Source of the DNA: Psychroflexus sediminis
GTDB lineage: Bacteria; Bacteroidota; Bacteroidia; Flavobacteriales; Flavobacteriaceae
Assembly: GCF_900099815.1 (NCBI RefSeq)
Contig: NZ_FNCW01000013.1
Location: 1 to 64,000, forward strand
Direction of reading: 5' to 3'
DNA length: 64,000 bases
Position numbers and translations under genes: made by a program. The notes beneath the pieces were generated by a model, which saw only the letters and a list, made by a program, of their open reading frames with translations, did not search any database and was not told where the DNA came from. Positions 1 through 64,000 of this stretch are shown piece after piece. Each line of letters begins with the position of its first letter. Positions within the stretch are counted from its first letter, which is position 1.

Positions 1-345
1 ATCAATATCCTGATATAAAGACAGCCTACGATCTGGTTCAAGGACTCAGAAACATATTCAATACCGCAACATCTATTGAAATAGCCTATACAAAATTAGC
101 ACATTGGTATAAAGATGTAGAAAATACTGGCTTGAGAGCTTTCAATACAATAGCAAACACAATAACGCTCAATTATAGATCCATCCTGAACTACTTTATA
201 AACAGAAGCACGAATGCATCAGCAGAATCCTTTAATGCCAAAATAAAAGCTTTTAGAGCACAGTTCAGAGGTGTTAAAAATGTAGAATTTTTCCTTTATA
301 GACTCACTACGATATTTGCATAAACACAACTTTTAGTCTTGATCC
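1..345 (+). mobile_element. Right end of an ISL3-like insertion sequence (partial)
   Basis: The window opens inside a transposase gene that stops at 323. The bases just after it (324-345), read inward from the right, begin GGATCAAGAC and lie where a terminal inverted repeat should be; ISL3-family ends usually begin with GG. The next bases, 346-353 (TTTAAAAG), could be one copy of an 8-bp target duplication. The left end lies outside the window, so the outer boundary is inferred. Confidence 0.6.
3..323 (+). CDS. Transposase C-terminal fragment, ISL3/ISAon1-like DDE family
   Basis: The frame is open from the window edge, so this is the last 106 codons of a longer gene whose 5' part lies to the left. 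The C-terminal end carries the motif NASAESFNAKIKAFRAQFRG (about 35 codons before the stop), which matches the region around the last acidic catalytic residue of DDE_Tnp_ISL3 transposases; the Glu in ASAESFN is the likely catalytic residue. The protein ends LTTIFA, close to the presumed IS end. Whether the full element is intact cannot be judged here. The family call rests on this motif alone; the exact IS name is not resolved. Confidence 0.75.
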   Translation, partial: QYPDIKTAYDLVQGLRNIFNTATSIEIAYTKLAHWYKDVENTGLRAFNTIANTITLNYRSILNYFINRSTNASAESFNAKIKAFRAQFRGVKNVEFFLYRLTTIFA

Positions 346-832
346 TTTAAAAGCTTTATCTGACAGAGGATACTGGTGTTTTCCTGAAATTTCTCGTGAA
401 GTCACCCTGGAAGCTAGACAACTTGGGATAGAACATCTATTTTTGGATGAGCCGCTGAAGTTTAGCGAGATGCTTTTAAAAGGTAGAATAAAACAATTTG
501 AGGAAGCCGAAACCTTAGAGACACGACAGGTCTTTATAGACAGGGGTATTCCAGATGTTACCGCATATATGAATCATTTTAAGCAAGAGTACCCTCAAGA
601 ATTTAACGAAGCCAACGACAATTATAGATACGATCATGTATTTCTCTTTCCCATTTGGAACGACATTTATACACAAGACAATGAACGCTTCGAAGACTTG
701 GAACTTGCAAAAAACCTTCAAGATGCTCTCATAAAAACTTATCGCGATCTTGATTATGAACTCATAGAAGTTCCAAAATCAAGAATTCAAGAGCGAATAG
801 AATTCATTTTGAAAAGCATTCAAGAAAAATGA
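346..832 (+). pseudogene. AAA_28 / NadR-like ATPase, 5' end lost at the IS junction
   Basis: The reading frame runs open from the IS junction to the stop at 832. Its translation resumes at LKALSDRGYWCFPEISREVT and continues through IDRGIPDVTAYM and a tail of alternating charged helices. This resembles the small AAA_28 ATPases of Flavobacteriia, which begin with a P-loop (GGPGTGKT-type) just before the LxALxxxGY helix. No P-loop is present here; what precedes is the IS end. A shorter product could in principle start from TTG at 443, but it would lack the nucleotide-binding loop and the EISREV segment, so it is called a pseudogene. The stop overlaps the recQ start (ATGA), showing that the intact gene was once the first gene of the recQ-fmt operon. 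Confidence 0.7.
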
Positions 833-2745
833 CACCCACTCCCCTAGACATACTCAAAACCCATTGGGGATATGAAAGTTTTAAGCCTTCACAGAAACTT
901 GCTGTCACATCTGTTTTGTCGGGGAAAGATACCTGTGTGTTCCTCCCTACTGGTGGTGGAAAATCGCTTTGTTTCCAGATTCCTGCCCTTGTGGAACCTG
1001 GAATTTGCATTGTGATTTCACCTCTCGTTGCCCTGATGCAGGACCAAGTTGAAAACCTGAAGTCTAGAGGGATAAAAGCTCAACTGCTTAGAAGCGGGAT
1101 GTCCTACAAAGAAATTGATCAGAAACTGGATAACTGCGTGTATGGTAATTACAAGTTTCTGTATCTATCCCCTGAGCGCCTTCAGCAGGATCTGGTCCAG
1201 CAGCGTTTAACCAAAATGAATGTCAACTTTATTGCTATAGACGAAGCTCACTGTATTTCTCAGTGGGGACACGATTTTCGTCCAGCCTATTTAGAAATTT
1301 CAATTCTTAAAGAATTACATCCTAAAGTTCCTATTATAGCTTTAACTGCCACTGCTACAAGTCAAGTCAAAGAAGATATTGTTGAAGAACTTAAACTTAA
1401 TGATCCCATCGTGGTTGAAGAGAGTTTTGAACGATCAAACATTTCGTTTCTGAATTTGTTTTCAAATGATAAAATGAATGATTTGTTCATATTATTGAGT
1501 CAAACAGGACCAAGTAGTATCGTTTACGTGCGTAATCGCTCAGCCTGTATGGAGCTATCTGTTTTTCTCAATAAAAAAGGACTGAGATCCACTTTTTTTC
1601 ACGGAGGAATCACTCAAACTGAAAAACAAAATCGGCTGACTTCCTGGTTAGCTGAAGAACATCACGTTATGATTGCTACCAATGCTTTTGGCATGGGAAT
1701 CGACAAAGCTAATGTAAGGCTAGTCATTCATTACCATTTGCCAGAAAGCATGGAAAGCTACTATCAAGAAGCCGGAAGAGCTGGAAGAGATGGCTTATCA
1801 GCGAAAGCCATTATTCTTTATAATGAAAGTGACAAACAGCGTCTGAACAATCAGTTTGTAAAAACCATTCCCACCTTTGAGGCTGTAAAACTGGTTTATA
1901 AAGCTCTGATGAGCAAATTTAGGGTAGCTTACGGGGAAGGTGAAAACAGAACTTTTGATTTTAATTTTCATGAGTTTTGTTTACATTATAAGCTGCATAC
2001 TATCCTGACATATAATACCCTGAATCTTTTAGATAGATTGAGTGTTATCAGTTTAGATAAATCCTTTCAGAAAAAAACTAAATTGAAGTTTTTGGTCTCC
2101 AGCCAACACCTTATTCGTTTTATCGATACTCACACGCAATATGCCCTGCTTGTGAGAACTCTGTTAAGAACTTACGGCGGTGTTTTTGAACAAGAGCTAA
2201 GCATCAACCCACAACTTCTTAAAAAGAAAACAGGATTTAATGATACCGAAGTTTACACACAACTCGAAGCTCTGGAAAAGCATGGATTGCTCTCGGCTGA
2301 ATTTTTAAAACAAGACCTCAGTATTACCTTGATTAAACCACGTGAAGACAAATACAGCTTAAATCCACTTCGAAAACACATTTTTCAATACCAGGAAAAC
2401 AAACTTCGAAAAGCTGAGACTGTTTTGAAATATATTGAAGAAAATGACTTGTGCTTACAAAATTTTATTCTTAAATATTTTGGCGAAACAGACTTCACTG
2501 CATGTAGGATATGCAGCAATTGCCTTAAGACTAAAGCGGAAGGGAAAAAAGAATCCAGTTTTGGAGATGATAATAGCATTGAATCTTTTATCTTAAAAGT
2601 TTTAGGCCAATCTGAATCCAGTTCAAAAGAAATTATCCAAAAATGCGATTTTCCTAAAGCTATGCTGCTTGAAAGCTTACAAAGCCTCCTTGAAAAAGGA
2701 AAGATTAAATTAACTTCTAAAAACACTTATAGAAAAAACTTATGA
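829..2745 (+). CDS. recQ: ATP-dependent DNA helicase RecQ
   Basis: A 638-residue superfamily 2 helicase that unwinds DNA 3'-5' in recombination and repair. The Walker A motif is PTGGGKS (residues 40-46), the Walker B box is DEAH followed by CISQWGHDFRP (138-151), motif III is ALTATA, and motif VI is QEAGRAGRDG. A zinc-binding RecQ-C-terminal domain is seen near residue 550, with one Cys in DLCLQNF and three in CRICSNC. There is no clear HRDC domain after it, so this is one of the shorter RecQ forms (many Bacteroidota also carry a longer one). The start codon overlaps the stop of the upstream ATPase remnant, and the gene overlaps fmt by four bases, so recQ and fmt are translationally coupled. 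If the IS upstream has no outward promoter, expression may have changed. Confidence 0.95.
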   Translation: MTPTPLDILKTHWGYESFKPSQKLAVTSVLSGKDTCVFLPTGGGKSLCFQIPALVEPGICIVISPLVALMQDQVENLKSRGIKAQLLRSGMSYKEIDQKLDNCVYGNYKFLYLSPERLQQDLVQQRLTKMNVNFIAIDEAHCISQWGHDFRPAYLEISILKELHPKVPIIALTATATSQVKEDIVEELKLNDPIVVEESFERSNISFLNLFSNDKMNDLFILLSQTGPSSIVYVRNRSACMELSVFLNKKGLRSTFFHGGITQTEKQNRLTSWLAEEHHVMIATNAFGMGIDKANVRLVIHYHLPESMESYYQEAGRAGRDGLSAKAIILYNESDKQRLNNQFVKTIPTFEAVKLVYKALMSKFRVAYGEGENRTFDFNFHEFCLHYKLHTILTYNTLNLLDRLSVISLDKSFQKKTKLKFLVSSQHLIRFIDTHTQYALLVRTLLRTYGGVFEQELSINPQLLKKKTGFNDTEVYTQLEALEKHGLLSAEFLKQDLSITLIKPREDKYSLNPLRKHIFQYQENKLRKAETVLKYIEENDLCLQNFILKYFGETDFTACRICSNCLKTKAEGKKESSFGDDNSIESFILKVLGQSESSSKEIIQKCDFPKAMLLESLQSLLEKGKIKLTSKNTYRKNL

Positions 2746-3695
2746 ACAAATTACGTGTACTTTTTATGGGAACCCCCGAATTTGCTGTTGGGATCTTAGA
2801 CCACCTGGTAAACTCTCAAGTCGATATAGTTGGCGTGGTTACAGCTCCTGATAAACCGGCTGGCCGGGGTAAACGCTTACAGGCTTCCGCTGTAAAGCAA
2901 TATGCTGAAAAACAAAATATTGAGGTTTTACAGCCGACCAATCTTAAATCTGAAGAATTTCAGGAAGATTTGAAGCGTTTAAATCCGAATTTGATGGTAG
3001 TTGTGGCCTTCAGGATGTTACCTAAAAAGGTCTGGAGTTTTCCCGAATTTGGTACTTTCAATCTTCATGCCTCCCTGTTACCACAATACCGTGGGGCTGC
3101 CCCTATCAATTGGGCAATTATCAATGGTGAAAAAGAAACTGGAGTCACGACCTTCTTTATCGATGAACAAATTGATACCGGTAAAATTATTGATTTTAAA
3201 ACTTTACCTATAAAACCTGAAGATGATGTAGAAAGTCTTCATGATAAATTAGTAACACTAGGAGCTGCATTGGTACTTGAAACTGTCAAGTCTATTGAAA
3301 AAGGAAAAACGGAGGCTAAATCTCAAAAACATGAGATGACTTTAAAATCTGCTCCGAAACTAACCAGAGAAAATACAAAGATCAACTGGAATCAATCAGC
3401 TCAAGAAATTATCAATTTTGTAAGAGGCTTAACTCCTTTTCCAACCGCCTGGACAGAGGTGAATATGAATGGTGAGGTTCTAAGAGTGAAAATCTATAAA
3501 GTAGACGCTAGTTTTGAAAATCATGATAAAACTGTTGGGAGTTCCTTCTATAATAAGGAAGAGAAAAATATTTGTGTCGCAGTAAATGATGGCCTTATCC
3601 AGATTAAGGAACTTCAGTTGCCTGGTAAAAAAAGATTGACATCACAGGCTTTGGTGAACGGATTGGGGTGGGATAATGACTACAGATTTATATAA
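2742..3695 (+). CDS. fmt: Methionyl-tRNA formyltransferase
   Basis: A 317-residue enzyme that formylates initiator Met-tRNA from 10-formyl-tetrahydrofolate. The formyltransferase signature is NLHASLLPQYRG (residues 107-118), with catalytic Asn107, His109 and Asp145 in DEQIDTG. The N-terminal Rossmann-type half is followed by an OB-like C-terminal domain after SAPKLTRENTKINW. The length is normal for the family. The ATG overlaps the recQ stop. A weak hairpin follows, then the promoter of the HU gene. Confidence 0.96.
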   Translation: MNKLRVLFMGTPEFAVGILDHLVNSQVDIVGVVTAPDKPAGRGKRLQASAVKQYAEKQNIEVLQPTNLKSEEFQEDLKRLNPNLMVVVAFRMLPKKVWSFPEFGTFNLHASLLPQYRGAAPINWAIINGEKETGVTTFFIDEQIDTGKIIDFKTLPIKPEDDVESLHDKLVTLGAALVLETVKSIEKGKTEAKSQKHEMTLKSAPKLTRENTKINWNQSAQEIINFVRGLTPFPTAWTEVNMNGEVLRVKIYKVDASFENHDKTVGSSFYNKEEKNICVAVNDGLIQIKELQLPGKKRLTSQALVNGLGWDNDYRFI

Positions 3696-3782
3696 AATTT
3701 AAATTTAGATATCAGATATTTAAAAATAATAGCTGGAAAAGCTGTTTTTTCGCCCATTCTACAAGGATTTTATGCGTATTTT

Positions 3783-3813
3783 CTTGCACAGTAATATTTT
3801 CCATATAAATTTG
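3783..3813 (+). promoter_or_regulatory. Probable promoter of the HU gene
   Basis: The -7 element TAAATTTG is at 3806-3813 and an imperfect -33 element (CTTG) at 3783-3786, 19 bases apart, which fits the Bacteroidota TTTG/TAnnTTTG layout. It leaves a short AT-rich leader of about 40 bases before the start at 3861. Confidence 0.6.
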
Positions 3814-3860
3814 TAATGTGTTAATAAAATGTTTAATCAATAAAATCTAAATTTTACATT

Positions 3861-4133
3861 ATGAACAAAACGAATTTAATCGATGCCATGGCAGAAGATG
3901 CTGGCGTTACTAAAGCTGAAGCTAAAAAAGCATTAGAGTCTTTTCTGGAAAACGTAGAAGGCGCTCTTAAAAAAGGAGATCGCGTTTCTTTAGTTGGATT
4001 TGGATCTTGGTCTGTATCTAAAAGAGCTGCACGTGAAGGTAGAAACCCACAAACCGGTAAAACTATCAAAATCGCTGCTAAAAATGTAGTAAAATTCAAA
4101 GCTGGATCTGACTTGCAAAAAGCGGTCAATTAA
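3861..4133 (+). CDS. HU family DNA-binding protein
   Basis: A 90-residue nucleoid protein that bends DNA as a dimer. It begins MNKTNLIDAMAEDAGVTK and contains the conserved beta-arm region around GRNPQTGKTIKI, ending in AGSDLQKAVN, all standard for HU/IHF. The length is exactly that of HU. It is transcribed alone: a promoter lies just upstream and a strong terminator just downstream. Confidence 0.96.
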   Translation: MNKTNLIDAMAEDAGVTKAEAKKALESFLENVEGALKKGDRVSLVGFGSWSVSKRAAREGRNPQTGKTIKIAAKNVVKFKAGSDLQKAVN

Positions 4134-4165
4134 GCTAGGAATTTTTACATTTCATTAAAAAATTA

Positions 4166-4194
4166 AAGACCTTTTGTAAAAAGGTCTTTTTTTT
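4166..4194 (+). terminator. Terminator of the HU gene
   Basis: A 10-bp stem, 4166-4175 (AAGACCTTTT) against 4179-4188, with a three-base loop, runs into eight T residues: a classic intrinsic terminator. Confidence 0.9.
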
Positions 4195-4235
4195 ATTATA
4201 ATTTTAATTAAATTGTTAAATCTAAAACCCTGACT

Positions 4236-4799
4236 ATGGAAAGACTGCAACCTAACCGAGGGGATGTATTAGTATCTGAACCTTCTACGATTGGTGATTT
4301 AACGTTTAATCGATCGGTTATACTCCTAGCACATCTGGATACAGAAGGAGCTGTCGGTTTTATCATCAATAAGCCATTGGATTTTAATCTTGAAGAATTA
4401 ATTCCGGAGATAGATGAAACTTTTAAAATTTTTAATGGGGGTCCAGTCGAGCAAGAAAACCTTTATTTTATCCATGACGTTCCCCATCTGATTTCAAATA
4501 GTGTTGAAATAAAAGATGGTATTTACTGGGGAGGTTCCTTTGAAACCATTGTGAATTTGATTAATACCAGGAAAATAACTTCAGAAAACATCAAATTTTT
4601 TCTAGGCTATTCGGGCTGGGATGCTTCTCAACTTGAATCTGAAATCGATTTGAATACTTGGATTATAGATTCAGATACCAAGGCCAATGATATTCTTAAT
4701 TCTCTTAAAGATGGCCGATACTGGCAGGAAAAGATGAAAAACCTTGGAGGCCAATACCTATTATGGTCTAATGCACCGGATAATCCAAACTATAACTAA
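4236..4799 (+). CDS. YqgE/AlgH family protein (UPF0301)
   Basis: A 187-residue protein of the YqgE/AlgH family, whose biochemical role is not established. The hallmarks are the start LQPNRGDVLVSEPS, the VGFIINKPL segment, FNGGPVEQ and FFLGYSGWDASQLESEI. The length is normal. It converges with the class IV aminotransferase gene, overlapping it by four bases tail to tail, so they are not co-transcribed. No signal peptide is seen, so it should be cytosolic. Confidence 0.92.
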   Translation: MERLQPNRGDVLVSEPSTIGDLTFNRSVILLAHLDTEGAVGFIINKPLDFNLEELIPEIDETFKIFNGGPVEQENLYFIHDVPHLISNSVEIKDGIYWGGSFETIVNLINTRKITSENIKFFLGYSGWDASQLESEIDLNTWIIDSDTKANDILNSLKDGRYWQEKMKNLGGQYLLWSNAPDNPNYN

Positions 4800-5650
4800 A
4801 CTTCCACTAGCCTAGCTTTCGCATTAAGCTTTCCTATTAAATTTTTAGCTAAAGTGTTAGTGTAGGTCTTCTTTCTATATTTAGTGATGGATTGTATACC
4901 TTGTATCGCGTTTGTATAAAAGATTTCATCTGCTTTTTGCAGTTCAAATGGCGAAATCGACTCTTCGGTTATGGTATAATCTTCCGTCTTCTTTAAAATT
5001 TCTATAAGTTGCTTCCGAATAATACCATTAAGGCAGCCATCCGATAAAGGCGGCGTTTTAATTGCAGAGCCTTTTATAACGAAAATATTACCATTGGTGA
5101 CTTCAAGAACAGATTTTTTCTCGTTGATAAGAAAACAATTATCAAAGTCATTTTCTTTGGCGTAAACACCCGCCAGAATATTGACTAGTTTATTATTAGA
5201 CTTGATTGTGGAAAGCATTCCTGACTGAATGTAGTGGTCTTTAAATAATTCAACTTCACAAGGCTTATCATTTAAAGTGAAAAAAGCGTTATCTAATGGC
5301 CTTGTTGAAATAATGTATCCAATCGTATTATCTTCTGGGATGTAATACCCCCCTTCAGATCTGTGGATGTTTATCCTTACTCTCACTGGTGCTTTTTCTA
5401 AATCATTGGCTTTGATTAATTCAATAATTTTTTCTTCCAAAAATTCGGGTGAAAATTCCATAGGAATATGCATTCTCAAAATACGCATGGAAGACATTAA
5501 CCTAAAATAATGAGACTCCCAAAACATGATTTTGGAATTGATAACTCTCAGGGTTTCAAAAAGTCCGTCACCATAAGTATAGCCTCTATTATTGAGATTT
5601 AAAGATGAATTTTCAATAGATTGTATTTCTCCGTTTATAAAAACGTTCAT
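4796..5650 (-). CDS. Class IV PLP-dependent aminotransferase (possible aminodeoxychorismate lyase)
   Basis: A 284-residue fold-type IV PLP enzyme, related to branched-chain aminotransferases, D-amino-acid aminotransferases and 4-amino-4-deoxychorismate lyase (PabC). The fold signature NNRGYTYGDGLFETLRV is at residues 20-36. The Lys in STIKSNN (about 150) is the likely Schiff-base residue, and SDGCLNGIIR is the usual C-terminal phosphate-binding segment. The substrate cannot be fixed from the sequence. Its size and the absence of a classic BCAT signature fit PabC, but no folate gene is next to it. It lies ten bases after the START-like gene on the same strand, so the two are probably one transcript. 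Confidence 0.85.
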   Translation of the reverse strand: MNVFINGEIQSIENSSLNLNNRGYTYGDGLFETLRVINSKIMFWESHYFRLMSSMRILRMHIPMEFSPEFLEEKIIELIKANDLEKAPVRVRINIHRSEGGYYIPEDNTIGYIISTRPLDNAFFTLNDKPCEVELFKDHYIQSGMLSTIKSNNKLVNILAGVYAKENDFDNCFLINEKKSVLEVTNGNIFVIKGSAIKTPPLSDGCLNGIIRKQLIEILKKTEDYTITEESISPFELQKADEIFYTNAIQGIQSITKYRKKTYTNTLAKNLIGKLNAKARLVEV

Positions 5651-5659
5651 AGTAATTTA

Positions 5660-6052
5660 TTATGATGATCCTAAAATTTGCTTCAAGTCTGACACTGTAT
5701 TTTCCCACAACATCTTGCCTTCATCCACTTCATCCTCCTCGGCAAAATCGGTAATCATGAGCGATACATCTTTGGTAATTTCATCGACTTGAATCTTCAT
5801 CTCAAAATAATAATTTAAACCTTCTTCCTCATCTGCAGTCCACCTCAATTTCATGCGATCGTCTGTTTTTTTGGAAAGTAACTTAGCCTGTTCTTCACTT
5901 CCTTCCCAAATAAAGGTGAAAAGTTCGCCCCTGGAGTTCACATTATCAGCAAACCACTCGCTTAAACCAGATGGAGTTGATATGTATTGATACAATAAGG
6001 ATGGAGAGGCTTGTATTGGAAATTCTAATTCATATTTGACTTTATCACTCAT
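5660..6052 (-). CDS. START-like domain protein
   Basis: A small (130-residue) protein with a START/SRPBCC-like fold. It begins MSDKVKYELEFPIQASPSLL and contains GLSEWFADNV, a pattern seen in AHSA1/START-like ligand-binding proteins. The ligand and role are unknown. An upstream in-frame ATG at 6079 would add nine residues, but the family normally begins at MSDKVKYE, so the ATG at 6052 is preferred. It is the first gene of a two-gene unit with the downstream aminotransferase. Its 5' side faces the tRNA-Met gene. Confidence 0.8.
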   Translation of the reverse strand: MSDKVKYELEFPIQASPSLLYQYISTPSGLSEWFADNVNSRGELFTFIWEGSEEQAKLLSKKTDDRMKLRWTADEEEGLNYYFEMKIQVDEITKDVSLMITDFAEEDEVDEGKMLWENTVSDLKQILGSS

Positions 6053-6136
6053 CTTAATCAATTTTAGATTGAAAAGCAATATATGGATAATTGGGTGAAG
6101 AATAAAAATTTTAATTGAAATTATTCCATAAACAAA

Positions 6137-6167
6137 TTTGCGAAAGCAAAAGATAATATTATCTTTG
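6137..6167 (+). promoter_or_regulatory. Promoter of the tRNA-Met gene
   Basis: TTTG at 6137-6140 and TATCTTTG at 6160-6167 are separated by 19 bases, an exact match to the Bacteroidota sigma-A promoter pattern, about 15 bases before the tRNA. Confidence 0.85.
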
Positions 6168-6181
6168 CAATCCTTTAAAAA

Positions 6182-6255
6182 GGCGTGGTAGCTCAGTTGG
6201 TTAGAGCGTCGGATTCATAACCCGGAGGTCACGAGTTCAACTCTCGTCCACGCTA
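6182..6255 (+). tRNA. tRNA-Met (CAT anticodon)
   Basis: A 74-base cloverleaf. The acceptor 6182-6188 pairs with 6248-6254 (first pair a G-T wobble), the D stem is GCTC/GAGC, the anticodon CAT is at 6216-6218, and the T arm is ACGAG/CTCGT. The anticodon stem ends in an A-C mismatch next to the loop and lacks the three G-C pairs of initiator tRNA, so it is not the initiator type. Elongator Met is the likeliest identity. An Ile2 tRNA with lysidine at C34 also has a CAT gene anticodon and is not excluded. No CCA is encoded. Confidence 0.93.
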
Positions 6256-6258
6256 CAA

Positions 6259-6286
6259 AAAAACCCTGCATTTTGCAGGGTTTTTT
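6259..6286 (+). terminator. Terminator after tRNA-Met
   Basis: AAACCCTGCA pairs with TGCAGGGTTT around a three-base loop at 6271-6273, followed by a T run. Confidence 0.9.
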
Positions 6287-6347
6287 AATTTAAGAGGGTT
6301 CTCACTCAATTAAGCATTATTTTCAGGGCTTAAGTAAATTGTTCAAA

Positions 6348-6554
6348 TTACTTACTAGATTTTTTCTTATTATCTTTCTTTTTTTTGCCTTTTTCAGCTT
6401 TCTCTTTAGCCAATTGTTTATCACGCTTAGCTTTGGCTTTAATTTCTCTGTTGAAGTGAACTCCATCACCATGCATATCGGCTAGATGCACCTGCTCTTC
6501 ACTTTTACTCGCATCCTCCCAGGGCTTGATGTGTGTTTTATCTTTTAAACTCAT
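6348..6554 (-). CDS. Small lysine-rich protein of unknown function
   Basis: A 68-residue protein with a mixed N-terminal half (KPWEDASKSEEQVHLADMHGDG) and a C-terminal half made almost wholly of Lys, Glu and Ala ending in KKKDNKKKSSK. The composition suggests a helical, very basic tail that could bind nucleic acid, but no known domain is recognised. The ORF uses ATG and sits between the tRNA terminator and an envelope-protein gene on the same strand. The specific N-terminal half argues that it is a real gene, not a low-complexity chance frame. Confidence 0.65.
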   Translation of the reverse strand: MSLKDKTHIKPWEDASKSEEQVHLADMHGDGVHFNREIKAKAKRDKQLAKEKAEKGKKKKDNKKKSSK

Positions 6555-6717
6555 ATTTTTTTTTGTTTAAATATAAAGTTAATCTTACTTTACACAACAT
6601 AATAAAGAGTTAAAAGGGTTAAAAACTGAGAATTCGATAGCTTTTTGACCAAATTTTCTAAGACTATAGTTAAAACAGATTAAATATCAAACCCAGCAGT
6701 GGGTATTCAAATTGGTA

Positions 6718-7329
6718 TTACTCAATTTTAACTAATGTTGATTTACCAGACTTATTCTTTTTAATAAATAAGGATTCAGAAACTTGTTTGTAGGATATTT
6801 TAGGTGGATTTTTTATATAGGATTCATCAAGGATTATATTTTGAGGTTCTTTGGATAAGTAGGCTTCCAAATCGCCTTGTTTATTGATCAAAACTTCAAA
6901 ATAGTTGTAATACACCACTTTCTTACCCAAAGCTTTATTTTCACCCGCTACTTCTTTAATCAGTTGCAAAACAATGGCTTTGCCCTTCTTGAAATTTTTT
7001 GCATTTAAAAACTGGGGTACTATAACTTCGTTTCCTGAGGTATCGATATAACCAAAATAGGATATCCCCTCTTTTTCCATTTCTATTAAACATCTTCCAT
7101 CACTAAATAAGGGATAAAAGCCGTTATCTGTTTGGTTTTCAACAAGATCGGATCTATAATCAATAACTATAGCGCCCTCTCTGTCGATAAAAGCCCATCG
7201 ATCATTTTTTTGTACAGCAGCCAAATCTTCATGAAACGGAGATACATAGTCTAAATTATCTAGGGTTTGAGATAAGCTTAAAAAAGGAAGCATTAAAATA
7301 ATGCAACTTATCCATTTAAATTTTGCCAT
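6718..7329 (-). CDS. Secreted WG-repeat protein
   Basis: A 203-residue exported protein. It has a cleavable signal peptide (MAKFKWISCIILMLPFLSLSQ, cut near LSLSQ). Two WG-like repeats are visible: NDRWAFIDREGAIVI around residue 41 and YFGYIDTSGNEVIVPQF around 90. WG repeats form beta structures and occur in many Bacteroidota envelope proteins of unknown role. The C-terminal third has no recognised domain. It is monocistronic as far as can be seen; no clear promoter match was found. Confidence 0.75.
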   Translation of the reverse strand: MAKFKWISCIILMLPFLSLSQTLDNLDYVSPFHEDLAAVQKNDRWAFIDREGAIVIDYRSDLVENQTDNGFYPLFSDGRCLIEMEKEGISYFGYIDTSGNEVIVPQFLNAKNFKKGKAIVLQLIKEVAGENKALGKKVVYYNYFEVLINKQGDLEAYLSKEPQNIILDESYIKNPPKISYKQVSESLFIKKNKSGKSTLVKIE

Positions 7330-7479
7330 TATTTTGGTATTTTAAGATTTATATCATAAATATACGAACCTATTATGGCTTCTAAAATGATATTAATCAT
7401 GGTTTAGGGTAATTATGACAAATTTAGAAGAGTCTCTGCTTTTGAAAATTTAAAAATTATGATACAAATCTAGTGGGGT

Positions 7480-8853
7480 TTAGCCAGAGACATGAATCAT
7501 CAATTTTTCTAAATTGCAGTTGCTTTGCTCGCCAGTAGCCATATTTTTAAGATTATACACTTGATTTTGCATTTCGCGACCACCAGCTAAAACCACGTAA
7601 GGAATAGAGCGTTTATCGGCATAAGACATCTGTTTTTTCATCTTTGCAGCATCTGGATAAAGCTCTGCTGCAATATGATTTTTTCTTAATGCTTGTATTG
7701 CTTTTAAGGCATATAAAGCTTCTTCATCTCCAAAGTTGATGAATAATAATTTTGTGGTCTCTTCTACAGTTTTTGGAAATAGGTTCAATTCTTCCAAAAC
7801 CAAATAAATTCGATCCAAACCAAAGGAAATACCAACGCCACTCATATTTTTTAAGCCGAAGATGCCAGTCAAGTCATCATATCTTCCACCTCCCCCGATG
7901 GAACCCATTTTTACATTGGGAGGAGCAGAAATTTCAAAAATAGCTCCTGTGTAATAATTGAGTCCGCGTGCAAGTGTGACATCCAGATCTAATTTTGCGG
8001 TTTTAAGCGGTAATTCCTGTAAGGCTTTCTGAATAAATTCAAGTTCTTCTATTCCTTTTTGACCGATTTTAGAATGGGACAATAAAGATTTTAAAAGATT
8101 GATTTTTGTTTCGAAATCATCTTTCAAATTAAAAATAGGCTTGATGTTTTCTATGGCAGATTCAGAAATACCTTTCTCCAGCATTTCTTTTTTAACTCCT
8201 TCTTCTCCAATTTTATCGAGTTTATCCAAGGCCACTGTAAAATCGATAAGTTTATCGCTTTCTCCAATCACTTCAGCGAGTCCGGAAAGAATTTTTCGAT
8301 TGTTGATTTTGATGCTGACACCTTTTAGATTCAAACTGGTAAATACAGCATCATAGAGCTGGATAAACTCGACTTCCTGCCACAAACTATCGCTACCAAT
8401 CACGTCGGCATCGCATTGCGTAAATTCTCTAAACCTTCCTTTCTGTGGACGATCTGCTCTAAATACATTTTGAATTTGGTAGCGCTTAAAAGGAAAATCA
8501 ATATCGTTTTGATGCTGAACCACATACCTGGCAAAAGGAACCGTAAGATCGTACTTGAGGGCTTTTTCCGTAATAGAGGATGATAATCTTAAACTATCTT
8601 TCTTTTCATAAACAGCAGTATCAACTTTCTTTAAAAAATCCCCGGAATTTAAAATTTTAAAAATCAGGCGATCACCTTCATCTCCATATTTACCCATTAA
8701 GGTATCAGAGTTTTCGAAAGTAGGGGTTTCAATAGGTTGAAAACCAAAATCTTTGAAATGCTGTTGAATCGTGGAAATGATATAGTTTCGCTTGCTGACT
8801 TCTATCGGTGAAAAATCTCTGGTTCCTTTGGGTATTGACGCCTGACTTGCCAT
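7480..8853 (-). CDS. hisS: Histidyl-tRNA synthetase
   Basis: A 457-residue class II aminoacyl-tRNA synthetase that charges tRNA-His. It begins with IPKGTRDFSPIE, contains the motif 2 region FREFTQCDADVIGS, and the histidine-binding signature LARGLNYYTGAIFEI followed by GSIGGGGRYDDL. The anticodon-binding domain follows (LLFINFGDEEALYALKAIQALRK onward). The length is normal. It lies 36 bases downstream of the DUF6495 gene on the same strand, so the two are probably co-transcribed. Confidence 0.96.
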   Translation of the reverse strand: MASQASIPKGTRDFSPIEVSKRNYIISTIQQHFKDFGFQPIETPTFENSDTLMGKYGDEGDRLIFKILNSGDFLKKVDTAVYEKKDSLRLSSSITEKALKYDLTVPFARYVVQHQNDIDFPFKRYQIQNVFRADRPQKGRFREFTQCDADVIGSDSLWQEVEFIQLYDAVFTSLNLKGVSIKINNRKILSGLAEVIGESDKLIDFTVALDKLDKIGEEGVKKEMLEKGISESAIENIKPIFNLKDDFETKINLLKSLLSHSKIGQKGIEELEFIQKALQELPLKTAKLDLDVTLARGLNYYTGAIFEISAPPNVKMGSIGGGGRYDDLTGIFGLKNMSGVGISFGLDRIYLVLEELNLFPKTVEETTKLLFINFGDEEALYALKAIQALRKNHIAAELYPDAAKMKKQMSYADKRSIPYVVLAGGREMQNQVYNLKNMATGEQSNCNLEKLMIHVSG

Positions 8854-8889
8854 GTTGTATATTAAAATTATAAAAATGCTAAAATAAAT

Positions 8890-9363
8890 TTACTTTTCTA
8901 CCATCGCATTAAAATACTGGTAAAGTTTGCCTTTAGTGATATGAGCACCTTGCTTTATGAGAGCAAAAATATCTTTATTTCTATCTTCACTTAAAGCTTT
9001 AGTGGAAGTGTAAATTTGAATATCATCATTCAATAAGTTATCTCTAAGCCACTGAAACCCTTCTTTGGTATTGATATCCACAGCTTCATTCTCAATTTTA
9101 ATCCCAATCAAATTAATGTGTTGATCTGTAAATTCAAATAAAAAGAGCTGCTGTGGAGAAAAATGTTCAAGATAATTAACTTTATTGAGGACACCTTCCC
9201 AAACTAGATCGCTAAACACGTCGAGTTCATCTTCAGCAACTTGTGGTTTATGGGTTTTAATATCCTCCCATTCCTCTTTAGTTATAGATTGGCTTGCCAA
9301 AAAATTGATGAATTCTTTGTGCATCTCTTTGAATTGTTCCTGTGTAAGTCTTTCGTATTTCAT
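8890..9363 (-). CDS. DUF6495-like conserved protein
   Basis: A 157-residue cytosolic protein beginning MKYERLTQEQFKEMHKEF. The pattern EELDVFSDLVWEGVL-like (here AEDELDVFSDLVWEGVL) and the end ITKGKLYQYFNAMV recall the DUF6495 family of Flavobacteriia; the assignment is from memory of the family and was not searched. No catalytic motif is evident. It precedes hisS on the same strand with a short gap. A -7-like CAAAAATA (minus-strand TATTTTTG) lies at 9369-9376, just before the start, without a good -33. Confidence 0.7.
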   Translation of the reverse strand: MKYERLTQEQFKEMHKEFINFLASQSITKEEWEDIKTHKPQVAEDELDVFSDLVWEGVLNKVNYLEHFSPQQLFLFEFTDQHINLIGIKIENEAVDINTKEGFQWLRDNLLNDDIQIYTSTKALSEDRNKDIFALIKQGAHITKGKLYQYFNAMVEK

Positions 9364-9380
9364 AAATGCAAAAATAAAAA

Positions 9381-9408
9381 AAGATCGGCAGAAGCTCTAC
9401 CGATCTTT
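9381..9408 (-). terminator. Terminator after the TonB-dependent receptor
   Basis: GATCGG at 9383-9388 pairs with CCGATC at 9400-9405, with an inner AGA/TCT pair set. Read on the minus strand it runs into a T-rich tract, so it ends the receptor transcript before the DUF6495 gene. Confidence 0.85.
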
Positions 9409-9429
9409 CAAATGAAACTTAGAATATCT

Positions 9430-12400
9430 TTAGAAAATATATCTTAGGCCAACCTGCATTCTCCAACGAGAAATTAAACTGGTATTGACCGCAAATGAAT
9501 CTACTCTATTTTCACTAAAAGTGTAGACAGGTTCATTGGTTTGTGAATCTACAGTCACACCAATTGGTTGTTGGTTAAATGGTTCCTGAACGATACCCCA
9601 ATCAGAATTGATAAGGTTTCCAAAGTTCAAAATATCCAAACTCAACTGAATCGTATTGGTCTTATCGCCAGAAACTTTAAAGTTATAATCCTGTAAAACT
9701 CTTAGGTCTACAGTACTTCTCCAGGGTGCTAAAGCGCCGTATCTCTCAAAGTAACTACCTCTATTATCTCTTAAATAATCATTATTTTCAATAAAAGCAT
9801 TAAAAGCATCTGCTTGTCCTGCACCTGTAAACTGCATTTGTAACAATTCCTGCTCGGTAGGAATATAAATAAGATCATTGATATTGGAGCCATCGTTATT
9901 GATGTCACCACCGTAAGTATAATTATAGCGTCCGCCTTTGGCGTATTCTATAAAACTAGAGACTGTAGTGGCCCATTGGTTTTGTGACCCATATTGCCAG
10001 TTTTTAGAGATGACAGCAATAAATCTATGAGTATCTCCATATTTTGAAAAGCCAAGAACGTCCTGGTTTGCATTTCCTACAACCGGGTTGAATGTAAATG
10101 CATCACCAGTAATTTCGGCTTCAATAGAATTCACATCTTTAGCATTTAAATAACTGTAGGAAGTGCTAATGTAAAGCCCATTATCAAAGTTCTTTTTAAG
10201 GGTTCCAACAAGATTATAAATTCTTCCTTTGTCAGAATTTGTAAAAACGAAAGCACTGTTTTCACCTTTATCAGAAGCAGCATAAACAGCTCTACCATCT
10301 GCGCCATTCAGTGTTTCTGAAGGGGGCTGTAATCCCCAATTTTGTACGTGAGCAGCATTGATGTCTTTGGTGTAAGAAAGGTCGGTAGAAGCAATGATTC
10401 CATTTTCAAATTTATAATCCAGCCCCAGGTTGGATCTCCATACCTGTGGAAATCTGAAATCTGGATCTACAATCTGAAAAAACGTCTGATCGGCACCAGT
10501 CACCTGATTCCCAATCCAAACAAAAGGTAATCGACCTGTAAACACACCTGTTCCACCTCTTACCTGCAAGGTTTTATCATCTCTGACGTCCCAGTTAAAA
10601 CCAAGTCTTGGAGAAATTAAAACTTCATCCGTTGGCAACTGAGTGGAGTTAAGCCTTGTTTCTGAATTGGTTTCAGGATCAAAATAAACCGTACTAGGAT
10701 CTACGGAAGCCCCGTTATCTGTTTCAATAAATTCACGGATATTTTCATCGGTATCAAAATACATCGGCTTGTCGAATCTTACGCCGTAAGTCAGTTTAAA
10801 ATTATCAGTCATACTCCATTCATCCTGAGCATAAAATGACAATTGACCTACATTGGTTTCTGCAAGTCTCCATCCTCCGTCGTTTCCAACACCATTGGCG
10901 TTCCTTGATTCAAAAACGTTTTGCGCATAGGTTAAATTTCTAGCGATGGCACTCTGGTCTCCGGCATTGGCATCAGCTAGAAAGGCCTCTACAGAGGGAT
11001 AAGCTCTGAAGGTTCCATAATATCCGTTGGGATTCCCAAAGTTGTCGTAAGCCGCCAAATTGAATGAATTATCAAATTCAAAGCGCTCAAAAGCTGCTCC
11101 GATGGTAATGGAATGATCTCCAACAAAAATGTTGAAGTTATTGGTGACCTGAAATACCTTTTGCTGCAGTTCATTATTGATTGAAAAAGGCTCGTGTCCT
11201 GCGATGATGTAATTAGACCCACTCCCATCCTGAATGGTAATGGGGGGAGCAGGAGAAGAAAACGGATTTCTAAAGTCGTCAAAATGGGTAAATCCCGCCT
11301 GAAACTTATTGGAGTATTTATTACCGAAACTTGAATTTAATTCAAATTGAACGGAGTTCAGGTTGTTGTTAATTTCGTATCCGGAATTTTCAAACTGAAT
11401 GACTGAAGGACTTGGTCCTCTGAATCCTAACGCGGTTCTATTGGCTGGGTTATCTTTTGAGGCTCTCAAGAAGTTGTAAATAAGTGCCGCTTTATGATTT
11501 TGATCAATGTTCCAATCCAGTTTTAAAATACCTTTTGTGGATTCAGAATTATAATTGAAATTTTCAAATCTTCCAGTATCATACCCCAAATCTGAAAGGG
11601 CATTAGACACAGCAACCATGTCTGAAGCCAGGACTCTGGATTCGTTGATTGCTCCGGTTCCTCTATTGGGAGCAAAAGGCGAACCTAAATCTGTCCTATC
11701 GTCTTTTTCAAAATTGGCAAAAAAGAAGAGTTTGTTTTCAATAATTGGTCCACCCACGCTGACGCCATATTGAATTTGTTCCAAATCATTTCTTGGGACA
11801 TCCTGACCTTTAATTTCACCGCCTGTCATATCTTCATTTCTAAAAAAACTGTAGGCTGTCGCTTTAAAGGTGTTATCACCACTTTTGGTAACAGCATTAA
11901 CGGAAGCACCGGTAAATCCGGATAAAGTCACATCGTAAGGCGCTGTGGTTACTTTGATTTGTTCAATGGCATCCAGAGAAATGGGCTGAGCCCCGGTTTG
12001 TCCTCCGGGAGTTGGAGAGTCCAGGCCAAAAGGATTATTGAAAACGGCTCCATCCAGGCTAAAATTGTTGAATTGGTCATTTCTACCACCAAAGGAATTG
12101 CCACTAGCCGTAGGTTCCAGTCTTGTGAAATCCTGTGCAGATCTGGAAATGGTAGGAAGTCGTTTTAGGTCCTTGCTGGTGATTTGAGTAGCTGCTCCGG
12201 TTCTCTCACTGGAGAAAGTAGGATTGTCAGAAACCGTAATTAAGACTTCATCCAATGCATTGGAAGTCGTTACCAGTGTGATATCGATATTGTAAGTTTC
12301 CCCTAGGTCGAGAGTTATATTATCCAAAATTTTGGTCTCGAAGCCAACGTAACTTATGTTAACCCGGTAAGGTCCTCCAATTCTCATGTTATTCAATCGG

Positions 12401-12594
12401 AATCTCCCATCTATATTAGTCATAGCTCCATATACAGAACCTGTGGGCAAATGTGTAGCAACCACATTTGCTCCGGGCAAGGTGATTCCCTGATCATCCT
12501 TTACAAGGCCAGACATAGTTGCCGTAGTCACCTGAGCTGTAACAGCAGACATACTCATTAAGAACAGTAAAATTAAAACGTAATTTTTTTTCAT
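9430..12594 (-). CDS. Oar-like TonB-dependent outer-membrane receptor
   Basis: A 1054-residue outer-membrane protein. The order is signal peptide (cut near AVTAQ, residue 21), a carboxypeptidase-regulatory-like beta-sandwich (SGLVKDDQGITLPGANVVA through YVGFETK, about 28-105), a plug domain (about 130-260, with RSAQDFTRLEPTASG and SLDAIEQIKVTTAPYDV), and a long 22-strand-type barrel that ends in the aromatic RMQVGLRYIF. This is the Oar/TonB receptor layout without a partner SusD. The substrate is unknown; related proteins import peptides, siderophores or glycans. It lies 85 bases after rplI, with the rpl terminator between them, and no strong promoter was found there. Confidence 0.92.
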   Translation of the reverse strand: MKKNYVLILLFLMSMSAVTAQVTTATMSGLVKDDQGITLPGANVVATHLPTGSVYGAMTNIDGRFRLNNMRIGGPYRVNISYVGFETKILDNITLDLGETYNIDITLVTTSNALDEVLITVSDNPTFSSERTGAATQITSKDLKRLPTISRSAQDFTRLEPTASGNSFGGRNDQFNNFSLDGAVFNNPFGLDSPTPGGQTGAQPISLDAIEQIKVTTAPYDVTLSGFTGASVNAVTKSGDNTFKATAYSFFRNEDMTGGEIKGQDVPRNDLEQIQYGVSVGGPIIENKLFFFANFEKDDRTDLGSPFAPNRGTGAINESRVLASDMVAVSNALSDLGYDTGRFENFNYNSESTKGILKLDWNIDQNHKAALIYNFLRASKDNPANRTALGFRGPSPSVIQFENSGYEINNNLNSVQFELNSSFGNKYSNKFQAGFTHFDDFRNPFSSPAPPITIQDGSGSNYIIAGHEPFSINNELQQKVFQVTNNFNIFVGDHSITIGAAFERFEFDNSFNLAAYDNFGNPNGYYGTFRAYPSVEAFLADANAGDQSAIARNLTYAQNVFESRNANGVGNDGGWRLAETNVGQLSFYAQDEWSMTDNFKLTYGVRFDKPMYFDTDENIREFIETDNGASVDPSTVYFDPETNSETRLNSTQLPTDEVLISPRLGFNWDVRDDKTLQVRGGTGVFTGRLPFVWIGNQVTGADQTFFQIVDPDFRFPQVWRSNLGLDYKFENGIIASTDLSYTKDINAAHVQNWGLQPPSETLNGADGRAVYAASDKGENSAFVFTNSDKGRIYNLVGTLKKNFDNGLYISTSYSYLNAKDVNSIEAEITGDAFTFNPVVGNANQDVLGFSKYGDTHRFIAVISKNWQYGSQNQWATTVSSFIEYAKGGRYNYTYGGDINNDGSNINDLIYIPTEQELLQMQFTGAGQADAFNAFIENNDYLRDNRGSYFERYGALAPWRSTVDLRVLQDYNFKVSGDKTNTIQLSLDILNFGNLINSDWGIVQEPFNQQPIGVTVDSQTNEPVYTFSENRVDSFAVNTSLISRWRMQVGLRYIF

Positions 12595-12625
12595 ATTAAG
12601 ATTTGTTGAGTGTTATAAAAAAGAA

Positions 12626-12653
12626 AAAAGCTGCCCATTCAAGGACAGCTTTT
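12626..12653 (-). terminator. Terminator of the rpsF-rpsR-rplI operon
   Basis: AAAAGCTG at 12626-12633 pairs with CAGCTTTT at 12646-12653, with two more G-C pairs across a bulged base. Read on the minus strand it leads into a T-rich tract. Confidence 0.8.
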
Positions 12654-12679
12654 AAAATAAAGTTTAGTGTTAGATGCAT

Positions 12680-13129
12680 TTAGCTTTCTTCAACAACATC
12701 AAAAGTGAAATCTAAAATCACATCTCTGTGAAATCTCAATTTTGCTTCGTATTGACCTAAACGTTTAATGTTTCCACCTAAGATAGTAATGTACTTTTTG
12801 TCGATATCCACATCATGCTTTTTCAACTCTTCACTAAGGTCGCCAGCGGTAATACTTCCAAAAAGTTTATCACCAGCACCTGCCTTAGAAGGTATTTTTA
12901 TGTCAAGCTCTTTTGCTCTCTCAGATAACGTATTAGCCTCTTCAATGACTTTCTTTTCTTTGTAAACGCGCTGCTTAAGGTTTTCTGCCAAAACTTTCTT
13001 TGCTGAAGGCGTTGCAAGTACTGCAAGACCCTGAGGGATTAAAAAGTTACGACCATATCCATTTTTAACAGATACCAAGTCATCGGCAAAACCAAGTTTT
13101 TCAACGTCTTTTTTAAGTATAATTTCCAT
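12680..13129 (-). CDS. rplI: Large ribosomal subunit protein bL9
   Basis: A 149-residue ribosomal protein that binds 23S rRNA. The N-terminal domain is MEIILKKDVEKLGFADDLVSVKNGYGRNFLIP (conserved GYGRNFLIP), followed by a long connecting helix and the C-terminal domain beginning near IKIPSKAGAGDKLFGSIT. The length is normal. It is the last gene of rpsF-rpsR-rplI, followed by a terminator. Confidence 0.97.
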   Translation of the reverse strand: MEIILKKDVEKLGFADDLVSVKNGYGRNFLIPQGLAVLATPSAKKVLAENLKQRVYKEKKVIEEANTLSERAKELDIKIPSKAGAGDKLFGSITAGDLSEELKKHDVDIDKKYITILGGNIKRLGQYEAKLRFHRDVILDFTFDVVEES

Positions 13130-13141
13130 TTTTTTGCCTTT

Positions 13142-13438
13142 TTATTTTAATAAATCACCTACGTATGGCATCAAAGCTAAGTGGCGTGAACGCTTGATAG
13201 CCTGAGATACTTTTCTTTGGTATTTTAAAGAGGTTCCTGTTAAACGTCTTGGTAAAATTTTACCTTGCTCGTTTACAAATTCCATCAAGAAGTCAGCATT
13301 TTTGTAATCTACATACTTAATGCCAGCTCTTTTAAAACGACAAAAGCGGGTTTTACTTTTAGTTTCAATGTCTAACGGGGTTAGGTATCTAATCTCACCG
13401 TCATTTTTTCCTTTCGATTGTTCTTCAATTGTTGCCAT
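13142..13438 (-). CDS. rpsR: Small ribosomal subunit protein bS18
   Basis: A 98-residue ribosomal protein. The conserved core runs from [20 protein letters not shown] to [20 protein letters not shown] and RHLALMPYV. The N-terminal about 25 residues are charged, as is usual in Bacteroidota. It lies between rpsF (2-base gap) and rplI (12-base gap) on the same strand, the conserved order. Confidence 0.97.
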
Positions 13439-13440
13439 AA

Positions 13441-13779
13441 TTACGCGCCAGTTTTAATTCGTTTAACTCGTTCTTTAGCCCAATCAATAGCATGTTTGTC
13501 TAATGCAACGGTCAAATAACGCATCATTCTCTCGTCTCTTCTAAACATAACTTCTAAAGGCTCGATGGTTGCTCCATCTACTGTGTACTCAAATAAGTGG
13601 TAAAATCCACTCTTCTTGTGCTGGATTGGGTAAGCCAATTTTTTTAGGCCCCAATCTTCTTTGTTTACCATCTTTGCACCTTTCGAAACCAGAAAATCTT
13701 CGTATTTCTTTACTGTTTCCTTTATCTGTTCTTCAGATAAAACGGGATTCAAGATGAAAACAGTTTCATAATGATTCAT
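13441..13779 (-). CDS. rpsF: Small ribosomal subunit protein bS6
   Basis: A 112-residue ribosomal protein that pairs with bS18 in the 30S platform. It begins [21 protein letters not shown] and contains [22 protein letters not shown] and [19 protein letters not shown], the family signature. It is the first gene of the operon, with a promoter at 13806-13836. Confidence 0.97.
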
Positions 13780-13805
13780 AAATATTTGTTTTAATTTAAT
13801 GCCTG

Positions 13806-13836
13806 CAAAAGTACAACTTATTCTTAATATTGCAAA
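13806..13836 (-). promoter_or_regulatory. Promoter of the rpsF operon
   Basis: Read on the minus strand, TTTG at 13833-13836 is the -33 element and TACTTTTG at 13806-13813 the -7 element, 19 bases apart. It leaves a leader of about 20-25 bases before the rpsF start. Confidence 0.8.
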
Positions 13837-13919
13837 CCCCTTGTCTTGATATATTTTAGCTATTATTCTTCATATCCATTTCAAACTTTTATCTTTACTC
13901 AAAAATCATTCAAACACCT

Positions 13920-14576
13920 ATGAATACTTATATAGATCATACTTTATTAACTGCCGATACCACTTTAAAACAAATACATAACCTCTGTGAGGAAGCTATC
14001 GCCTACAAATTTGCGACTGTATGCATCAACTCCAGTTATGTTGAATCTGCCGCAGAAATTCTTAAAGACTCAGATGTTAAGGTTTGTACTGTCGTAGGTT
14101 TTCCACTAGGTGCGTCTTCAACCAAAGCTAAAGTTGAGGAAGCCCAACAAGCCATAGCTGATGGTGCTTCAGAAATAGATATGGTGATCCATCAGGGAAA
14201 ACTAAAAGCTAAAGATTACGACTATATAAAAGCTGATATCTCAGCTGTCAAAAATGCTATTGGCAGTCATACCTTAAAAGTTATTCTTGAAATCTGTAAT
14301 CTTAACGACGAAGAAATTGCCAAAGCCAGTAAAATTGCTGACACAGCCGGAGCTGATTTTGTTAAAACTTCAACTGGATTTGGAAGTCACGGGGCAACTT
14401 TAGAGGCTATTAGGATTATGAAAGCTAATATTTCCAACCACGTCCAAATCAAAGCTTCGGGTGGCATAAGAGATGCGAAAACTGCTCAACAATATATTGA
14501 GCTTGGGGTGACTAGAATTGGCGCTTCAGCAGGAATTGCCATTGTAGAGGGAACATCACCTGATTCAACTTATTAA
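13920..14576 (+). CDS. deoC: Deoxyribose-phosphate aldolase
   Basis: A 218-residue class I aldolase that splits 2-deoxyribose 5-phosphate to acetaldehyde and glyceraldehyde 3-phosphate in deoxynucleoside breakdown. DeoC signature stretches are [12 protein letters not shown], the [11 protein letters not shown] box, [18 protein letters not shown], and FVKTSTGFG, where the Lys is the Schiff-base residue; the second conserved Lys is in [11 protein letters not shown]. It is followed 11 bases on by deoD, giving a two-step salvage operon: phosphorolysis, then aldol cleavage (phosphopentomutase lies elsewhere). A near -7 match (TATCTTTA) lies at 13890-13897. Confidence 0.96.
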
Positions 14577-14587
14577 ATTTAACAACG

Positions 14588-15289
14588 ATGAGTGTACATA
14601 TCGACGCTAAAAAAGGCGATATCGCCGAAACTATACTTTTACCCGGAGATCCTTTGAGAGCCAAGTGGATAGCCGAAACTTTTCTTGACAATCCAACCTG
14701 CTACAATAAGGTTCGAGGCATGCTGGGTTTTACGGGTTCCTATAAAGGACAAAAAGTATCTGTGCAAGGTACCGGAATGGGAATTCCTTCCATCAGTATA
14801 TATGCGCATGAATTGATTTCCGAGTTTGGCGTAAAAAATCTTATTCGGGTTGGTAGTGCTGGTGCCATCAAAAAAGAAGTTGAGATGCGTGATGTGATTA
14901 TCGCTATGTCGGCATCTTCAAACTCTTCTTTGAACAGGAATAGATTCAAAGGTGGCGATTTTGCTCCTACGGCAAGTTTTAAACTCTTTGATAAAGCTGT
15001 TCAAACAGCTAGAAAGCTCGCTATCCCCTTTAAAGCAGGGAATGTGCTTTCGTCAGATCTATTTTACACCGACGACCCGAAAGATCATGAAATGTGGGCG
15101 GCTTTCAACGTGTTATGTGTAGAAATGGAAGCCGCAGGTTTATATTCCATAGCTTCCAAACATCAGGTCAGTGCTCTTGCCATTCTAACCATTTCAGATT
15201 CTTTAATTACTGGTGAAAAAACCTCTGCCGAAGAACGTGAATCTACTTTCAATCAAATGATCAAAATTGCCTTAGAACTTGGAGACTAA
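14588..15289 (+). CDS. deoD: Purine-nucleoside phosphorylase, DeoD type
   Basis: A 233-residue enzyme that phosphorolyses purine (deoxy)nucleosides. It begins [33 protein letters not shown] and holds the [17 protein letters not shown] and [16 protein letters not shown] signatures of hexameric DeoD; the [19 protein letters not shown] tail carries the conserved catalytic Asp region. The length is normal. It pairs with deoC upstream and overlaps the DUF1853 gene downstream by 11 bases. Confidence 0.95.
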
Positions 15290-16124
15290 AGATTCAGATC
15301 TTCAAGTATTGAACCAATACCAGGGCTTCATGAATGCGAAGTTGATGATAGATCAGCTTCCGGATTCCACTATTCCTGCTTTTGAATTTGAACGCCTGGA
15401 AGACATCAGGCAAATTGATAACTTTCCCTATGATGAAGCCAGGGTGTTTAATTTTTTAGGAAAACGAGCTGAAGTTTTTTTTAGATATTACCTTAATTTA
15501 TCCAATCGCTACGACGAGATTGCTTACAGCCTCCAAATTTTGAATGATAAAATAACTATTGGAGAATTTGATTTTCTCTGCCAAGATGTTGTTCAGAATG
15601 AAATTTTACATGTGGAATTAGTCAATAAAATCTACCTGTACGATGATAGTCTGCATGAAAATCCAGATTATTGCTGGATTGGTCCCAATAAGCGAGATCG
15701 GCTTATAGATAAATTGGACAAACTAAAATCTCAACAATTCCCACTGCTCTACCATCCAAAAGCGGAAAGCAGCTTACATAAATTTAACATCGATCCTTGG
15801 AAAGTCAAGCAGAGAATATGTTTTAAGTCTATTTTGTTTTTGCCTGAACATTGCAACATCAGGTTCTATGCCACCAATCTTGAAGCTGTCGCCGGCTATT
15901 TTTATACGCTTAGTCAATTTTTGAGTAAAAAATGGAAACATCAGTCCTTTTTTATTCCGAAGAAAATAAACTGGTTTACAGATGAAACCCGACATACCAA
16001 CTGGTATTCCTACTCTAAAGTATTACTAAAGCTGCAAGAGTTTATGGAAAATAAACAATCGGTAATGCTCTTCAGAAGAAATAAGAAAGGCGAAACCCAT
16101 AAATTTTTTGTGGTGTGGTGGTAA
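15279..16124 (+). CDS. DUF1853 family protein
   Basis: A 281-residue protein of the DUF1853 family, seen by the [26 protein letters not shown] core (about 105-130; this resembles a PD-(D/E)XK-like EFDF...E-VK arrangement, an inference only). The conserved end is [21 protein letters not shown]. The start is TTG inside deoD, overlapping it by 11 bases; a later start would lose little. The role is unknown. Co-transcription with deoC-deoD is likely from the overlap. The pseudouridine synthase gene converges three bases after its stop. Confidence 0.75.
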
Positions 16125-16127
16125 TGC

Positions 16128-16688
16128 CTAAGACAGAGTTTGCACTTCTTCAGCCTTCATGTCTTCAATTGTTTCCTCTCCTATTCTGTAGCGAATTAGT
16201 CTTAAGGTTGGCAAACCCACTTTTGCTGTCATTTTACGCACTTGTCTGTATTTTCCTTCTGTAAGTGTAATGGAAAGCCATGATGTTGCACCGTGATCTT
16301 TTTCATTTCTGATATTTTTGGCACGTTTAGGCAATTCATTCGGAGGAGTGATTATACTGACTTTGCATGATTTGGTTTGATAAGGCTTACCATAAATACT
16401 GATTTCTAATCCTTCTGAAAGCTGAGCTAACTGCTTTTCTGTGGCAAGACCATCTACTTGAGCCCAGTATTCTTTTTCTATTCCTGTTGAAGTGATTTTG
16501 TGACTGAATTTACCATCAGTAGTTAGAAATAATAAACCTTCAGAATCTTGATCCAGGCGACCAACGGACATGATCCCTTCGGGAAAATCACCGAGTTCAC
16601 CAAGAAGTCGTTTGTTACGCCTTCGGTTTTGATTGTTTATAAACTGACTTAACATGCCGTAAGGCTTAAAAATTTTGAAATTCGCCAT
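16128..16688 (-). CDS. RNA pseudouridine synthase, RsuA/RluE type
   Basis: A 186-residue enzyme of the RsuA/RluB/RluE family that isomerises a uridine in rRNA. The catalytic motif is VGRLDQDSEGLLFLTTDG, with Asp47 as the nucleophile, followed by KEYWAQVDG and TLTEGKYRQVRKM. There is no N-terminal S4 domain, which points to the RluE subgroup (23S rRNA U2457 in E. coli). The exact target cannot be proven here. It is transcribed toward DUF1853 and divergently from the Crp gene, with a short shared upstream region. Confidence 0.88.
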   Translation of the reverse strand: MANFKIFKPYGMLSQFINNQNRRRNKRLLGELGDFPEGIMSVGRLDQDSEGLLFLTTDGKFSHKITSTGIEKEYWAQVDGLATEKQLAQLSEGLEISIYGKPYQTKSCKVSIITPPNELPKRAKNIRNEKDHGATSWLSITLTEGKYRQVRKMTAKVGLPTLRLIRYRIGEETIEDMKAEEVQTLS

Positions 16689-16736
16689 CTAAACAGGACT
16701 TTGGTTTTATATTTATGCAAAAATACAATTAAGAAT

Positions 16737-17372
16737 ATGCTGGAAGAAATTAAAAAGAACTACGGTCATTTATTTGAAGAAGAACTGCTTCAAGAGATCA
16801 AAGACATAGGAGTTTTAAAAACAGTAAGTGCTGGTGATGAGTTGATAAGGACTGGTCAATATTTATCGGCTATGCCCCTGCTTATTGACGGAGTCATAAA
16901 AGTAATGCGAGAAGATGAAGATGGCTTTGAACTCATGCTTTACTTTTTAGAAAAAGGAGAGACATGCGCTATGACCTTATCGTGTTGCACAGGGTCTGCA
17001 GTCAGCGAAATACGAGCCGTGGCAGAGACAGATTCTAAATTGTTGATGATTCCTGTTGAAAAAATGGAAGAATGGCTGGGTAAATATAAATCATGGAGAA
17101 ATTTTATTTTTGACAGCTATCACCAGCGCCTCATGGAAGTTCTAGCGACAATTGACAACATAGCTTTCAAAAAAATGGATGAGCGTTTACTTGAATATTT
17201 GAAAAACAAATCTAAATATTACAAGGATTCTGAAATCAAAGTTACACATCAAGATATTGCTTTCGATCTTCACACCAGTCGTGTAGTCGTTTCAAGACTT
17301 TTAAAACAGCTTGAAAAAACCAATCGCATAAAATTGAACAGGAATTCGATAAAGTTAATCGATATCGATTAA
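16737..17372 (+). CDS. Crp/Fnr family transcriptional regulator with three cysteines
   Basis: A 211-residue regulator. The cNMP-binding-like N-terminal domain (about 20-120) is followed by a dimer helix and a winged helix (KVTHQDIAFDLHTSRVVVSRLLKQLEKTN, about 165-195) with the DNA-reading helix TSRVVVSRLLK. The sensory half has Cys77, Cys83 and Cys84 in ETCAMTLSCCTG; these could sense thiol or persulfide chemistry (an inference). ATG at 16737 is chosen because the frame's upstream extension to 16701 uses a poor start. It sits just before the HMA and persulfide-dioxygenase genes on the same strand and is their likely regulator; see the dyad at 17376-17389. Confidence 0.85.
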   Translation: MLEEIKKNYGHLFEEELLQEIKDIGVLKTVSAGDELIRTGQYLSAMPLLIDGVIKVMREDEDGFELMLYFLEKGETCAMTLSCCTGSAVSEIRAVAETDSKLLMIPVEKMEEWLGKYKSWRNFIFDSYHQRLMEVLATIDNIAFKKMDERLLEYLKNKSKYYKDSEIKVTHQDIAFDLHTSRVVVSRLLKQLEKTNRIKLNRNSIKLIDID

Positions 17373-17375
17373 TGC

Positions 17376-17389
17376 GTAACTTTTGTTAC
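17376..17389 (+). promoter_or_regulatory. Perfect dyad, candidate Crp/Fnr operator
   Basis: GTAAC-TTTT-GTTAC is a perfect palindrome with the 5-4-5 geometry of Fnr-type sites. A -7-like TATTTTG follows at 17413-17419. If that is the promoter, the dyad centre is near -42, the position used for direct activation. Binding is inferred, not shown. Confidence 0.5.
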
Positions 17390-17501
17390 TGTAAGATCTG
17401 ACAAAATTCTTTTATTTTGCATAAAATTTAATCCCTCAAGATTTTTACCTACTCTGTATTAAAATTCAGAAATAAAGGTTTTGAAGTTCAAATCCAATAA
17501 G

Positions 17502-17771
17502 ATGCAAACAAAAATAACAGTACAAAATTTAAAATGTGGAGGCTGCGCCAATACCATCTACAAACATCTCAATTCTTTTGAAGATGTAAGCAACCTAGAT
17601 ATTGAAGCAGAGCTTTCATCGGTTTCTTTTTCTTATAAAGACGACTCAACCCTTTCAGACGTTGAAAATAAATTAAAGCAGTTAGGCTATCCGGTTGTTG
17701 GAGACGCAAACAACTATATAAATAAGGCGAAATCATTTATAAGCTGTGCAACAGGTAAAATGAACAAATAA
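17502..17771 (+). CDS. Heavy-metal-associated (HMA) domain protein
   Basis: An 89-residue protein consisting of one HMA domain, with the CxxC metal or thiol pair at Cys12 and Cys15 in NLKCGGCANT. The fold then runs through SFSYKDDSTLSDVENKLKQLGYP. A third Cys sits in SFISCATGK near the end. It starts at ATG 17502; an upstream in-frame TTG (17481) is less likely. It may be a copper or persulfide carrier for its neighbours. It lies 18 bases before the persulfide-dioxygenase gene, so the two are one unit. Confidence 0.85.
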   Translation: MQTKITVQNLKCGGCANTIYKHLNSFEDVSNLDIEAELSSVSFSYKDDSTLSDVENKLKQLGYPVVGDANNYINKAKSFISCATGKMNK

Positions 17772-17789
17772 TTTTTTAAAACAAAAGCT

Positions 17790-19136
17790 ATGACAATAAA
17801 ACAATATAACGACAAACCTTTATCTCATCTCTCTTATGCCATTGTAAGTAATGGAAAAATGGCGGTTGTTGATCCTGCAAGAGATCCACAGCCCTATTAT
17901 GAATTTGCTGAAGAAAACGATGCACAAATCGTTGCGGTGTTTGAAACCCACCCCCATGCCGATTTCGTAAGTAGCCATTTGCAAATCCATAAGGAAACCG
18001 GCGCTACAATTTATGTAAGCAAGCTTGTAGGTGCCGATTATCCCCACAAGGCTTTCGATGAAGGCGATGAATTCAAAATGGAAGACATCACTTTCAAATG
18101 TATTCACACCCCTGGACATTCTCCAGACGGCATAACTATTCATGCGGTAGACGATACCACGACCAAAGAGGCTATTTTTACTGGTGATACTTTGTTTATT
18201 GGAGATGTGGGAAGACCCGACTTAAGAGAAAAAGCAGGTAATATGACGGCTAAACGCAAGGAACTTGCTCAGGCGATGTACAAGACCATGACAACGAAAT
18301 TCAATCATTTGTCTGACAATGTTTGGGTGTATCCTGCACACGGAGCCGGGAGTTTATGCGGCAAAAATATGAGTGATGATACAACGAGTACTCTAGGTAA
18401 TGAGCGCATTGGAAACTGGGCGTTTCAGGAACAAACAGAAGAGGAGTTTGTAAAAGAAATTCTCGACGGACAACCGTTTATACCTTCTTATTTCGGACAT
18501 GATGTCGACATCAATAAAACCGGAGCGGCCAATTATAAAGCTTCCGTTTCTGATATTCCTGTTCATTTGAACGTGGAGACTTTTGATGCAGATGCTCCTA
18601 TTATCGATACACGACCTCAAGCGGCTTTCAAAGCCAATCACATTTCCGGCAGCATCAACATCATGGCCAGAACCGAAAATGATAAGATTGAAACCTGGAT
18701 TGGTGCAATCATTAAGCCAGGTGAAGCATTTTATTTGGTGCTGGAATCTATCTCAGATTATGATGAAGTTGTCTCTAGAATAGCTAAAATAGGCTATGAA
18801 TCACAAATTAAAGCGGTTTTAACCCTGGGTCAGGCTCAATTTGAATCTTCTGAGGATTTGGATTACACAGATTTTAAGCAAAACCCGGATCAGTATACCA
18901 TTATAGACATCAGAAATGTGAGTGAGTTTGAAGAATCTCAAGCCTTCGATTCAGCCAAAAATCATCCTTTGAACGAATTAAGGGAAACTGCAGAAGAGAT
19001 TTCAACAGACAAACCTATTGTAGTTCACTGTGCCGGCGGTTACAGAAGTGCAGCCGGAAGCAGTATTATCGAAAGAATTTTACCAAAGGCTAAGGTTTAT
19101 GATTTAAGTGAACGGATAAAAGACTTTAATCAATAG
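17790..19136 (+). CDS. Persulfide dioxygenase-rhodanese fusion (CstB-like)
   Basis: A 448-residue enzyme. The N-terminal metallo-beta-lactamase domain (about 1-230) has THPHADF (His54, His56, Asp58), TPGH (His110) and TGD (Asp133); the first His, His110 and Asp133 match the mononuclear iron ligands of ETHE1 persulfide dioxygenases. Next is a rhodanese-like domain without an active Cys (IDTRPQAAFKANHISGSINI, about 270-350), then a complete rhodanese domain with the loop CAGGYRSAAG and Cys414 as the sulfur acceptor. This is the order known from CstB of Staphylococcus. The expected role is oxidation of protein or low-molecular-weight persulfides to sulfite/thiosulfate. It is the last gene before a strong terminator. 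Confidence 0.88.
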   Translation: MTIKQYNDKPLSHLSYAIVSNGKMAVVDPARDPQPYYEFAEENDAQIVAVFETHPHADFVSSHLQIHKETGATIYVSKLVGADYPHKAFDEGDEFKMEDITFKCIHTPGHSPDGITIHAVDDTTTKEAIFTGDTLFIGDVGRPDLREKAGNMTAKRKELAQAMYKTMTTKFNHLSDNVWVYPAHGAGSLCGKNMSDDTTSTLGNERIGNWAFQEQTEEEFVKEILDGQPFIPSYFGHDVDINKTGAANYKASVSDIPVHLNVETFDADAPIIDTRPQAAFKANHISGSINIMARTENDKIETWIGAIIKPGEAFYLVLESISDYDEVVSRIAKIGYESQIKAVLTLGQAQFESSEDLDYTDFKQNPDQYTIIDIRNVSEFEESQAFDSAKNHPLNELRETAEEISTDKPIVVHCAGGYRSAAGSSIIERILPKAKVYDLSERIKDFNQ

Positions 19137-19156
19137 TTCCAAATTATATTTTTTTT

Positions 19157-19184
19157 AAAGGGCGATGAATTCTCATCGCCCTTT
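19157..19184 (+). terminator. Terminator of the persulfide-dioxygenase operon
   Basis: GGCGATGA at 19161-19168 pairs with TCATCGCC at 19173-19180 around ATTC, flanked by A and T runs. Confidence 0.92.
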
Positions 19185-19205
19185 TATTTTTGGTGTAGTT
19201 TTGTA

Positions 19206-20258
19206 ATGATGAAAAAAATAATTTTACTTTTTATAGGATTTACTTTGTTTTCCTGTATGCAGCCTCTTGATAAGCAATCAACCAGACTGCCTTATGTTTT
19301 GAAAGGAAGCATCAATGGAGAATTTGATGATTTCATTAGGATCAGGTACGACGACCAGATCGATTCTGTAGAGGTCATTAACAATAGCTTTCAATTTGAA
19401 GGCGAGGTATCTTCACCTAAAGCTTTCCGATTTACATTTGACTCGATAACAACTTCTGATGTGTTTTATCTTGAAAATGATACCTTAGTTTTCGATATCA
19501 TTGTTGATGAAGTGAAACTTGATCAGGATACATTTAAAGATTACGAAATCAGACAGTTAAGCGGAGGAAAAACGAAAGATCTAAAAGCATACATGAATAC
19601 CCTTTTGAAATCAAGTTCGAAATCAAAAAAAAACAGAAGCCTCCTCGTAAAAGAAATTGATAGTTTAATTAAAATTTATCCAAATCATGATTATCTTGGA
19701 AAATTGCTTTCAGAACTGAGCATGAAACAGTATTTGTTATATACCGATATAAGAGGCTTAGTTTCTAAGATAAATATAGATGAATTAAATCCTCATGATA
19801 TTGGTGTACTTGAAAAATACCAACAGAAACGAAGAAATTATCAAATAGGCAGTGAGATTCCTTCTTTTGAATTGATTTCAATTACTTCTGAAACCGTAAA
19901 ACTCAGGTCTGAACTTTCTAAACTCAATCTCATTATATTTTGGGACAGCTGGTGTGAAGAATGTAAATCCAAGCAAGCCGATTTACTAGAAATCTATCGT
20001 AGTTATAAATTCGAAGGCTTTGAAGTTATTGGTGTTTCCTTAGATACCAATCAGCAGGATTGGATTACTGCTGTTTCCCAAAAATCCTTCCCTTGGAAGT
20101 CCCTTAGAGTGGAAAGCGGCTTTACAGGAAAGATGGCTTCCGAAATGGGTATCGTAGACCTTCCTCAGAATTATCTCGTGGATAAAAAAGGCAGAATTAT
20201 TGAAATAAATTTAAGTCTTGATGAACTTAAAACTATATTATCTGCGTTATTAGATTAA
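19206..20258 (+). CDS. TlpA-like thioredoxin-fold lipoprotein
   Basis: A 350-residue lipoprotein anchored by the Cys in TLFSCMQ (residue 17). Its N-terminal part (about 30-120) resembles the DUF4369 beta-domain common in Bacteroidota thioredoxin lipoproteins (KGSINGEFDDFIRIRY). The C-terminal thioredoxin domain begins GSEIPSFELIS and carries the redox pair in WDSWCEECK, then GVSLDT and a cis-Pro segment (DLPQNYLVD). A role in periplasmic thiol-disulfide exchange is inferred. The start could be the second ATG three bases on. The gene sits 29 bases before a beta-barrel gene. Confidence 0.88.
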   Translation: MMKKIILLFIGFTLFSCMQPLDKQSTRLPYVLKGSINGEFDDFIRIRYDDQIDSVEVINNSFQFEGEVSSPKAFRFTFDSITTSDVFYLENDTLVFDIIVDEVKLDQDTFKDYEIRQLSGGKTKDLKAYMNTLLKSSSKSKKNRSLLVKEIDSLIKIYPNHDYLGKLLSELSMKQYLLYTDIRGLVSKINIDELNPHDIGVLEKYQQKRRNYQIGSEIPSFELISITSETVKLRSELSKLNLIIFWDSWCEECKSKQADLLEIYRSYKFEGFEVIGVSLDTNQQDWITAVSQKSFPWKSLRVESGFTGKMASEMGIVDLPQNYLVDKKGRIIEINLSLDELKTILSALLD

Positions 20259-20287
20259 CTTATTTTAAATTAGTAAAAAAAAACATC

Positions 20288-20809
20288 ATGAAACGTATAA
20301 TCAAACTTATAGTCATTGGTTTATTTTTTTTAAGCGCGACAAATTCAAATTCTCAAAGTCTGGATCTTGGAATTAAAGGTGGAATCAATTATGCTTCCAT
20401 ATCAAGTATAGGTGAGGATAGTAGGCTAGGTCTAACTGGAGGCGCGTTTATCGGAGCTCGGTTTAATGCATTTGCAGTTCAGGCGGAAGTTTTATTTTCT
20501 CAACAAGGAGGTGAATTTAATCAGGAGTCCATAGAAACCGATCATGCTCTGGTTCCTATCCTTTTAAAATTTCATTTTCTGAGAATCTTCAACTTGCAGG
20601 CTGGTCCGCAATTCAATTTTCTGGTAAATGACTCCGATATCTTAGAATCTGAAAAACTCAGTGTTTCCGGTGCTGTTGGTGTGGGCTTGAGCTTAGGCTC
20701 CTCATTGAGTATTGATGCCAGGTATAATTATGGTTTTACCGATGCGTTTAAAGGAGCTGAAGGAAAACACAGGTTTATTTCTCTGGCACTTGGTTTTTCT
20801 TTTCTATAA
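20288..20809 (+). CDS. PorT-like outer-membrane beta-barrel protein
   Basis: A 173-residue outer-membrane protein with a signal peptide (MKRIIKLIVIGLFFLSATNSNSQ, cut after NSQ) and a small beta-barrel. SLDLGIKGGINYASI and the aromatic end HRFISLALGFSFL are typical of the outer-membrane beta-barrel (PorT/OmpA-like) group in Bacteroidota. Its function is not known. Its 3' end overlaps the next, opposite-strand gene by 35 bases. Confidence 0.85.
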   Translation: MKRIIKLIVIGLFFLSATNSNSQSLDLGIKGGINYASISSIGEDSRLGLTGGAFIGARFNAFAVQAEVLFSQQGGEFNQESIETDHALVPILLKFHFLRIFNLQAGPQFNFLVNDSDILESEKLSVSGAVGVGLSLGSSLSIDARYNYGFTDAFKGAEGKHRFISLALGFSFL

Positions 20810-21083
20810 GCTCAATTGAAAACTCAGAGTTTTCACCAATGTCAATTCTGGACATCTGATAGTCCGGATGAGTCAAAATGAGTTCATCACCTCTGTTTTT
20901 GGTGTTGATTCTGAATTCACCTTTGGCATTCGTAGTCGAATTTAAGTCGGTTCCCATCACTTGTACGAGAACATTTTCTACAGGTGCTCCACTGGCGTCA
21001 GTAACTTTCCCGTCCAGCAGATGACTATCACTTCCGCAGGAAATAAAAACCAGAGAAAGCAAGATAAAAGTAACTTTTTTCAT
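20775..21083 (-). CDS. Small carboxypeptidase-regulatory-like lipoprotein
   Basis: A 102-residue lipoprotein with lipobox FISCGSD (Cys16 from the chosen start). It is a single beta-sandwich: LLDGKVTDASGAPVENVLVQVMGTDLNSTTNAKGEFRI, the carboxypeptidase-regulatory-like pattern also found in the plug-proximal part of TonB receptors. The open frame extends upstream to 21164, but the signal peptide makes the ATG at 21083 the sensible start. Its tail overlaps the beta-barrel gene by 35 bases in the opposite direction. Confidence 0.8.
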   Translation of the reverse strand: MKKVTFILLSLVFISCGSDSHLLDGKVTDASGAPVENVLVQVMGTDLNSTTNAKGEFRINTKNRGDELILTHPDYQMSRIDIGENSEFSIELIEKKNQVPEK

Positions 21084-21114
21084 AGTATCATTGTAATAAA
21101 TAGTTATTGAGTCT

Positions 21115-22773
21115 ATGACACGAATATACAGTTTACTTTTCATCTTCTGCACCACTTTCAGCATGCAGTCTCAATTATTGACTGGAGAAAATAAGCAATT
21201 TAGCAGAGCGGATACCTTACGGGGAAGTCTCAGACCAGAACGAACCAGTTTTGATGTCTTGTCCTACAATTTAGATATCCAACTCGATCCCAAGGAACGT
21301 TTTTTAAGCGGTTTTAATGAAATCGAGTTTCGGGTCTTGGAGAAAACCTCAAAAATACAGCTGGATTTATTTCAGAATATGAAAATAGATTCGATCGTAT
21401 TCAACGAAACGAACCTGACTTACGAAAGAGATGAACATGCAGTTTTTATCAATTTTGAAACCCCTTTGAAAGCAGGAACTACAGAAAGTCTTACCTTCTA
21501 TTATTCAGGCTACCCAGTGGTTGCTAAAAATGCTCCCTGGGACGGTGGCTTTGTGTTTTCTGAAGACAAACAGGGAAAGCCTTTTATAGCAGTTGCAGTT
21601 CAGGGAACGGGAGCCAGTCTCTGGTATCCAAACAAAGACCACCAAAGCGATGAACCGGATTCAGCAGATATAAAAGTGAGCGTACCCAATGGGCTTATGA
21701 ATGTTTCCAATGGTAGATTGATAGAAGAAATCCCTCTGGACAACGCTTATACCAAATGGCACTGGAGGGTGGAACATCCAATCAACAATTATAATATCAC
21801 TTTGAATATTGCAGATTATGCGCATTTTGAAGATGAATACAGGGGTTTATCTCTTAATTATTATGTCTTGAAGGAAAATTTAGAAAAGGCTAAAGAACAA
21901 TTCCAACAGGTCAAGCCTATGATGGATTGTTTTTATGAAAAATTTGGTGAATATCCCTTTCAGAAAGATGGCTATAAGCTCGTTGAGACCCCCTATTTAG
22001 GAATGGAGCATCAAAGTGCAGTGGCTTATGGTAATAATTACTTAAACGGCTACCTGGGGAAGGATATGTCCAATACTGGTATTGGCTTAAAATGGGATTT
22101 TATCATCATACACGAATCTGCACATGAATGGTTTGGAAACTCTGTATCTGCCGCAGACATTGCAGACATGTGGATTCACGAAAGTTTCACTGCTTATGCC
22201 GAATCTGTTTATGTAGAATGTGAATATGGTAAAAAGGATGCTGTCCAGTATTTATATGGTCTGAGAAGGATAATTTCTAACGACAAACCTATCATTGGTA
22301 AATATGGCCTCAATCATGAAGGCTCTGGAGATATGTACTACAAAGGGGCCAACATGCTGAATACCTTGAGAAGTGTTATCAACAATGATGAAAAGTGGTG
22401 GAAACTTTTGAAAGAATTTCATGAAACCTTCAAGTATCAAACCATTCATGCTGATGATGTGATTGACTTTTACAATCAGAATACTAATTTTGATCTAAAA
22501 CCTATTTTCAATCAATATCTGAATTACGCTGATATACCAGAATTACAACTGAAATTTAACGATAAAGGTCAGGTGCATATGAGATGGAAAACCGATGTAA
22601 AAAACTTTAAAATGCCGATTGAATTTCAAAATTCTACAGAGAAGATTATCAAAAGGCAAGTTGTTGGTAATGACTGGGAATCAATAGATCTGGAAATAAA
22701 TGATATCGATGAATTAGCCATTAATAGATATGGATTTTACATAGATATCACCAAAATTGATGAGTCAAATTAA
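21115..22773 (+). CDS. Secreted M1 family aminopeptidase
   Basis: A 552-residue zinc metallopeptidase. It has a signal peptide (MTRIYSLLFIFCTTFSMQSQ, cut near residue 20), an N-terminal beta-domain, the exopeptidase motif GMEH at 296-299, and the zinc site HESAH (His333, Glu334, His337) with Glu356 eighteen residues on, in IHESFTAYAE. A Gly-rich segment and an M1-like helical tail follow. It is shorter than the multi-domain M1 enzymes; the four-domain E. coli type has a longer C-terminal part. It likely trims peptides in the periplasm. It overlaps menE by four bases tail to tail. Confidence 0.92.
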   Translation: MTRIYSLLFIFCTTFSMQSQLLTGENKQFSRADTLRGSLRPERTSFDVLSYNLDIQLDPKERFLSGFNEIEFRVLEKTSKIQLDLFQNMKIDSIVFNETNLTYERDEHAVFINFETPLKAGTTESLTFYYSGYPVVAKNAPWDGGFVFSEDKQGKPFIAVAVQGTGASLWYPNKDHQSDEPDSADIKVSVPNGLMNVSNGRLIEEIPLDNAYTKWHWRVEHPINNYNITLNIADYAHFEDEYRGLSLNYYVLKENLEKAKEQFQQVKPMMDCFYEKFGEYPFQKDGYKLVETPYLGMEHQSAVAYGNNYLNGYLGKDMSNTGIGLKWDFIIIHESAHEWFGNSVSAADIADMWIHESFTAYAESVYVECEYGKKDAVQYLYGLRRIISNDKPIIGKYGLNHEGSGDMYYKGANMLNTLRSVINNDEKWWKLLKEFHETFKYQTIHADDVIDFYNQNTNFDLKPIFNQYLNYADIPELQLKFNDKGQVHMRWKTDVKNFKMPIEFQNSTEKIIKRQVVGNDWESIDLEINDIDELAINRYGFYIDITKIDESN

Positions 22774-23864
22774 CTCATCAATTTTGATAAGGTTTTCTTT
22801 CGATGTATTTTACCTGAGGGAGTTTCTTCAAACTTGTCTATTAGATAAATATGTTTAGGTTTTTCGTACTTGTCAAAACTTGACATCTTATTGATGGCTT
22901 CTCTTAGATCGCTCAGGAATTTGTCATTTTGAGGGGCTTCTATAAACAGAACCACTTGTTCTCCAAGGGAGTCATCAGCTAAGCCAGCTATAAAAAATCT
23001 ATGCGTAATGAGTTTCTGTAGTTTTTTCTCAACGCTTTCTGGAAATATTTTAACTCCGCCAGAATTGATAATATTATCTACCCTACCCTTCCAATAAAAC
23101 TTTTTATACGTCAGTACCTCTACAATATCATTAGTCACAAGTTCATCATCCAGTATTTTTGGGGCTTTTATAACTAAACAATTATTTTCATTTTGAGATA
23201 CACTTACATTGGGCAAAGCTTTAAATGGCCTTTTTTCGGTATTATCAGTTTTAGGATTCAATTTTCTTGCTGCTATATGCGAAATGGTTTCAGTCATCCC
23301 ATACACTTCAAAAACTTTGGTAGGAATGCCTTGAATTAATCCGATAAGATTTTCAGAAACAGCCCCCCCTCCGACAATTAATTTCTTCACCAAATGAAGC
23401 CTTCCTAAAGAATTATCCATCTGAAAAGGAGTCATCGCGCAAAAATCATAAGTTTTAAAAAGCTTGTCCAGTGGATTTGATTTTGGTTCTACTATATCCA
23501 AATCCCAACCGAGAACCATAGCTCTTACGAGCATCATACGGCCTCCAATATAATCTGTTGGTAAACAAAGCAAGGCGTTTGTTCCTTCTTCAACTTTAAA
23601 AAATTTACCTGTAGCCAAAGCGCTATTGATCATTTTTTGTTTGTCGATGAAATAAACCTTAGGTTCTCCAGTAGAACCTGAGGTTCTTACTTTTATACTG
23701 TCATAATCGTCATTAAGCCAATCCAGAAGAAAGTTTCCCACGGGTTCTTCAAACGGCTCACCTTCTTTTACATAACTATAAGCTACAGAGCGTAATTCAG
23801 TTTTATTGAAATGATTCCCATTAATTTTAAAACGAGGATGAATTTCAAAAGAATGATTTTTCAT
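22770..23864 (-). CDS. menE: O-succinylbenzoate-CoA ligase (AMP-binding enzyme)
   Basis: A 364-residue ANL-family ligase. The AMP-binding motif is VRTSGSTGEPKVYFI; VYGMTETISHIA and YWKGRVDNIINSGGVKIFPES are the later ANL boxes; the KIHRKKTL tail carries the C-terminal catalytic Lys. It is shorter than long acyl-CoA ligases, as MenE enzymes of Bacteroidota are. MenE is inferred from the nearby menC. It would activate o-succinylbenzoate for menaquinone. ATG 23864 is preferred over the longer frame at 23888. It follows the CPBP gene on the same strand with an 84-base gap. Confidence 0.85.
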   Translation of the reverse strand: MKNHSFEIHPRFKINGNHFNKTELRSVAYSYVKEGEPFEEPVGNFLLDWLNDDYDSIKVRTSGSTGEPKVYFIDKQKMINSALATGKFFKVEEGTNALLCLPTDYIGGRMMLVRAMVLGWDLDIVEPKSNPLDKLFKTYDFCAMTPFQMDNSLGRLHLVKKLIVGGGAVSENLIGLIQGIPTKVFEVYGMTETISHIAARKLNPKTDNTEKRPFKALPNVSVSQNENNCLVIKAPKILDDELVTNDIVEVLTYKKFYWKGRVDNIINSGGVKIFPESVEKKLQKLITHRFFIAGLADDSLGEQVVLFIEAPQNDKFLSDLREAINKMSSFDKYEKPKHIYLIDKFEETPSGKIHRKKTLSKLMS

Positions 23865-23948
23865 AAGCCGATATTTAGATAATATCAATACTAAATATTA
23901 TTAAAATAATAATCCACATTAATATGTTAAATTATCATTATGAGGCAT

Positions 23949-24881
23949 TTAAAGTAATTCGACTTTACCAAATAGCCTGGATTTCCAATTTTTCCAATTA
24001 TAAACCTTTGCCATAATTAATAAATAAATAGGGTAAATTATAAGAACTGGAATTAAAACATCAAAGCCTATGGATGGTTCTGCCGTGTAAATTAAGATAG
24101 ATTCTGTTTGAAAAGCTGTCCAGTCTGCTGTAACGAGCAAGGCCGTAATCAAGTTATTACCCGCATGAAAGCCTATAGAAAGTTCCAGACCTTCGTCCAT
24201 AAGTGCCATAACGCCCAGCAAAAAACCGGTTCCTATATAACTTATCATAATCACATAACCAAGCTTTGTCACTTCTGGATTGCCAAGATGTAATAGTCCA
24301 AAACCAACCGAAGTTGCGATTAAAGGAAGCCATCTGTTTCTAAAAACAATACCAAGTCCTTGCATGAGATAACCTCTAAAATAAATTTCCTCGAAAGTGG
24401 TCTGAATAGGAACCATAATAATACCGATAGCCGCTAAAATCAGGAATTGATCCCATTTCAAATTCCATAAAAAATCATCCGGATTTAAAACAAAATCTAT
24501 TATTGTCATGACAGCTATAAAAAAACCAACGATGCTGAAGCCTAAAAGGACTCGTTTCCAATCAAATTTTACACGAGTCGTCAAAACATCTTTAAATTTC
24601 TGATTATGAAAAAATTTCACAATAAGCCAAATTCCCAAAAATCCAATGGCAAATGATAATAGCATCAAAAAAAACGTAAGGTTTGAATCCAAGGTGCCCA
24701 TCAAGGTCTCGTAATTCGACAAACTAGACAAATCTCTTCCCTCCATTGCCAATTTGTAACTGACTACACCTATAAAAGGTATGGTACCCGCTTGCCAAAT
24801 AATGAATATCAAAAATGCGCCAACAAGATACCTCCACCATTCGTGATCTCCTTTTGCAGCTAATGCGATGTAATCTTTCAT
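23949..24881 (-). CDS. CPBP-family intramembrane metalloprotease
   Basis: A 310-residue integral membrane protein of the CPBP/Abi family. Several hydrophobic helices are visible (about 18-40, 70-90, 110-130, 145-160, 185-200, 205-225, 270-295). The catalytic motifs are EEIYFRG (Glu164, Glu165, Arg169), and two later His-containing stretches, LLHLGN and GFHAGNN. The substrate is unknown; some relatives process prenylated or bacteriocin-linked proteins. Its ATG overlaps the menC stop by four bases, so it is translationally coupled to menaquinone synthesis. Confidence 0.88.
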   Translation of the reverse strand: MKDYIALAAKGDHEWWRYLVGAFLIFIIWQAGTIPFIGVVSYKLAMEGRDLSSLSNYETLMGTLDSNLTFFLMLLSFAIGFLGIWLIVKFFHNQKFKDVLTTRVKFDWKRVLLGFSIVGFFIAVMTIIDFVLNPDDFLWNLKWDQFLILAAIGIIMVPIQTTFEEIYFRGYLMQGLGIVFRNRWLPLIATSVGFGLLHLGNPEVTKLGYVIMISYIGTGFLLGVMALMDEGLELSIGFHAGNNLITALLVTADWTAFQTESILIYTAEPSIGFDVLIPVLIIYPIYLLIMAKVYNWKNWKSRLFGKVELL

Positions 24882-25918
24882 AAATTGAATTTATTTTCCC
24901 ATTCAAGATCAGGATTATACATGATTTTTTCACCTTTTATCACTAAAGGACTTTCAATATTATTGGTGTAAAGCCCTCCTGTACCAAGCCCTTGTGGCAT
25001 GTTATTATGTTGGACATAGGTAAACTGAGCTATGGCATTAAGACCGATATTACTTTCTAAGGCACTCGTGATCCACCATCCGATGTTATGCTGTTTTGCC
25101 AGCTCAATCCATTCTTCAGAACCACGAAAACCACCGATTAAACTGGGTTTCAAAATAATATACTGCGGCTGTATAGTTAGTAAAGCCTTTTCCTTATTTG
25201 TTACATCTTTAACACCAATTAATTCTTCATCTAAAGCTATAGGCAAAGGGGTTTGTTGACAAAGCCTGGCCATGTCCTGCCATTGACCCTGAGCGATAGG
25301 TTGCTCTATACTATGCAAATCGAATTGACTCAAACGTTCAAGCTTATCCAAAGCATCATCGGGAGAAAAAGCGCCATTGGCATCTACACGCAATTCTATA
25401 TCCGAGGCTGAAAATTCACTTCTAATGTATTTTAACAATTCCAATTCTGATTCGAAATCTATGGCGCCAATTTTGAGTTTAATACAGCTAAACCCCTGTT
25501 GGATTTTTTCCTGAATTTGGGTTTTCATAAAGGGCTTATCTCCCATCCAGATCAATCCATTGATAAGCATTCCCTCTTTTCCCTCTGTAAATTCTGAAGG
25601 AAATAAAAGGTAAGGATTTGCAGAAGATAAAGATTGAAAAGCCATTTCCAGACCAAATTGGATGGAAGGGAAATCTTTTAATTGTGAATAAAGTGTTTTA
25701 AGACCTAAATGAATATTTTCGCAGGTCCATTTTAGCTTTTCTTCATAATCTTTCCTATCATCGATGCTTAACCCTTTAAGGAGCCCACACTCTCCTATTC
25801 CATAGCTTTCTTTTGTTTCAAGCTTGATGAACCAGGATTCCTTAGTTTTTAAAACACCCCGCGAAGTTCCGCTTGGACGTTTAAATTCTAAGCTGTGTTT
25901 AAAATAAGATGCCTTCAT
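24878..25918 (-). CDS. menC: o-Succinylbenzoate synthase
   Basis: A 346-residue enolase-superfamily enzyme that dehydrates SHCHC to o-succinylbenzoate. The barrel has KLKIGAIDFESE with the catalytic Lys pair, RVDANGAFSP and ALDEELIGV as metal ligands, and ILKPSLIGGFRG with the second Lys. The N-terminal capping domain has KESYGIGECGLLKG. The length is normal. It lies at the head of menC-CPBP-menE, the last two-step conversion to o-succinylbenzoyl-CoA. A terminator separates it from ettA upstream. Confidence 0.93.
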   Translation of the reverse strand: MKASYFKHSLEFKRPSGTSRGVLKTKESWFIKLETKESYGIGECGLLKGLSIDDRKDYEEKLKWTCENIHLGLKTLYSQLKDFPSIQFGLEMAFQSLSSANPYLLFPSEFTEGKEGMLINGLIWMGDKPFMKTQIQEKIQQGFSCIKLKIGAIDFESELELLKYIRSEFSASDIELRVDANGAFSPDDALDKLERLSQFDLHSIEQPIAQGQWQDMARLCQQTPLPIALDEELIGVKDVTNKEKALLTIQPQYIILKPSLIGGFRGSEEWIELAKQHNIGWWITSALESNIGLNAIAQFTYVQHNNMPQGLGTGGLYTNNIESPLVIKGEKIMYNPDLEWENKFNL

Positions 25919-25940
25919 TTTAAAATTTGGATTAAAATTA

Positions 25941-25970
25941 AAAAAGCCAATCTACTATGAGAGGCTTTTT
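25941..25970 (-). terminator. Terminator after ettA
   Basis: AAAAAGCC at 25941-25948 pairs with GGCTTTTT at 25963-25970, with an inner TCT/AGA pair. It can work on both strands but here ends the minus-strand ettA transcript. Confidence 0.85.
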
Positions 25971-26005
25971 TAAAATTTGGGTTTAGATATATGTTTTAAC
26001 GTAAT

Positions 26006-27697
26006 TTATCTAACCAGTTTTTTATACTTGATACGTTTTGGCATCGTATCTCCGCCAAGACGTTTCTTTTTGTTTTCTTCGTAATCACTAAAGCTTCCTT
26101 CGAAAAAATAAACTTCAGAATTTCCTTCAAAAGCCAAAATGTGAGTACAAATCCTATCCAGGAACCATCTGTCGTGAGAAATCACGACCGCACAGCCCGC
26201 AAAATTCTCCAAACCTTCTTCCAAAGCTCGCAGCGTGTTAACGTCCAAATCGTTTGTAGGCTCATCGAGTAAAAGTACGTTCCCTTCTTCTTTTAAAGTC
26301 ATAGCCAGGTGAAGCCTGTTGCGTTCTCCACCCGAGAGTTTATCTACTTTTTTGTTTTGCTCACTTCCATTGAAATTGAATCGACTTAAATACGCCCTGG
26401 AATTCACTTTCTTTCCGCCCATCATAACCAGGTCCTGACCATCACTGAAGTTTTCCCATATGGATTTATCCGGGTCAATATTGGAATGCGCCTGATCTAC
26501 ATAAGCGATTTTAGCGGTTTCTCCCACGATAAATTCACCTTTGTCTGGTTCAATTTCACCCATGATCATCTTGAAAATCGTGGTTTTACCGGCTCCGTTA
26601 GGGCCAATAACGCCAACAATCCCAGCCTGTGGCAGATTGAAATTCAAATTTTCATACAAAAGCTTGTCATCAAATGCTTTGCTAACGCCTTTGGCATCAA
26701 TCACGTTGGTTCCCAGTCGCGGTCCGTTGGGAATATAGATTTCGAGTTTTTCATCAAGTTTATCCTGATCCTGACTCATTAATTTGTCGTAATTATTTAA
26801 CCTGGCCTTTTGTTTGGATTGACGTCCTTTTGGCGCCATCTTAACCCATTCCAACTCGCGTTCTAAAGTCTTCTGACGCTTGCTGGCCTGTTTTTGCTCC
26901 TGAGCCATTCGCTTAGATTTTTGATCCAGCCAGGAGGAATAATTACCTTTCCAGGGAATACCCTCTCCTCTGTCCAGTTCCAAAATCCAGCCGGCTACAT
27001 TGTCTAGGAAATATCTGTCGTGAGTTACAGCGATGACGGTTCCTTTATACTGCTGTAAATGATGCTCCAGCCAATGCACAGATTCAGCATCTAAGTGGTT
27101 GGTAGGTTCATCCAGAAGCAATACATCCGGCTCCTGAAGTAATAATCGGCAAAGCGCTACTCTACGCTTTTCACCACCAGATAGGCTTTCGATCTTCTGA
27201 TCGGAAGGTGGAGTTCTAAGCGCATCCATAGCCACATCAAGTTTATTGTCCAGCTCCCAGGCATTGGTAGCATCTATTTTATCCTGAAGTATCGCCTGTC
27301 TGTCCATCAGTTTTTGCATTTTATCTGCATCTTCATAAACCTCCGGCAATCCAAAATCATCATTGATTTTATTGTATTCATCCAGTATTGCGACTACATC
27401 CGAAACGCCTTCCTTTACTACATCTAAAACAGTTTTATCAGGATCTAATTCCGGTTCCTGTTCCAGATAGCCAACTGAATAATCTTGTGAAAACACAACA
27501 TCTCCCTGGTAATTTTTTTCTCTCCCGGCGATAATTTTCATCAAAGTCGATTTCCCCGAACCATTAAGTCCCAGAATACCGATTTTTGCACCGTAGAAAA
27601 AACTGAGGTATATGTTTTTCAGTACAGGCTTATCTTCACCCGGATAGGTTTTGGATACTCCCGACATGGAAAATATCACTTTTTTATCGTCTGCCAT
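26006..27697 (-). CDS. ettA: Energy-dependent translational throttle ABC-F ATPase
   Basis: A 563-residue ABC-F protein without membrane segments. Two nucleotide-binding domains are visible: GLNGSGKST with SLSGGEKRRVALCRLL and LLLDEPTNHLDAES; and GPNGAGKTT with KLSGGERNRLHLAMTL and LLLDEPTNDLDVNT. The linker holds the alkaline, helical P-site tRNA interaction motif region (RKR-like KSKRMAQEQKQASKRQ). Its length matches EttA rather than the other ABC-F types. It gates ribosomes in response to ADP/ATP ratio in E. coli. It is monocistronic with a terminator after it. Confidence 0.92.
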   Translation of the reverse strand: MADDKKVIFSMSGVSKTYPGEDKPVLKNIYLSFFYGAKIGILGLNGSGKSTLMKIIAGREKNYQGDVVFSQDYSVGYLEQEPELDPDKTVLDVVKEGVSDVVAILDEYNKINDDFGLPEVYEDADKMQKLMDRQAILQDKIDATNAWELDNKLDVAMDALRTPPSDQKIESLSGGEKRRVALCRLLLQEPDVLLLDEPTNHLDAESVHWLEHHLQQYKGTVIAVTHDRYFLDNVAGWILELDRGEGIPWKGNYSSWLDQKSKRMAQEQKQASKRQKTLERELEWVKMAPKGRQSKQKARLNNYDKLMSQDQDKLDEKLEIYIPNGPRLGTNVIDAKGVSKAFDDKLLYENLNFNLPQAGIVGVIGPNGAGKTTIFKMIMGEIEPDKGEFIVGETAKIAYVDQAHSNIDPDKSIWENFSDGQDLVMMGGKKVNSRAYLSRFNFNGSEQNKKVDKLSGGERNRLHLAMTLKEEGNVLLLDEPTNDLDVNTLRALEEGLENFAGCAVVISHDRWFLDRICTHILAFEGNSEVYFFEGSFSDYEENKKKRLGGDTMPKRIKYKKLVR

Positions 27698-27761
27698 TTT
27701 AATTTTTTTATTCGATTATAAGTCTGCAAATATCTGAAATTAAAGTCAGATTGAATTTTTA

Positions 27762-28235
27762 TTATTTATAAAGCCTTAGCAATCGTAAGATGATTAACAT
27801 TTGCCCTGTATGATATGACGTATGCTCTACCACCAGGAGTATTTCACGTAACAAGCTATGTTCGTCAGAATTTTTAACCGGAAGATTTAAATCGTTTTCA
27901 GGGTCTAAAATGAAATCTTCTAATTTTCTCCGATCCTCAAAATAATCTTCTTTGAGCTTTTTCCAGTCTTTTTCAGATTCCGGAGAGGACTTTGCAGGCC
28001 AGTAATCCTCAGGCCAGGCAGAGCCCTTGTAGTCTTCTGAAGTGGAAAATTTCAAGATGTCCTTTTGAGCCCAGACAATATGATAAAAAAGTTCATAAAA
28101 AGAATAAGGTAAATTATTCGGGCGTTCGCCTAATTTCTCGAAGCTTATATGATCTATAACCTCTTCTATAGGCATAAATGCCTGTCCCCCTTTTAAATGT
28201 TTTACCAGTTGTTTCCGTTCAGCTGAATCTGACAT
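27762..28235 (-). CDS. DinB-fold family protein
   Basis: A 157-residue four-helix protein of the DinB/YfiT fold. The likely metal triad is His52 (FYHIVWAQKD), His138 and His142 (EHTSYHTGQMLI). The fold includes damage-inducible proteins and thiol-dependent S-transferases that use bacillithiol or mycothiol. Because bshA is in this window, a bacillithiol-dependent role is plausible but unproven. It precedes ettA on its strand with a 64-base gap. Confidence 0.82.
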   Translation of the reverse strand: MSDSAERKQLVKHLKGGQAFMPIEEVIDHISFEKLGERPNNLPYSFYELFYHIVWAQKDILKFSTSEDYKGSAWPEDYWPAKSSPESEKDWKKLKEDYFEDRRKLEDFILDPENDLNLPVKNSDEHSLLREILLVVEHTSYHTGQMLIILRLLRLYK

Positions 28236-28245
28236 CTTAGCAATT

Positions 28246-28422
28246 TTAAACTCTCCCCTTCAAAGCATTAAACACCCATGCAATTGCAAAAAAGCCAACA
28301 CCAACAGAAGCAAAACCCCAGCCGGCAATCTCATTATATCTAAAAGCACCCAGAGCTATAAGCCCTAATCCAACAATCACCATGATAAAGGTTGCCCACG
28401 CTAAAACAGTATTTTTATTCAT
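28246..28422 (-). CDS. Small two-helix membrane protein
   Basis: A 58-residue protein with two membrane segments (about residues 6-26 and 34-54) and the loop RYNEIAGWGF. It begins MNKNTVLAWATF and ends FNALKGRV. It is too short for a routine ORF cutoff. It recalls the small CAL67264-type membrane proteins of Flavobacteriia (from memory of the family, not searched). The ATG at 28422 is clean. It precedes the DinB gene on the same strand, ten bases before it, so co-transcription is likely. Confidence 0.75.
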   Translation of the reverse strand: MNKNTVLAWATFIMVIVGLGLIALGAFRYNEIAGWGFASVGVGFFAIAWVFNALKGRV

Positions 28423-28527
28423 TAATTATTGTATTTGTGAAATACAAAATTACGAAAACGATTTTTAATGTTGCTGACCTCCTGGATTCTTTATGCTTAA
28501 CTCAAAGATGAATTCGTTAAATCCTTC

Positions 28528-29208
28528 TTAGATGCAGTTTTTTAAGCACAGGTTTAATGTTGACTTCAAGGCATACATTTCATCTATATTTTGTAGTAAC
28601 TTTTGATTGATTTCAAGTTCAATACCCAGATAGTGTTCCGGGAACTTTTTCCGTAAACTTGTTGTAAATCCGTCTGCTTTTCCCAAATACGGGTAATTCA
28701 TTCGAGCTCTGAACTGACCAAAGCGTGTATTCAATTCTTTTTTAAAGCGTTTTGCCCAGTCTTTCTCAGCTTTTCGTTTGGGATCGTACAAAATCCCAAA
28801 TTCTGCTTCCCGAACTCTGCCGTTCAAAACAGGAGTGAAACTATGTACCGATACATGCAAAACCTGTTCTTCAGCGATGATTGTGTCTTCTATTTTCTGC
28901 TGAATTTGATGTCGATAGGATTCATAAAAATCAATTATAAGACGATTTTTCTCTGCTTTGACCATATGTTTTGAGATACTGGAAAATAAGTGAGGATGAT
29001 GCAGTGACCTGTTCACTTCGATTAAAAGTCTGCTCCAGGGGTAATGCGAGGAATAATCCGCTAAATCCTGCAGGGATTCGTAAACCTCAAAAGCACCGAG
29101 GTCGAAGCCTTCATGGGTTTCCAGGCGATGCTGTTCACTTTCAAACCGGGTTTGGTAGTGGGATGGCAGCAAATTAGCAGCATGTTCGCAAGTCAGGATC
29201 AATTTCAC
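28528..29208 (-). CDS. N-formylglutamate amidohydrolase family protein
   Basis: A 226-residue enzyme of the N-formylglutamate amidohydrolase fold. The signatures are LILTCEHAANLLPSHYQ (metal-binding His), ETHEGFDLGAF (second His), SRLLIEVNRSLHHPHLFS, and VLHVSVHSFTPVLNGR. The classical enzyme ends histidine breakdown, but no hut gene is nearby. Here it overlaps a GCS2 ligase by four bases, so it more likely hydrolyses an amide made by the cluster. The substrate is not known. See the findings. Confidence 0.85.
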   Translation of the reverse strand: MKLILTCEHAANLLPSHYQTRFESEQHRLETHEGFDLGAFEVYESLQDLADYSSHYPWSRLLIEVNRSLHHPHLFSSISKHMVKAEKNRLIIDFYESYRHQIQQKIEDTIIAEEQVLHVSVHSFTPVLNGRVREAEFGILYDPKRKAEKDWAKRFKKELNTRFGQFRARMNYPYLGKADGFTTSLRKKFPEHYLGIELEINQKLLQNIDEMYALKSTLNLCLKNCI

Positions 29209-30428
29209 GGTAAAAACAATTCGTTTTTGGATAAGCTGTCACCGAGTTTATGATAGACTTTCAGAATATTTACTTCAGAAAAGTCCGCGTCAACTGCTTT
29301 TAAAATTCTGGTAGATAAACTCCCCTGTTTTAAAATCAAACCAATAGCATCAGCATGTCTGTCGCTCATTCTTGAAGAAACCTTGTCAAATAGATGTTTG
29401 AGAACTCCTTTTGCAGGCATGGATTTTGCCTTTATTCCAAATAATCCCAGGTAAGCTTCATTAGAGATGACCGCTTCTTCTGCATACTCGATACTATCAT
29501 TCAAGATCTCAAAAAGCGGAACTTCATGCCAGGCTTTCTGTTCTTCCAAAGGGGTATAGGTTTCATGGATTAAATCCTTTAAAATTTCAACACTGAAACT
29601 GGCTATAGCCACATCAGCCAGAGGGCATTCCTGTAAATCCAGTACCCTGATTTCGATGGCATTTCTGTCAAATCTGGCAATAGCTCCTCTGGAATTCAGG
29701 AAATGATGTTCTAAAATTTCATCTGTATCGAAATCTGCAATTGCTGCATTAATAGGATCAAAAATCTTTGTCTTATAGGCTTCATAGTTAAACACCTGTT
29801 CAGGAATCACCTTCCCGGTCATTTCTGGTATTTGCTTCTGATTGGTGAGATACAATTTCATCCTGGCATCCATATATCCTTCAAACTTGCCGTCTAAAAT
29901 CGGTGAACTCGCGCTTAAGGCTGGTAAAATGGGCAGCAAAATGCGTATCGCGGCATGTAGTTTTTCAAATTCTGAATCATCGTAAAAGGGTAAATTGATG
30001 TGCATGCTCTGCACATTGGACCATCCGTGACCTCGACAATCAAAAATTCTGTTGTAAAGCGCATAGATTTCACTATAAGAATGCTGCCACAACTTCATCT
30101 CCAGTTCCGAATTCATCAGTGGATGGGCCGCTGAAGGCCACAGACGCCAATTTCGGGCCTGAAGCAGTTGGTTGATTTCGAGTATGTTTTTATGAAAGTT
30201 TTGATCCAGCGCATTTAAATCTGTGACGGGACCATTGGTTTTCAATTCTACCACATGCGCAGCTAACTCATTACTCCATTCAATAGAACCGTTATCCACA
30301 TCAGAAACAATGCTTCCCGTTTTGAGCTTCATCAATTCATCTACAGAAGCCTGGATTTTGCCGGTTGAAGCATGCACAAGCATGTATTCCAACTCTATAC
30401 CGAATACATCAAAGAGGTGATATTTCAT
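29205..30428 (-). CDS. Glutamate-cysteine ligase family 2 (GCS2) amide ligase
   Basis: A 407-residue carboxylate-amine ligase of the GCS2 fold. It begins VFGIELEYMLVHASTG, where the two Glu residues are metal ligands, and contains MHINLPFYD and the basic NRNAIEIRVLDLQECPLADVA segment (here DRNAIEIRVLD). GCS2 enzymes join a carboxylate to an amine with ATP. YbdK-type members make gamma-glutamylcysteine weakly, but others make unrelated amides. Glutathione synthesis is unlikely, given bshA and no gshB here. It overlaps its neighbours at both ends, so the three genes form one translated unit. Confidence 0.85.
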   Translation of the reverse strand: MKYHLFDVFGIELEYMLVHASTGKIQASVDELMKLKTGSIVSDVDNGSIEWSNELAAHVVELKTNGPVTDLNALDQNFHKNILEINQLLQARNWRLWPSAAHPLMNSELEMKLWQHSYSEIYALYNRIFDCRGHGWSNVQSMHINLPFYDDSEFEKLHAAIRILLPILPALSASSPILDGKFEGYMDARMKLYLTNQKQIPEMTGKVIPEQVFNYEAYKTKIFDPINAAIADFDTDEILEHHFLNSRGAIARFDRNAIEIRVLDLQECPLADVAIASFSVEILKDLIHETYTPLEEQKAWHEVPLFEILNDSIEYAEEAVISNEAYLGLFGIKAKSMPAKGVLKHLFDKVSSRMSDRHADAIGLILKQGSLSTRILKAVDADFSEVNILKVYHKLGDSLSKNELFLP

Positions 30429-31885
30429 AGCTCCTGTTTAGAATTAAGACGGTTTTTCAAAGCCTGAAGAATTGTTGTGTATACGGCATCTCCATAAAGC
30501 CCGTCTTCCACTCCAAAATCTATATTTGGATTGTCATTGATTTCGATGACAAGTGCTTTTCCATCAACCTCTTTCACATCTATGCCATAAAGCCCTTTCC
30601 CCATGATTTTAGCTGATTTCAAAGCGGCTTTTATCACAGGCTCCGGGACTTCTTCAACAGCAATACAGTCTGCATTTCCATCCTGATCTCCTTTTTTGTT
30701 TGCAGTCCAGTTATAAATTTGCCAATGCCCTTTGGCCATAAAATAGCGACAGGCATAAAAGGGTTTGGAATCTATAATCCCAATTCTCCAGTCATATTCA
30801 GAAAAGGTGTATTCCTGAGCAATAATGAGATCGGAGGTTTTAAACATCTCTGTGATTAAGGTTTCATATTCTTCTTCCGTTTTCGCCTTTTTTACACCAA
30901 AGGAGAACGTGGAATCAGGGGATTTCAATACACATGGCAATCCCGTGTATTTAAGGACTTCATGTGTATTGTCTTTATGAACAATCATTGTTTTTGGTGT
31001 AGAAATTCCGTTCTTATTCAGCGCCTCAGCCATAAATACTTTATTGCAGCATTTCAAGATGGCATCCGGGTAATCGACAATCGCTAAACCATCCTGCAGG
31101 GCTTTTCTGGCAAAGGTATACGCCTCATTATTGACCTCTGTACTCTGTCTTATAAACAGGGCGTCGAACGAAGAAAGTCTGTATAAATCTTCCGGATAGA
31201 TCAGTTCGACATAGAAATTCATTTTCTCTGCTACATCCATAAACTTTTTCAAAGCCTTTGGATTACTGGGTGGTGCAGGATCGTTTTTTTGTACCAGAAT
31301 CGCTAAATCGTATTCAGATTTATCAATTTTAAGGGTATCGTAGCGCTTTTTAGAAAAATACTGAGAAGCGAAATGATGCATGCTTTCCAAATGATCTTTC
31401 GGGATTTCAGAAAGAGAAATGGCCTTTATCGACTTTATATTCCATTTGGTGGTGTGTTTAAAAATCACTCTAAGGAAGGGAATTTGATAATACCTGAATA
31501 TCAAAGTACTTAATTCCCGATACTTTTGTGCAACATTTTGACCGAAATAGATGCTCAAAGTGAATTCCTGAGACTTAATGGTCTTTAAACTTTTCTGAAT
31601 TTCTTCTTCAAAATCTTCAGAGACGATTTTCACCAGTTTCTTTTCGCCGAGATCTACCAAATTACTTATCGTAGGTATGGAAATATGTCCCCTGGCTTCT
31701 GCCAGTAAGGATACATAATACCCTTTGGATTGATAAGTGTAGGTATCACTCAAATTGAATACCCTTGCATTTTTCAATGCTGTATATTCAGGCTTTATAA
31801 GGTAATCTTGAGAAGTTATAATGGAGGTATTATCCATTACAATTGGCCATTTTTCGGGTTGGCTCACCACAATTAGTTTGTTCAT
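30425..31885 (-). CDS. RimK-like ATP-grasp ligase with RLAN N-terminal domain
   Basis: A 486-residue protein. The N-terminal part (about 1-150) has the pattern of the RLAN domain (NLSDTYTYQSKGYYVSLLAEARGH), described in Iyer and colleagues' survey of amidoligases. The C-terminal ATP-grasp domain has LKSPDSTFSFGVKKAKT, the IIAQEYTFSEYDWRIGIID core and LVIEINDNPNIDFGVED as metal and ATP ligands. RimK relatives add glutamate or other amino acids to peptides, proteins or cofactors. With GCS2 and the amidohydrolase it forms a three-gene set; the product is unknown. It is the first gene of the operon and starts at ATG 31885. Confidence 0.88.
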   Translation of the reverse strand: MNKLIVVSQPEKWPIVMDNTSIITSQDYLIKPEYTALKNARVFNLSDTYTYQSKGYYVSLLAEARGHISIPTISNLVDLGEKKLVKIVSEDFEEEIQKSLKTIKSQEFTLSIYFGQNVAQKYRELSTLIFRYYQIPFLRVIFKHTTKWNIKSIKAISLSEIPKDHLESMHHFASQYFSKKRYDTLKIDKSEYDLAILVQKNDPAPPSNPKALKKFMDVAEKMNFYVELIYPEDLYRLSSFDALFIRQSTEVNNEAYTFARKALQDGLAIVDYPDAILKCCNKVFMAEALNKNGISTPKTMIVHKDNTHEVLKYTGLPCVLKSPDSTFSFGVKKAKTEEEYETLITEMFKTSDLIIAQEYTFSEYDWRIGIIDSKPFYACRYFMAKGHWQIYNWTANKKGDQDGNADCIAVEEVPEPVIKAALKSAKIMGKGLYGIDVKEVDGKALVIEINDNPNIDFGVEDGLYGDAVYTTILQALKNRLNSKQEL

Positions 31886-32000
31886 TTAGGGATTAAAAAA
31901 CCAATCAAAAGTAGTCTAAAATTGAATCCCAATTCAGTTTTGGAAAAAAATAACTGGTAATGTATTTATTATTTTTATTCCGGTCTTAATCCAACAAAAA

Positions 32001-32026
32001 AACTCCCTAGCTTTCGATAGAGAGTT
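32001..32026 (-). terminator. Terminator after the peroxiredoxin gene
   Basis: AACTC at 32001-32005 pairs with GAGTT at 32022-32026, with one mismatch and further pairs inward. On the minus strand a T run follows. Confidence 0.8.
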
Positions 32027-32043
32027 GAATCTGAATACTGATT

Positions 32044-32673
32044 TTATGAGTAAGAAGTCGTTCTTAAATAAGGTTTGATTTCTTTGTAGTTCGGAAACTT
32101 TTCCTTGGCTTCCTCGTTGCTTACCGATGGAGAAATAATGCAATCTTCCCCTTGTTTCCAGTCTGCCGGAGTAGCCAGTTTTTGATTGGCCGTTAATTGC
32201 AGACTATCAATCACTCTTAAAAGTTCGTTGAAATTTCTTCCTGTAGAAGGCGGATAAGTCAGTGTAAGTTTTATTTTCTTATCGGGACCGATCACAAATA
32301 CAGAACGTACAGTCGATTTTTCAGAAGTGTTGGGATGAATCATATCATACAACTCAGCTACTTTTCTGTCTTCGTCAGCAATGATGGGAAAATTGACAGT
32401 TGTATGTTGAGTTTCGTTGATGTCTTTAATCCATTCGTGATGCTCTTTAAGCGGATCTACACTCAAGGCAATCACTTTAACATCTCTTTGATCAAACTCT
32501 TCTTTTAACTGAGCTGTTCTCCCTAATTCAGTAGTACAAACGGGTGTAAAGTCTGCCGGATGAGAATAAATAATCCCCCAGCTTTCGCCTAACCAGTCAT
32601 GAAATGTAATCTTTCCCTGGGTGGTTTCTGCTGTAAAATCGGGTGCGGTATCGCCTAATCTTAAATGTGCCAT
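32044..32673 (-). CDS. Peroxiredoxin, Prx6/1-Cys type
   Basis: A 209-residue thiol peroxidase. The peroxidatic Cys46 lies in HPADFTPVCTTELGR, the Prx6 pattern. RSVFVIGPDKKIKLTLTYPPSTGRN is the conserved middle part. A second Cys near the C-terminus (GEDCIISPS) may act as resolving residue, but the family is normally 1-Cys. It removes peroxides in the cytosol; the reductant is not clear from the sequence. It is monocistronic, with a terminator after it. Confidence 0.93.
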   Translation of the reverse strand: MAHLRLGDTAPDFTAETTQGKITFHDWLGESWGIIYSHPADFTPVCTTELGRTAQLKEEFDQRDVKVIALSVDPLKEHHEWIKDINETQHTTVNFPIIADEDRKVAELYDMIHPNTSEKSTVRSVFVIGPDKKIKLTLTYPPSTGRNFNELLRVIDSLQLTANQKLATPADWKQGEDCIISPSVSNEEAKEKFPNYKEIKPYLRTTSYS

Positions 32674-32839
32674 AAGTAAACTATTAATTTTATTAGTATT
32701 CAGTTATTGAATTCAATTTTCAATCAAATCCGTTCATAAAATTAAGCATAGAATTATTAGGCTAAACCGTATATTTCAACTTTAGCGTTTCCTTAAGTCT
32801 TGGATCGGTAAGTATAAAATTTATAGAAACAAAGCTATT

Positions 32840-34174
32840 CTATGAAGTAAGGACTGGTTCTGTAACAAAATCAATTTTCACCACACCATCTTCATCAATT
32901 TCATTTAATAGTACTTGATGTTTGGTATTGACCAGTTCAGGGTTCCAAAAGCTTTTAACTTTGACGTAATTTTCAGTGAAACCATGGATATAGCCAGATT
33001 TATTTTTGCCTTCAAACAAGACTTCGTGAGTAGAGTTCAGCTGGCTTTCATAAAAGGCACGCCGTTTTTTGGCAGAAAGTCCTCTTAGCATCTTGCTGCG
33101 TTTCTTTCTCACTTTTAAAGGGACGGCATCTTCCATTTCTGCTGCGGGCGTATTGTCTCTTTCAGAAAAGGTAAACACGTGCAAATAAGAAATATCCAAT
33201 TCGTTTAAAAAAGTGAAGGTTTCCAAAAACAAGTCATCGGTTTCGCCGGGAAAACCAACGATAACATCGACGCCAATGCAGGCATCCGGCATTTGATTTT
33301 TGATTCTCTCAACCCGATCGATATAAAGTTCCCTCAGGTATCGCCGGCGCATTTTTTTTAGGAGGGTATTGCTTCCGCTTTGTAAGGGGATATGAAAATG
33401 AGGCACAAAACACTTACTGTGGGCAACAAAATCTATGGTTTCGTCTTTGAGCAGATTAGGTTCTATGGATGAAATGCGAACTCTATCAATACCTTCCACC
33501 TGATCTAGGGCTTTTACAAGGTCTAAAAAGGTATGCTCGTGTTTCTTGTTTCCAAACTCCCCTTTGCCATAATCTCCAATGTTGACGCCGGTTAACACAA
33601 TTTCTTTGATGCCCTGTTCAGAAATCTCCCTGGCATTCTTAAGCACATTTTTCAGCTTATCTGATCTTGAAATACCACGCGCCAGTGGTATGGTGCAATA
33701 GGTACATTTATAATCACATCCGTCCTGAACTTTTAGAAATGCACGCGTCCGGTCTCCAATAGAATATGAGCCTACGTAAAAATCGGCTTCATCAATTTCA
33801 CAGGAATGCACCTCGCCAAAGTCATTTTTGGTCAAATCGGTAATATAATCGGTCACTTTAAATTTTTCGGTTGCGCCTAGCACAAGGTCCACACCATTGA
33901 CACCGGCGAGCTCTTCGGGCTTTAATTGTGCATAACAGCCAATTCCAATGATAAACGCATCGGGATTTGATTTTTGAGCCTGCTTAACGATGGTTTTGAA
34001 CCGCTTATCTGCATTTTCAGTAACGCTGCAGGTATTGATGACCACCACATCAGGATCGCTTTCGAATTCTACTCGCTGGTAACCCTCTTCTTCAAAATTC
34101 CTGGCTATGGTGGAGGTTTCGGAAAAATTCAGCTTACAGCCTAAGGTATAAAAAGCAACTTTGGGTGTGGACAT
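32840..34174 (-). CDS. mtaB: tRNA t6A37 methylthiotransferase
   Basis: A 444-residue radical-SAM enzyme that adds a methylthio group to t6A37 of tRNA. The N-terminal [4Fe-4S] ligands are Cys13 (TLGCKLN), Cys49 (NTCSVT) and Cys80. The radical-SAM cluster is Cys153, Cys157 and Cys160 in CDYKCTYCTIPLARG. A C-terminal TRAM domain begins near LNSTHEVLFEGKNKSG. The N-terminal sequence and length match MtaB rather than MiaB. It points away from the peptide-binding lipoprotein gene, with a 64-base divergent region. Confidence 0.93.
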   Translation of the reverse strand: MSTPKVAFYTLGCKLNFSETSTIARNFEEEGYQRVEFESDPDVVVINTCSVTENADKRFKTIVKQAQKSNPDAFIIGIGCYAQLKPEELAGVNGVDLVLGATEKFKVTDYITDLTKNDFGEVHSCEIDEADFYVGSYSIGDRTRAFLKVQDGCDYKCTYCTIPLARGISRSDKLKNVLKNAREISEQGIKEIVLTGVNIGDYGKGEFGNKKHEHTFLDLVKALDQVEGIDRVRISSIEPNLLKDETIDFVAHSKCFVPHFHIPLQSGSNTLLKKMRRRYLRELYIDRVERIKNQMPDACIGVDVIVGFPGETDDLFLETFTFLNELDISYLHVFTFSERDNTPAAEMEDAVPLKVRKKRSKMLRGLSAKKRRAFYESQLNSTHEVLFEGKNKSGYIHGFTENYVKVKSFWNPELVNTKHQVLLNEIDEDGVVKIDFVTEPVLTS

Positions 34175-34238
34175 AATTTAGTTTTGTAGAGAATCGGGTT
34201 GTCAAAAACAAATTCAGAAGAAACCTCTATATTCGCAA

Positions 34239-35879
34239 TTGTGTGCAAAGATACCAACTAAAATTTATTTTCGAAAATTGAACACCCACTCTATTCTTTC
34301 TTTCTTGTTATTGCTGAATCTGCTGGTACTGACTTCATGCTCAGACTCCAAGATAAGCGATCGCGATCACCTGGTTTTCAGGTATAACGAACATGCCAAC
34401 ATCACTTCGCTGGATCCCGCTTTTGCAAAAGATCAACGGAACATCTGGCCAGCTCATCAGCTTTATAATTCTCTGGTGAAACTCGATAAGAAGTTATCCA
34501 TCGAAGGAGATATTGCGCGTAGCTGGACCATTTCTGAAGATGGCCTGACCTATGAATTTGAATTGCGGGATGATGTCTTCTTTCACAAACATCCCATTTT
34601 TGGCAAAGATTCAACGAGACAAGTTCTAGCTTCTGATGTGGAGTACAGTTTAAAACGCCTCACCGACCCTAAAGTGGCTTCGCCCGGCAGCTGGGTGATG
34701 TCTGATGTCAAACGCGTTAAAGCTCTCAGTGATTCTGTAATACAGATTGAACTCCTGCAAAAATTTCCCGCTTTTCTGGGCTTGCTGAGTTCCAAATTTT
34801 GTTCTGTTCTTCCAGTAGAAATGGACAAACTCGATTTTCAAACTTCACCTCTTGGCACCGGGCCTTTTAAATTTAAGCGCTGGGAAACAGGGGAAAAACT
34901 GGTGTTAAGGAAAAACAACTTGTATTTTAAAACCGATGCCGATGGCAATGCCCTGCCCTATCTGGAAGCTGTAGCCATAAGCTTTTTACCCGATAAGCAA
35001 AGTGAATTTTTAGCTTTTGTACAAGGTAAGCTGGACTTTCTTAGCGGTCTGGATCCGTCTTATAAAGATGAACTCATCACTGTAGATGGCGAACTCAATT
35101 CCAAATTTGAAACGGATATCGCTATGGAAAAAAGTCCCTACCTCAATACGGAGTATCTGGGCTTTTACTTAGATTCAGACACTGAAGAAATGAAATCTAA
35201 AGCCTTTCGACGAGCGATCAATTACGCTTTCGATAGAGATAAAATGATAAAATACCTAAGAAATAATATAGGAATTCCTGCCCATAAAGGCTTTATTCCA
35301 GAAGGGCTTTCAGGACGCGCACGTATTCAGGGATTTACCTATGAGCCGGAAAAAGCCAGGAAACTGATTCAGGAATTTAAAGAGGAAACAGGCATACAAG
35401 AGCCAAAACTCATCATCAGTACAAATCCGTCCTATATAGATCTGGTAGAATTTATCCAGAAAGAAGTTCAAAGAATTGGTGTTGAAGTAGAAATTGATGT
35501 CATGCCGCCTTCCACTATTCGTCAAAAGCGTTCTGCAGGACAGCTGGAGACGTTCAGAGCGAGCTGGATTGCCGATTATCCAGATGCGATCAATTATCTG
35601 TCTTTGTTTTACAGTGAGAACTTTTCACCCAATGGTCCTAATTACACGCATTTTAAAAATGAAACTTACGACAGGCTTTATGAAAAAGCCATAAGTATTA
35701 CCAGGGATTCTTTAAGGTATAACTTGTATTCAAAAATGGATTCTTTATTGATTGAGGAGGCACCTGTAATTCCTCTGTATTATGACGAGGTAGTTCGTTT
35801 TAGATCCAAAGCAGTGAAAGGATTGGGCATAAACCCGTTCAATTTATTAGATCTTTCTGAAGTTAAAAAAACCAGGTAG
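34239..35879 (+). CDS. Peptide-type ABC transporter substrate-binding lipoprotein
   Basis: A 546-residue solute-binding protein of the DppA/OppA family (SBP_bac_5). The lipobox is LVLTSCSDS. Features are LDPAFAKDQRNIWPAHQLYNSL, the YEFELRDDVFFHKHP box, TGPFKFKRWETGEKLVLRKN and the C-terminal PDAINYLSLFYSENFSPNG. It uses GTG at 34239; a TTG at 34278 would leave a shorter n-region before the same signal peptide and is an equal candidate. No permease or ATPase is adjacent, so its transporter must be elsewhere or it acts alone. Confidence 0.85.
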   Translation: MCAKIPTKIYFRKLNTHSILSFLLLLNLLVLTSCSDSKISDRDHLVFRYNEHANITSLDPAFAKDQRNIWPAHQLYNSLVKLDKKLSIEGDIARSWTISEDGLTYEFELRDDVFFHKHPIFGKDSTRQVLASDVEYSLKRLTDPKVASPGSWVMSDVKRVKALSDSVIQIELLQKFPAFLGLLSSKFCSVLPVEMDKLDFQTSPLGTGPFKFKRWETGEKLVLRKNNLYFKTDADGNALPYLEAVAISFLPDKQSEFLAFVQGKLDFLSGLDPSYKDELITVDGELNSKFETDIAMEKSPYLNTEYLGFYLDSDTEEMKSKAFRRAINYAFDRDKMIKYLRNNIGIPAHKGFIPEGLSGRARIQGFTYEPEKARKLIQEFKEETGIQEPKLIISTNPSYIDLVEFIQKEVQRIGVEVEIDVMPPSTIRQKRSAGQLETFRASWIADYPDAINYLSLFYSENFSPNGPNYTHFKNETYDRLYEKAISITRDSLRYNLYSKMDSLLIEEAPVIPLYYDEVVRFRSKAVKGLGINPFNLLDLSEVKKTR

Positions 35880-35939
35880 AGCTCTTCTAAATTTAGCTTT
35901 TCTAAGTATTCCTTTTCTATATTTGAAAAAAACCACTTT

Positions 35940-37265
35940 ATGGATATTTCAAGTTTAATCATCATTGGTGTCATAGCTTCAATTTTGGGGTTTGTTATCG
36001 CAAAATTAATAGACCGTTCTTCCATTTTAAAATGGCAAACCACCTCGGCACATTTTGAAAAACTTTATTCCGAATCGCTTCAGCGTCAAGAAAAAGTCAA
36101 AGACGAGTATCTGAAAGTGAGCGAAAAGCTTCAGGCGGAATTGAAATCGGAAGTTAGAGAACGCTATCAAATTCAGAACAGACTCACCCAAAAAGAAACT
36201 GAACTCGAAGGACTGCAAAGGCAATGGGCTGAGCAAAAGGAAGAGATGCAAGCCTTGCAAAAGAAATTTGGGGAAGAGTTTGAAAACTTAGCTCAGCGCA
36301 TTTTGGAGCAGAAATCTGAAAAATTCACCCTGGAAAACAAAAAAAATATCTCCCATATTCTGGAACCTTTGAAGGAAAGACTCCATTCTTTTGAAACCAA
36401 AATTGAAAAAACAAATATCGATTTCCTTAAGGGCCATTCTCGACTGGACGAGCAACTCAAGCATTTGAATGAACAGAATTTGAGAATATCTGAAGAAGCC
36501 AATAACTTGACCAAAGCCTTGAAAGGCGATAACAAAACGCAAGGCAATTGGGGTGAAATGATTCTGGAAAAGGTATTGCAGAAATCAGGCCTGGTTAAAG
36601 GAAGAGAGTATGATATCCAGCAACATTATAAAGATGAAAACGGTGTGAGTAAGCTGCCTGATGTTGTGGTGTATTTGCCCAACGAAAAGCTGATGGTAAT
36701 CGATTCCAAGGTTAGCTTAAAGGCTTATGAAAACTATATCAACACGGAAAGCGAACCTGAAAAACAAACTTACCTGAAAGCTCATGTGAAGTCTCTTGAA
36801 AATCATCTCAAAGGCTTAAAGGAAAAGCGGTATGATTTACTTGGTGGTGAAGCCTCTCCAGATTTTATACTGATGTTTATTCCTGTGGAACCGGCTTTAT
36901 TACTGGCTCAAAGTGAAAATTCCAATTTCTTTTACTCTGCGTTTCAGGATAACATCCTGATGGTAAGCCCTACAACTCTACTTTCTACGCTGAGAACAGT
37001 GGATATGGTGTGGAGTAACGAAAAGCAGCAGCAAAATGCCCTCGAAATTGCGAAACACGCCGGAGATTTGTACGATAAATTCGTGAATTTAATTGAAGGA
37101 CTGGATGCTGTAGGAAACCGGATAGACTCTACAAAAACTACTTTCGATCAAGCCATGAAAAAGCTAACAGGCCAGCAAAATCTCATTAAAGATGTTGAAG
37201 CTCTTAAAAATCTAGGGGTCACTTCCAAAAAAACAATCGATTCTAAATGGATTACAAACAAATAA
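35940..37265 (+). CDS. rmuC: DNA recombination protein RmuC
   Basis: A 441-residue protein of the RmuC family. An N-terminal membrane segment (about 5-24) is followed by a long coiled coil (about 40-200), then a PD-(D/E)XK-like nuclease core: GNWGEMILEKVLQKSGL, VYLPNEKLMVIDSKVSLKAYE and FILMFIPVEPALLLA. It limits inversions at short repeats in E. coli. The length is normal. It is followed by a thioesterase gene with an 11-base gap and is probably co-transcribed. Confidence 0.93.
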   Translation: MDISSLIIIGVIASILGFVIAKLIDRSSILKWQTTSAHFEKLYSESLQRQEKVKDEYLKVSEKLQAELKSEVRERYQIQNRLTQKETELEGLQRQWAEQKEEMQALQKKFGEEFENLAQRILEQKSEKFTLENKKNISHILEPLKERLHSFETKIEKTNIDFLKGHSRLDEQLKHLNEQNLRISEEANNLTKALKGDNKTQGNWGEMILEKVLQKSGLVKGREYDIQQHYKDENGVSKLPDVVVYLPNEKLMVIDSKVSLKAYENYINTESEPEKQTYLKAHVKSLENHLKGLKEKRYDLLGGEASPDFILMFIPVEPALLLAQSENSNFFYSAFQDNILMVSPTTLLSTLRTVDMVWSNEKQQQNALEIAKHAGDLYDKFVNLIEGLDAVGNRIDSTKTTFDQAMKKLTGQQNLIKDVEALKNLGVTSKKTIDSKWITNK

Positions 37266-37276
37266 AACCAAAAACC

Positions 37277-37819
37277 ATGACTAAAAAATTTAAACATAGT
37301 TCAGAATCTGCTGTAATACTCAGTCAACTAATGCTTCCCTCCCATTCCAACTTTGGAGGGAAAATTCATGGAGGCTTTATTCTTTCACTGCTTGATCAGG
37401 TGGCTTTTGCCTGTGCTTCCAAGCATTCAGAGCATTACTGCGTCACCGCAAGTGTGGATAGGGTTGATTTTCTGAATCCTGTAGAGGTTGGAGAACTACT
37501 GACTTTAAAATCTACTGTCAATTATGTAGGAAGAACTTCCATGGTAGTAGGTGTGCGCGTGGAAGCTGAGCATATTCAAGACGGCAGTATAAAACATTGT
37601 AATTCTTCCTATTTTACCATGGTTGCTAAAGATCAAAACGGAAAGTCTATTGAAGTTCCGGGGCTGGAGTTACATTCTGAAGATGATTATAGGCGCTTCA
37701 TCAAAAACATTAAGCGAATGGAAAATAGAACCAAACATGATGAAATTTTCTCAAATTTCACTTTTGACAAACAGGAATTTCAGGAAATTTTGAAAGCGTA
37801 TAATGTGCAAATGAAATAG
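37277..37819 (+). CDS. Acyl-CoA thioesterase, hotdog fold
   Basis: A 180-residue hotdog-fold acyl-CoA hydrolase. The core is LPSHSNFGGKIHGGFILSLLDQVAFACASKHSEHYCVTASVDRVDF; the His-Gly-Gly and Asp stretch is the catalytic helix pattern of the cytosolic (YciA-like/ACOT) group. The open frame extends to 37247 in the rmuC tail, but homologues start at the second ATG (37277). A long perfect inverted repeat (37968-38018) follows after 148 bases. The acyl chain preference is not known. Confidence 0.88.
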   Translation: MTKKFKHSSESAVILSQLMLPSHSNFGGKIHGGFILSLLDQVAFACASKHSEHYCVTASVDRVDFLNPVEVGELLTLKSTVNYVGRTSMVVGVRVEAEHIQDGSIKHCNSSYFTMVAKDQNGKSIEVPGLELHSEDDYRRFIKNIKRMENRTKHDEIFSNFTFDKQEFQEILKAYNVQMK

Positions 37820-37967
37820 TTCTAAAGGTTTTTATTAATTTATATTCATTCTAAATAAATACTTGATATTATTATTTTTTTAAAATAAAAACGCTTTTTT
37901 TTAAGATATAGAATTATTTAACTCAAAAATAATTTCTATTCTGCAAAATCATATTCCACTATATTTA

Positions 37968-38018
37968 TTATTAAACAATAACACCCCCTAAAAATTAGGG
38001 GGTGTTATTGTTTAATAA
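37968..38018. repeat. Perfect 23-bp inverted repeat before glnB
   Basis: The arms 37968-37990 and 37996-38018 are exact complements around a five-base loop AAAAT. The centre is TAACACCCCCTA / TAGGGGGTGTTA. No T run follows. It may terminate the thioesterase transcript or bind a regulator of glnB-amt. It lies about 40 bases before the glnB start. Confidence 0.85.
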
Positions 38019-38058
38019 ATGCTTTATTGTAGTTTAACCCCGTTAAATCAATTTAAAT

Positions 38059-38397
38059 ATGAAAAAAATAGAAGCAGTCATCAGAAAGTCAAAATTTGAT
38101 GATGTCAAAGAAGCCTTACATCAAGTTGAAGTCAATTTTTTCAGTTACTGGGATGTCACAGGAGTCGGTAACGAAAAACAAGGTCATGTTTATCGCGGTA
38201 TTTCTTACAGTACAAGCGATATACAAAGACGGCACTTATCTATTGTGGTCTCAGACGAGTTCATGGACCGAACTGTGGATGCAATTCTTAAAACAGCATA
38301 CACCGGCAATGTTGGAGACGGAAAAATATTTGTTTCTGAGGTACTTCAGGCCTATAGAATCAGAACAAAGGAAAACGGTAAAGAAGGAATAAGATAA
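38059..38397 (+). CDS. glnB: PII nitrogen regulatory protein
   Basis: A 112-residue trimeric signal protein that reports 2-oxoglutarate, ATP and ADP. It begins MKKIEAVIRKSKFDDVKEAL and contains the GDGKIFV box. The T loop region is QGHVYRGISYSTSDIQRRH, with Tyr50 at the position usually modified (Tyr51). It lies 22 bases before amt, the usual GlnK-AmtB pairing, so it probably gates the transporter. It is a GlnK-like member by context. Confidence 0.95.
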   Translation: MKKIEAVIRKSKFDDVKEALHQVEVNFFSYWDVTGVGNEKQGHVYRGISYSTSDIQRRHLSIVVSDEFMDRTVDAILKTAYTGNVGDGKIFVSEVLQAYRIRTKENGKEGIR

Positions 38398-38419
38398 TAA
38401 CGCATTAAAACATTAATCT

Positions 38420-39658
38420 ATGGATTTAGGATTATTTACAGCAAACAACTTGTGGATGATGATTGCTACAGCACTGGTCTTCTTTATGCATACCGGGTTT
38501 GCTTTCTTAGAAATAGGCTTAACAAGACAAAAAAATACGATTAACATATTATTTAAGAACATATTCATCATTACGGGCGGGTTGTTACTTTTTTATGCAT
38601 TTGGATTTAACCTGATGTACCCCGGCTTTGTTGATGGAGATATGGGTATCTTAAAATTTGCAGGTTTCGGTTTAGAGTCTCCAGAAGGAGGGGTCACTGC
38701 AGCATATGCAGATGGCAATTATACCTATTGGACGGATTTTCTGTTTCAGGGCATGTTTGCAGCAACAGCTGCCACCATAGTTTCTGGAGCTGTCGCCGAA
38801 CGCATTAAGATTGGTTCTTTTATGATTTTCACTATCATTTATGTAGGCTTAGTTTACCCTATAGTAGGCTCCTGGAAATGGGGGGGCGGTTTCCTTGATT
38901 CCTGGGGGTTTTATGATTTTGCCGGCTCTACTTTAGTTCACTCTGTTGGCGGTTGGGCTGCCTTGGTTGCTTCGGCCCTTTTAGGGGGTAGAATCGGTAA
39001 ATTCAGCAAGGAAGGTAAACCTAAAGCCATTCCGGGACACAGCATCCCCCTGGCCACAGCTGGGGTTTTAGTGCTTTGGTTAGGCTGGTTTGGTTTCAAC
39101 GGAGGATCTGTTTTATCAGCAGACCCTGGACTTACTTCTTTAGTACTGGTCACTACAAGTCTTGCAGCCGCAGCCGGAGGCTTTGGTGCAATTATATTAT
39201 CGACTATCCTCTATAAAAATTTAGATTTAACCATGTTTTTGAATGGTATTTTGGGTGGGCTTGTCGGCATAACCGCTGGTGCAGACCTGATGTCCCCCAA
39301 TGAGTCTGTCCTTATTGGCTTAATCGCCGGATTAATTGTGGTTTGCGGCGTTGCTCTGATAGATAAACTAAAATTGGATGACCCTGTTGGTGCTATAACC
39401 GTTCATTTAATCTGTGGGGTATGGGGAACTTTAGCCGTCGGCATTTTTGGATCATTAGCTAGTAGCGGCCAGCTACTCAATCAACTATATGGGATATTAA
39501 TAATAGGAGCATTTTGTTCTCTGTCATCTGCTATTATATTAATAATTATCAAATCTACCGTAGGTTTACGTGTATCTAGAGAAGAAGAATTGGAAGGACT
39601 GGATATCCATGAGCATGGCATGGATGCCTATTCAGATTTCAGAATTAATGAAAATTAA
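38420..39658 (+). CDS. amt: Ammonium transporter
   Basis: A 412-residue integral membrane protein with about eleven helices. It begins with a helix MDLGLFTANNLWMMIATALVFF. The pore histidines lie in STLVHSVGGWAAL and VHLICGVWGTL. The N-terminal region lacks a long signal sequence, as in many Bacteroidota Amt proteins. It is paired with glnB upstream in one operon and would be regulated by PII binding. Confidence 0.96.
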   Translation: MDLGLFTANNLWMMIATALVFFMHTGFAFLEIGLTRQKNTINILFKNIFIITGGLLLFYAFGFNLMYPGFVDGDMGILKFAGFGLESPEGGVTAAYADGNYTYWTDFLFQGMFAATAATIVSGAVAERIKIGSFMIFTIIYVGLVYPIVGSWKWGGGFLDSWGFYDFAGSTLVHSVGGWAALVASALLGGRIGKFSKEGKPKAIPGHSIPLATAGVLVLWLGWFGFNGGSVLSADPGLTSLVLVTTSLAAAAGGFGAIILSTILYKNLDLTMFLNGILGGLVGITAGADLMSPNESVLIGLIAGLIVVCGVALIDKLKLDDPVGAITVHLICGVWGTLAVGIFGSLASSGQLLNQLYGILIIGAFCSLSSAIILIIIKSTVGLRVSREEELEGLDIHEHGMDAYSDFRINEN

Positions 39659-39930
39659 AAGATCATAAATGGAGCTTTAAAAAATCTTACTCATACTTTA
39701 AAACTATAGGTAATAAATCTAAAGTACTTTAGGCATCTCGATATTTGACACGAAGCCAAGTTAAACCTAAGTGAACTGATAAAAATTAAGCTGTTCGTTT
39801 AAAAGACAGCTAATTGAATTATATCGTCACCTTAATTAAATCATTGAGAATAAAAGTCTGTTTGTACCTTAATTTAAAGGTCCTGACTTTGAAAGCTACT
39901 GATGTTTATTATAGAACATCATGGCACAAT
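39659..39930. other. Intergenic region, no clear gene
   Basis: A 272-base AT-rich gap between amt and the DUF4294 gene, which converge. Two weak hairpins (39789-39811 and 39901-39920) have 6-bp stems without T runs. No ORF with homology and no RNA structure is recognised. Confidence 0.6.
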
Positions 39931-40659
39931 TCAGCCTTTATATTTATAGTAGTTTCCCGTTGAAGGAGGTAGAAGAGTCGAATCCTTTTGCCACTTAGTC
40001 AATAGTTCTAAATACTTAATGTCAATTTTTGGAGCCTGAGGCTCTAAATCTCCAGATTGAAATTCTCTATGCAAGATATCTTCAATATAGAAGTCTTCCC
40101 TAACTCCTGAAGGATCGTATTTTTCTTTGAGTGAAATGTTGAAAAAATTAGCCGTAGTATTATACCAAAAAGCTCTCCAGCCAGACCTCAGATCTTTAAC
40201 TAATTTGAAAGTAGTCTCCCCTGTTTGTCGATGAATTAACTTTACTAAAATTTGACCTTCAGTTTTGGTTAATTTTTTTAATTCTTCTGTAAACTCCTCT
40301 TCAATATATCTTTGTATAATCAAGGTGTATTTACGCTTATCACTTTTAGATTTTATGTCCTCTAAACGATGATTTAAGGTTTCAAAGCGTTCTGAAGCTA
40401 ATTTAGCATAGGGCCATACTTTTTTGGTTTTTCGCTTGAGTATAAGATAACTTCTGAAATCATCTCTGTTTTTAAATTTCAATTTAGGTAAAATAAAAAC
40501 TTCATCGAGCTTAACTTCGGTAACCCAGGTTGAGTCTTGGCCAATGACCATGTATTTTTTTTGGCCTAAAACAGAATCAGTTAAGATTTCCTTGTTTTTA
40601 TATTCCTGAGCACTTATTGATAAGCTCAAAAGCAAACAAAAATAAGCAATAATTTTCAC
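39931..40659 (-). CDS. Exported DUF4294 family protein
   Basis: A 242-residue protein with a signal peptide (MKIIAYFCLLLSLSISAQ, cut after SAQ). The body has the DUF4294 sequence pattern: DEVFILPKLKFKNRDDFRSYLILKRKTKKVWPYAKLA, LVKLIHRQTGETTF and AFWYNTTANFFNISLKEKYDP. It is probably periplasmic or envelope-associated; the biochemical role is unknown. It converges with amt and diverges from the M42 peptidase gene. Confidence 0.85.
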   Translation of the reverse strand: MKIIAYFCLLLSLSISAQEYKNKEILTDSVLGQKKYMVIGQDSTWVTEVKLDEVFILPKLKFKNRDDFRSYLILKRKTKKVWPYAKLASERFETLNHRLEDIKSKSDKRKYTLIIQRYIEEEFTEELKKLTKTEGQILVKLIHRQTGETTFKLVKDLRSGWRAFWYNTTANFFNISLKEKYDPSGVREDFYIEDILHREFQSGDLEPQAPKIDIKYLELLTKWQKDSTLLPPSTGNYYKYKG

Positions 40660-40765
40660 GTCAATTTAATTTAAATATTCAAAGCTAAAATCATTCCAAA
40701 ATTAAGGTTTCGTTTTCAACTATATCTCAATACTTTACTAAATTAGCATCTTAAAACATGAAGAT

Positions 40766-41836
40766 ATGAATGATAATTCACTGAAATTTTTAGAAAAATA
40801 CTTAAATAACGCTGCTCCGACCGGATATGAATGGGAGGGACAAAAACTGTGGATGGAATATCTAAAACCCTATGTGGATGATTTTATAACAGACACTTAT
40901 GGAACCGCTGTCGGAATCATTAATCCTGATGCTGATTTTAAGGTTGTCATTGAAGGTCATGCCGACGAAATATCATGGTATGTTAATTACATCACGGATG
41001 AAGGATTGATATACGTTATCAGGAATGGAGGAAGCGATCATCAAATTGCGACATCTAAGCGTGTCAATATTCATACTAAAAACGGAATTGTAAAAGGTGT
41101 TTTTGGATGGCCGGCGATTCACACCCGTGACAAGTCAAAAGAGGAAACACCAAAGATTGAAAATATCTGCATCGACGTTGGTTGTACCAACAAAGAAGAA
41201 GTTGAAAAACTTGGCGTGCATGTAGGGTGTGTCATTACTTATCCAGATGAGTTTTTTATTCTTAATAATGATAAATTCGTTTGCCGGGGGTTAGATAACA
41301 GAATGGGCGGCTTTATGATTGCTGAAGTTGCGCGAATGTTAAAAGAAAATAAAGTAGAATTACCTTTTGGTTTATACATCACCAATTCTGTGCAAGAGGA
41401 AATTGGGTTACGCGGAGCAGAAATGATAAGCAATACAATACAACCCAATGTAGCTATTGTGACCGATGTTTGTCACGATACTACCACACCTATGATTGAC
41501 AAAAAGAAAGAAGGCTTAACCAAAATAGGCGCTGGACCTGTTATCAGTTATGCACCTGCAGTTCAAAATAAATTACGCGAGTTGCTCATCGATACAGCCG
41601 AAAAACATAAGATACCATTTCAACGCCTGGCAGCAAGCAGAATGACTGGTACCGATACCGATGCTTTTGCTTATAGCAATGGCGGGGTTGCCTCTGCATT
41701 AATTTCTCTTCCCCTGCGATACATGCACACTACAGTAGAAATGGTACATAAAGACGATGTTGAGAATGTCATTAAACTGATTTACAACTCTTTATTAGAG
41801 ATAAAAAACGGGGATAAATTTAGTTATTTCGAATAA
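40766..41836 (+). CDS. M42 family metallopeptidase
   Basis: A 356-residue cocatalytic zinc aminopeptidase (glutamyl/endoglucanase M42 group). Metal ligands are seen in EGHADEISW, RGLDNRMGG, VQEEIGLRG (general base Glu pair), VTDVCHD, and RYMHTTVE. There is no signal peptide, so it acts in the cytosol. The length is normal. A strong terminator follows. Confidence 0.93.
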   Translation: MNDNSLKFLEKYLNNAAPTGYEWEGQKLWMEYLKPYVDDFITDTYGTAVGIINPDADFKVVIEGHADEISWYVNYITDEGLIYVIRNGGSDHQIATSKRVNIHTKNGIVKGVFGWPAIHTRDKSKEETPKIENICIDVGCTNKEEVEKLGVHVGCVITYPDEFFILNNDKFVCRGLDNRMGGFMIAEVARMLKENKVELPFGLYITNSVQEEIGLRGAEMISNTIQPNVAIVTDVCHDTTTPMIDKKKEGLTKIGAGPVISYAPAVQNKLRELLIDTAEKHKIPFQRLAASRMTGTDTDAFAYSNGGVASALISLPLRYMHTTVEMVHKDDVENVIKLIYNSLLEIKNGDKFSYFE

Positions 41837-41857
41837 ATTTTGAATATTTCTATCAAG

Positions 41858-41884
41858 CAAAACGGCCCCTATGAGGCCGTTTTG
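41858..41884. terminator. Bidirectional terminator between M42 and SMP-30 genes
   Basis: CAAAACGGCC at 41858-41867 pairs with GGCCGTTTTG at 41875-41884 around seven bases. It can serve both convergent genes. Confidence 0.88.
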
Positions 41885-41910
41885 TTTGAATTTAGAATAA
41901 ACTCATTATA

Positions 41911-42789
41911 TTAATTCTTAACCTCGAGTCGATATACTTTGTCTGAAGCAGTTATGAATAAGGTTTTACCAACTTTGCTGCCCCACGCCAGATTGGTGAT
42001 TTGCTCGTCAAACTTTAAATGATCCATTTGCTGTCCTGATTCATTAAATACGCTTAGACCATTAGGTCCGGTGGTATAAAGACGGTTTGCCTGATCCATA
42101 ATCATACCATCCGCCCCGCCTAACTGAGTAGGTTTACCAATATTGGTGAAAAATGCTTTAGAAACGACTTCTCCCTCTTCATCGAGATTGAACTTTATAA
42201 TGTCACCTGTTTCAGAGTCGGCTGCAAATAGCAAACTTTCATCAACTGACAAGGCGATACCATTGGGCAGTTTGAATTCGTCGTAAATTAGTTTTAAACT
42301 GTCATTTTTAAATTGGTAAACACCAGAAAATTCCAGTTCAGGCTCACCCCGAACTCCAAAAGTTGGATCGGTGAAATAAATAACACCAGACGATGTGATA
42401 GCTAAGTCATTTGGACTGTTTAATTTTTTTCCTTTATAGGCTGCAGCTAAAGTAATGACACTTTTATCTGAATTTATCCGACTGATTTTTCCGGAATGTT
42501 GCGCGATAATAATATCCCCGTTTGGCATTTCATCTATGCCGTTTGAGCGACCAGAGGGCTCTAGCCAAACCTCGACCGTGTCTTTATCAGCTTTCCATAT
42601 ATAAATTTTACTGGCTGGGATATCACTAAAAATCAAACCTTCGTTATCAAGCCAGTGAGGTCCTTCCGTAAACTGAAATCCACTTGCTATGACTTCAGGT
42701 TCTCCAAATAAATTTTTCTCTCCCGTTTGACAGGAAACAAATAAAGTGACAGCACTAAGGACGAAACACAACTTAAGAGATATTTTCAT
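41911..42789 (-). CDS. SMP-30/gluconolactonase-like lipoprotein
   Basis: A 292-residue six-bladed propeller lipoprotein. The lipobox is LFVSCQTG. SMP-30/LRE features are QFTEGPHWLDNEGLIFSDIPASKIYIW, the N-D pair in SPNDLAIT and FTDPTFGV, and LGGADGMIMDQANRLYTTGPNG. It is expected to be a lactonase, substrate unproven. The open frame extends to 42870, but the signal peptide sets the start at ATG 42789. Confidence 0.87.
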   Translation of the reverse strand: MKISLKLCFVLSAVTLFVSCQTGEKNLFGEPEVIASGFQFTEGPHWLDNEGLIFSDIPASKIYIWKADKDTVEVWLEPSGRSNGIDEMPNGDIIIAQHSGKISRINSDKSVITLAAAYKGKKLNSPNDLAITSSGVIYFTDPTFGVRGEPELEFSGVYQFKNDSLKLIYDEFKLPNGIALSVDESLLFAADSETGDIIKFNLDEEGEVVSKAFFTNIGKPTQLGGADGMIMDQANRLYTTGPNGLSVFNESGQQMDHLKFDEQITNLAWGSKVGKTLFITASDKVYRLEVKN

Positions 42790-42921
42790 GTTTTGAATAT
42801 TTTTACAACGTTGATAAAGTTTAGACTTAATTTTTGAACCCATTACAATGTTTATCCAAGCTGAAATCAAGGTCTTAAGTAAACAGCTTAGTTTTGTTGA
42901 GATAGGCTTTACTTATTCCAT

Positions 42922-44238
42922 TTAATTTTGAGATTCTGTTTTTTTGTAATTATCATCCCAGTCTTTAACCTGCGGATCACCCAGTTTGTCTTGTGATTTA
43001 GCCACTAACATAGCTACGGCAGCATCACCTGTAACATTGACACTGGTTCTTAACATATCTAAAGGTCTGTCTACAGCAAAAATAAGTGCTAAACCAGCTT
43101 CAGGAATACCTGCCTGACCTAGAACTATAACCAGCATCACCATTCCTGCACCAGGAACTGCGGCAGAACCAATGGAAGCTAATGTGGCTGTGGCGATAAT
43201 CCCCAATTGGGCAGCAAAACTCAACTCTATTCCGAAAGCCTGAGCAATAAAAACGGCAGCAACTGCTTGATACAGGCTTGTTCCGTCCATATTAATCGTG
43301 GCTCCAATAGGCAACACAAAACTTGACACCTGAGGATGAACCCCTAAATGTTCCTCTACCCGTTCCATGGTTACGGGTAATGTCGCAGCACTAGAACTTG
43401 TTGAAAAGGCTAATAATTGAGCAGGAGAAATCCCATTGAGAAAAAATCGCGGTGATTTTTTTGTAAATATTCCAACGACTGAAGCGTAAAAACCTATCAT
43501 CAATATCAATCCACCAGCCACACAAAGTGCATAATAGGCTAAAGCTATAAACAAATCAGCACTTGGCGCCTCGACAACGAGTGCAGCCAATAACGCGAAA
43601 ACACCATAAGGTGCTGCCAGCATGATGAGGTCTATCATCTTTAATATGACTTCATTGAGCGAATCAAAAAATTCCTTGATGGGTTTCGATTGCTTTTCTG
43701 GAATTAGAATCATTCCAATCCCAAAGAAAATGGCGAAGAAAATTACCTGTAGCATATTGGAGTTACTTGAGGCAGCTCCAAATATGTTCTCTGGTACCAA
43801 ATCTTCAAGTGCCTGCAGCGGGCCAGATTCTTTTTGTTTTTGAGCGTTTTGACGAGTCGTTTCCGCATCACCGCCATAACTCTCTACAAGCTCCTCCCGG
43901 GTATCACTCTCGATGCTTTTTCCAGGTTCAAAAACATTAACAATAATAAGTCCGATACTCACTGCAATTACAGTTGTTGCTAAATAAGTTAATATGGTTC
44001 GCAAACCCATTTTGGACAGACTTGAAATATCTTTTAAATCTGAAACCCCTTTGATAAGTGAAGCAAGAATTAAAGGAACGGCGATAAGTTTTAAAGCATT
44101 TATAAAAATAGTTCCAAAAGGCTTAATCCAATCTGTAATAAAACCGCTTCCCCATTCAAAATAAGAGAGTATAAAAGCAAATAATATTCCCAGGCCCATC
44201 CCTATAAGGATCTGCCAGTGTAGTTCTAATTTTTTCAT
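42922..44238 (-). CDS. Dicarboxylate/amino acid:cation symporter
   Basis: A 438-residue DAACS-family transporter (GltP/DctA-like). The serine-rich re-entrant loop is STSSSAATLPVTM, and the NMDGTSLYQAVAAVFIAQ segment is the substrate/Na site. About eight helices and two hairpins are visible. It takes up glutamate/aspartate or C4-dicarboxylates with cation; the substrate is not resolved. It follows aroC after one base and is probably co-transcribed. Confidence 0.93.
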   Translation of the reverse strand: MKKLELHWQILIGMGLGILFAFILSYFEWGSGFITDWIKPFGTIFINALKLIAVPLILASLIKGVSDLKDISSLSKMGLRTILTYLATTVIAVSIGLIIVNVFEPGKSIESDTREELVESYGGDAETTRQNAQKQKESGPLQALEDLVPENIFGAASSNSNMLQVIFFAIFFGIGMILIPEKQSKPIKEFFDSLNEVILKMIDLIMLAAPYGVFALLAALVVEAPSADLFIALAYYALCVAGGLILMIGFYASVVGIFTKKSPRFFLNGISPAQLLAFSTSSSAATLPVTMERVEEHLGVHPQVSSFVLPIGATINMDGTSLYQAVAAVFIAQAFGIELSFAAQLGIIATATLASIGSAAVPGAGMVMLVIVLGQAGIPEAGLALIFAVDRPLDMLRTSVNVTGDAAVAMLVAKSQDKLGDPQVKDWDDNYKKTESQN

Positions 44239-44239
44239 G

Positions 44240-45298
44240 TTAATGGATTGATTTGTTTAATAAATATGCGTCTGCCAAAACTAAAGCAGACATAGCTTCA
44301 ACTACAGGTATTGCTCTAGGAACTACACATGGATCATGTCTTCCTTTACCCTGCATTTCAACTTCTTCAGAATTTTTATTTATGGTTTGCTGCTTTTGCA
44401 TTAAGGTTGCAACAGGTTTGAAGGCCACCCTAAAAGTGATATCCATTCCGTTGGAAATACCACCTTGTATACCTCCGCTATGATTGGTTTTAGTACTTCC
44501 ATCTGTATTGAACAAATCATTATGTTCGCTTCCTTTCATAGAAATACCGTCAAAGCCAGAACCATAATCAAAGCCTTTCACCGCATTGATGGTCATCATG
44601 GCTTTTCCTAGATTGGCGTGTAATTTCTCAAAAATAGGATCTCCCAGATTTTTAGGAACATTCGAAATCACACATTTTACAATTCCTCCAATAGTATCCC
44701 CCTCTTTTCTAATTTGCCTGATATAGTCTTCCATTTTGGACGCCAATTTTTCATTAGGGCATCGCACAGGATTTTTTTCTATTACATCAAAATCAATTGA
44801 GTCTTGTTCAGTAAATTCAAGAGAACCGACCGAATGAGTATAGGCCGTAAATTTGACATCTTTAAGGATTTGCTTGGCAATAGCACCAGCGACCACCCAG
44901 GATGCAGTTTCTCTGGCGCTAGACCTTCCTCCTCCTCTATGGTCTCTTTGACCATATTTTTGATCGTAGGTATAGTCTGCATGATTTGGACGAAATACAT
45001 CTTTAATATGGCCGTAATCTTTAGATTTATTGTCTGTGTTCTGAATTTCAAACCCAATCGGTAAACCTGTGGTAATTCCTTCAAAAATCCCGGATTTAAA
45101 ATGAACAATATCAGATTCTTTTCGTTGCGTAACGATAGCGGATTGCCCGGGCTTTCTTCTGTCCAATTCTAATTGAATTTTCTCTAAATCAAGTTGAATT
45201 CCCGGGGGCACTCCGTCTAAAATTCCACCTATGGAAACTCCATGAGATTCGCCATAAGTAGTGAGCTTTAAAAAACTGCCGAAGCTATTTGATGCCAT
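44240..45298 (-). CDS. aroC: Chorismate synthase
   Basis: A 352-residue FMN-dependent enzyme that forms chorismate from EPSP. Signature stretches are [61 protein letters not shown] and [18 protein letters not shown]. The length is normal. A promoter lies just before it, at 45312-45341. The symporter gene follows at once. Confidence 0.96.
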
Positions 45299-45311
45299 AT
45301 GATGTTTTGAA

Positions 45312-45341
45312 CAAATGTAATTGTTTTAAGCAATAATCAAA
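45312..45341 (-). promoter_or_regulatory. Probable promoter of aroC
   Basis: On the minus strand, TACATTTG at 45312-45319 is an exact -7 element and TTTG at 45338-45341 a -33 element 18 bases away. The leader before aroC would be under ten bases. Confidence 0.6.
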
Positions 45342-45504
45342 AAGCAATCAAAACAGATAATCTATAAAAATTGCAATTCAACTCAATAATGTAAAATTAA
45401 AGTTAATAGATTGTTCAATTTCCTAACCTATAGCTTTAGCTTTCATAATCTTTAGTTTACCGACAAAAACTTGCATTTGTTTTTCTTTATAAAAACCTAA
45501 TATT

Positions 45505-46335
45505 TTGAAACGAAAAGTAGACTTAATTGTTTTGTCGGATATTCACTTAGGCACCTTTGGTTGTCATGCACAGGAATTGCTCAATTACCTAAACTCCATA
45601 GAGCCTAAAAAAATTATTCTAAATGGGGATATCATTGATATTTGGCAATTTAGAAAAAATTATTTTCCTAAAACACATCTGGAAATCATCAGAACATTGA
45701 TTGAGTTTTCGATGTCAGGTACAGAAATCGTTTACATTACTGGAAACCACGATGAAATGCTCAGGAAACTAAGTGACTTTGAAATCGGAAATATCAAACT
45801 CCTGGACAAATTGATTTTGAATTTAGATGGCAAGAAAGCCTGGTTTTTCCACGGGGACGTCTTTGACTTTTCAGTTCAAAATGCCAAATGGATAGCTAAA
45901 TTTGGTGGCTGGGGTTATGATATACTTATTTTAGGTAATAGATTTTTGAATTTTATTTTGTTGAAATTGGGGAAAGAAAAATATTCCCTGTCCAAAAAAA
46001 TTAAATATTCAGTGAAAAAAGCCATTAAATTTATAGCTGATTTTGAAAAAACAGCAACAGATTTAGCTATCGAAAACGATTATCATTATGTTATTTGTGG
46101 TCACATTCATCAACCTCAAATTTCTAGAAAGGTAAATAAAAAGGGAACCTGCCTCTATTTGAATTCAGGAGATTGGATAGAAAATCTTACCGCATTGGAA
46201 TATCACAATAAACGCTGGAAGCTTTTTAAATACAGCGATTTTGAAAAACAAACAGAAGACATCTCTTCTGCGAGTATGTTAAATCTTATTAATGAATCTA
46301 GAATGTTTTCTGATAAGAGAACAAAAAAAGCTTGA
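45505..46335 (+). CDS. UDP-2,3-diacylglucosamine hydrolase-like phosphoesterase
   Basis: A 276-residue calcineurin-like phosphoesterase. The metal motifs are LSDIHLGTFGCHA (Asp12, His14), NGDIIDIW, TGNHDEM, FHGDVFD and CGHIHQP. It resembles LpxH-type enzymes of lipid A synthesis, but the substrate is not proven. It uses TTG at 45505, which fits the usual MKRKV-type start; no other start is close. It is followed 30 bases on by an unknown lipoprotein gene. Confidence 0.88.
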   Translation: MKRKVDLIVLSDIHLGTFGCHAQELLNYLNSIEPKKIILNGDIIDIWQFRKNYFPKTHLEIIRTLIEFSMSGTEIVYITGNHDEMLRKLSDFEIGNIKLLDKLILNLDGKKAWFFHGDVFDFSVQNAKWIAKFGGWGYDILILGNRFLNFILLKLGKEKYSLSKKIKYSVKKAIKFIADFEKTATDLAIENDYHYVICGHIHQPQISRKVNKKGTCLYLNSGDWIENLTALEYHNKRWKLFKYSDFEKQTEDISSASMLNLINESRMFSDKRTKKA

Positions 46336-46365
46336 ATTAACTCCTTTGTTTGTATATTCATCAAT

Positions 46366-47163
46366 ATGAAAAAACACAGGCTGTCTCTTATATTAATCCT
46401 AATCCTCTTTTCCTGGTCCTGTTCAGAAGAAAATGATACTTTTTTGAATTCTGATGCTGATTATTTCCCTCTGGAAGTTGAGAATTCCTGGATTTATGAG
46501 AATCGATTAAATCAGAATACTGGAAATTTTCAGGGTACTGAACTATTATCTATTGACGAAAAGTTTCAAAATAGATATGGTTTCACTCAAACGAGTGATG
46601 AACTCGTGGGGATATTCACGAGTATGCTTGCCTCTGGCAAGGCTTATAAGCAAAATGGAAATCAAAAGATAATTCTTGATGGACAGTTCACAATCGATTT
46701 AGAAAATCAGTTATCAACTATAGAAATTCCAATGCAAGACATTGTCCTTTACGATGCAAATTCATCACTTGGAAATATGATGTCTTCATCTTCCGGGAAA
46801 TTTCAGCAGAACATCAATGATTTTCCTGTTGATTTTTCATATAGAATCAACTCCGTACACCAGGGTTTCTCTATTTCAAAGGAGATAAACGGCGTGAATT
46901 ATGAAGACATCTTTGTTTCAGAAATTCAAGTATATCTTTCAGCAAAAGTATTTATTGTTTTTAACGACTTCACCATATTACAAGAACAAGAAATCACAAG
47001 TATTACAAACTACTACGCCAAAGATATAGGGCTTATTTTTAGTGATGTTAGAACAGATATCATCTTTGAGGATATTCCGGAACAATTGGAAATTGACATT
47101 CCTGATGTAAATTTTAATTCTACCCAAGAATTGGAAAGCTACTTATTAAACCCGAGTTCATAG
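46366..47163 (+). CDS. Lipoprotein of unknown function
   Basis: A 265-residue lipoprotein with lipobox LFSWSCSEEN (Cys20). The mature part is mostly beta-like: YFPLEVENSWIYENRLN is reminiscent of Bacteroidota surface or secreted proteins, but no named domain is recognised. It lies just after the LpxH-like gene. It overlaps the large dehydrogenase gene tail to tail by six bases. Confidence 0.7.
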   Translation: MKKHRLSLILILILFSWSCSEENDTFLNSDADYFPLEVENSWIYENRLNQNTGNFQGTELLSIDEKFQNRYGFTQTSDELVGIFTSMLASGKAYKQNGNQKIILDGQFTIDLENQLSTIEIPMQDIVLYDANSSLGNMMSSSSGKFQQNINDFPVDFSYRINSVHQGFSISKEINGVNYEDIFVSEIQVYLSAKVFIVFNDFTILQEQEITSITNYYAKDIGLIFSDVRTDIIFEDIPEQLEIDIPDVNFNSTQELESYLLNPSS

Positions 47164-50079
47164 TACATACTTATTCAATATGGAGACTGGATGAAGGGCT
47201 TCTTTTTCAGTTCCGTCTTTTATTTGATGCCTGCAGCTGGTTCCGTTTGCAGAAATAAGAGCATTTGATTTTCTTACCGCAGGTAATAAAATCAGTTCTC
47301 CAATATCCTGGCTGACTTTGTAGTGCTCTTTTTCATAACCAAAGCTTCCAGCCATACCACAGCAGCCAGAGGGGATTAAAGTAACTTTAAAGTTTTTTGG
47401 TAAATTCAACAGATTAAACGTATGAATTTGATTGGATAAAGCCTTTTGATAACAATGGTTATGAATTTTTATTTCTTTCTTCTCTTCAGAAAATTGCTCT
47501 GATTTCAGATTCCCTGATTGTATTTCAGCATTGAGAAATTCCTCAATCAAAAACACATGCTTAGAAAGTTGTTCTGCTGAAGTTTTATCTGTAGCCAATT
47601 TTAAATATTCATCTCTGAAGCTTAAAATTGACGAAGGTTCTATGCCCAATAATGGTGATTCTTTTGAAATTTTAGTTGAAAAAACAGCTATATTTTTATC
47701 TACAAATTTTTGAGCTTCGTCTAACAGTCCTTTAGAGAAATAAGCCCTTCCACTCTCTTCATGACGAAGAACTTTTATCTCATAACCAAGTTTGGTTAAT
47801 AATTCTATAGCATCAATCCCAATTTCAACATCCAAATAATTCGTGAATTCATCAATAAACAGATAGACTGTTTTCTTTTTCTCTCCGATTGATTTCAATG
47901 AAATCAAGCCGCTATCGATTTTTTTTCTTAGGGATTGCGCACTTAATTTAGGTAAACTTCTCTCTTTAGCAATTCCTGCAATTTGCTTTATAAAACGAGA
48001 GGTAAGTGTATTTGTATTCAACCAATTATAAATTGGGGCGACCGGGGAAGCTAACTTATTGATCATGTTGTTTTTTGCAAAAACTTTAGTTCTCAATTCA
48101 GTTCCATTAGCCTTTTGATACTGATAAAGAAATTCTGTTTTGAAAGCACCAACATCTACATTACTGGGACACTCATTTTTGCAAGCCTTACAGCTAATGC
48201 AGAGGTCAAAAATTTCCTTCAGATTTTCATCATCAAAGGCATTTTTATCCTTGTGTTTTTGAGTAAGCACTTCCCTAAGTAAATTAGCCCTTGCCCGAGT
48301 GGTATCCTTTTCGTTTTTAGTCGCCTGGTAACTCGGACACATCCCCCCTTCAAATTCGTGAGATTTTCTACAATCTCCACTTCCATTACATTGCTCTGCA
48401 GCCCTGAGAATTCCAAGATTTTTGGAGAAATCTAGTTTGGTAGAAATATTTGGTTCATCTCTGTCTACTTCATACCTTAAATCGGAATCAATTGGCTTTG
48501 GATTGACAATTTTACCGGGATTAAAAAGCTTATTGGGGTCGAATACATGCTTGATTTCTTTAAAAATCTCGTAACATTTCTCACCGACTACCAACTCTGT
48601 AAAAGGGGCTCTCACTCTGCCATCACCATGTTCACCACTTAAAGCACCGCCATAGGATTTTACCAGATGAGCAACATCTGAAGAAATATTTGAAAATTCC
48701 TCAACACCTTGAGAAGTTTTGAGATTCAAGATTGGTCTTAAATGCAATTCTCCAGCGCCAGCATGAGCATAATACACTGCTTTTTGGGCATAAGATTCCA
48801 TGATTTTGGAAAAATCTGAGATATAATGGGGTAAATCTTCAATAGCAACCGACGTATCTTCAATACAGGCTACAGCCTTTTCATCGCCTTTCAGATTTCC
48901 TAAAAGACCAAGACCGGCTTTTCTCAACTCTACTGCAAGATCGATTTCTCCATCTTTTAATACAGGAAAAGCATAAGCTTTGGTTGAACTCTTTAAATCA
49001 TGAAGAAGATTCTTGACTTGATTTTTCAAGTCTTCCAATGAATTTGATCTGAGTTCAAGCATCAATATAGCTTCGGGGTCTTCTTCAATAAAAAACCTAT
49101 GCCCTTGATATTTCATACTGTCTTTGGTACAATCCAAAATAGTTTTGTCCATCATTTCACAGGTGAAGAGGTCATGGGCTAATGACATCTCTACAGATTC
49201 CAAACAGTCTGAAATGCTTTTGAAATGAGCTGCTAGCATCGCTGAATGCTGTGGCTGAACATCATCTAATTTCATCTCCAGCTCTGTAGCTATGAATAAA
49301 GTCCCTTCGCTTCCACACAAAAGTTTATTGAGATTGAAATAAGGATTGGAATCGGTTTTAAAAAAGGAAGAATTATAGAGTTCATCAATGGAATATCCAG
49401 TATTCCTTCTATGAATAGAGGGTTTTGGAAAGCCGGTTTCAATAAGATTTTCGATATTATCTTGTTGAAATAGTGTGTTGAAGTACGTATAGATTTCACC
49501 TTCAAGAGTATTCAATTCCAGTTTTTGTTGAAACTCCGCTTTGGTAAGGGGTTTAACTTCAATAAAACTTCCATCTGAAAGAAAACCTTTTGAAGAAATA
49601 ACTTTATCTCTGGTCACCCCATATTTGATAGATGTTGTTCCTGAAGAATTATTTCCAAACATTCCGCCAAGGTTACACCTATTACTTGTGGAAGTATTAG
49701 GTCCAAAAAATAACTGATAGGGCTTCAGCTTTTTATTAAGTGCATCTCTTACAATTCCAGGCTGCAATCGAATCGTTTTATGATTGGAATCAAACTCTAT
49801 TTCATTTGTAAAATGCCTGCTCAAATCCAACACCATTCCATCTGTAACACATTGCCCAGCCAAAGAGGTTCCGGCCGCTCTTGGAGTTATCGAAAGTTGA
49901 TGTTTGTATGTGAATTCAATTATTTTTTTAAGGTCAGAAATGCTCTTGGGATAAACGACAGCTACAGGAATTTCCCTATAAACCGATGCATCGGTTGCAT
50001 AAATTAATTTATGTAATTCATCTATATAAAGCTGACCGTCTAAGGAGGTTGACAGAACTTTGAAAAGTGAGTTTTGCAT
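47158..50079 (-). CDS. FAD-linked/Fe-S D-lactate dehydrogenase-like protein
   Basis: A 973-residue fusion. The order is FAD-binding PCMH domain (about 30-230, with AAGTSLAGQCVTDGMVLDLS and MFGNNSSGTTSIKYGVT), FAD-linked oxidase C-terminal domain (about 240-520, with HAGAGELHLRP and LSGEHGDGRVR), a Fe-S segment with CNGSGDCRKSHEFEGGMCPS and the 4Fe-4S motif CISCKACKNECP (about 570-640), and two CCG-type parts (NHCYQKALS; SGCCGMAGSFGYE). It resembles GlcD-GlcF fusions that oxidise D-lactate or glycolate to quinone. The substrate is inferred. The start is ATG 50079; a -7-like CAAAAATA on the plus strand lies at 50098-50105. Confidence 0.88.
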   Translation of the reverse strand: MQNSLFKVLSTSLDGQLYIDELHKLIYATDASVYREIPVAVVYPKSISDLKKIIEFTYKHQLSITPRAAGTSLAGQCVTDGMVLDLSRHFTNEIEFDSNHKTIRLQPGIVRDALNKKLKPYQLFFGPNTSTSNRCNLGGMFGNNSSGTTSIKYGVTRDKVISSKGFLSDGSFIEVKPLTKAEFQQKLELNTLEGEIYTYFNTLFQQDNIENLIETGFPKPSIHRRNTGYSIDELYNSSFFKTDSNPYFNLNKLLCGSEGTLFIATELEMKLDDVQPQHSAMLAAHFKSISDCLESVEMSLAHDLFTCEMMDKTILDCTKDSMKYQGHRFFIEEDPEAILMLELRSNSLEDLKNQVKNLLHDLKSSTKAYAFPVLKDGEIDLAVELRKAGLGLLGNLKGDEKAVACIEDTSVAIEDLPHYISDFSKIMESYAQKAVYYAHAGAGELHLRPILNLKTSQGVEEFSNISSDVAHLVKSYGGALSGEHGDGRVRAPFTELVVGEKCYEIFKEIKHVFDPNKLFNPGKIVNPKPIDSDLRYEVDRDEPNISTKLDFSKNLGILRAAEQCNGSGDCRKSHEFEGGMCPSYQATKNEKDTTRARANLLREVLTQKHKDKNAFDDENLKEIFDLCISCKACKNECPSNVDVGAFKTEFLYQYQKANGTELRTKVFAKNNMINKLASPVAPIYNWLNTNTLTSRFIKQIAGIAKERSLPKLSAQSLRKKIDSGLISLKSIGEKKKTVYLFIDEFTNYLDVEIGIDAIELLTKLGYEIKVLRHEESGRAYFSKGLLDEAQKFVDKNIAVFSTKISKESPLLGIEPSSILSFRDEYLKLATDKTSAEQLSKHVFLIEEFLNAEIQSGNLKSEQFSEEKKEIKIHNHCYQKALSNQIHTFNLLNLPKNFKVTLIPSGCCGMAGSFGYEKEHYKVSQDIGELILLPAVRKSNALISANGTSCRHQIKDGTEKEALHPVSILNKYVL

Positions 50080-50357
50080 TGGTCTGGTATTCAAATTCAA
50101 AAATAATATAGAAGCCTTTATATTAAATGTAAACAAACGATAATATTAAAAATAAAAATATCAAGAATCTTTGTTTAAGTTCTTATTTCAACTTTGTAAC
50201 CAAAACTTAAATAAGTTAGATTAAAATTAAAATTTTGAAAAACCTTAAATGAATTGGTTTAATTTCTTAAATTTATAGAGTGAGTCTGATTTAGAGTTGG
50301 GCTTGATTACAAAACTTTTGTAGTCTAAAATAAATACACATTCAAAATTTATAATTT

Positions 50358-50660
50358 ATGGACATTAATTTCAATTACGTACACGTTACAGCAAGCGAGA
50401 GACTCGAAGAATTAGTCACCAAAAAACTTGAAAAGCTTGAAAAAAGATACGATTGGATCGTGAGAAGCGAAGTGTTTTTCAAAACTGAAAATACGTCTAG
50501 CCCAGAAACTGGCATGATTTGCGAAATCAAATTAAGTGCTCCAGGACAAAATGTTTTTGCTTCTTCCAACGAGAAAGCCTTTGAACTGGCTATCACAAAT
50601 ACAGTTGAAGATATCAAAAGACAACTTCAAAAGAAGAAAGAAAAAATGTCAACACGCTAA
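50358..50660 (+). CDS. hpf: Ribosome hibernation promoting factor
   Basis: A 100-residue HPF/RaiA-type protein that dimerises or inactivates ribosomes in stationary phase. The fold is MDINFNYVHVTASERLEELVTKKLEKLEKRYD, then strands ending in AFELAITNTVEDIKRQLQKKKEKM. It is the short form, without the C-terminal dimer domain. A bidirectional terminator separates it from the TPR gene. Confidence 0.92.
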   Translation: MDINFNYVHVTASERLEELVTKKLEKLEKRYDWIVRSEVFFKTENTSSPETGMICEIKLSAPGQNVFASSNEKAFELAITNTVEDIKRQLQKKKEKMSTR

Positions 50661-50680
50661 TTGCAGATTTGACAAAACTA

Positions 50681-50708
50681 AAAAGCCAAGTATTAATACT
50701 TGGCTTTT
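50681..50708. terminator. Bidirectional terminator between hpf and TPR gene
   Basis: AAAAGCCAAGTA at 50681-50692 pairs with TACTTGGCTTTT at 50697-50708 around TTAA. Confidence 0.93.
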
Positions 50709-50728
50709 TTATTATGAAAAAAATTAAA

Positions 50729-52000
50729 TTATTCTTTTAAAGCATTAATTTTCTCCTGAAGCTCTTTAGCTTCTTCATTCATTCCCAATTGATAATAAAT
50801 GTTTAATTTGGTCTGTAAAGCATCTATGTTATCAGGATCCAAATCAGTAGCTTTTTCTAAATAAGGCAAAGCTTCCTCATAGAATTTTTTCTTTTTCTCA
50901 TTCAATTCTTGATACTTTTTATTATCTGCTCTAGAATTTCCAAGCTTATTCATTTGCTCAACTATGGCTCTTTCTTCACTTAAAGTCATTGCCGCTAAGT
51001 TTATATAAGCGTTTACCATGTCAGGATTAAGCTCAATTGCTTGTTTGTAATATTCTTCGGCAGATTCTTTATCACCAAGTTGCTCAGATGCAACACCAAG
51101 ATTATAGTATAATGATGGATTCTCTGGATCCATTTCTACCACTTCTTTCATCACCTCATCGTATTTATCAACCCTTCCTAATTTATAGTACAAATCAGCT
51201 TCAGCTTGTTTAATACTGATATCTTCAGGATTTTCTTCTTTCGCTTTTTCAATAGCTATAAGGGCTTTTTCTGGCTCGTCTTGCTGAATGTAAATCAAGG
51301 TAACATTCTTTGCAATTTCACCTGTAACACTCGGTGTTTTCTTTTGGGTTGGATCAGAATACTCTCCTGTTTTTACAGCGATATCTCTCATGTTTTTAGA
51401 TTCGAAAATTTCTTCCTCCCCAGTTTCTTTACTGACTGCTACGAATTGAACAGATGAACCGTCATAATTCATATCCAATAGTTTATTATAATGCTCAAGT
51501 GCTGTATCATATAACTGGCCATTTACAGCTGCAGAAGCGGCATAATACAACATAACTGTATCGTTCTTATTAAGCTTGTAGGTTTTGTAAAGCAACTTCT
51601 CAGCCATGTCAAAATTGCCTTCATTTTGACTGTCTATGGCAGATTGAACCATGGTCTGTCTTAAGTTGGCTTTGTAATTTAAAGCTTCCTCATTATCCTC
51701 TTCCATTTCGAGAATCTTATTTAAAGACTCCAGTGATTCGTTGATATTTTCCAACATTTTTTCACCAGATTGCTTCTCAGCCATGTTTCCAAGGGCTTTA
51801 GCATTGGCTAAATGGTAACGAATCACCCATTTATCTTTTTCCTCTGCTATCTGAGGTTTTGCTTTGTTCAATTCTGTTAAAGCTTCTTTATACTTTCCCT
51901 CTTCAATAGCGTCCTCTGCGTCTCTAATTTCACTTCGCTGTGAAAATCCTAAACTTATTGAACCTATGATTAGGGTTAATGCTAAAATTGACTTTTTCAT
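50729..52000 (-). CDS. Exported TPR-repeat protein
   Basis: A 423-residue periplasmic protein with a signal peptide (MKKSILALTLIIGSISLGFSQ). TPR helices run through the mature part, for example ALEHYNKLLDMNYDG, YDEVMKEVVEMDPENPSLYYNLGVASEQLGDKESAEEYYKQAIELNPD and ALPYLEKATDLDPDNIDALQTKL. The role is not known; Bacteroidota use such proteins in envelope assembly. The gene lies 34 bases after gyrA on the same strand, so it may be co-transcribed. Confidence 0.85.
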   Translation of the reverse strand: MKKSILALTLIIGSISLGFSQRSEIRDAEDAIEEGKYKEALTELNKAKPQIAEEKDKWVIRYHLANAKALGNMAEKQSGEKMLENINESLESLNKILEMEEDNEEALNYKANLRQTMVQSAIDSQNEGNFDMAEKLLYKTYKLNKNDTVMLYYAASAAVNGQLYDTALEHYNKLLDMNYDGSSVQFVAVSKETGEEEIFESKNMRDIAVKTGEYSDPTQKKTPSVTGEIAKNVTLIYIQQDEPEKALIAIEKAKEENPEDISIKQAEADLYYKLGRVDKYDEVMKEVVEMDPENPSLYYNLGVASEQLGDKESAEEYYKQAIELNPDMVNAYINLAAMTLSEERAIVEQMNKLGNSRADNKKYQELNEKKKKFYEEALPYLEKATDLDPDNIDALQTKLNIYYQLGMNEEAKELQEKINALKE

Positions 52001-52034
52001 GTTTTATTCTATTTATTGAATTTAGTTATTAATA

Positions 52035-54557
52035 TTATTCGTTTGGTACTTCATTATCAGCTTCAGGTAACTCCGTCGTTGCTTCTGAATCGTCTTCATC
52101 TTCATTAACTATTTTGGCTACAGCTGCGATTTCGTCATCACCTTTAAGAGAGATGAGTCTCACCCCTTGGGTAGATCTTCCCATAGTTCTTATATCAGAT
52201 ACTGACATTCTGATGGCGACACCAGATTTTTTGATAATCATTAAATCATCTTCATCATGAACTGTTTTAAGAGCTACCAATTGTCCGGTTTTTTCTGAAA
52301 TAGAAATGGTTTTGACTCCTTTCCCTCCTCGGTTGGTAATTCTGTAAACCGGCTCTCCATCTTCATCGTCGATAAAGGTTCTCTTGCCATAACCTTTTTC
52401 AGAAACTACTAAAACGGTTTCATCTTGTGGATCTTTTACACAAATCATGCCAATCACTTCATCCTGTTCTGAAGCCAGGGTAACCCCCTTAACGCCAGCA
52501 GCTCCTCGTCCCATTGGTCGAATGTGCTTTTCTTCAAACCTTAAAGCTTTACCGCTTTTTAAGCCTAACATGACTTGATTTTCACCATCTGTGAGCACAG
52601 CAGAAAGCAATTCATCGCCTTCTTTAATAGAGATGGCATTGATACCATTGACCCTTGGTCTGGAATATTGTTCTAAGACAGTTTTCTTAACCTGGCCTTT
52701 TTTTGTTGCCATCAATACGTAATGGTTATTGATATACTCTTCGTCGGAAAGATTTTCAACCAGAATAAAGGCATTGATTCTATCATCAGGATCCAGGTTC
52801 ATCAGGTTTTGAATAGCTCGACCTTTGCTGGTTTTACTTCCTTCCGGAATTTCGAAAACCCGCATCCAGAAACATTTTCCTTTTTGCGTAAAAAATAAAA
52901 TATACTGGTGATTGGTTCCTGAGAATATATATTCTAAAAAGTCTTCGTCTCTTGTTGTCGACGCTTTTTGACCAACACCTCCTCTATTTTGAGTTTTATA
53001 TTCTTTAAGAGCCGTTCTTTTGATGTAACCTGCGTGAGAAATGGTTAAGACTACACTTTCGTTTGGAATCATGTCTTCCATGCTAAAATCACCACCAATC
53101 ATGTTGATTTCAGAACGGCGTTCATCTCCATATTTTTCTCTTATCTCAGCAAGCTCCTCTTTTATGATCTCCATTCTACGAGGTTCATTGGCAAGAATGT
53201 CTTTTAAGTCCTCGATAGTTTTCATCAACTCGTCATACTCCGTTCTTAACTTATCCTGTTCAAGACCTGTAAGCTGTCTCAGGCGCATCTCCACAATTGC
53301 CTTGGCTTGAGTTTCTGAAAGCTCAAAACGCTCGATCAGTTTTTCTCTGGCTTCTTCAGCATTTTGTGAACCTCTTATAAGCGCAATGACTTCATCAATA
53401 TGATCTGAAGCAATAATTAAACCTTCCAGAATATGGGCTCTCTCCTCTGCCTTTCTCAGTAAGTATTTTGTACGTCTAATGACAACTTCATGTCTATGCT
53501 CGACAAAATTGTAAATGATGTCTTTAAGATTGAGCATTTGAGGTCGGCCTTTGACAAGTGCAATATTATTAACACTAAATGTAGATTGAAGCGCTGTATG
53601 TTTATATAAGGTATTTAAAACTACATTGGGCAAAGCATCTTTTTTCAAAATATAAACGATACGCATACCATTTCTATCCGATTCGTCTCGAATAAGAGAA
53701 ATGCCTTCAATTTTTTTATCATTGACCAAATCAGCAGTCTTTTTAATCATATCTGCTTTGTTGACTTGGTATGGAATTTCAGTGACTACGATACATTCTT
53801 TACCCTTTACTTCTTCAATTTCAGCTTTAGCACGCATGACAATTCTTCCGCGACCTGTCATAAAGGCATCTTTCACTCCTTCATACCCATAAATAATACC
53901 TCCTGTTGGAAAATCCGGAGCTTTTATATAGGTCATGAGTTCTTCTATCTCAATATCTCTATTGTCGATATAAGCGTTAACGCCATCAACGACTTCAGTT
54001 AAGTTATGCGGTGGCATATTGGTAGCCATACCTACGGCAATACCGCTGGCACCATTCACCAATAAATTTGGAACTCGAGTTGGAAGGACTGTAGGTTCCT
54101 CCAGGGTATCGTCAAAATTTAAAGCAAAATCAACCGTTTCTTTATCGATATCAGCCAGCATTTCTTCGCTGATCTTTCGCATCCTTGCCTCCGTATACCT
54201 CATAGCCGCCGGACTATCTCCATCTACGGAACCGAAGTTACCCTGACCGTCCACCAGTTGGTAGCGCATACTCCATTCCTGAGCCATTCTTACCATGGCA
54301 TCATAAACAGAAGTATCACCATGCGGGTGATATTTACCTAATACTTCACCAACAATTCTTGCTGATTTTTTATGAGATTTGTTAGAAAAGATGCCGAGTT
54401 CCTGCAATCCAAAAAGAACTCTTCTATGCACAGGTTTCAAGCCATCTCTCACATCCGGAAGTGCTCTAGAAACAATAACAGACATCGAATAATCGATGTA
54501 AGCTGTTTTCATCTCATCTTCAATATTAATTGGTATTAGCTGTTCACCGTTAGCCAT
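52035..54557 (-). CDS. gyrA: DNA gyrase subunit A
   Basis: An 840-residue type IIA topoisomerase subunit. The catalytic Tyr is Tyr121 in [10 protein letters not shown]. The quinolone region is [18 protein letters not shown], with Thr82 at the Ser83 (E. coli) position. The C-terminal DNA-wrapping propeller has the GyrA box QNRGGVG (about 540) and ends in an acidic tail. The length is typical. It diverges from clpC; a -7 match TATATTTG lies on the minus strand at 54612-54619. Confidence 0.96.
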
Positions 54558-54611
54558 TTATTTCAATTTAAATTAATATTTAAAAAATTCACAACACAAG
54601 TTGCTAATAAG

Positions 54612-54619
54612 CAAATATA
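54612..54619 (-). promoter_or_regulatory. Probable -7 element of gyrA
   Basis: TATATTTG on the minus strand is an exact TAnnTTTG match about 55 bases before the gyrA start. No clean -33 element is seen. Confidence 0.45.
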
Positions 54620-54731
54620 CAAAACCTATCAAATCCTTAAAGACCCTTAAACTCTAATTATCACATTTTTTTACAAGGTTTATTTAATAAGATTTTCACT
54701 ATTGAAATGGTGTATATCAGTATTAAGGTAT

Positions 54732-54739
54732 TATTTTTG
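54732..54739 (+). promoter_or_regulatory. Probable -7 element of clpC
   Basis: TATTTTTG is an exact TAnnTTTG match. It would place the transcript start near 54746, after the ATG at 54744, and so supports 54768 as the true start. No good -33 element is seen. Confidence 0.5.
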
Positions 54740-54767
54740 AGTAATGTCTAATAAATATTTAAAGACT

Positions 54768-57317
54768 ATGGATGATAATTTCTCACCAAAAGTAAAAGAA
54801 GTAATTGCATATAGTAAAGAAGAAGCTTTACGCCTTGGCCACGATTTTATAGGAACAGAGCATTTGATGCTTGGTTTGCTTCGTGACGGAACGGGGAAGG
54901 CTATCAATATACTAGATGCCATGAATGTTGACTTGGAGCTGTTGAGAAGAAAAGTGGAAATCTTAAATCCTTCAGATCATACGAATACAGATATATCTCA
55001 AGAAAAAAAGAATCTACATTTAACAAGACAAGCTGAAAGGGCACTTAAAACAACTTTTTTAGAAGCTAAGCTTTTTCAAAGCTCTTCTATTAATACCGCA
55101 CACCTATTATTATGTATTCTCAGGAATGAAAATGATCCCACTACCAAACTCTTAAATAAGCTGAAAGTGGATTATGATAATGTAAAAGAGGAGTTTAAAG
55201 CCATGATAACACAGGATGGTGATTATTTGGATACCCCTACCGATGCGTTTTCTGACGATGCACCAACCTCCGGAGATTCTGGAAGAGAATCGCTGGGTGG
55301 ATCTGGAAATTCCAAAGGAAAAGCTTCTAAAAAATCTAAAACGCCAGTATTGGATAATTTTGGTCGTGACCTTACTGAAATGGCTCAGGAAGGAAAACTG
55401 GACCCTGTTGTAGGCCGTGAAAAGGAAATAGAAAGAGTTTCTCAAATTTTAAGTCGAAGAAAGAAAAACAATCCCCTTCTTATCGGAGAGCCTGGTGTTG
55501 GTAAAAGTGCTATTGCTGAAGGTTTAGCTATCAGAATTATACAACGAAAAGTTTCCAGAATACTTTATGACAAAAGACTGGTTACACTTGATTTGGCTAG
55601 CCTAGTAGCAGGAACGAAATACAGAGGACAATTTGAAGAGCGAATGAAGGCTGTAATGAATGAGCTTGAAAAGAATGACGATATTATTCTTTTTATTGAC
55701 GAAATTCATACCATCGTAGGTGCCGGAGGAGCTACCGGAAGCCTGGATGCAAGTAATATGTTCAAACCTGCTCTTGCCAGAGGGGAAATACAATGTATTG
55801 GTGCAACCACACTTGATGAATATAGACAACATATAGAAAAAGATGGTGCCCTGGAAAGGAGATTCCAAAAAATCATTGTGGAGCCAACCTCTATAGATGA
55901 AACTGTCGAAATACTTCATAATATCAAAGATAAATATGAAGATCACCATAACGTGATTTATACAGACGAAGCCATCAGGTCTTGTGTTTCTCTTACCAAT
56001 AGATATATGACCGATAGATTTCTTCCAGATAAGGCTATTGATGCGCTAGATGAAGCAGGCAGTCGAGTTCATATCACCAATATCAATGTACCTAAACGTA
56101 TTTTGGAACTCGAAAAAGAACTTGAAGATATTCGTGAAGAGAAAAATTCTGTTGTCAAAAAACAGAAATATGAAGAAGCTGCAAAATTAAGAGATGACGA
56201 AAAGCGAATTGAAAATGATTTGCAGCAGGCTCAGGAAGAGTGGGAAAAAGATTCAAAAGAAAACAAAGAAACAGTCACTGAAGATCACATTGCAGATGTT
56301 GTTTCTATGATGACGGGGATTCCCGTGAAAAGAATTGCCAAAACAGAAGGCAATAAATTAGCTGAATTACCGGAAACCATCAAAAATAAAGTAATTGGTC
56401 AAAGTGAAGCAGTGACTAAAATTGTAAAAGCAATTCAACGTAATCGTGCTGGGCTTAAAGATCCAAACAGACCTATTGGTTCATTTATATTCTTAGGTCA
56501 AACTGGAGTTGGTAAGACACAACTTGCCAAAGTTCTGGCCAGAGAGTTGTTTGACAACGATGAGGCCTTGATTCGACTTGACATGAGTGAATACATGGAA
56601 AAATTTGCGGTTTCAAGATTAATTGGAGCGCCTCCGGGATACGTAGGATACGAAGAAGGTGGCCAGTTAACTGAAAAAGTGAGACGTAAACCTTATGCAG
56701 TCATTTTACTGGATGAGGTCGAAAAAGCGCACCCAGATGTATTCAATATGCTGCTCCAGGTTTTGGATGATGGTCATTTAACCGATAGTTTGGGACGGAA
56801 AGTGGATTTTAGAAATACAATCATCATTATGACCTCCAACGTAGGAGCAAGAAAACTTAAAGATTTTGGTACCGGAGTTGGTTTTGGAACACAGTCTCAA
56901 AAGCAGCAGGAAGACGACAATACCAAAAAGGTAATTGAAGGAGCTTTGAAAAAAGCTTTCGCACCGGAATTTCTGAACCGTGTAGATGATGTAGTCATTT
57001 TTAATGCTTTAGAACGAGAGGACATCAAAAAAATCATCAATATAGAATTAGAGAGACTTTTCTCAAGAATCAAAGATGTAGGATATAATTTTTCTTTAAG
57101 TGAATCAGCTAAAGATTTTATTGCCGATAAAGGTTTTGACAGACAATATGGGGCAAGACCTCTAAACAGAGCTATTCAAAAATACATTGAAGATGCTTTA
57201 GCTGAAAAAATCATCAATTCTTCCATTGTTGAGGGGGACACCCTGTATATGGATTTCGACAAGGAAAAAGATGAACTGGTCATAGACGTCCAGAAAACTG
57301 CAGACAAAGAATCCTAA
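54768..57317 (+). CDS. clpC: AAA+ unfoldase ClpC
   Basis: An 849-residue Hsp100 ATPase that unfolds proteins for ClpP. The order is the Clp N domain ([13 protein letters not shown] and [11 protein letters not shown]-like repeats, about 1-145), AAA-1 with Walker [10 protein letters not shown] and DEIHT, a UVR-type coiled insert ([21 protein letters not shown]), and AAA-2 with GQTGVGKTQ and [14 protein letters not shown]. It starts at ATG 54768 ([13 protein letters not shown]), because the -7 element sits at 54732-54739 and homologues start there. A strong terminator follows. Confidence 0.96.
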
Positions 57318-57333
57318 TGAGATAAGATCGATA

Positions 57334-57358
57334 AAAAAACTCCTTAACGGAGTTTTTT
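57334..57358 (+). terminator. Terminator of clpC
   Basis: AAAAAACTCC pairs with GGAGTTTTTT around TTAAC at 57344-57348, ending in a T run. Confidence 0.93.
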
Positions 57359-57392
57359 TGTGGCTAATAATTTAGCCGTTTAAAAAAGTTAT

Positions 57393-57539
57393 ATGAAAAT
57401 TACAAAAATTACCTGGATCTATATAATAGCTGCTATTATCACTATATATGGGATTGTAACAGGCCAATTTCTTTTTTTGTTATTCTGCTTTCCATTAGGA
57501 TTATTCTATTTCAATAAAGACAACAATAAGAAAAGATAA
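57393..57539 (+). CDS. Small membrane protein of unknown function
   Basis: A 48-residue protein with a hydrophobic span (about 6-40, broken by GIVTGQ) and a charged tail FNKDNNKKR. It likely forms a hairpin or a single spanning helix. The ATG is clean and the frame is short. It lies between the clpC terminator and the next small gene, on the same strand. No family is recognised. Confidence 0.55.
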   Translation: MKITKITWIYIIAAIITIYGIVTGQFLFLLFCFPLGLFYFNKDNNKKR

Positions 57540-57616
57540 TAGTTAAATAATGATTAAAGCAAACCATTTTTTTGACTTAGACTGACTTAAGTTTTACTTT
57601 TAAAAAAACAGATGTT

Positions 57617-57916
57617 ATGAAAAAAAAAGATACCTTATCCGAGACTATGAATGCATTGAGAAACGAGGGCTATGTTGATGACCTCAATGTTCTTGATGAC
57701 CAGATAGAAAATAAAACCAAGAAAAAAAAATACCCGATAGATGACTTTGAAGTAGATCATTATTTCAGATTTGAGGGTGTGTCAAATCCAGCAGACAATT
57801 CTATCTTGTATGCAATCACAACATCAGATGGTCACAAAGGAATGCTGGTAGATGGCTACGGAAAATCCGGAGGTCAGATTTCAGATAAAATGCTTAATAA
57901 ATTACAAATAAAATAA
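57617..57916 (+). CDS. Small conserved protein, role unknown
   Basis: A 99-residue protein with a charged N-terminal half (MKKKDTLSETMNALRNEGYVDD) and the conserved-looking core DFEVDHYFRFEGVSNPADNSILYAITTSDGHKGMLVDGYG. Similar short proteins of Bacteroidota are often labelled 'phosphoribosylpyrophosphate synthetase', but the frame is far too short and lacks a PRPP-loop, so the label is not supported. It ends two bases before the dps start, so it is probably co-transcribed with dps. Confidence 0.8.
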   Translation: MKKKDTLSETMNALRNEGYVDDLNVLDDQIENKTKKKKYPIDDFEVDHYFRFEGVSNPADNSILYAITTSDGHKGMLVDGYGKSGGQISDKMLNKLQIK

Positions 57917-57917
57917 T

Positions 57918-58406
57918 ATGAATTATTTAAACTTAGATAAATCAAAAACTAAAGACACCGTTAAAGAATTAAACGTGCTTTTAGCAGATTATCATATGTA
58001 TTATCAAAAATTGAGAAATTTTCACTGGAATATTACCGGTCATAATTTTTTTGATTTGCATGAGCAATTTGAGCTGATGTATGACGATGCAAAGCTCAAA
58101 GTAGATGAAATCGCTGAACGCATACTCACCCTGCGCTTTCAGCCAGAGAGTAATTTTTCTACCTACTTAAAATTATCAAACCTCAAAGAATCATCAAAGG
58201 ATAAATCTGATGTAGAGATGGTTGAAGATTTGTTACACGATCATGGTGTTATCATCGATCAAATGAGAAGTGTCATCGAGGTTGCAGATAAAAATGAAGA
58301 TGAAGGGACAATAGATTTAATTGGCGCTTACATAAGGGAACTTGAAAAAACCAGCTGGATGCTGGATGCTTGGAACATGCGATTGGCAGATAAGAGAAAT
58401 GCCTAA
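57918..58406 (+). CDS. dps: Dps-family ferritin-like protein
   Basis: A 162-residue DNA-protecting, iron-storing protein. The ferroxidase ligands of the Dps intersubunit site are His36 (NFHWNITG), Asp63 and Glu67 (KVDEIAERILTLRF). Helices end in SWMLDAWNMRLADKRNA. It should form a dodecamer that oxidises ferrous iron and protects DNA under stress. It follows the small conserved gene and precedes a decayed second copy. Confidence 0.95.
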   Translation: MNYLNLDKSKTKDTVKELNVLLADYHMYYQKLRNFHWNITGHNFFDLHEQFELMYDDAKLKVDEIAERILTLRFQPESNFSTYLKLSNLKESSKDKSDVEMVEDLLHDHGVIIDQMRSVIEVADKNEDEGTIDLIGAYIRELEKTSWMLDAWNMRLADKRNA

Positions 58407-58438
58407 AATTACATTTAATAATTTCAGAAATTAAGTCT

Positions 58439-58892
58439 ATGAGTTATTAGATTTAAGGGCATCAAAAACGCAGGATGCTGCTAAACATTGAATGTTCATC
58501 TGGCAGATTATCATTTGTATTATCAAAAGTTGAGAAATTTTCACTGGAATATTACCGGTGAAAATTTCTTAAATTTATACGCAAAGTTTAAGGAAATGTA
58601 TGATGACGCCAAATTAAAAATCGATGAAATTGCTGAACGTATGTTAACCTTACGGTTTCAGCCCGAAAGCAATATCTCCAATTATTTAGAACTTTCAAAT
58701 CTATAGGAAGTTTCTTCAGATCTTGAGGATTTTAAAATGATTGAAACCCTACTCTTTGACCATGAAAAAATTATAATTCAAATGAGAAAAGTGGTAGAAG
58801 CTGCAGAACAAAATAAGGATGAGGGTACAATAGACCTTGTAGGTGAATACATTAGAGAGCTTGAAAAAACCAGCTGGATGCTGGATGCGTGA
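58439..58892 (+). pseudogene. Decayed tandem copy of dps
   Basis: This region aligns with dps along its whole length (ADYHLYYQKLRNFHWNITGENF, then DEGTIDLVGEYIRELEKTSWMLDA). It has at least three lesions: an apparent one-base loss before TTG 58488 (with early in-frame stops upstream), TAG at 58704-58706 where dps has a Lys codon, and TGA at 58890-58892 where dps has a Trp codon (TGG). The longest open part is 58488-58706. It is a pseudogene by duplication and decay. Confidence 0.92.
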
Positions 58893-58938
58893 ATTATAAA
58901 AAAGCAAAAAAAACAATATTCATAATATCATTTTTAAC

Positions 58939-59850
58939 ATGCAAGAGACTGAAATTGTTGAGAAGACCGAAAAAGCCTGGGCAGAATTAACTACAAAGAT
59001 TTTCGACTGGATTGATACTATTGTACTGGGTCTGCCTAATTTTTTAATCGCTGTTTTTGTACTTATTTTATTTATACTTTTTGCAAAGTATTCAAGTAAA
59101 CTTATAGATAAGCTTTTCCGAAAAAGCAATGCTCAGGATTCTATCCGGACGGTATCCGTAAAAGTGTTTAGAGTAGTTATCATATCTCTGGGTATATTCA
59201 TATCCCTAGGTATTTTAAACTTAAATTCAGTGCTTACCACAGTTCTTGGTGCTGCGGGTGTACTTGGTTTAGCGGTTGGTTTTGCTCTTCAGGGTACTCT
59301 TCACAATACCTTTTCAGGTATTATTATTAGTTTTATTCCGAAATTACAAATTGGAGACTGGATAGAAACCAATGGCTTTGCAGGCTTTGTAATCGATATT
59401 AATTTGAGAAGTGTAATCATACAATCGGTAGACTATAATCTGGTCGTCATACCCAATTCCAAAATTGTAGATGCCCCCTTTAAAAATTTTAGCAGAACTC
59501 CCAGAGGACGTATCATTTTAACCTGTGGTGTCGGCTATGAGAGTGATCTCCCAAAAGTCCAGGAAATTACGGAAAATGCAATTAAAGAGATTTTTGAACA
59601 ACGTCCTGGGGAAAGCATTCAGTTTTTTTATACTGAATTTGGCGATAGTTCCATCAATTATCAATTGAGATTTTGGGCTAATGTGGCTAATCAAGGAGAC
59701 GTCTATAAAGCACAGCATGATGCTATTTTAGCAATCAAAGCTGCTTACAACGAAAACGATATCAATATTCCATTCCCGATACGCACCTTGGACTTTGGTA
59801 AGAATAAATTTAGATCTGAAAAAATTGATATCAGAACTGTAACTGATTAA
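58939..59850 (+). CDS. Small-conductance mechanosensitive channel MscS family
   Basis: A 303-residue membrane protein. Three N-terminal membrane segments (about 28-52, 75-97 and the pore helix about 100-125: GAAGVLGLAVGFALQGTLHNTFSGIII) are followed by the MscS beta-domain (IPKLQIGDWIETNGFAGFVIDINLRSVIIQSVDYNLVVIPNSKI) and the alpha/beta C-terminal domain. It opens when membrane tension rises. It has no gap to bshA, which converges on it (stop at 59850, bshA end at 59851). Confidence 0.93.
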   Translation: MQETEIVEKTEKAWAELTTKIFDWIDTIVLGLPNFLIAVFVLILFILFAKYSSKLIDKLFRKSNAQDSIRTVSVKVFRVVIISLGIFISLGILNLNSVLTTVLGAAGVLGLAVGFALQGTLHNTFSGIIISFIPKLQIGDWIETNGFAGFVIDINLRSVIIQSVDYNLVVIPNSKIVDAPFKNFSRTPRGRIILTCGVGYESDLPKVQEITENAIKEIFEQRPGESIQFFYTEFGDSSINYQLRFWANVANQGDVYKAQHDAILAIKAAYNENDINIPFPIRTLDFGKNKFRSEKIDIRTVTD

Positions 59851-60969
59851 TTACATCATTTTTTGATATAATTTTTCATACTGACATACCACTCTTTCTA
59901 CGTCAAATTTTTCAGCAATCTGCCGTGCTTCTTTTTTAAAAGTTTCCAATACCCTTTCATCCGATAAAATTTTAATTCCATTAGCAGCCATATCTTCTAC
60001 ATCGCCTATGTTGCTTAAGAATCCTGAAACTCCGTGAATATTCACCTCGGGAAGACCTCCTGCATTGGATGAAATGATGGGAACTCTATGAGCCATCGCC
60101 TCTAAGGCGGCAAGACCGAAACTTTCCTTCTCCGATGGTAATAAAAATAGGTCTGAATAGCAAAGGATGCGTTCCACTTCGTTGCTTTTCCCTAAAAATA
60201 TCACCTTATCTCTTATGTTTAATTTTTTGGCCAGTTGCAAGGCTTTTTCCCGGTCCGGCCCATCCCCAACAATAACCAGCTTTGATTTTATTTTGGATTG
60301 TATCCTGAAAAACACTTCAATCACGTCATTTAAACGCTTTACTTCTCTTAAGTTACTGACGTGGGTAATAACTTTTTCGTCTTCAAAAGCAACCATGTGA
60401 CGTTTACATTCTTCGAAATTTTCAGTTAGATTGGAGAGGTCAATGAAATTTGGGACAACCTCAATTTCTTTTTTGATGTCAAAAATTTCAAAGGTATCTT
60501 GTTTCAAGCTTTCAGAGACTGAAGTAACGACATCGCTTTTATTGATGCTAAAATTCACGGCAGGTTTATAAAAGGAGTGACTTCCTACCAAGGTGATATC
60601 TGTTCCATGAAGGGTTGTCATCATGGGGAGTTTTATCCCTTCCTCCAAAAGCATTTGTTGAGCCATAAACCCGGCATAAGCGTGAGGAATAGCATAATGA
60701 ACATGAAGTATATCTATTTTATGCTTTTGTACAACGTTTACAAGTTTGCTGGAAAGTGCCAGCTCATAGGGCTGATAGTGAAATAAGGGATATTCTGGAA
60801 CGGAAACCTCGTGATAGTGTATAGATGTACTCAAATATTCGAGCCTTACAGGTTGCTTATAAGTAACAAAATGTATTTCATGCCCTCTTTTGGACAATGC
60901 AATTCCTAATTCTGTTGCCACTACTCCACTCCCGCCAAAGGTAGGATAACACACTATTGCTATTTTCAT
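59851..60969 (-). CDS. bshA: Bacillithiol synthesis glycosyltransferase BshA
   Basis: A 372-residue GT4 enzyme that joins N-acetylglucosamine to L-malate, the first step of bacillithiol synthesis. Signatures are YPTFGGSGVVATELGIALSKRGHEIHFVTYK, HVHYAIPHAYAGFMA, TTLHGTDITLVG, VPNFIDLSN and SEKESFGLAALEAMAHRVPIISS. This length and the GGSGVVATELG start separate BshA from other GT4 enzymes. It lies 69 bases downstream of the GH3 fusion on the same strand. Confidence 0.95.
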   Translation of the reverse strand: MKIAIVCYPTFGGSGVVATELGIALSKRGHEIHFVTYKQPVRLEYLSTSIHYHEVSVPEYPLFHYQPYELALSSKLVNVVQKHKIDILHVHYAIPHAYAGFMAQQMLLEEGIKLPMMTTLHGTDITLVGSHSFYKPAVNFSINKSDVVTSVSESLKQDTFEIFDIKKEIEVVPNFIDLSNLTENFEECKRHMVAFEDEKVITHVSNLREVKRLNDVIEVFFRIQSKIKSKLVIVGDGPDREKALQLAKKLNIRDKVIFLGKSNEVERILCYSDLFLLPSEKESFGLAALEAMAHRVPIISSNAGGLPEVNIHGVSGFLSNIGDVEDMAANGIKILSDERVLETFKKEARQIAEKFDVERVVCQYEKLYQKMM

Positions 60970-61038
60970 AATTTTTTTATTATTCCCAAAAATAGAAGAT
61001 TGAAGCTTATTTTGGTCTTAAACTAATCTCAAATTATT

Positions 61039-63951
61039 TTAATAGTCCTTCGATAAGTTTTCATAAATAAGCCCTTGTATTTTGGTTCTAATGTCTTCAT
61101 CAATAAGTTTTGTATTGGCCGGGTCGGGATGTATCCGGTTGGATAAAAAAATATAGATAATTTCTTCTTCAGGGTCGGCCCATGCATAAGTACCTGTAAA
61201 GCCGGAATGACCAAAACTCGACATGGAAAGACAACCGCAGGTAGGACCGATATCATCAAGCTGCGGTTTATCGAAACCTACTCCTCTTCTCACCTCTTTA
61301 TCGCAATAATAACAGGTATTGAACTTTGTCATGGTTTGTGGGCTAAAGTAAATTTTACCTCCAAAATCACCTTTATTTAAGTAAAGCTGCATAAACGAAG
61401 CCACATCTCTAGCGTTTCCAAATAAACCGGCATGACCTCCAACACCACCAAGCATAGCAGCACCCTGATCGTGAACCGTTCCATGAATCAATTCTTGTCT
61501 CCAAACTGTATCGTTTTCTGTAGGAACAATTTTTTCTTTATCAAAGTGATTCAAAGGAAAAAACTTTAATCGGCTCAATCCCATAGGCCTGTAAAAATAA
61601 GTCTCGGCCAGTGTATCTAAAGAATTATCTGTTTGTTGTTCGATGAATTTCTTTAAAAAATAATAAGGTAAATCAGAATATTTATACTCCAAGGTATCGC
61701 GTAATTCACTTTCTACAATTTGCGAATAAATGGAATCCTGGTAATCTGTTCTCAAATACATGTTCTCCAACACTTTAATGCTGAACTCTTCAGAATATTC
61801 CGAAGCATAATACTCTGATTTTTCTTCTAAGGTGTTTTGATAAAAAGGAATCCAGGGCTCTAACCTGGCATAATGCGAGAGCATGTCGAGAACGCTTATA
61901 TCAGCTTTATTGGAGCTGGCAAGTGCTGGTATAAGTTCATGGAGCTTGGTGTTTAAACTAAGTTTACTAGCTTCTTCCAGTGTCATTAATATAGGCAGCG
62001 TTGTCAGTATCTTGGTAAGAGAAGCTAAGTCGTAAACGTCATCACTCTGCACTTTATTTTTTTTATCATAGGTATGATATCCAAAGTTTTTATCGTAGAT
62101 AATTTTCCCTTTTCTGGCAATCAGAATCTGCATGCCGGGTGTCATTTTTTCATCTAAAGCATAGTTTGCAATAGAATCTACTTTCTTTTCAAATCGCTCG
62201 TCAAAACCCAAATTTTGATAATAACCCTGTCCCAGTCTGCCATTTGATTTTAATTTATAACCGGTTCCAACAGGGAATGCAGAAGTAATACTCACAGGCA
62301 AGTTGCCAAGGGTCTCTAGTGCCCCAAAAATCTGTTGAGCGGCAACAGATTGAGCTATATCGCTATTCTGGTATACCTGAAAAATTGCATCTATGTTAAT
62401 AAAGCTCTGTAAGCCTAATAAACTGTAAGGCCTTGAGAAATTAACAAGAGTGACTTTATTTTCTCTTGAAAGCTGTTCGATACATTTAATTTCGTAAGGA
62501 GTAAACTTATAATCTGTCCAGGGATTTATGTCAGATCTGTGGTAGCCAATAATAATGTGGTCGAAATCCAGCTTGCTATTTTTATTCAAAATGGATTCTT
62601 TATTCTCTATTCTTTCAACAGCAGCATACCTATTTAAGGCCTCATAAAAGGTTTCTCCACTGGCGTCTCCAAGTCCTAAATAACCAATCTTTTGATGTTC
62701 AACATCGCTGATTGGTAATATTCCCAGATCATTTTTTAAGACTGTCGTTGCATTTTCAATAGCTAACTTATAAACGGCGTCATTTAAGCCTGAATTCAAT
62801 TCTGAGGTCAAATGAGTCGTTTCGATAGGATCAAAATTATTCAAGCCCACCTTATATTTGGCGTATAATATTTTCTTAACTGAATAGGCTAATCTGCTTT
62901 TAGCAATTTTGTTATTTTTAATTGCTTTCTTAATGATTTCAATGGCTTTCGGTACATTTTCAGAAATCAACAGAATATCACTTCCGGCTTGAAAGGCTTT
63001 TAAATCTACTTCACCAGGAATATTGTTATTGCTAACTCCTTTCATATTTAAGGCATCTGTGATGACTAATCCCTTAAATCCAAGCTCTTCTTTTAGCAGC
63101 TGGCTAACAATTTTAGGGGAAAGGGAGGAAGGGAAATCCGATCTGCTTTCTAAGCTGGGCACGTTCAAATGAGCTACCATGATGCTACTCACCCCTTCAT
63201 TGATTAAAGCTCTAAATGGTTCCAATTCGATTGCTCTGATGCGTTGTTCAGAAAAATCTATCGTGGGTAAGGTTAAATGCGAATCTTGCTGAGTATCACC
63301 ATGACCAGGAAAATGCTTTGCACTGGTAAGGATTCCAGCATCGTGCATGCCTTTCATAAGCGCTACAGCATGAGAGATCACCACTTCTTTAGTTTCTCCA
63401 AAAGACCGGTTACCAATAATAGGATTTTCAGGATTGGTGTTGATATCTGCAACAGGAGCAAAATTGATATGGACACCAAGTCGCTTATTGTGTTTACCAA
63501 TTTGGTTCCCAACTTTCCTCACTATGGAAGTATCTTTTATCGCTCCCAGGGTCATATTCCAGGGAAAAGCATAAGTAGAATCCAGCCGCATAGCAAGGCC
63601 CCACTCTGCATCCATTCCTATAAGTAAGGGGACTTTATTCTCCGTTTGGATTTTGTTGGTGAACTGGGCTTGTCTGTAAGGATTTCCTTTAGAAAAAATT
63701 ACACCACCGATATGATTGGTCTTTATAAAATCTGCTATGTTTTCAAGTTCAGCATCTGATTTATTTGTGAAGACATCGATCATAAACAGTTGTCCGATTT
63801 TTTCTTCCAAACTCAGATTCGAATACAACGAATCCACCCATTTCCTTTGAGAGTTTATATCTTCTGAAAACAAACTGTTTTGCGCTAAAACACAGGTGAA
63901 TGAAAAAAAAGCCATCAAAAAGACGACTTTACTATAGATTTTAGAACTCAT
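61039..63951 (-). CDS. Glycoside hydrolase 3-beta-lactamase fusion
   Basis: A 970-residue exported protein. The signal peptide (MSSKIYSKVVFLMAFFSFTCVLAQ) is followed by a GH3 N-domain (about 30-390) with the NagZ-like stretch AKHFPGHGDTQQDSHLTLP and VITDALNMKGV (nucleophile Asp), a GH3 C-domain-like part (about 390-600), then a serine beta-lactamase/class C-like domain with DLASLTKILTTLP (active Ser-x-x-Lys), YSDLPYYFLKKF and GHAGLFGNARDVA (about 600-960). It probably trims cell-wall or cell-surface beta-hexosaminides, with a transpeptidase-fold companion domain. It precedes bshA. Confidence 0.92.
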   Translation of the reverse strand: MSSKIYSKVVFLMAFFSFTCVLAQNSLFSEDINSQRKWVDSLYSNLSLEEKIGQLFMIDVFTNKSDAELENIADFIKTNHIGGVIFSKGNPYRQAQFTNKIQTENKVPLLIGMDAEWGLAMRLDSTYAFPWNMTLGAIKDTSIVRKVGNQIGKHNKRLGVHINFAPVADINTNPENPIIGNRSFGETKEVVISHAVALMKGMHDAGILTSAKHFPGHGDTQQDSHLTLPTIDFSEQRIRAIELEPFRALINEGVSSIMVAHLNVPSLESRSDFPSSLSPKIVSQLLKEELGFKGLVITDALNMKGVSNNNIPGEVDLKAFQAGSDILLISENVPKAIEIIKKAIKNNKIAKSRLAYSVKKILYAKYKVGLNNFDPIETTHLTSELNSGLNDAVYKLAIENATTVLKNDLGILPISDVEHQKIGYLGLGDASGETFYEALNRYAAVERIENKESILNKNSKLDFDHIIIGYHRSDINPWTDYKFTPYEIKCIEQLSRENKVTLVNFSRPYSLLGLQSFINIDAIFQVYQNSDIAQSVAAQQIFGALETLGNLPVSITSAFPVGTGYKLKSNGRLGQGYYQNLGFDERFEKKVDSIANYALDEKMTPGMQILIARKGKIIYDKNFGYHTYDKKNKVQSDDVYDLASLTKILTTLPILMTLEEASKLSLNTKLHELIPALASSNKADISVLDMLSHYARLEPWIPFYQNTLEEKSEYYASEYSEEFSIKVLENMYLRTDYQDSIYSQIVESELRDTLEYKYSDLPYYFLKKFIEQQTDNSLDTLAETYFYRPMGLSRLKFFPLNHFDKEKIVPTENDTVWRQELIHGTVHDQGAAMLGGVGGHAGLFGNARDVASFMQLYLNKGDFGGKIYFSPQTMTKFNTCYYCDKEVRRGVGFDKPQLDDIGPTCGCLSMSSFGHSGFTGTYAWADPEEEIIYIFLSNRIHPDPANTKLIDEDIRTKIQGLIYENLSKDY

Positions 63952-63970
63952 ATATTTTTATAACAATCGG

Positions 63971-64000
63971 CTATGCCAGCTTTCTGTCATTGGCACTTCC
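63971..64000 (-). CDS. Probable 3' end of an upstream gene
   Basis: On the minus strand an open frame enters from the window edge and stops at 63971 with TAG after GSANDRKLA. It ends 19 bases before the GH3-fusion start, which fits an operon neighbour. Ten codons are too few to identify it. Confidence 0.3.
   Translation of the reverse strand, partial: GSANDRKLA

Follow-up and report, generated by a model that had tools for sequence, protein, structure and literature searches.

The RLAN-RimK ligase gene of Psychroflexus sediminis heads a compact cluster with genes for a GCS2-family carboxylate-amine ligase (GCS2) and an FGase-like hydrolase (FGase), and a comparison with other genomes reveals strict rules of partnership around such ligases, which may reflect a pathway that makes, and then recycles, a small N-capped peptide. 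The cluster lies within the window, by which we mean the whole stretch of 64,000 nucleotides analysed here (Table 1). A previous sequence-only reading had described three mutually overlapping genes, and the ORF coordinates, all on the minus strand, bear this out, with overlaps of 4 bases each between FGase and GCS2 (29205-29208) and between GCS2 and RLAN-RimK (30425-30428). Its assignment of the genes to an amidohydrolase and two amide ligases that use ATP and differ in fold holds as well; all three proteins match their Pfam families above the respective cut-offs.

Table 1. Features of the RLAN-RimK cluster and its upstream region, in positions of the window
Feature	Position	Strand	Remarks
FGase-like hydrolase gene	28528-29208	-	226 aa, GTG start, ORF call
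GCS2-family carboxylate-amine ligase gene	29205-30428	-	407 aa, ORF call
RLAN-RimK gene	30425-31885	-	486 aa, ORF call; RLAN domain at bases 31379-31810
TACTTTTG, Bacteroidetes-type -7 promoter-like element	31906..31913	-	starts 28 nt ahead of the RLAN-RimK start codon
Terminator-like hairpin	32001..32026	-	between peroxiredoxin and cluster

As judged from its sequence, the window protein belongs to the RLAN-RimK family, showing an RLAN domain (PF14401; E 3.1e-46, 157.2 bits against a Pfam cut-off of 25) followed by a RimK-like ATP-grasp domain (PF08443; E 2.3e-9, 37.6 bits against a cut-off of 21). A comparison with 28 diverse relatives shows residues K282, K321, D365-W366-R367, D436, E448, and N450, which we take to represent the ATP/Mg site, to be kept in at least 27 of them; the structure model of the protein is poor (pLDDT 57.7), its alignment being shallow. 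GCS2 is a clear member of PF04107 (E 3.1e-25, 89.6 bits against a cut-off of 21), and its structure model (pLDDT 81.8, pTM 0.87) finds its best solved-structure matches in YbdK (E 3.9e-12) and a plant glutamate-cysteine ligase (E 1.8e-9), both at a Foldseek probability of 1.00. The protein stays below the thresholds of the YbdK family TIGR02050 (58.9 bits of 176.4 required) and of the glutamate--cysteine ligase family TIGR02048 (38.5 bits of 249.05 required); in line with the earlier opinion that the usual role in glutathione synthesis does not fit, the NCBIfam cut-offs of glutathione enzymes are not reached. FGase matches PF05013 (E 1.8e-17, 64.7 bits against a cut-off of 28.9), its profile aligns over nearly the full length with 2odf (Atu2144; E 1.8e-34), and its residues E8, H9, H122, and E199 are invariant across 15 relatives.

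In the phylum survey, which comprised 395 genomes, GCS2 orthologs (E below 1e-80) were recorded in 30, each directly after RLAN-RimK; the gene order, whose conservation the earlier reading had proposed to check, is therefore kept across the phylum. The search matched 54 genomes altogether, the remaining 24 at E 5e-7 or weaker being left out. Outside the window's family, most GCS2-type genomes include a fourth gene in the set, coding for a C39-type cysteine peptidase; it lies directly upstream in 26 of the 30. These 26 orthologs (E below 1e-90) were selected from 67 of the 395 genomes matched at E 0.001, while 41 genomes with partial matches at E 2e-8 or weaker were not counted. Residues Q8, C14, H170, and D188 of the peptidase are kept in 14 of 14 aligned sequences. 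A profile search shows that C39 is missing from 12 RLAN genomes of the window's family; the C39 profile giving 0/16 matches is the same as that producing matches among the 395 genomes. FGase orthologs are present in 21 of the 30 GCS2-type genomes versus 0 of 12 with the GNAT form described below, indicating that FGase tracks GCS2. With respect to hydrolases, 17 of the GCS2-type genomes carry both, nine only C39, four only FGase, and none lacks both.

In the 12 genomes of the second form, RLAN-RimK is fused to a GNAT domain (recognized by similarity in 10 and judged by length in the other 2), and orthologs of GCS2, C39, and FGase are found in none of them; GNAT and GCS2 are thus mutually exclusive around one ATP-grasp core. 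A C39-type peptidase of the DUF3335 subfamily, itself fused to GNAT, adjoins RLAN-RimK in genome G211 and in Azospirillum; together with the C39 genes accompanying GCS2, this indicates that C39-type peptidases track RLAN-RimK. None of the 42 genomes of the GCS2 and GNAT types contains DUF3335. All these partner rules for C39, GNAT, GCS2, and FGase are drawn from the present genome comparison. On the RLAN-RimK tree (53 rows, with duplicates and short rows dropped), a single clade of GNAT fusions received a p-AU of 0.032, with long branches in play, which calls for two origins of these fusions. The GCS2 type as a single clade is not rejected (p-AU 0.099), and the GNAT and GCS2 forms may therefore yield unrelated products. 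Values of dS are saturated in all comparisons but that with locus L012.

A search of one genome collection gave 380 places with relatives of RLAN-RimK, from which 80 loci were kept. Here the association goes beyond chance: a GCS2 ORF follows RLAN-RimK in all 80 (in L044 as a shortened ORF only) and FGase is present in 78, which thus have the verified three-gene set, the sequences of L028 and L068 ending within GCS2. Legionella adelaidensis also carries the set. Given this spread and the existence of RLAN as a named Pfam family, the sequence-only reading of an undescribed system is not supported in the form proposed, the cluster being no isolated case; the window carries the form without a C39 gene. 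Phage and E. coli collections, searched with the RLAN-RimK protein and with DNA, gave no match. The RLAN domain of genome G424 is a fragment under the cut-off, and locus L120 (genome G235) shows split frames in both RLAN-RimK and GCS2. PA1345 is presumably the relative from P. aeruginosa. PA1345 is listed once, in a table of a study on Cpx binding motifs (PMC12802237). A literature search on the operon yielded no paper by title among the matches listed.

The cluster is preceded by a conserved promoter-like element. Taking TAnnTTTG as the presumed consensus of the Bacteroidetes -7 element, its position is -27 to -29 both for the window and for 6 of 6 Psychroflexus loci. Of the 74 loci counted (of 80), 61 have it within 158 bp, whereas only 9.7% of 158-mers picked at random from the window do. 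The upstream peroxiredoxin gene (32044-32673) adjoins the cluster in the window but was rejected as an operon member, since 1.4 to 5.9 kb separate the two starts where other Psychroflexus loci show one; none was found at L012. It probably lies outside the operon because of this variable distance and of the hairpin in between, a weak sign by itself; hairpins of this kind number 3 in the scanned stretch versus 3.6 expected by chance. Within 8 kb, no neighbour other than the cluster genes is common to more than 31 of the 80 loci. An upstream M14 carboxypeptidase (31 loci), an M19 dipeptidase on the opposite strand (19 loci), and a GNAT-nitrilase (14 loci; within 350 bp in 11 and farther away in L025, L082, and L086) were discarded as set members, each going with related genera and thus probably reflecting an inherited neighbourhood. 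Among 32 phylum-wide loci, no family besides the four is found in more than 4 (ORFs of at least 70 aa); an ABC-type ATPase and an ABC-permease-like ORF, both named by eye, are seen in 3 of the 32 each. A search of PADLOC with the three cluster proteins and one C39 gave 0 families at E 0.01, and a function in anti-phage defence was dropped for want of any match.

We consider it somewhat short of an even chance that the ATP-grasp core extends an N-capped amino acid, with a cap that is either gamma-glutamyl (from GCS2) or acetyl (from GNAT), and that FGase and C39 hydrolyse the two resulting bonds. This reading builds on what the comparison demonstrates, namely the order of the genes and their co-occurrence, the mutual exclusion of GNAT and GCS2, the residues kept among relatives, and the GCS fold. 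GCS2 would activate a carboxylate with ATP, most likely that of the glutamate side chain, and join it to an amino acid to give a gamma-glutamyl-capped unit, whose free carboxyl would then be activated by RLAN-RimK for the addition of another amino acid. FGase would hydrolyse the amide made by GCS2, and in other Bacteroidota the upstream C39 peptidase would hydrolyse (or transfer) the bond made by RLAN-RimK. In the GNAT-RLAN-RimK form, the fused acetyltransferase would provide an acetyl instead of a glutamyl cap. The reaction order, the assignment of each hydrolase to its bond, and the size of the peptide are what we infer. Several observations count against a capped peptide: the GCS2 type may form a single clade, the C39 of the GCS2 form and the DUF3335 of GNAT are different subfamilies, a P. 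aeruginosa plasmid codes for RLAN-RimK without an adjoining cap enzyme, and the C39 profile matches leader-peptide peptidases of peptide exporters, as would suit a ribosomal peptide. It appears rather doubtful that such peptides form one new class common to Bacteroidota and Pseudomonadota, with an RLAN-RimK core, interchangeable N-caps (from an obligate GCS2 partner or a fused GNAT), and a dedicated hydrolase per bond (the glutamyl cap being served by FGase and the extension by C39). If true, one shared metabolite, e.g., an osmolyte or a signal, would carry the cap as an exchangeable module, GCS2-type and GNAT-type organisms would share the extension and differ in the cap, and each hydrolase would be specific to one of the two bonds. 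The number of places with RLAN-RimK and its strict partnership with GCS2 suggest that the product is probably a new metabolite made by many bacteria.

Alternatively, though this seems unlikely, RLAN-RimK and GCS2 may attach amino acids to a protein, in the way that RimK modifies ribosomal protein S6 or that PafA works with Pup; the two hydrolases, FGase and C39, would then remove them again. RimK is indeed the closest ATP-grasp of known structure by sequence, PafA and Dop are also matched by the GCS2 model, and the genome contains further ligase-hydrolase clusters of the RimB-RimK-AstE-like and MATCAP-GshB-like-AstE-like kinds. However, the matches to PafA and Dop (E 1e-5) are weaker than those to YbdK and plant GCL (E 4e-12 to 1e-8), and the neighbourhood lacks a gene common to most loci, although a target need not adjoin. 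Moreover, RimK is encoded with a RimB-family protease elsewhere in the genome (L166), which makes S6 modification by the cluster unlikely and led us to drop its identity with canonical RimK. We regard it as very improbable that the cluster produces a ribosomal peptide (RiPP), with C39 trimming a precursor and the two ligases decorating it: the best solved-structure matches of the C39 profile (E 7e-5 to 7e-4) are the leader-peptide peptidase domains of two exporters, ComA and PCAT, but no further family recurs in more than 4 of the 32 phylum-wide loci (ORFs of at least 70 aa), and 12 RLAN genomes of the window's family do without C39.

Distinctly unlikely is also a glutathione-like thiol tripeptide, for which GCS2 would make gamma-glutamylcysteine and RLAN-RimK would add the third residue. 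The logic of a GCS-type ligase followed by an ATP-grasp is alike, and a peroxiredoxin is present upstream in the window. The cluster GCS2 is the sole PF04107 protein of the genome and GshA-type PF04262 occurs in 0/27 genomes tested, leaving no other enzyme of these two families for gamma-glutamylcysteine. However, BshC of bacillithiol is present in 27/27 genomes (counts of BshC, PF04262, and PF02955 cover 27 of the 44 RLAN genomes), making a role as main thiol unlikely. Further points against it are the scores of GCS2 below both TIGR cut-offs, a second, distant GCS2-family match in 11 of the 30 GCS2-type genomes, the variable distance of the peroxiredoxin, and the GNAT form without a GCS2 ortholog. 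Two findings also weigh against the capped-peptide reading: PF02955 matches, most of which we assume to represent ordinary RimK, occur in 21 of the 27 genomes, and one strong GshB-like gene, adjoining a MATCAP-like gene, is encoded in the source genome.

Of known systems, the RimK-RimB pathway of S6 glutamylation shares with the cluster a RimK-like ATP-grasp and a hydrolase, but the window protein shows no match to Rimk_N (PF18030) at E 0.001 and remains below TIGR00768 (64.8 bits of 143.4 required) and PRK10446 (31.9 of 331). Glutathione biosynthesis likewise proceeds in two steps with a GCS-fold and an ATP-grasp ligase, yet the cluster enzymes are below the NCBIfam cut-offs for GCS and glutathione synthetase, and BshC is present. 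HutG-type N-formylglutamate deformylases resemble the cluster FGase in the PF05013 match and the conserved residues, whereas the latter has no NCBIfam match; inspection of the window's ORF list by eye showed no histidine-degradation (hut) gene. The N-acetylglutaminylglutamine synthetase pathway employs a GNAT-ATP-grasp fusion (TIGR03103) with an asparagine-synthetase-like partner, and joins GNAT to an ATP-grasp ligase as in GNAT-RLAN-RimK; TIGR03103 is absent from the 19 family matches of the window RLAN-RimK and, for the fusion L131, among the matches listed (25 of 34). Finally, amidoligase operons, probably including the present kind, were reportedly described by Iyer et al. in 2009, and the cluster resembles these and the RLAN-RimK family in its domain architecture, with matches above the cut-offs, and in its make-up as an amide-ligase operon with a hydrolase.

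The sequence-only reading of a trio of genes in which neighbours share 4 bases was borne out by the ORF coordinates (see the table), and the family identities it had proposed (RLAN-RimK ATP-grasp, GCS2 ligase, FGase hydrolase) held as well, all lying above the Pfam cut-offs; the NCBIfam cut-offs were reached by none of the three window proteins. RLAN and GCS2 each gave a single match in a search of the 2.97-Mb genome, of which the window is contig C29. Among the relatives found, the closest named ones belong to Psychroflexus, with the RLAN-RimK of P. aurantiacus at 95%. The dN/dS values against locus L012, the sole comparison with unsaturated dS, are 0.05 for RLAN-RimK, 0.17 for GCS2 and 0.18 for FGase, and all three genes are thus under purifying selection. 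RLAN has a named family of its own in Pfam, and operons of this kind were probably described by Iyer and colleagues in 2009. Among the papers listed by literature searches, none is by title on the combination of RLAN-RimK, GCS2 and FGase.

Coordinates of the cluster and of related features (each in its own locus)
Feature	Locus	Position	Strand
Three-gene cluster	window	28528-31885	minus
FGase	window	28528-29208	minus
GCS2	window	29205-30428	minus
RLAN-RimK	window	30425-31885	minus
TAnnTTTG element	window	31906-31913	minus
GNAT-nitrilase fusion (PF00583 + PF00795)	L020	1655-3181	same as RLAN-RimK
RimK with Rimk_N, RimB-family protease (PF05618), AstE/AspA-like hydrolase, one cluster	L166 (G000:C11:72000-80000)	2974-5244	
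MATCAP-like peptidase (PF08014), GshB-like ATP-grasp (PF02955), AstE/AspA-like hydrolase	L165 (G000:C23:62000-76000)	4598-8517	all on one

The three-gene unit looks like a separate operon of its own. In the window, as in 6/6 Psychroflexus loci, a promoter-like TAnnTTTG element begins 27-29 nt 5' of the start of RLAN-RimK, and it occurs within 158 bp upstream in 61/74 loci, against 9.7% of random 158-mers from the window, with 60 of 72 occurrences at -21 to -40. When genes are counted from the first possible start, GCS2 and FGase overlap by 4 bases in 50 of the 78 loci that carry the full trio, and by 34 bases in another 13.

RLAN was found in 44 of 395 genomes sampled from the phylum (30 of GCS2 type, 12 of GNAT type, G211 and G424) and is patchy even between close relatives in the window's own genus (9/27 genus genomes, 1/10 others of the family, 0/23 others of the order). 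GCS2 orthologs (E < 1e-80) occur in exactly 30 genomes, each directly downstream of RLAN-RimK, and FGase orthologs in 21 of these, each immediately 3' of GCS2. The gene set is bigger in other genomes than in the window: an orthologous C39-like peptidase (E < 1e-90) lies directly upstream of RLAN-RimK in 26/395 genomes, 75-200 bases from the RLAN domain, with Q8, C14, H170 and D188 invariant among 14 aligned members. The four GCS2-type genomes without it all come from the window's own family, where a separate search found none in 16 genomes, 12 of them carrying RLAN. Every GCS2-type genome has at least one of the two hydrolases: seventeen encode both, nine just C39 and four just FGase. In plasmid records, the three-gene set also occurs in Legionella adelaidensis. 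At one locus (L120), RLAN-RimK and GCS2 have split frames, by decay or sequencing error.

The GNAT type is a GNAT-RLAN-RimK fusion of about 640-730 residues with the acetyltransferase N-terminal (10 of the 12 examined, two assigned on length), and none of the 12 genomes has orthologs of GCS2, C39 or FGase, or a DUF3335 peptidase. G211 encodes RLAN and RimK separately plus a GNAT-DUF3335 fusion, G424 only an RLAN fragment that scores under the cut-off. Among plasmid records, GNAT-DUF3335 adjoins RLAN-RimK in Azospirillum, and RLAN-RimK stands alone in Pseudomonas aeruginosa. In a phylogeny built from 53 RLAN-RimK rows, a single clade of GNAT fusions gave a p-AU of 0.032, requiring two origins, with long branches in play; a single GCS2-type clade was not rejected (0.099). 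A GNAT-nitrilase fusion, possibly an extra partner, lies upstream on the same strand in 14/80 loci (≤350 bp in 11).

In the GCS2 type, the ligases are never apart and either hydrolase can be missing but not both, which suggests a make-and-break pathway. FGase, found only with GCS2, would most likely act on the GCS2-made bond, and C39-type peptidases, which accompany RLAN-RimK under either partner (two subfamilies), most likely on the RLAN-RimK-made one. Since GNAT and GCS2 are mutually exclusive, they may have equivalent roles, each placing a cap (acetyl or gamma-glutamyl) on an amine. All three of these readings are inferred from which genes accompany which. The predicted GCS2 structure (pLDDT 81.8), best matching YbdK and plant glutamate-cysteine ligase, supports carboxylate-amine ligation, the model naming no substrate.

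S6 glutamylation is represented by a separate locus in the same genome (L166), and the genome also has another ligase-hydrolase cluster (L165); PF02955 matches as strong as the latter's (E ~1e-51) occur in 3/27 genomes tested. The cluster resembles glutathione synthesis, in which a GCS-type ligase is followed by an ATP-grasp enzyme. Glutathione is an unlikely main thiol, because BshC is present in all 27 RLAN genomes tested (of 44); PF04262 is missing from the same 27, so GCS2 may make a gamma-glutamyl thiol. The window proteins fail the cut-offs of the glutathione and N-acetylglutaminylglutamine families, and it is the GNAT form of RLAN-RimK that works like the synthesis pathway of N-acetylglutaminylglutamine.
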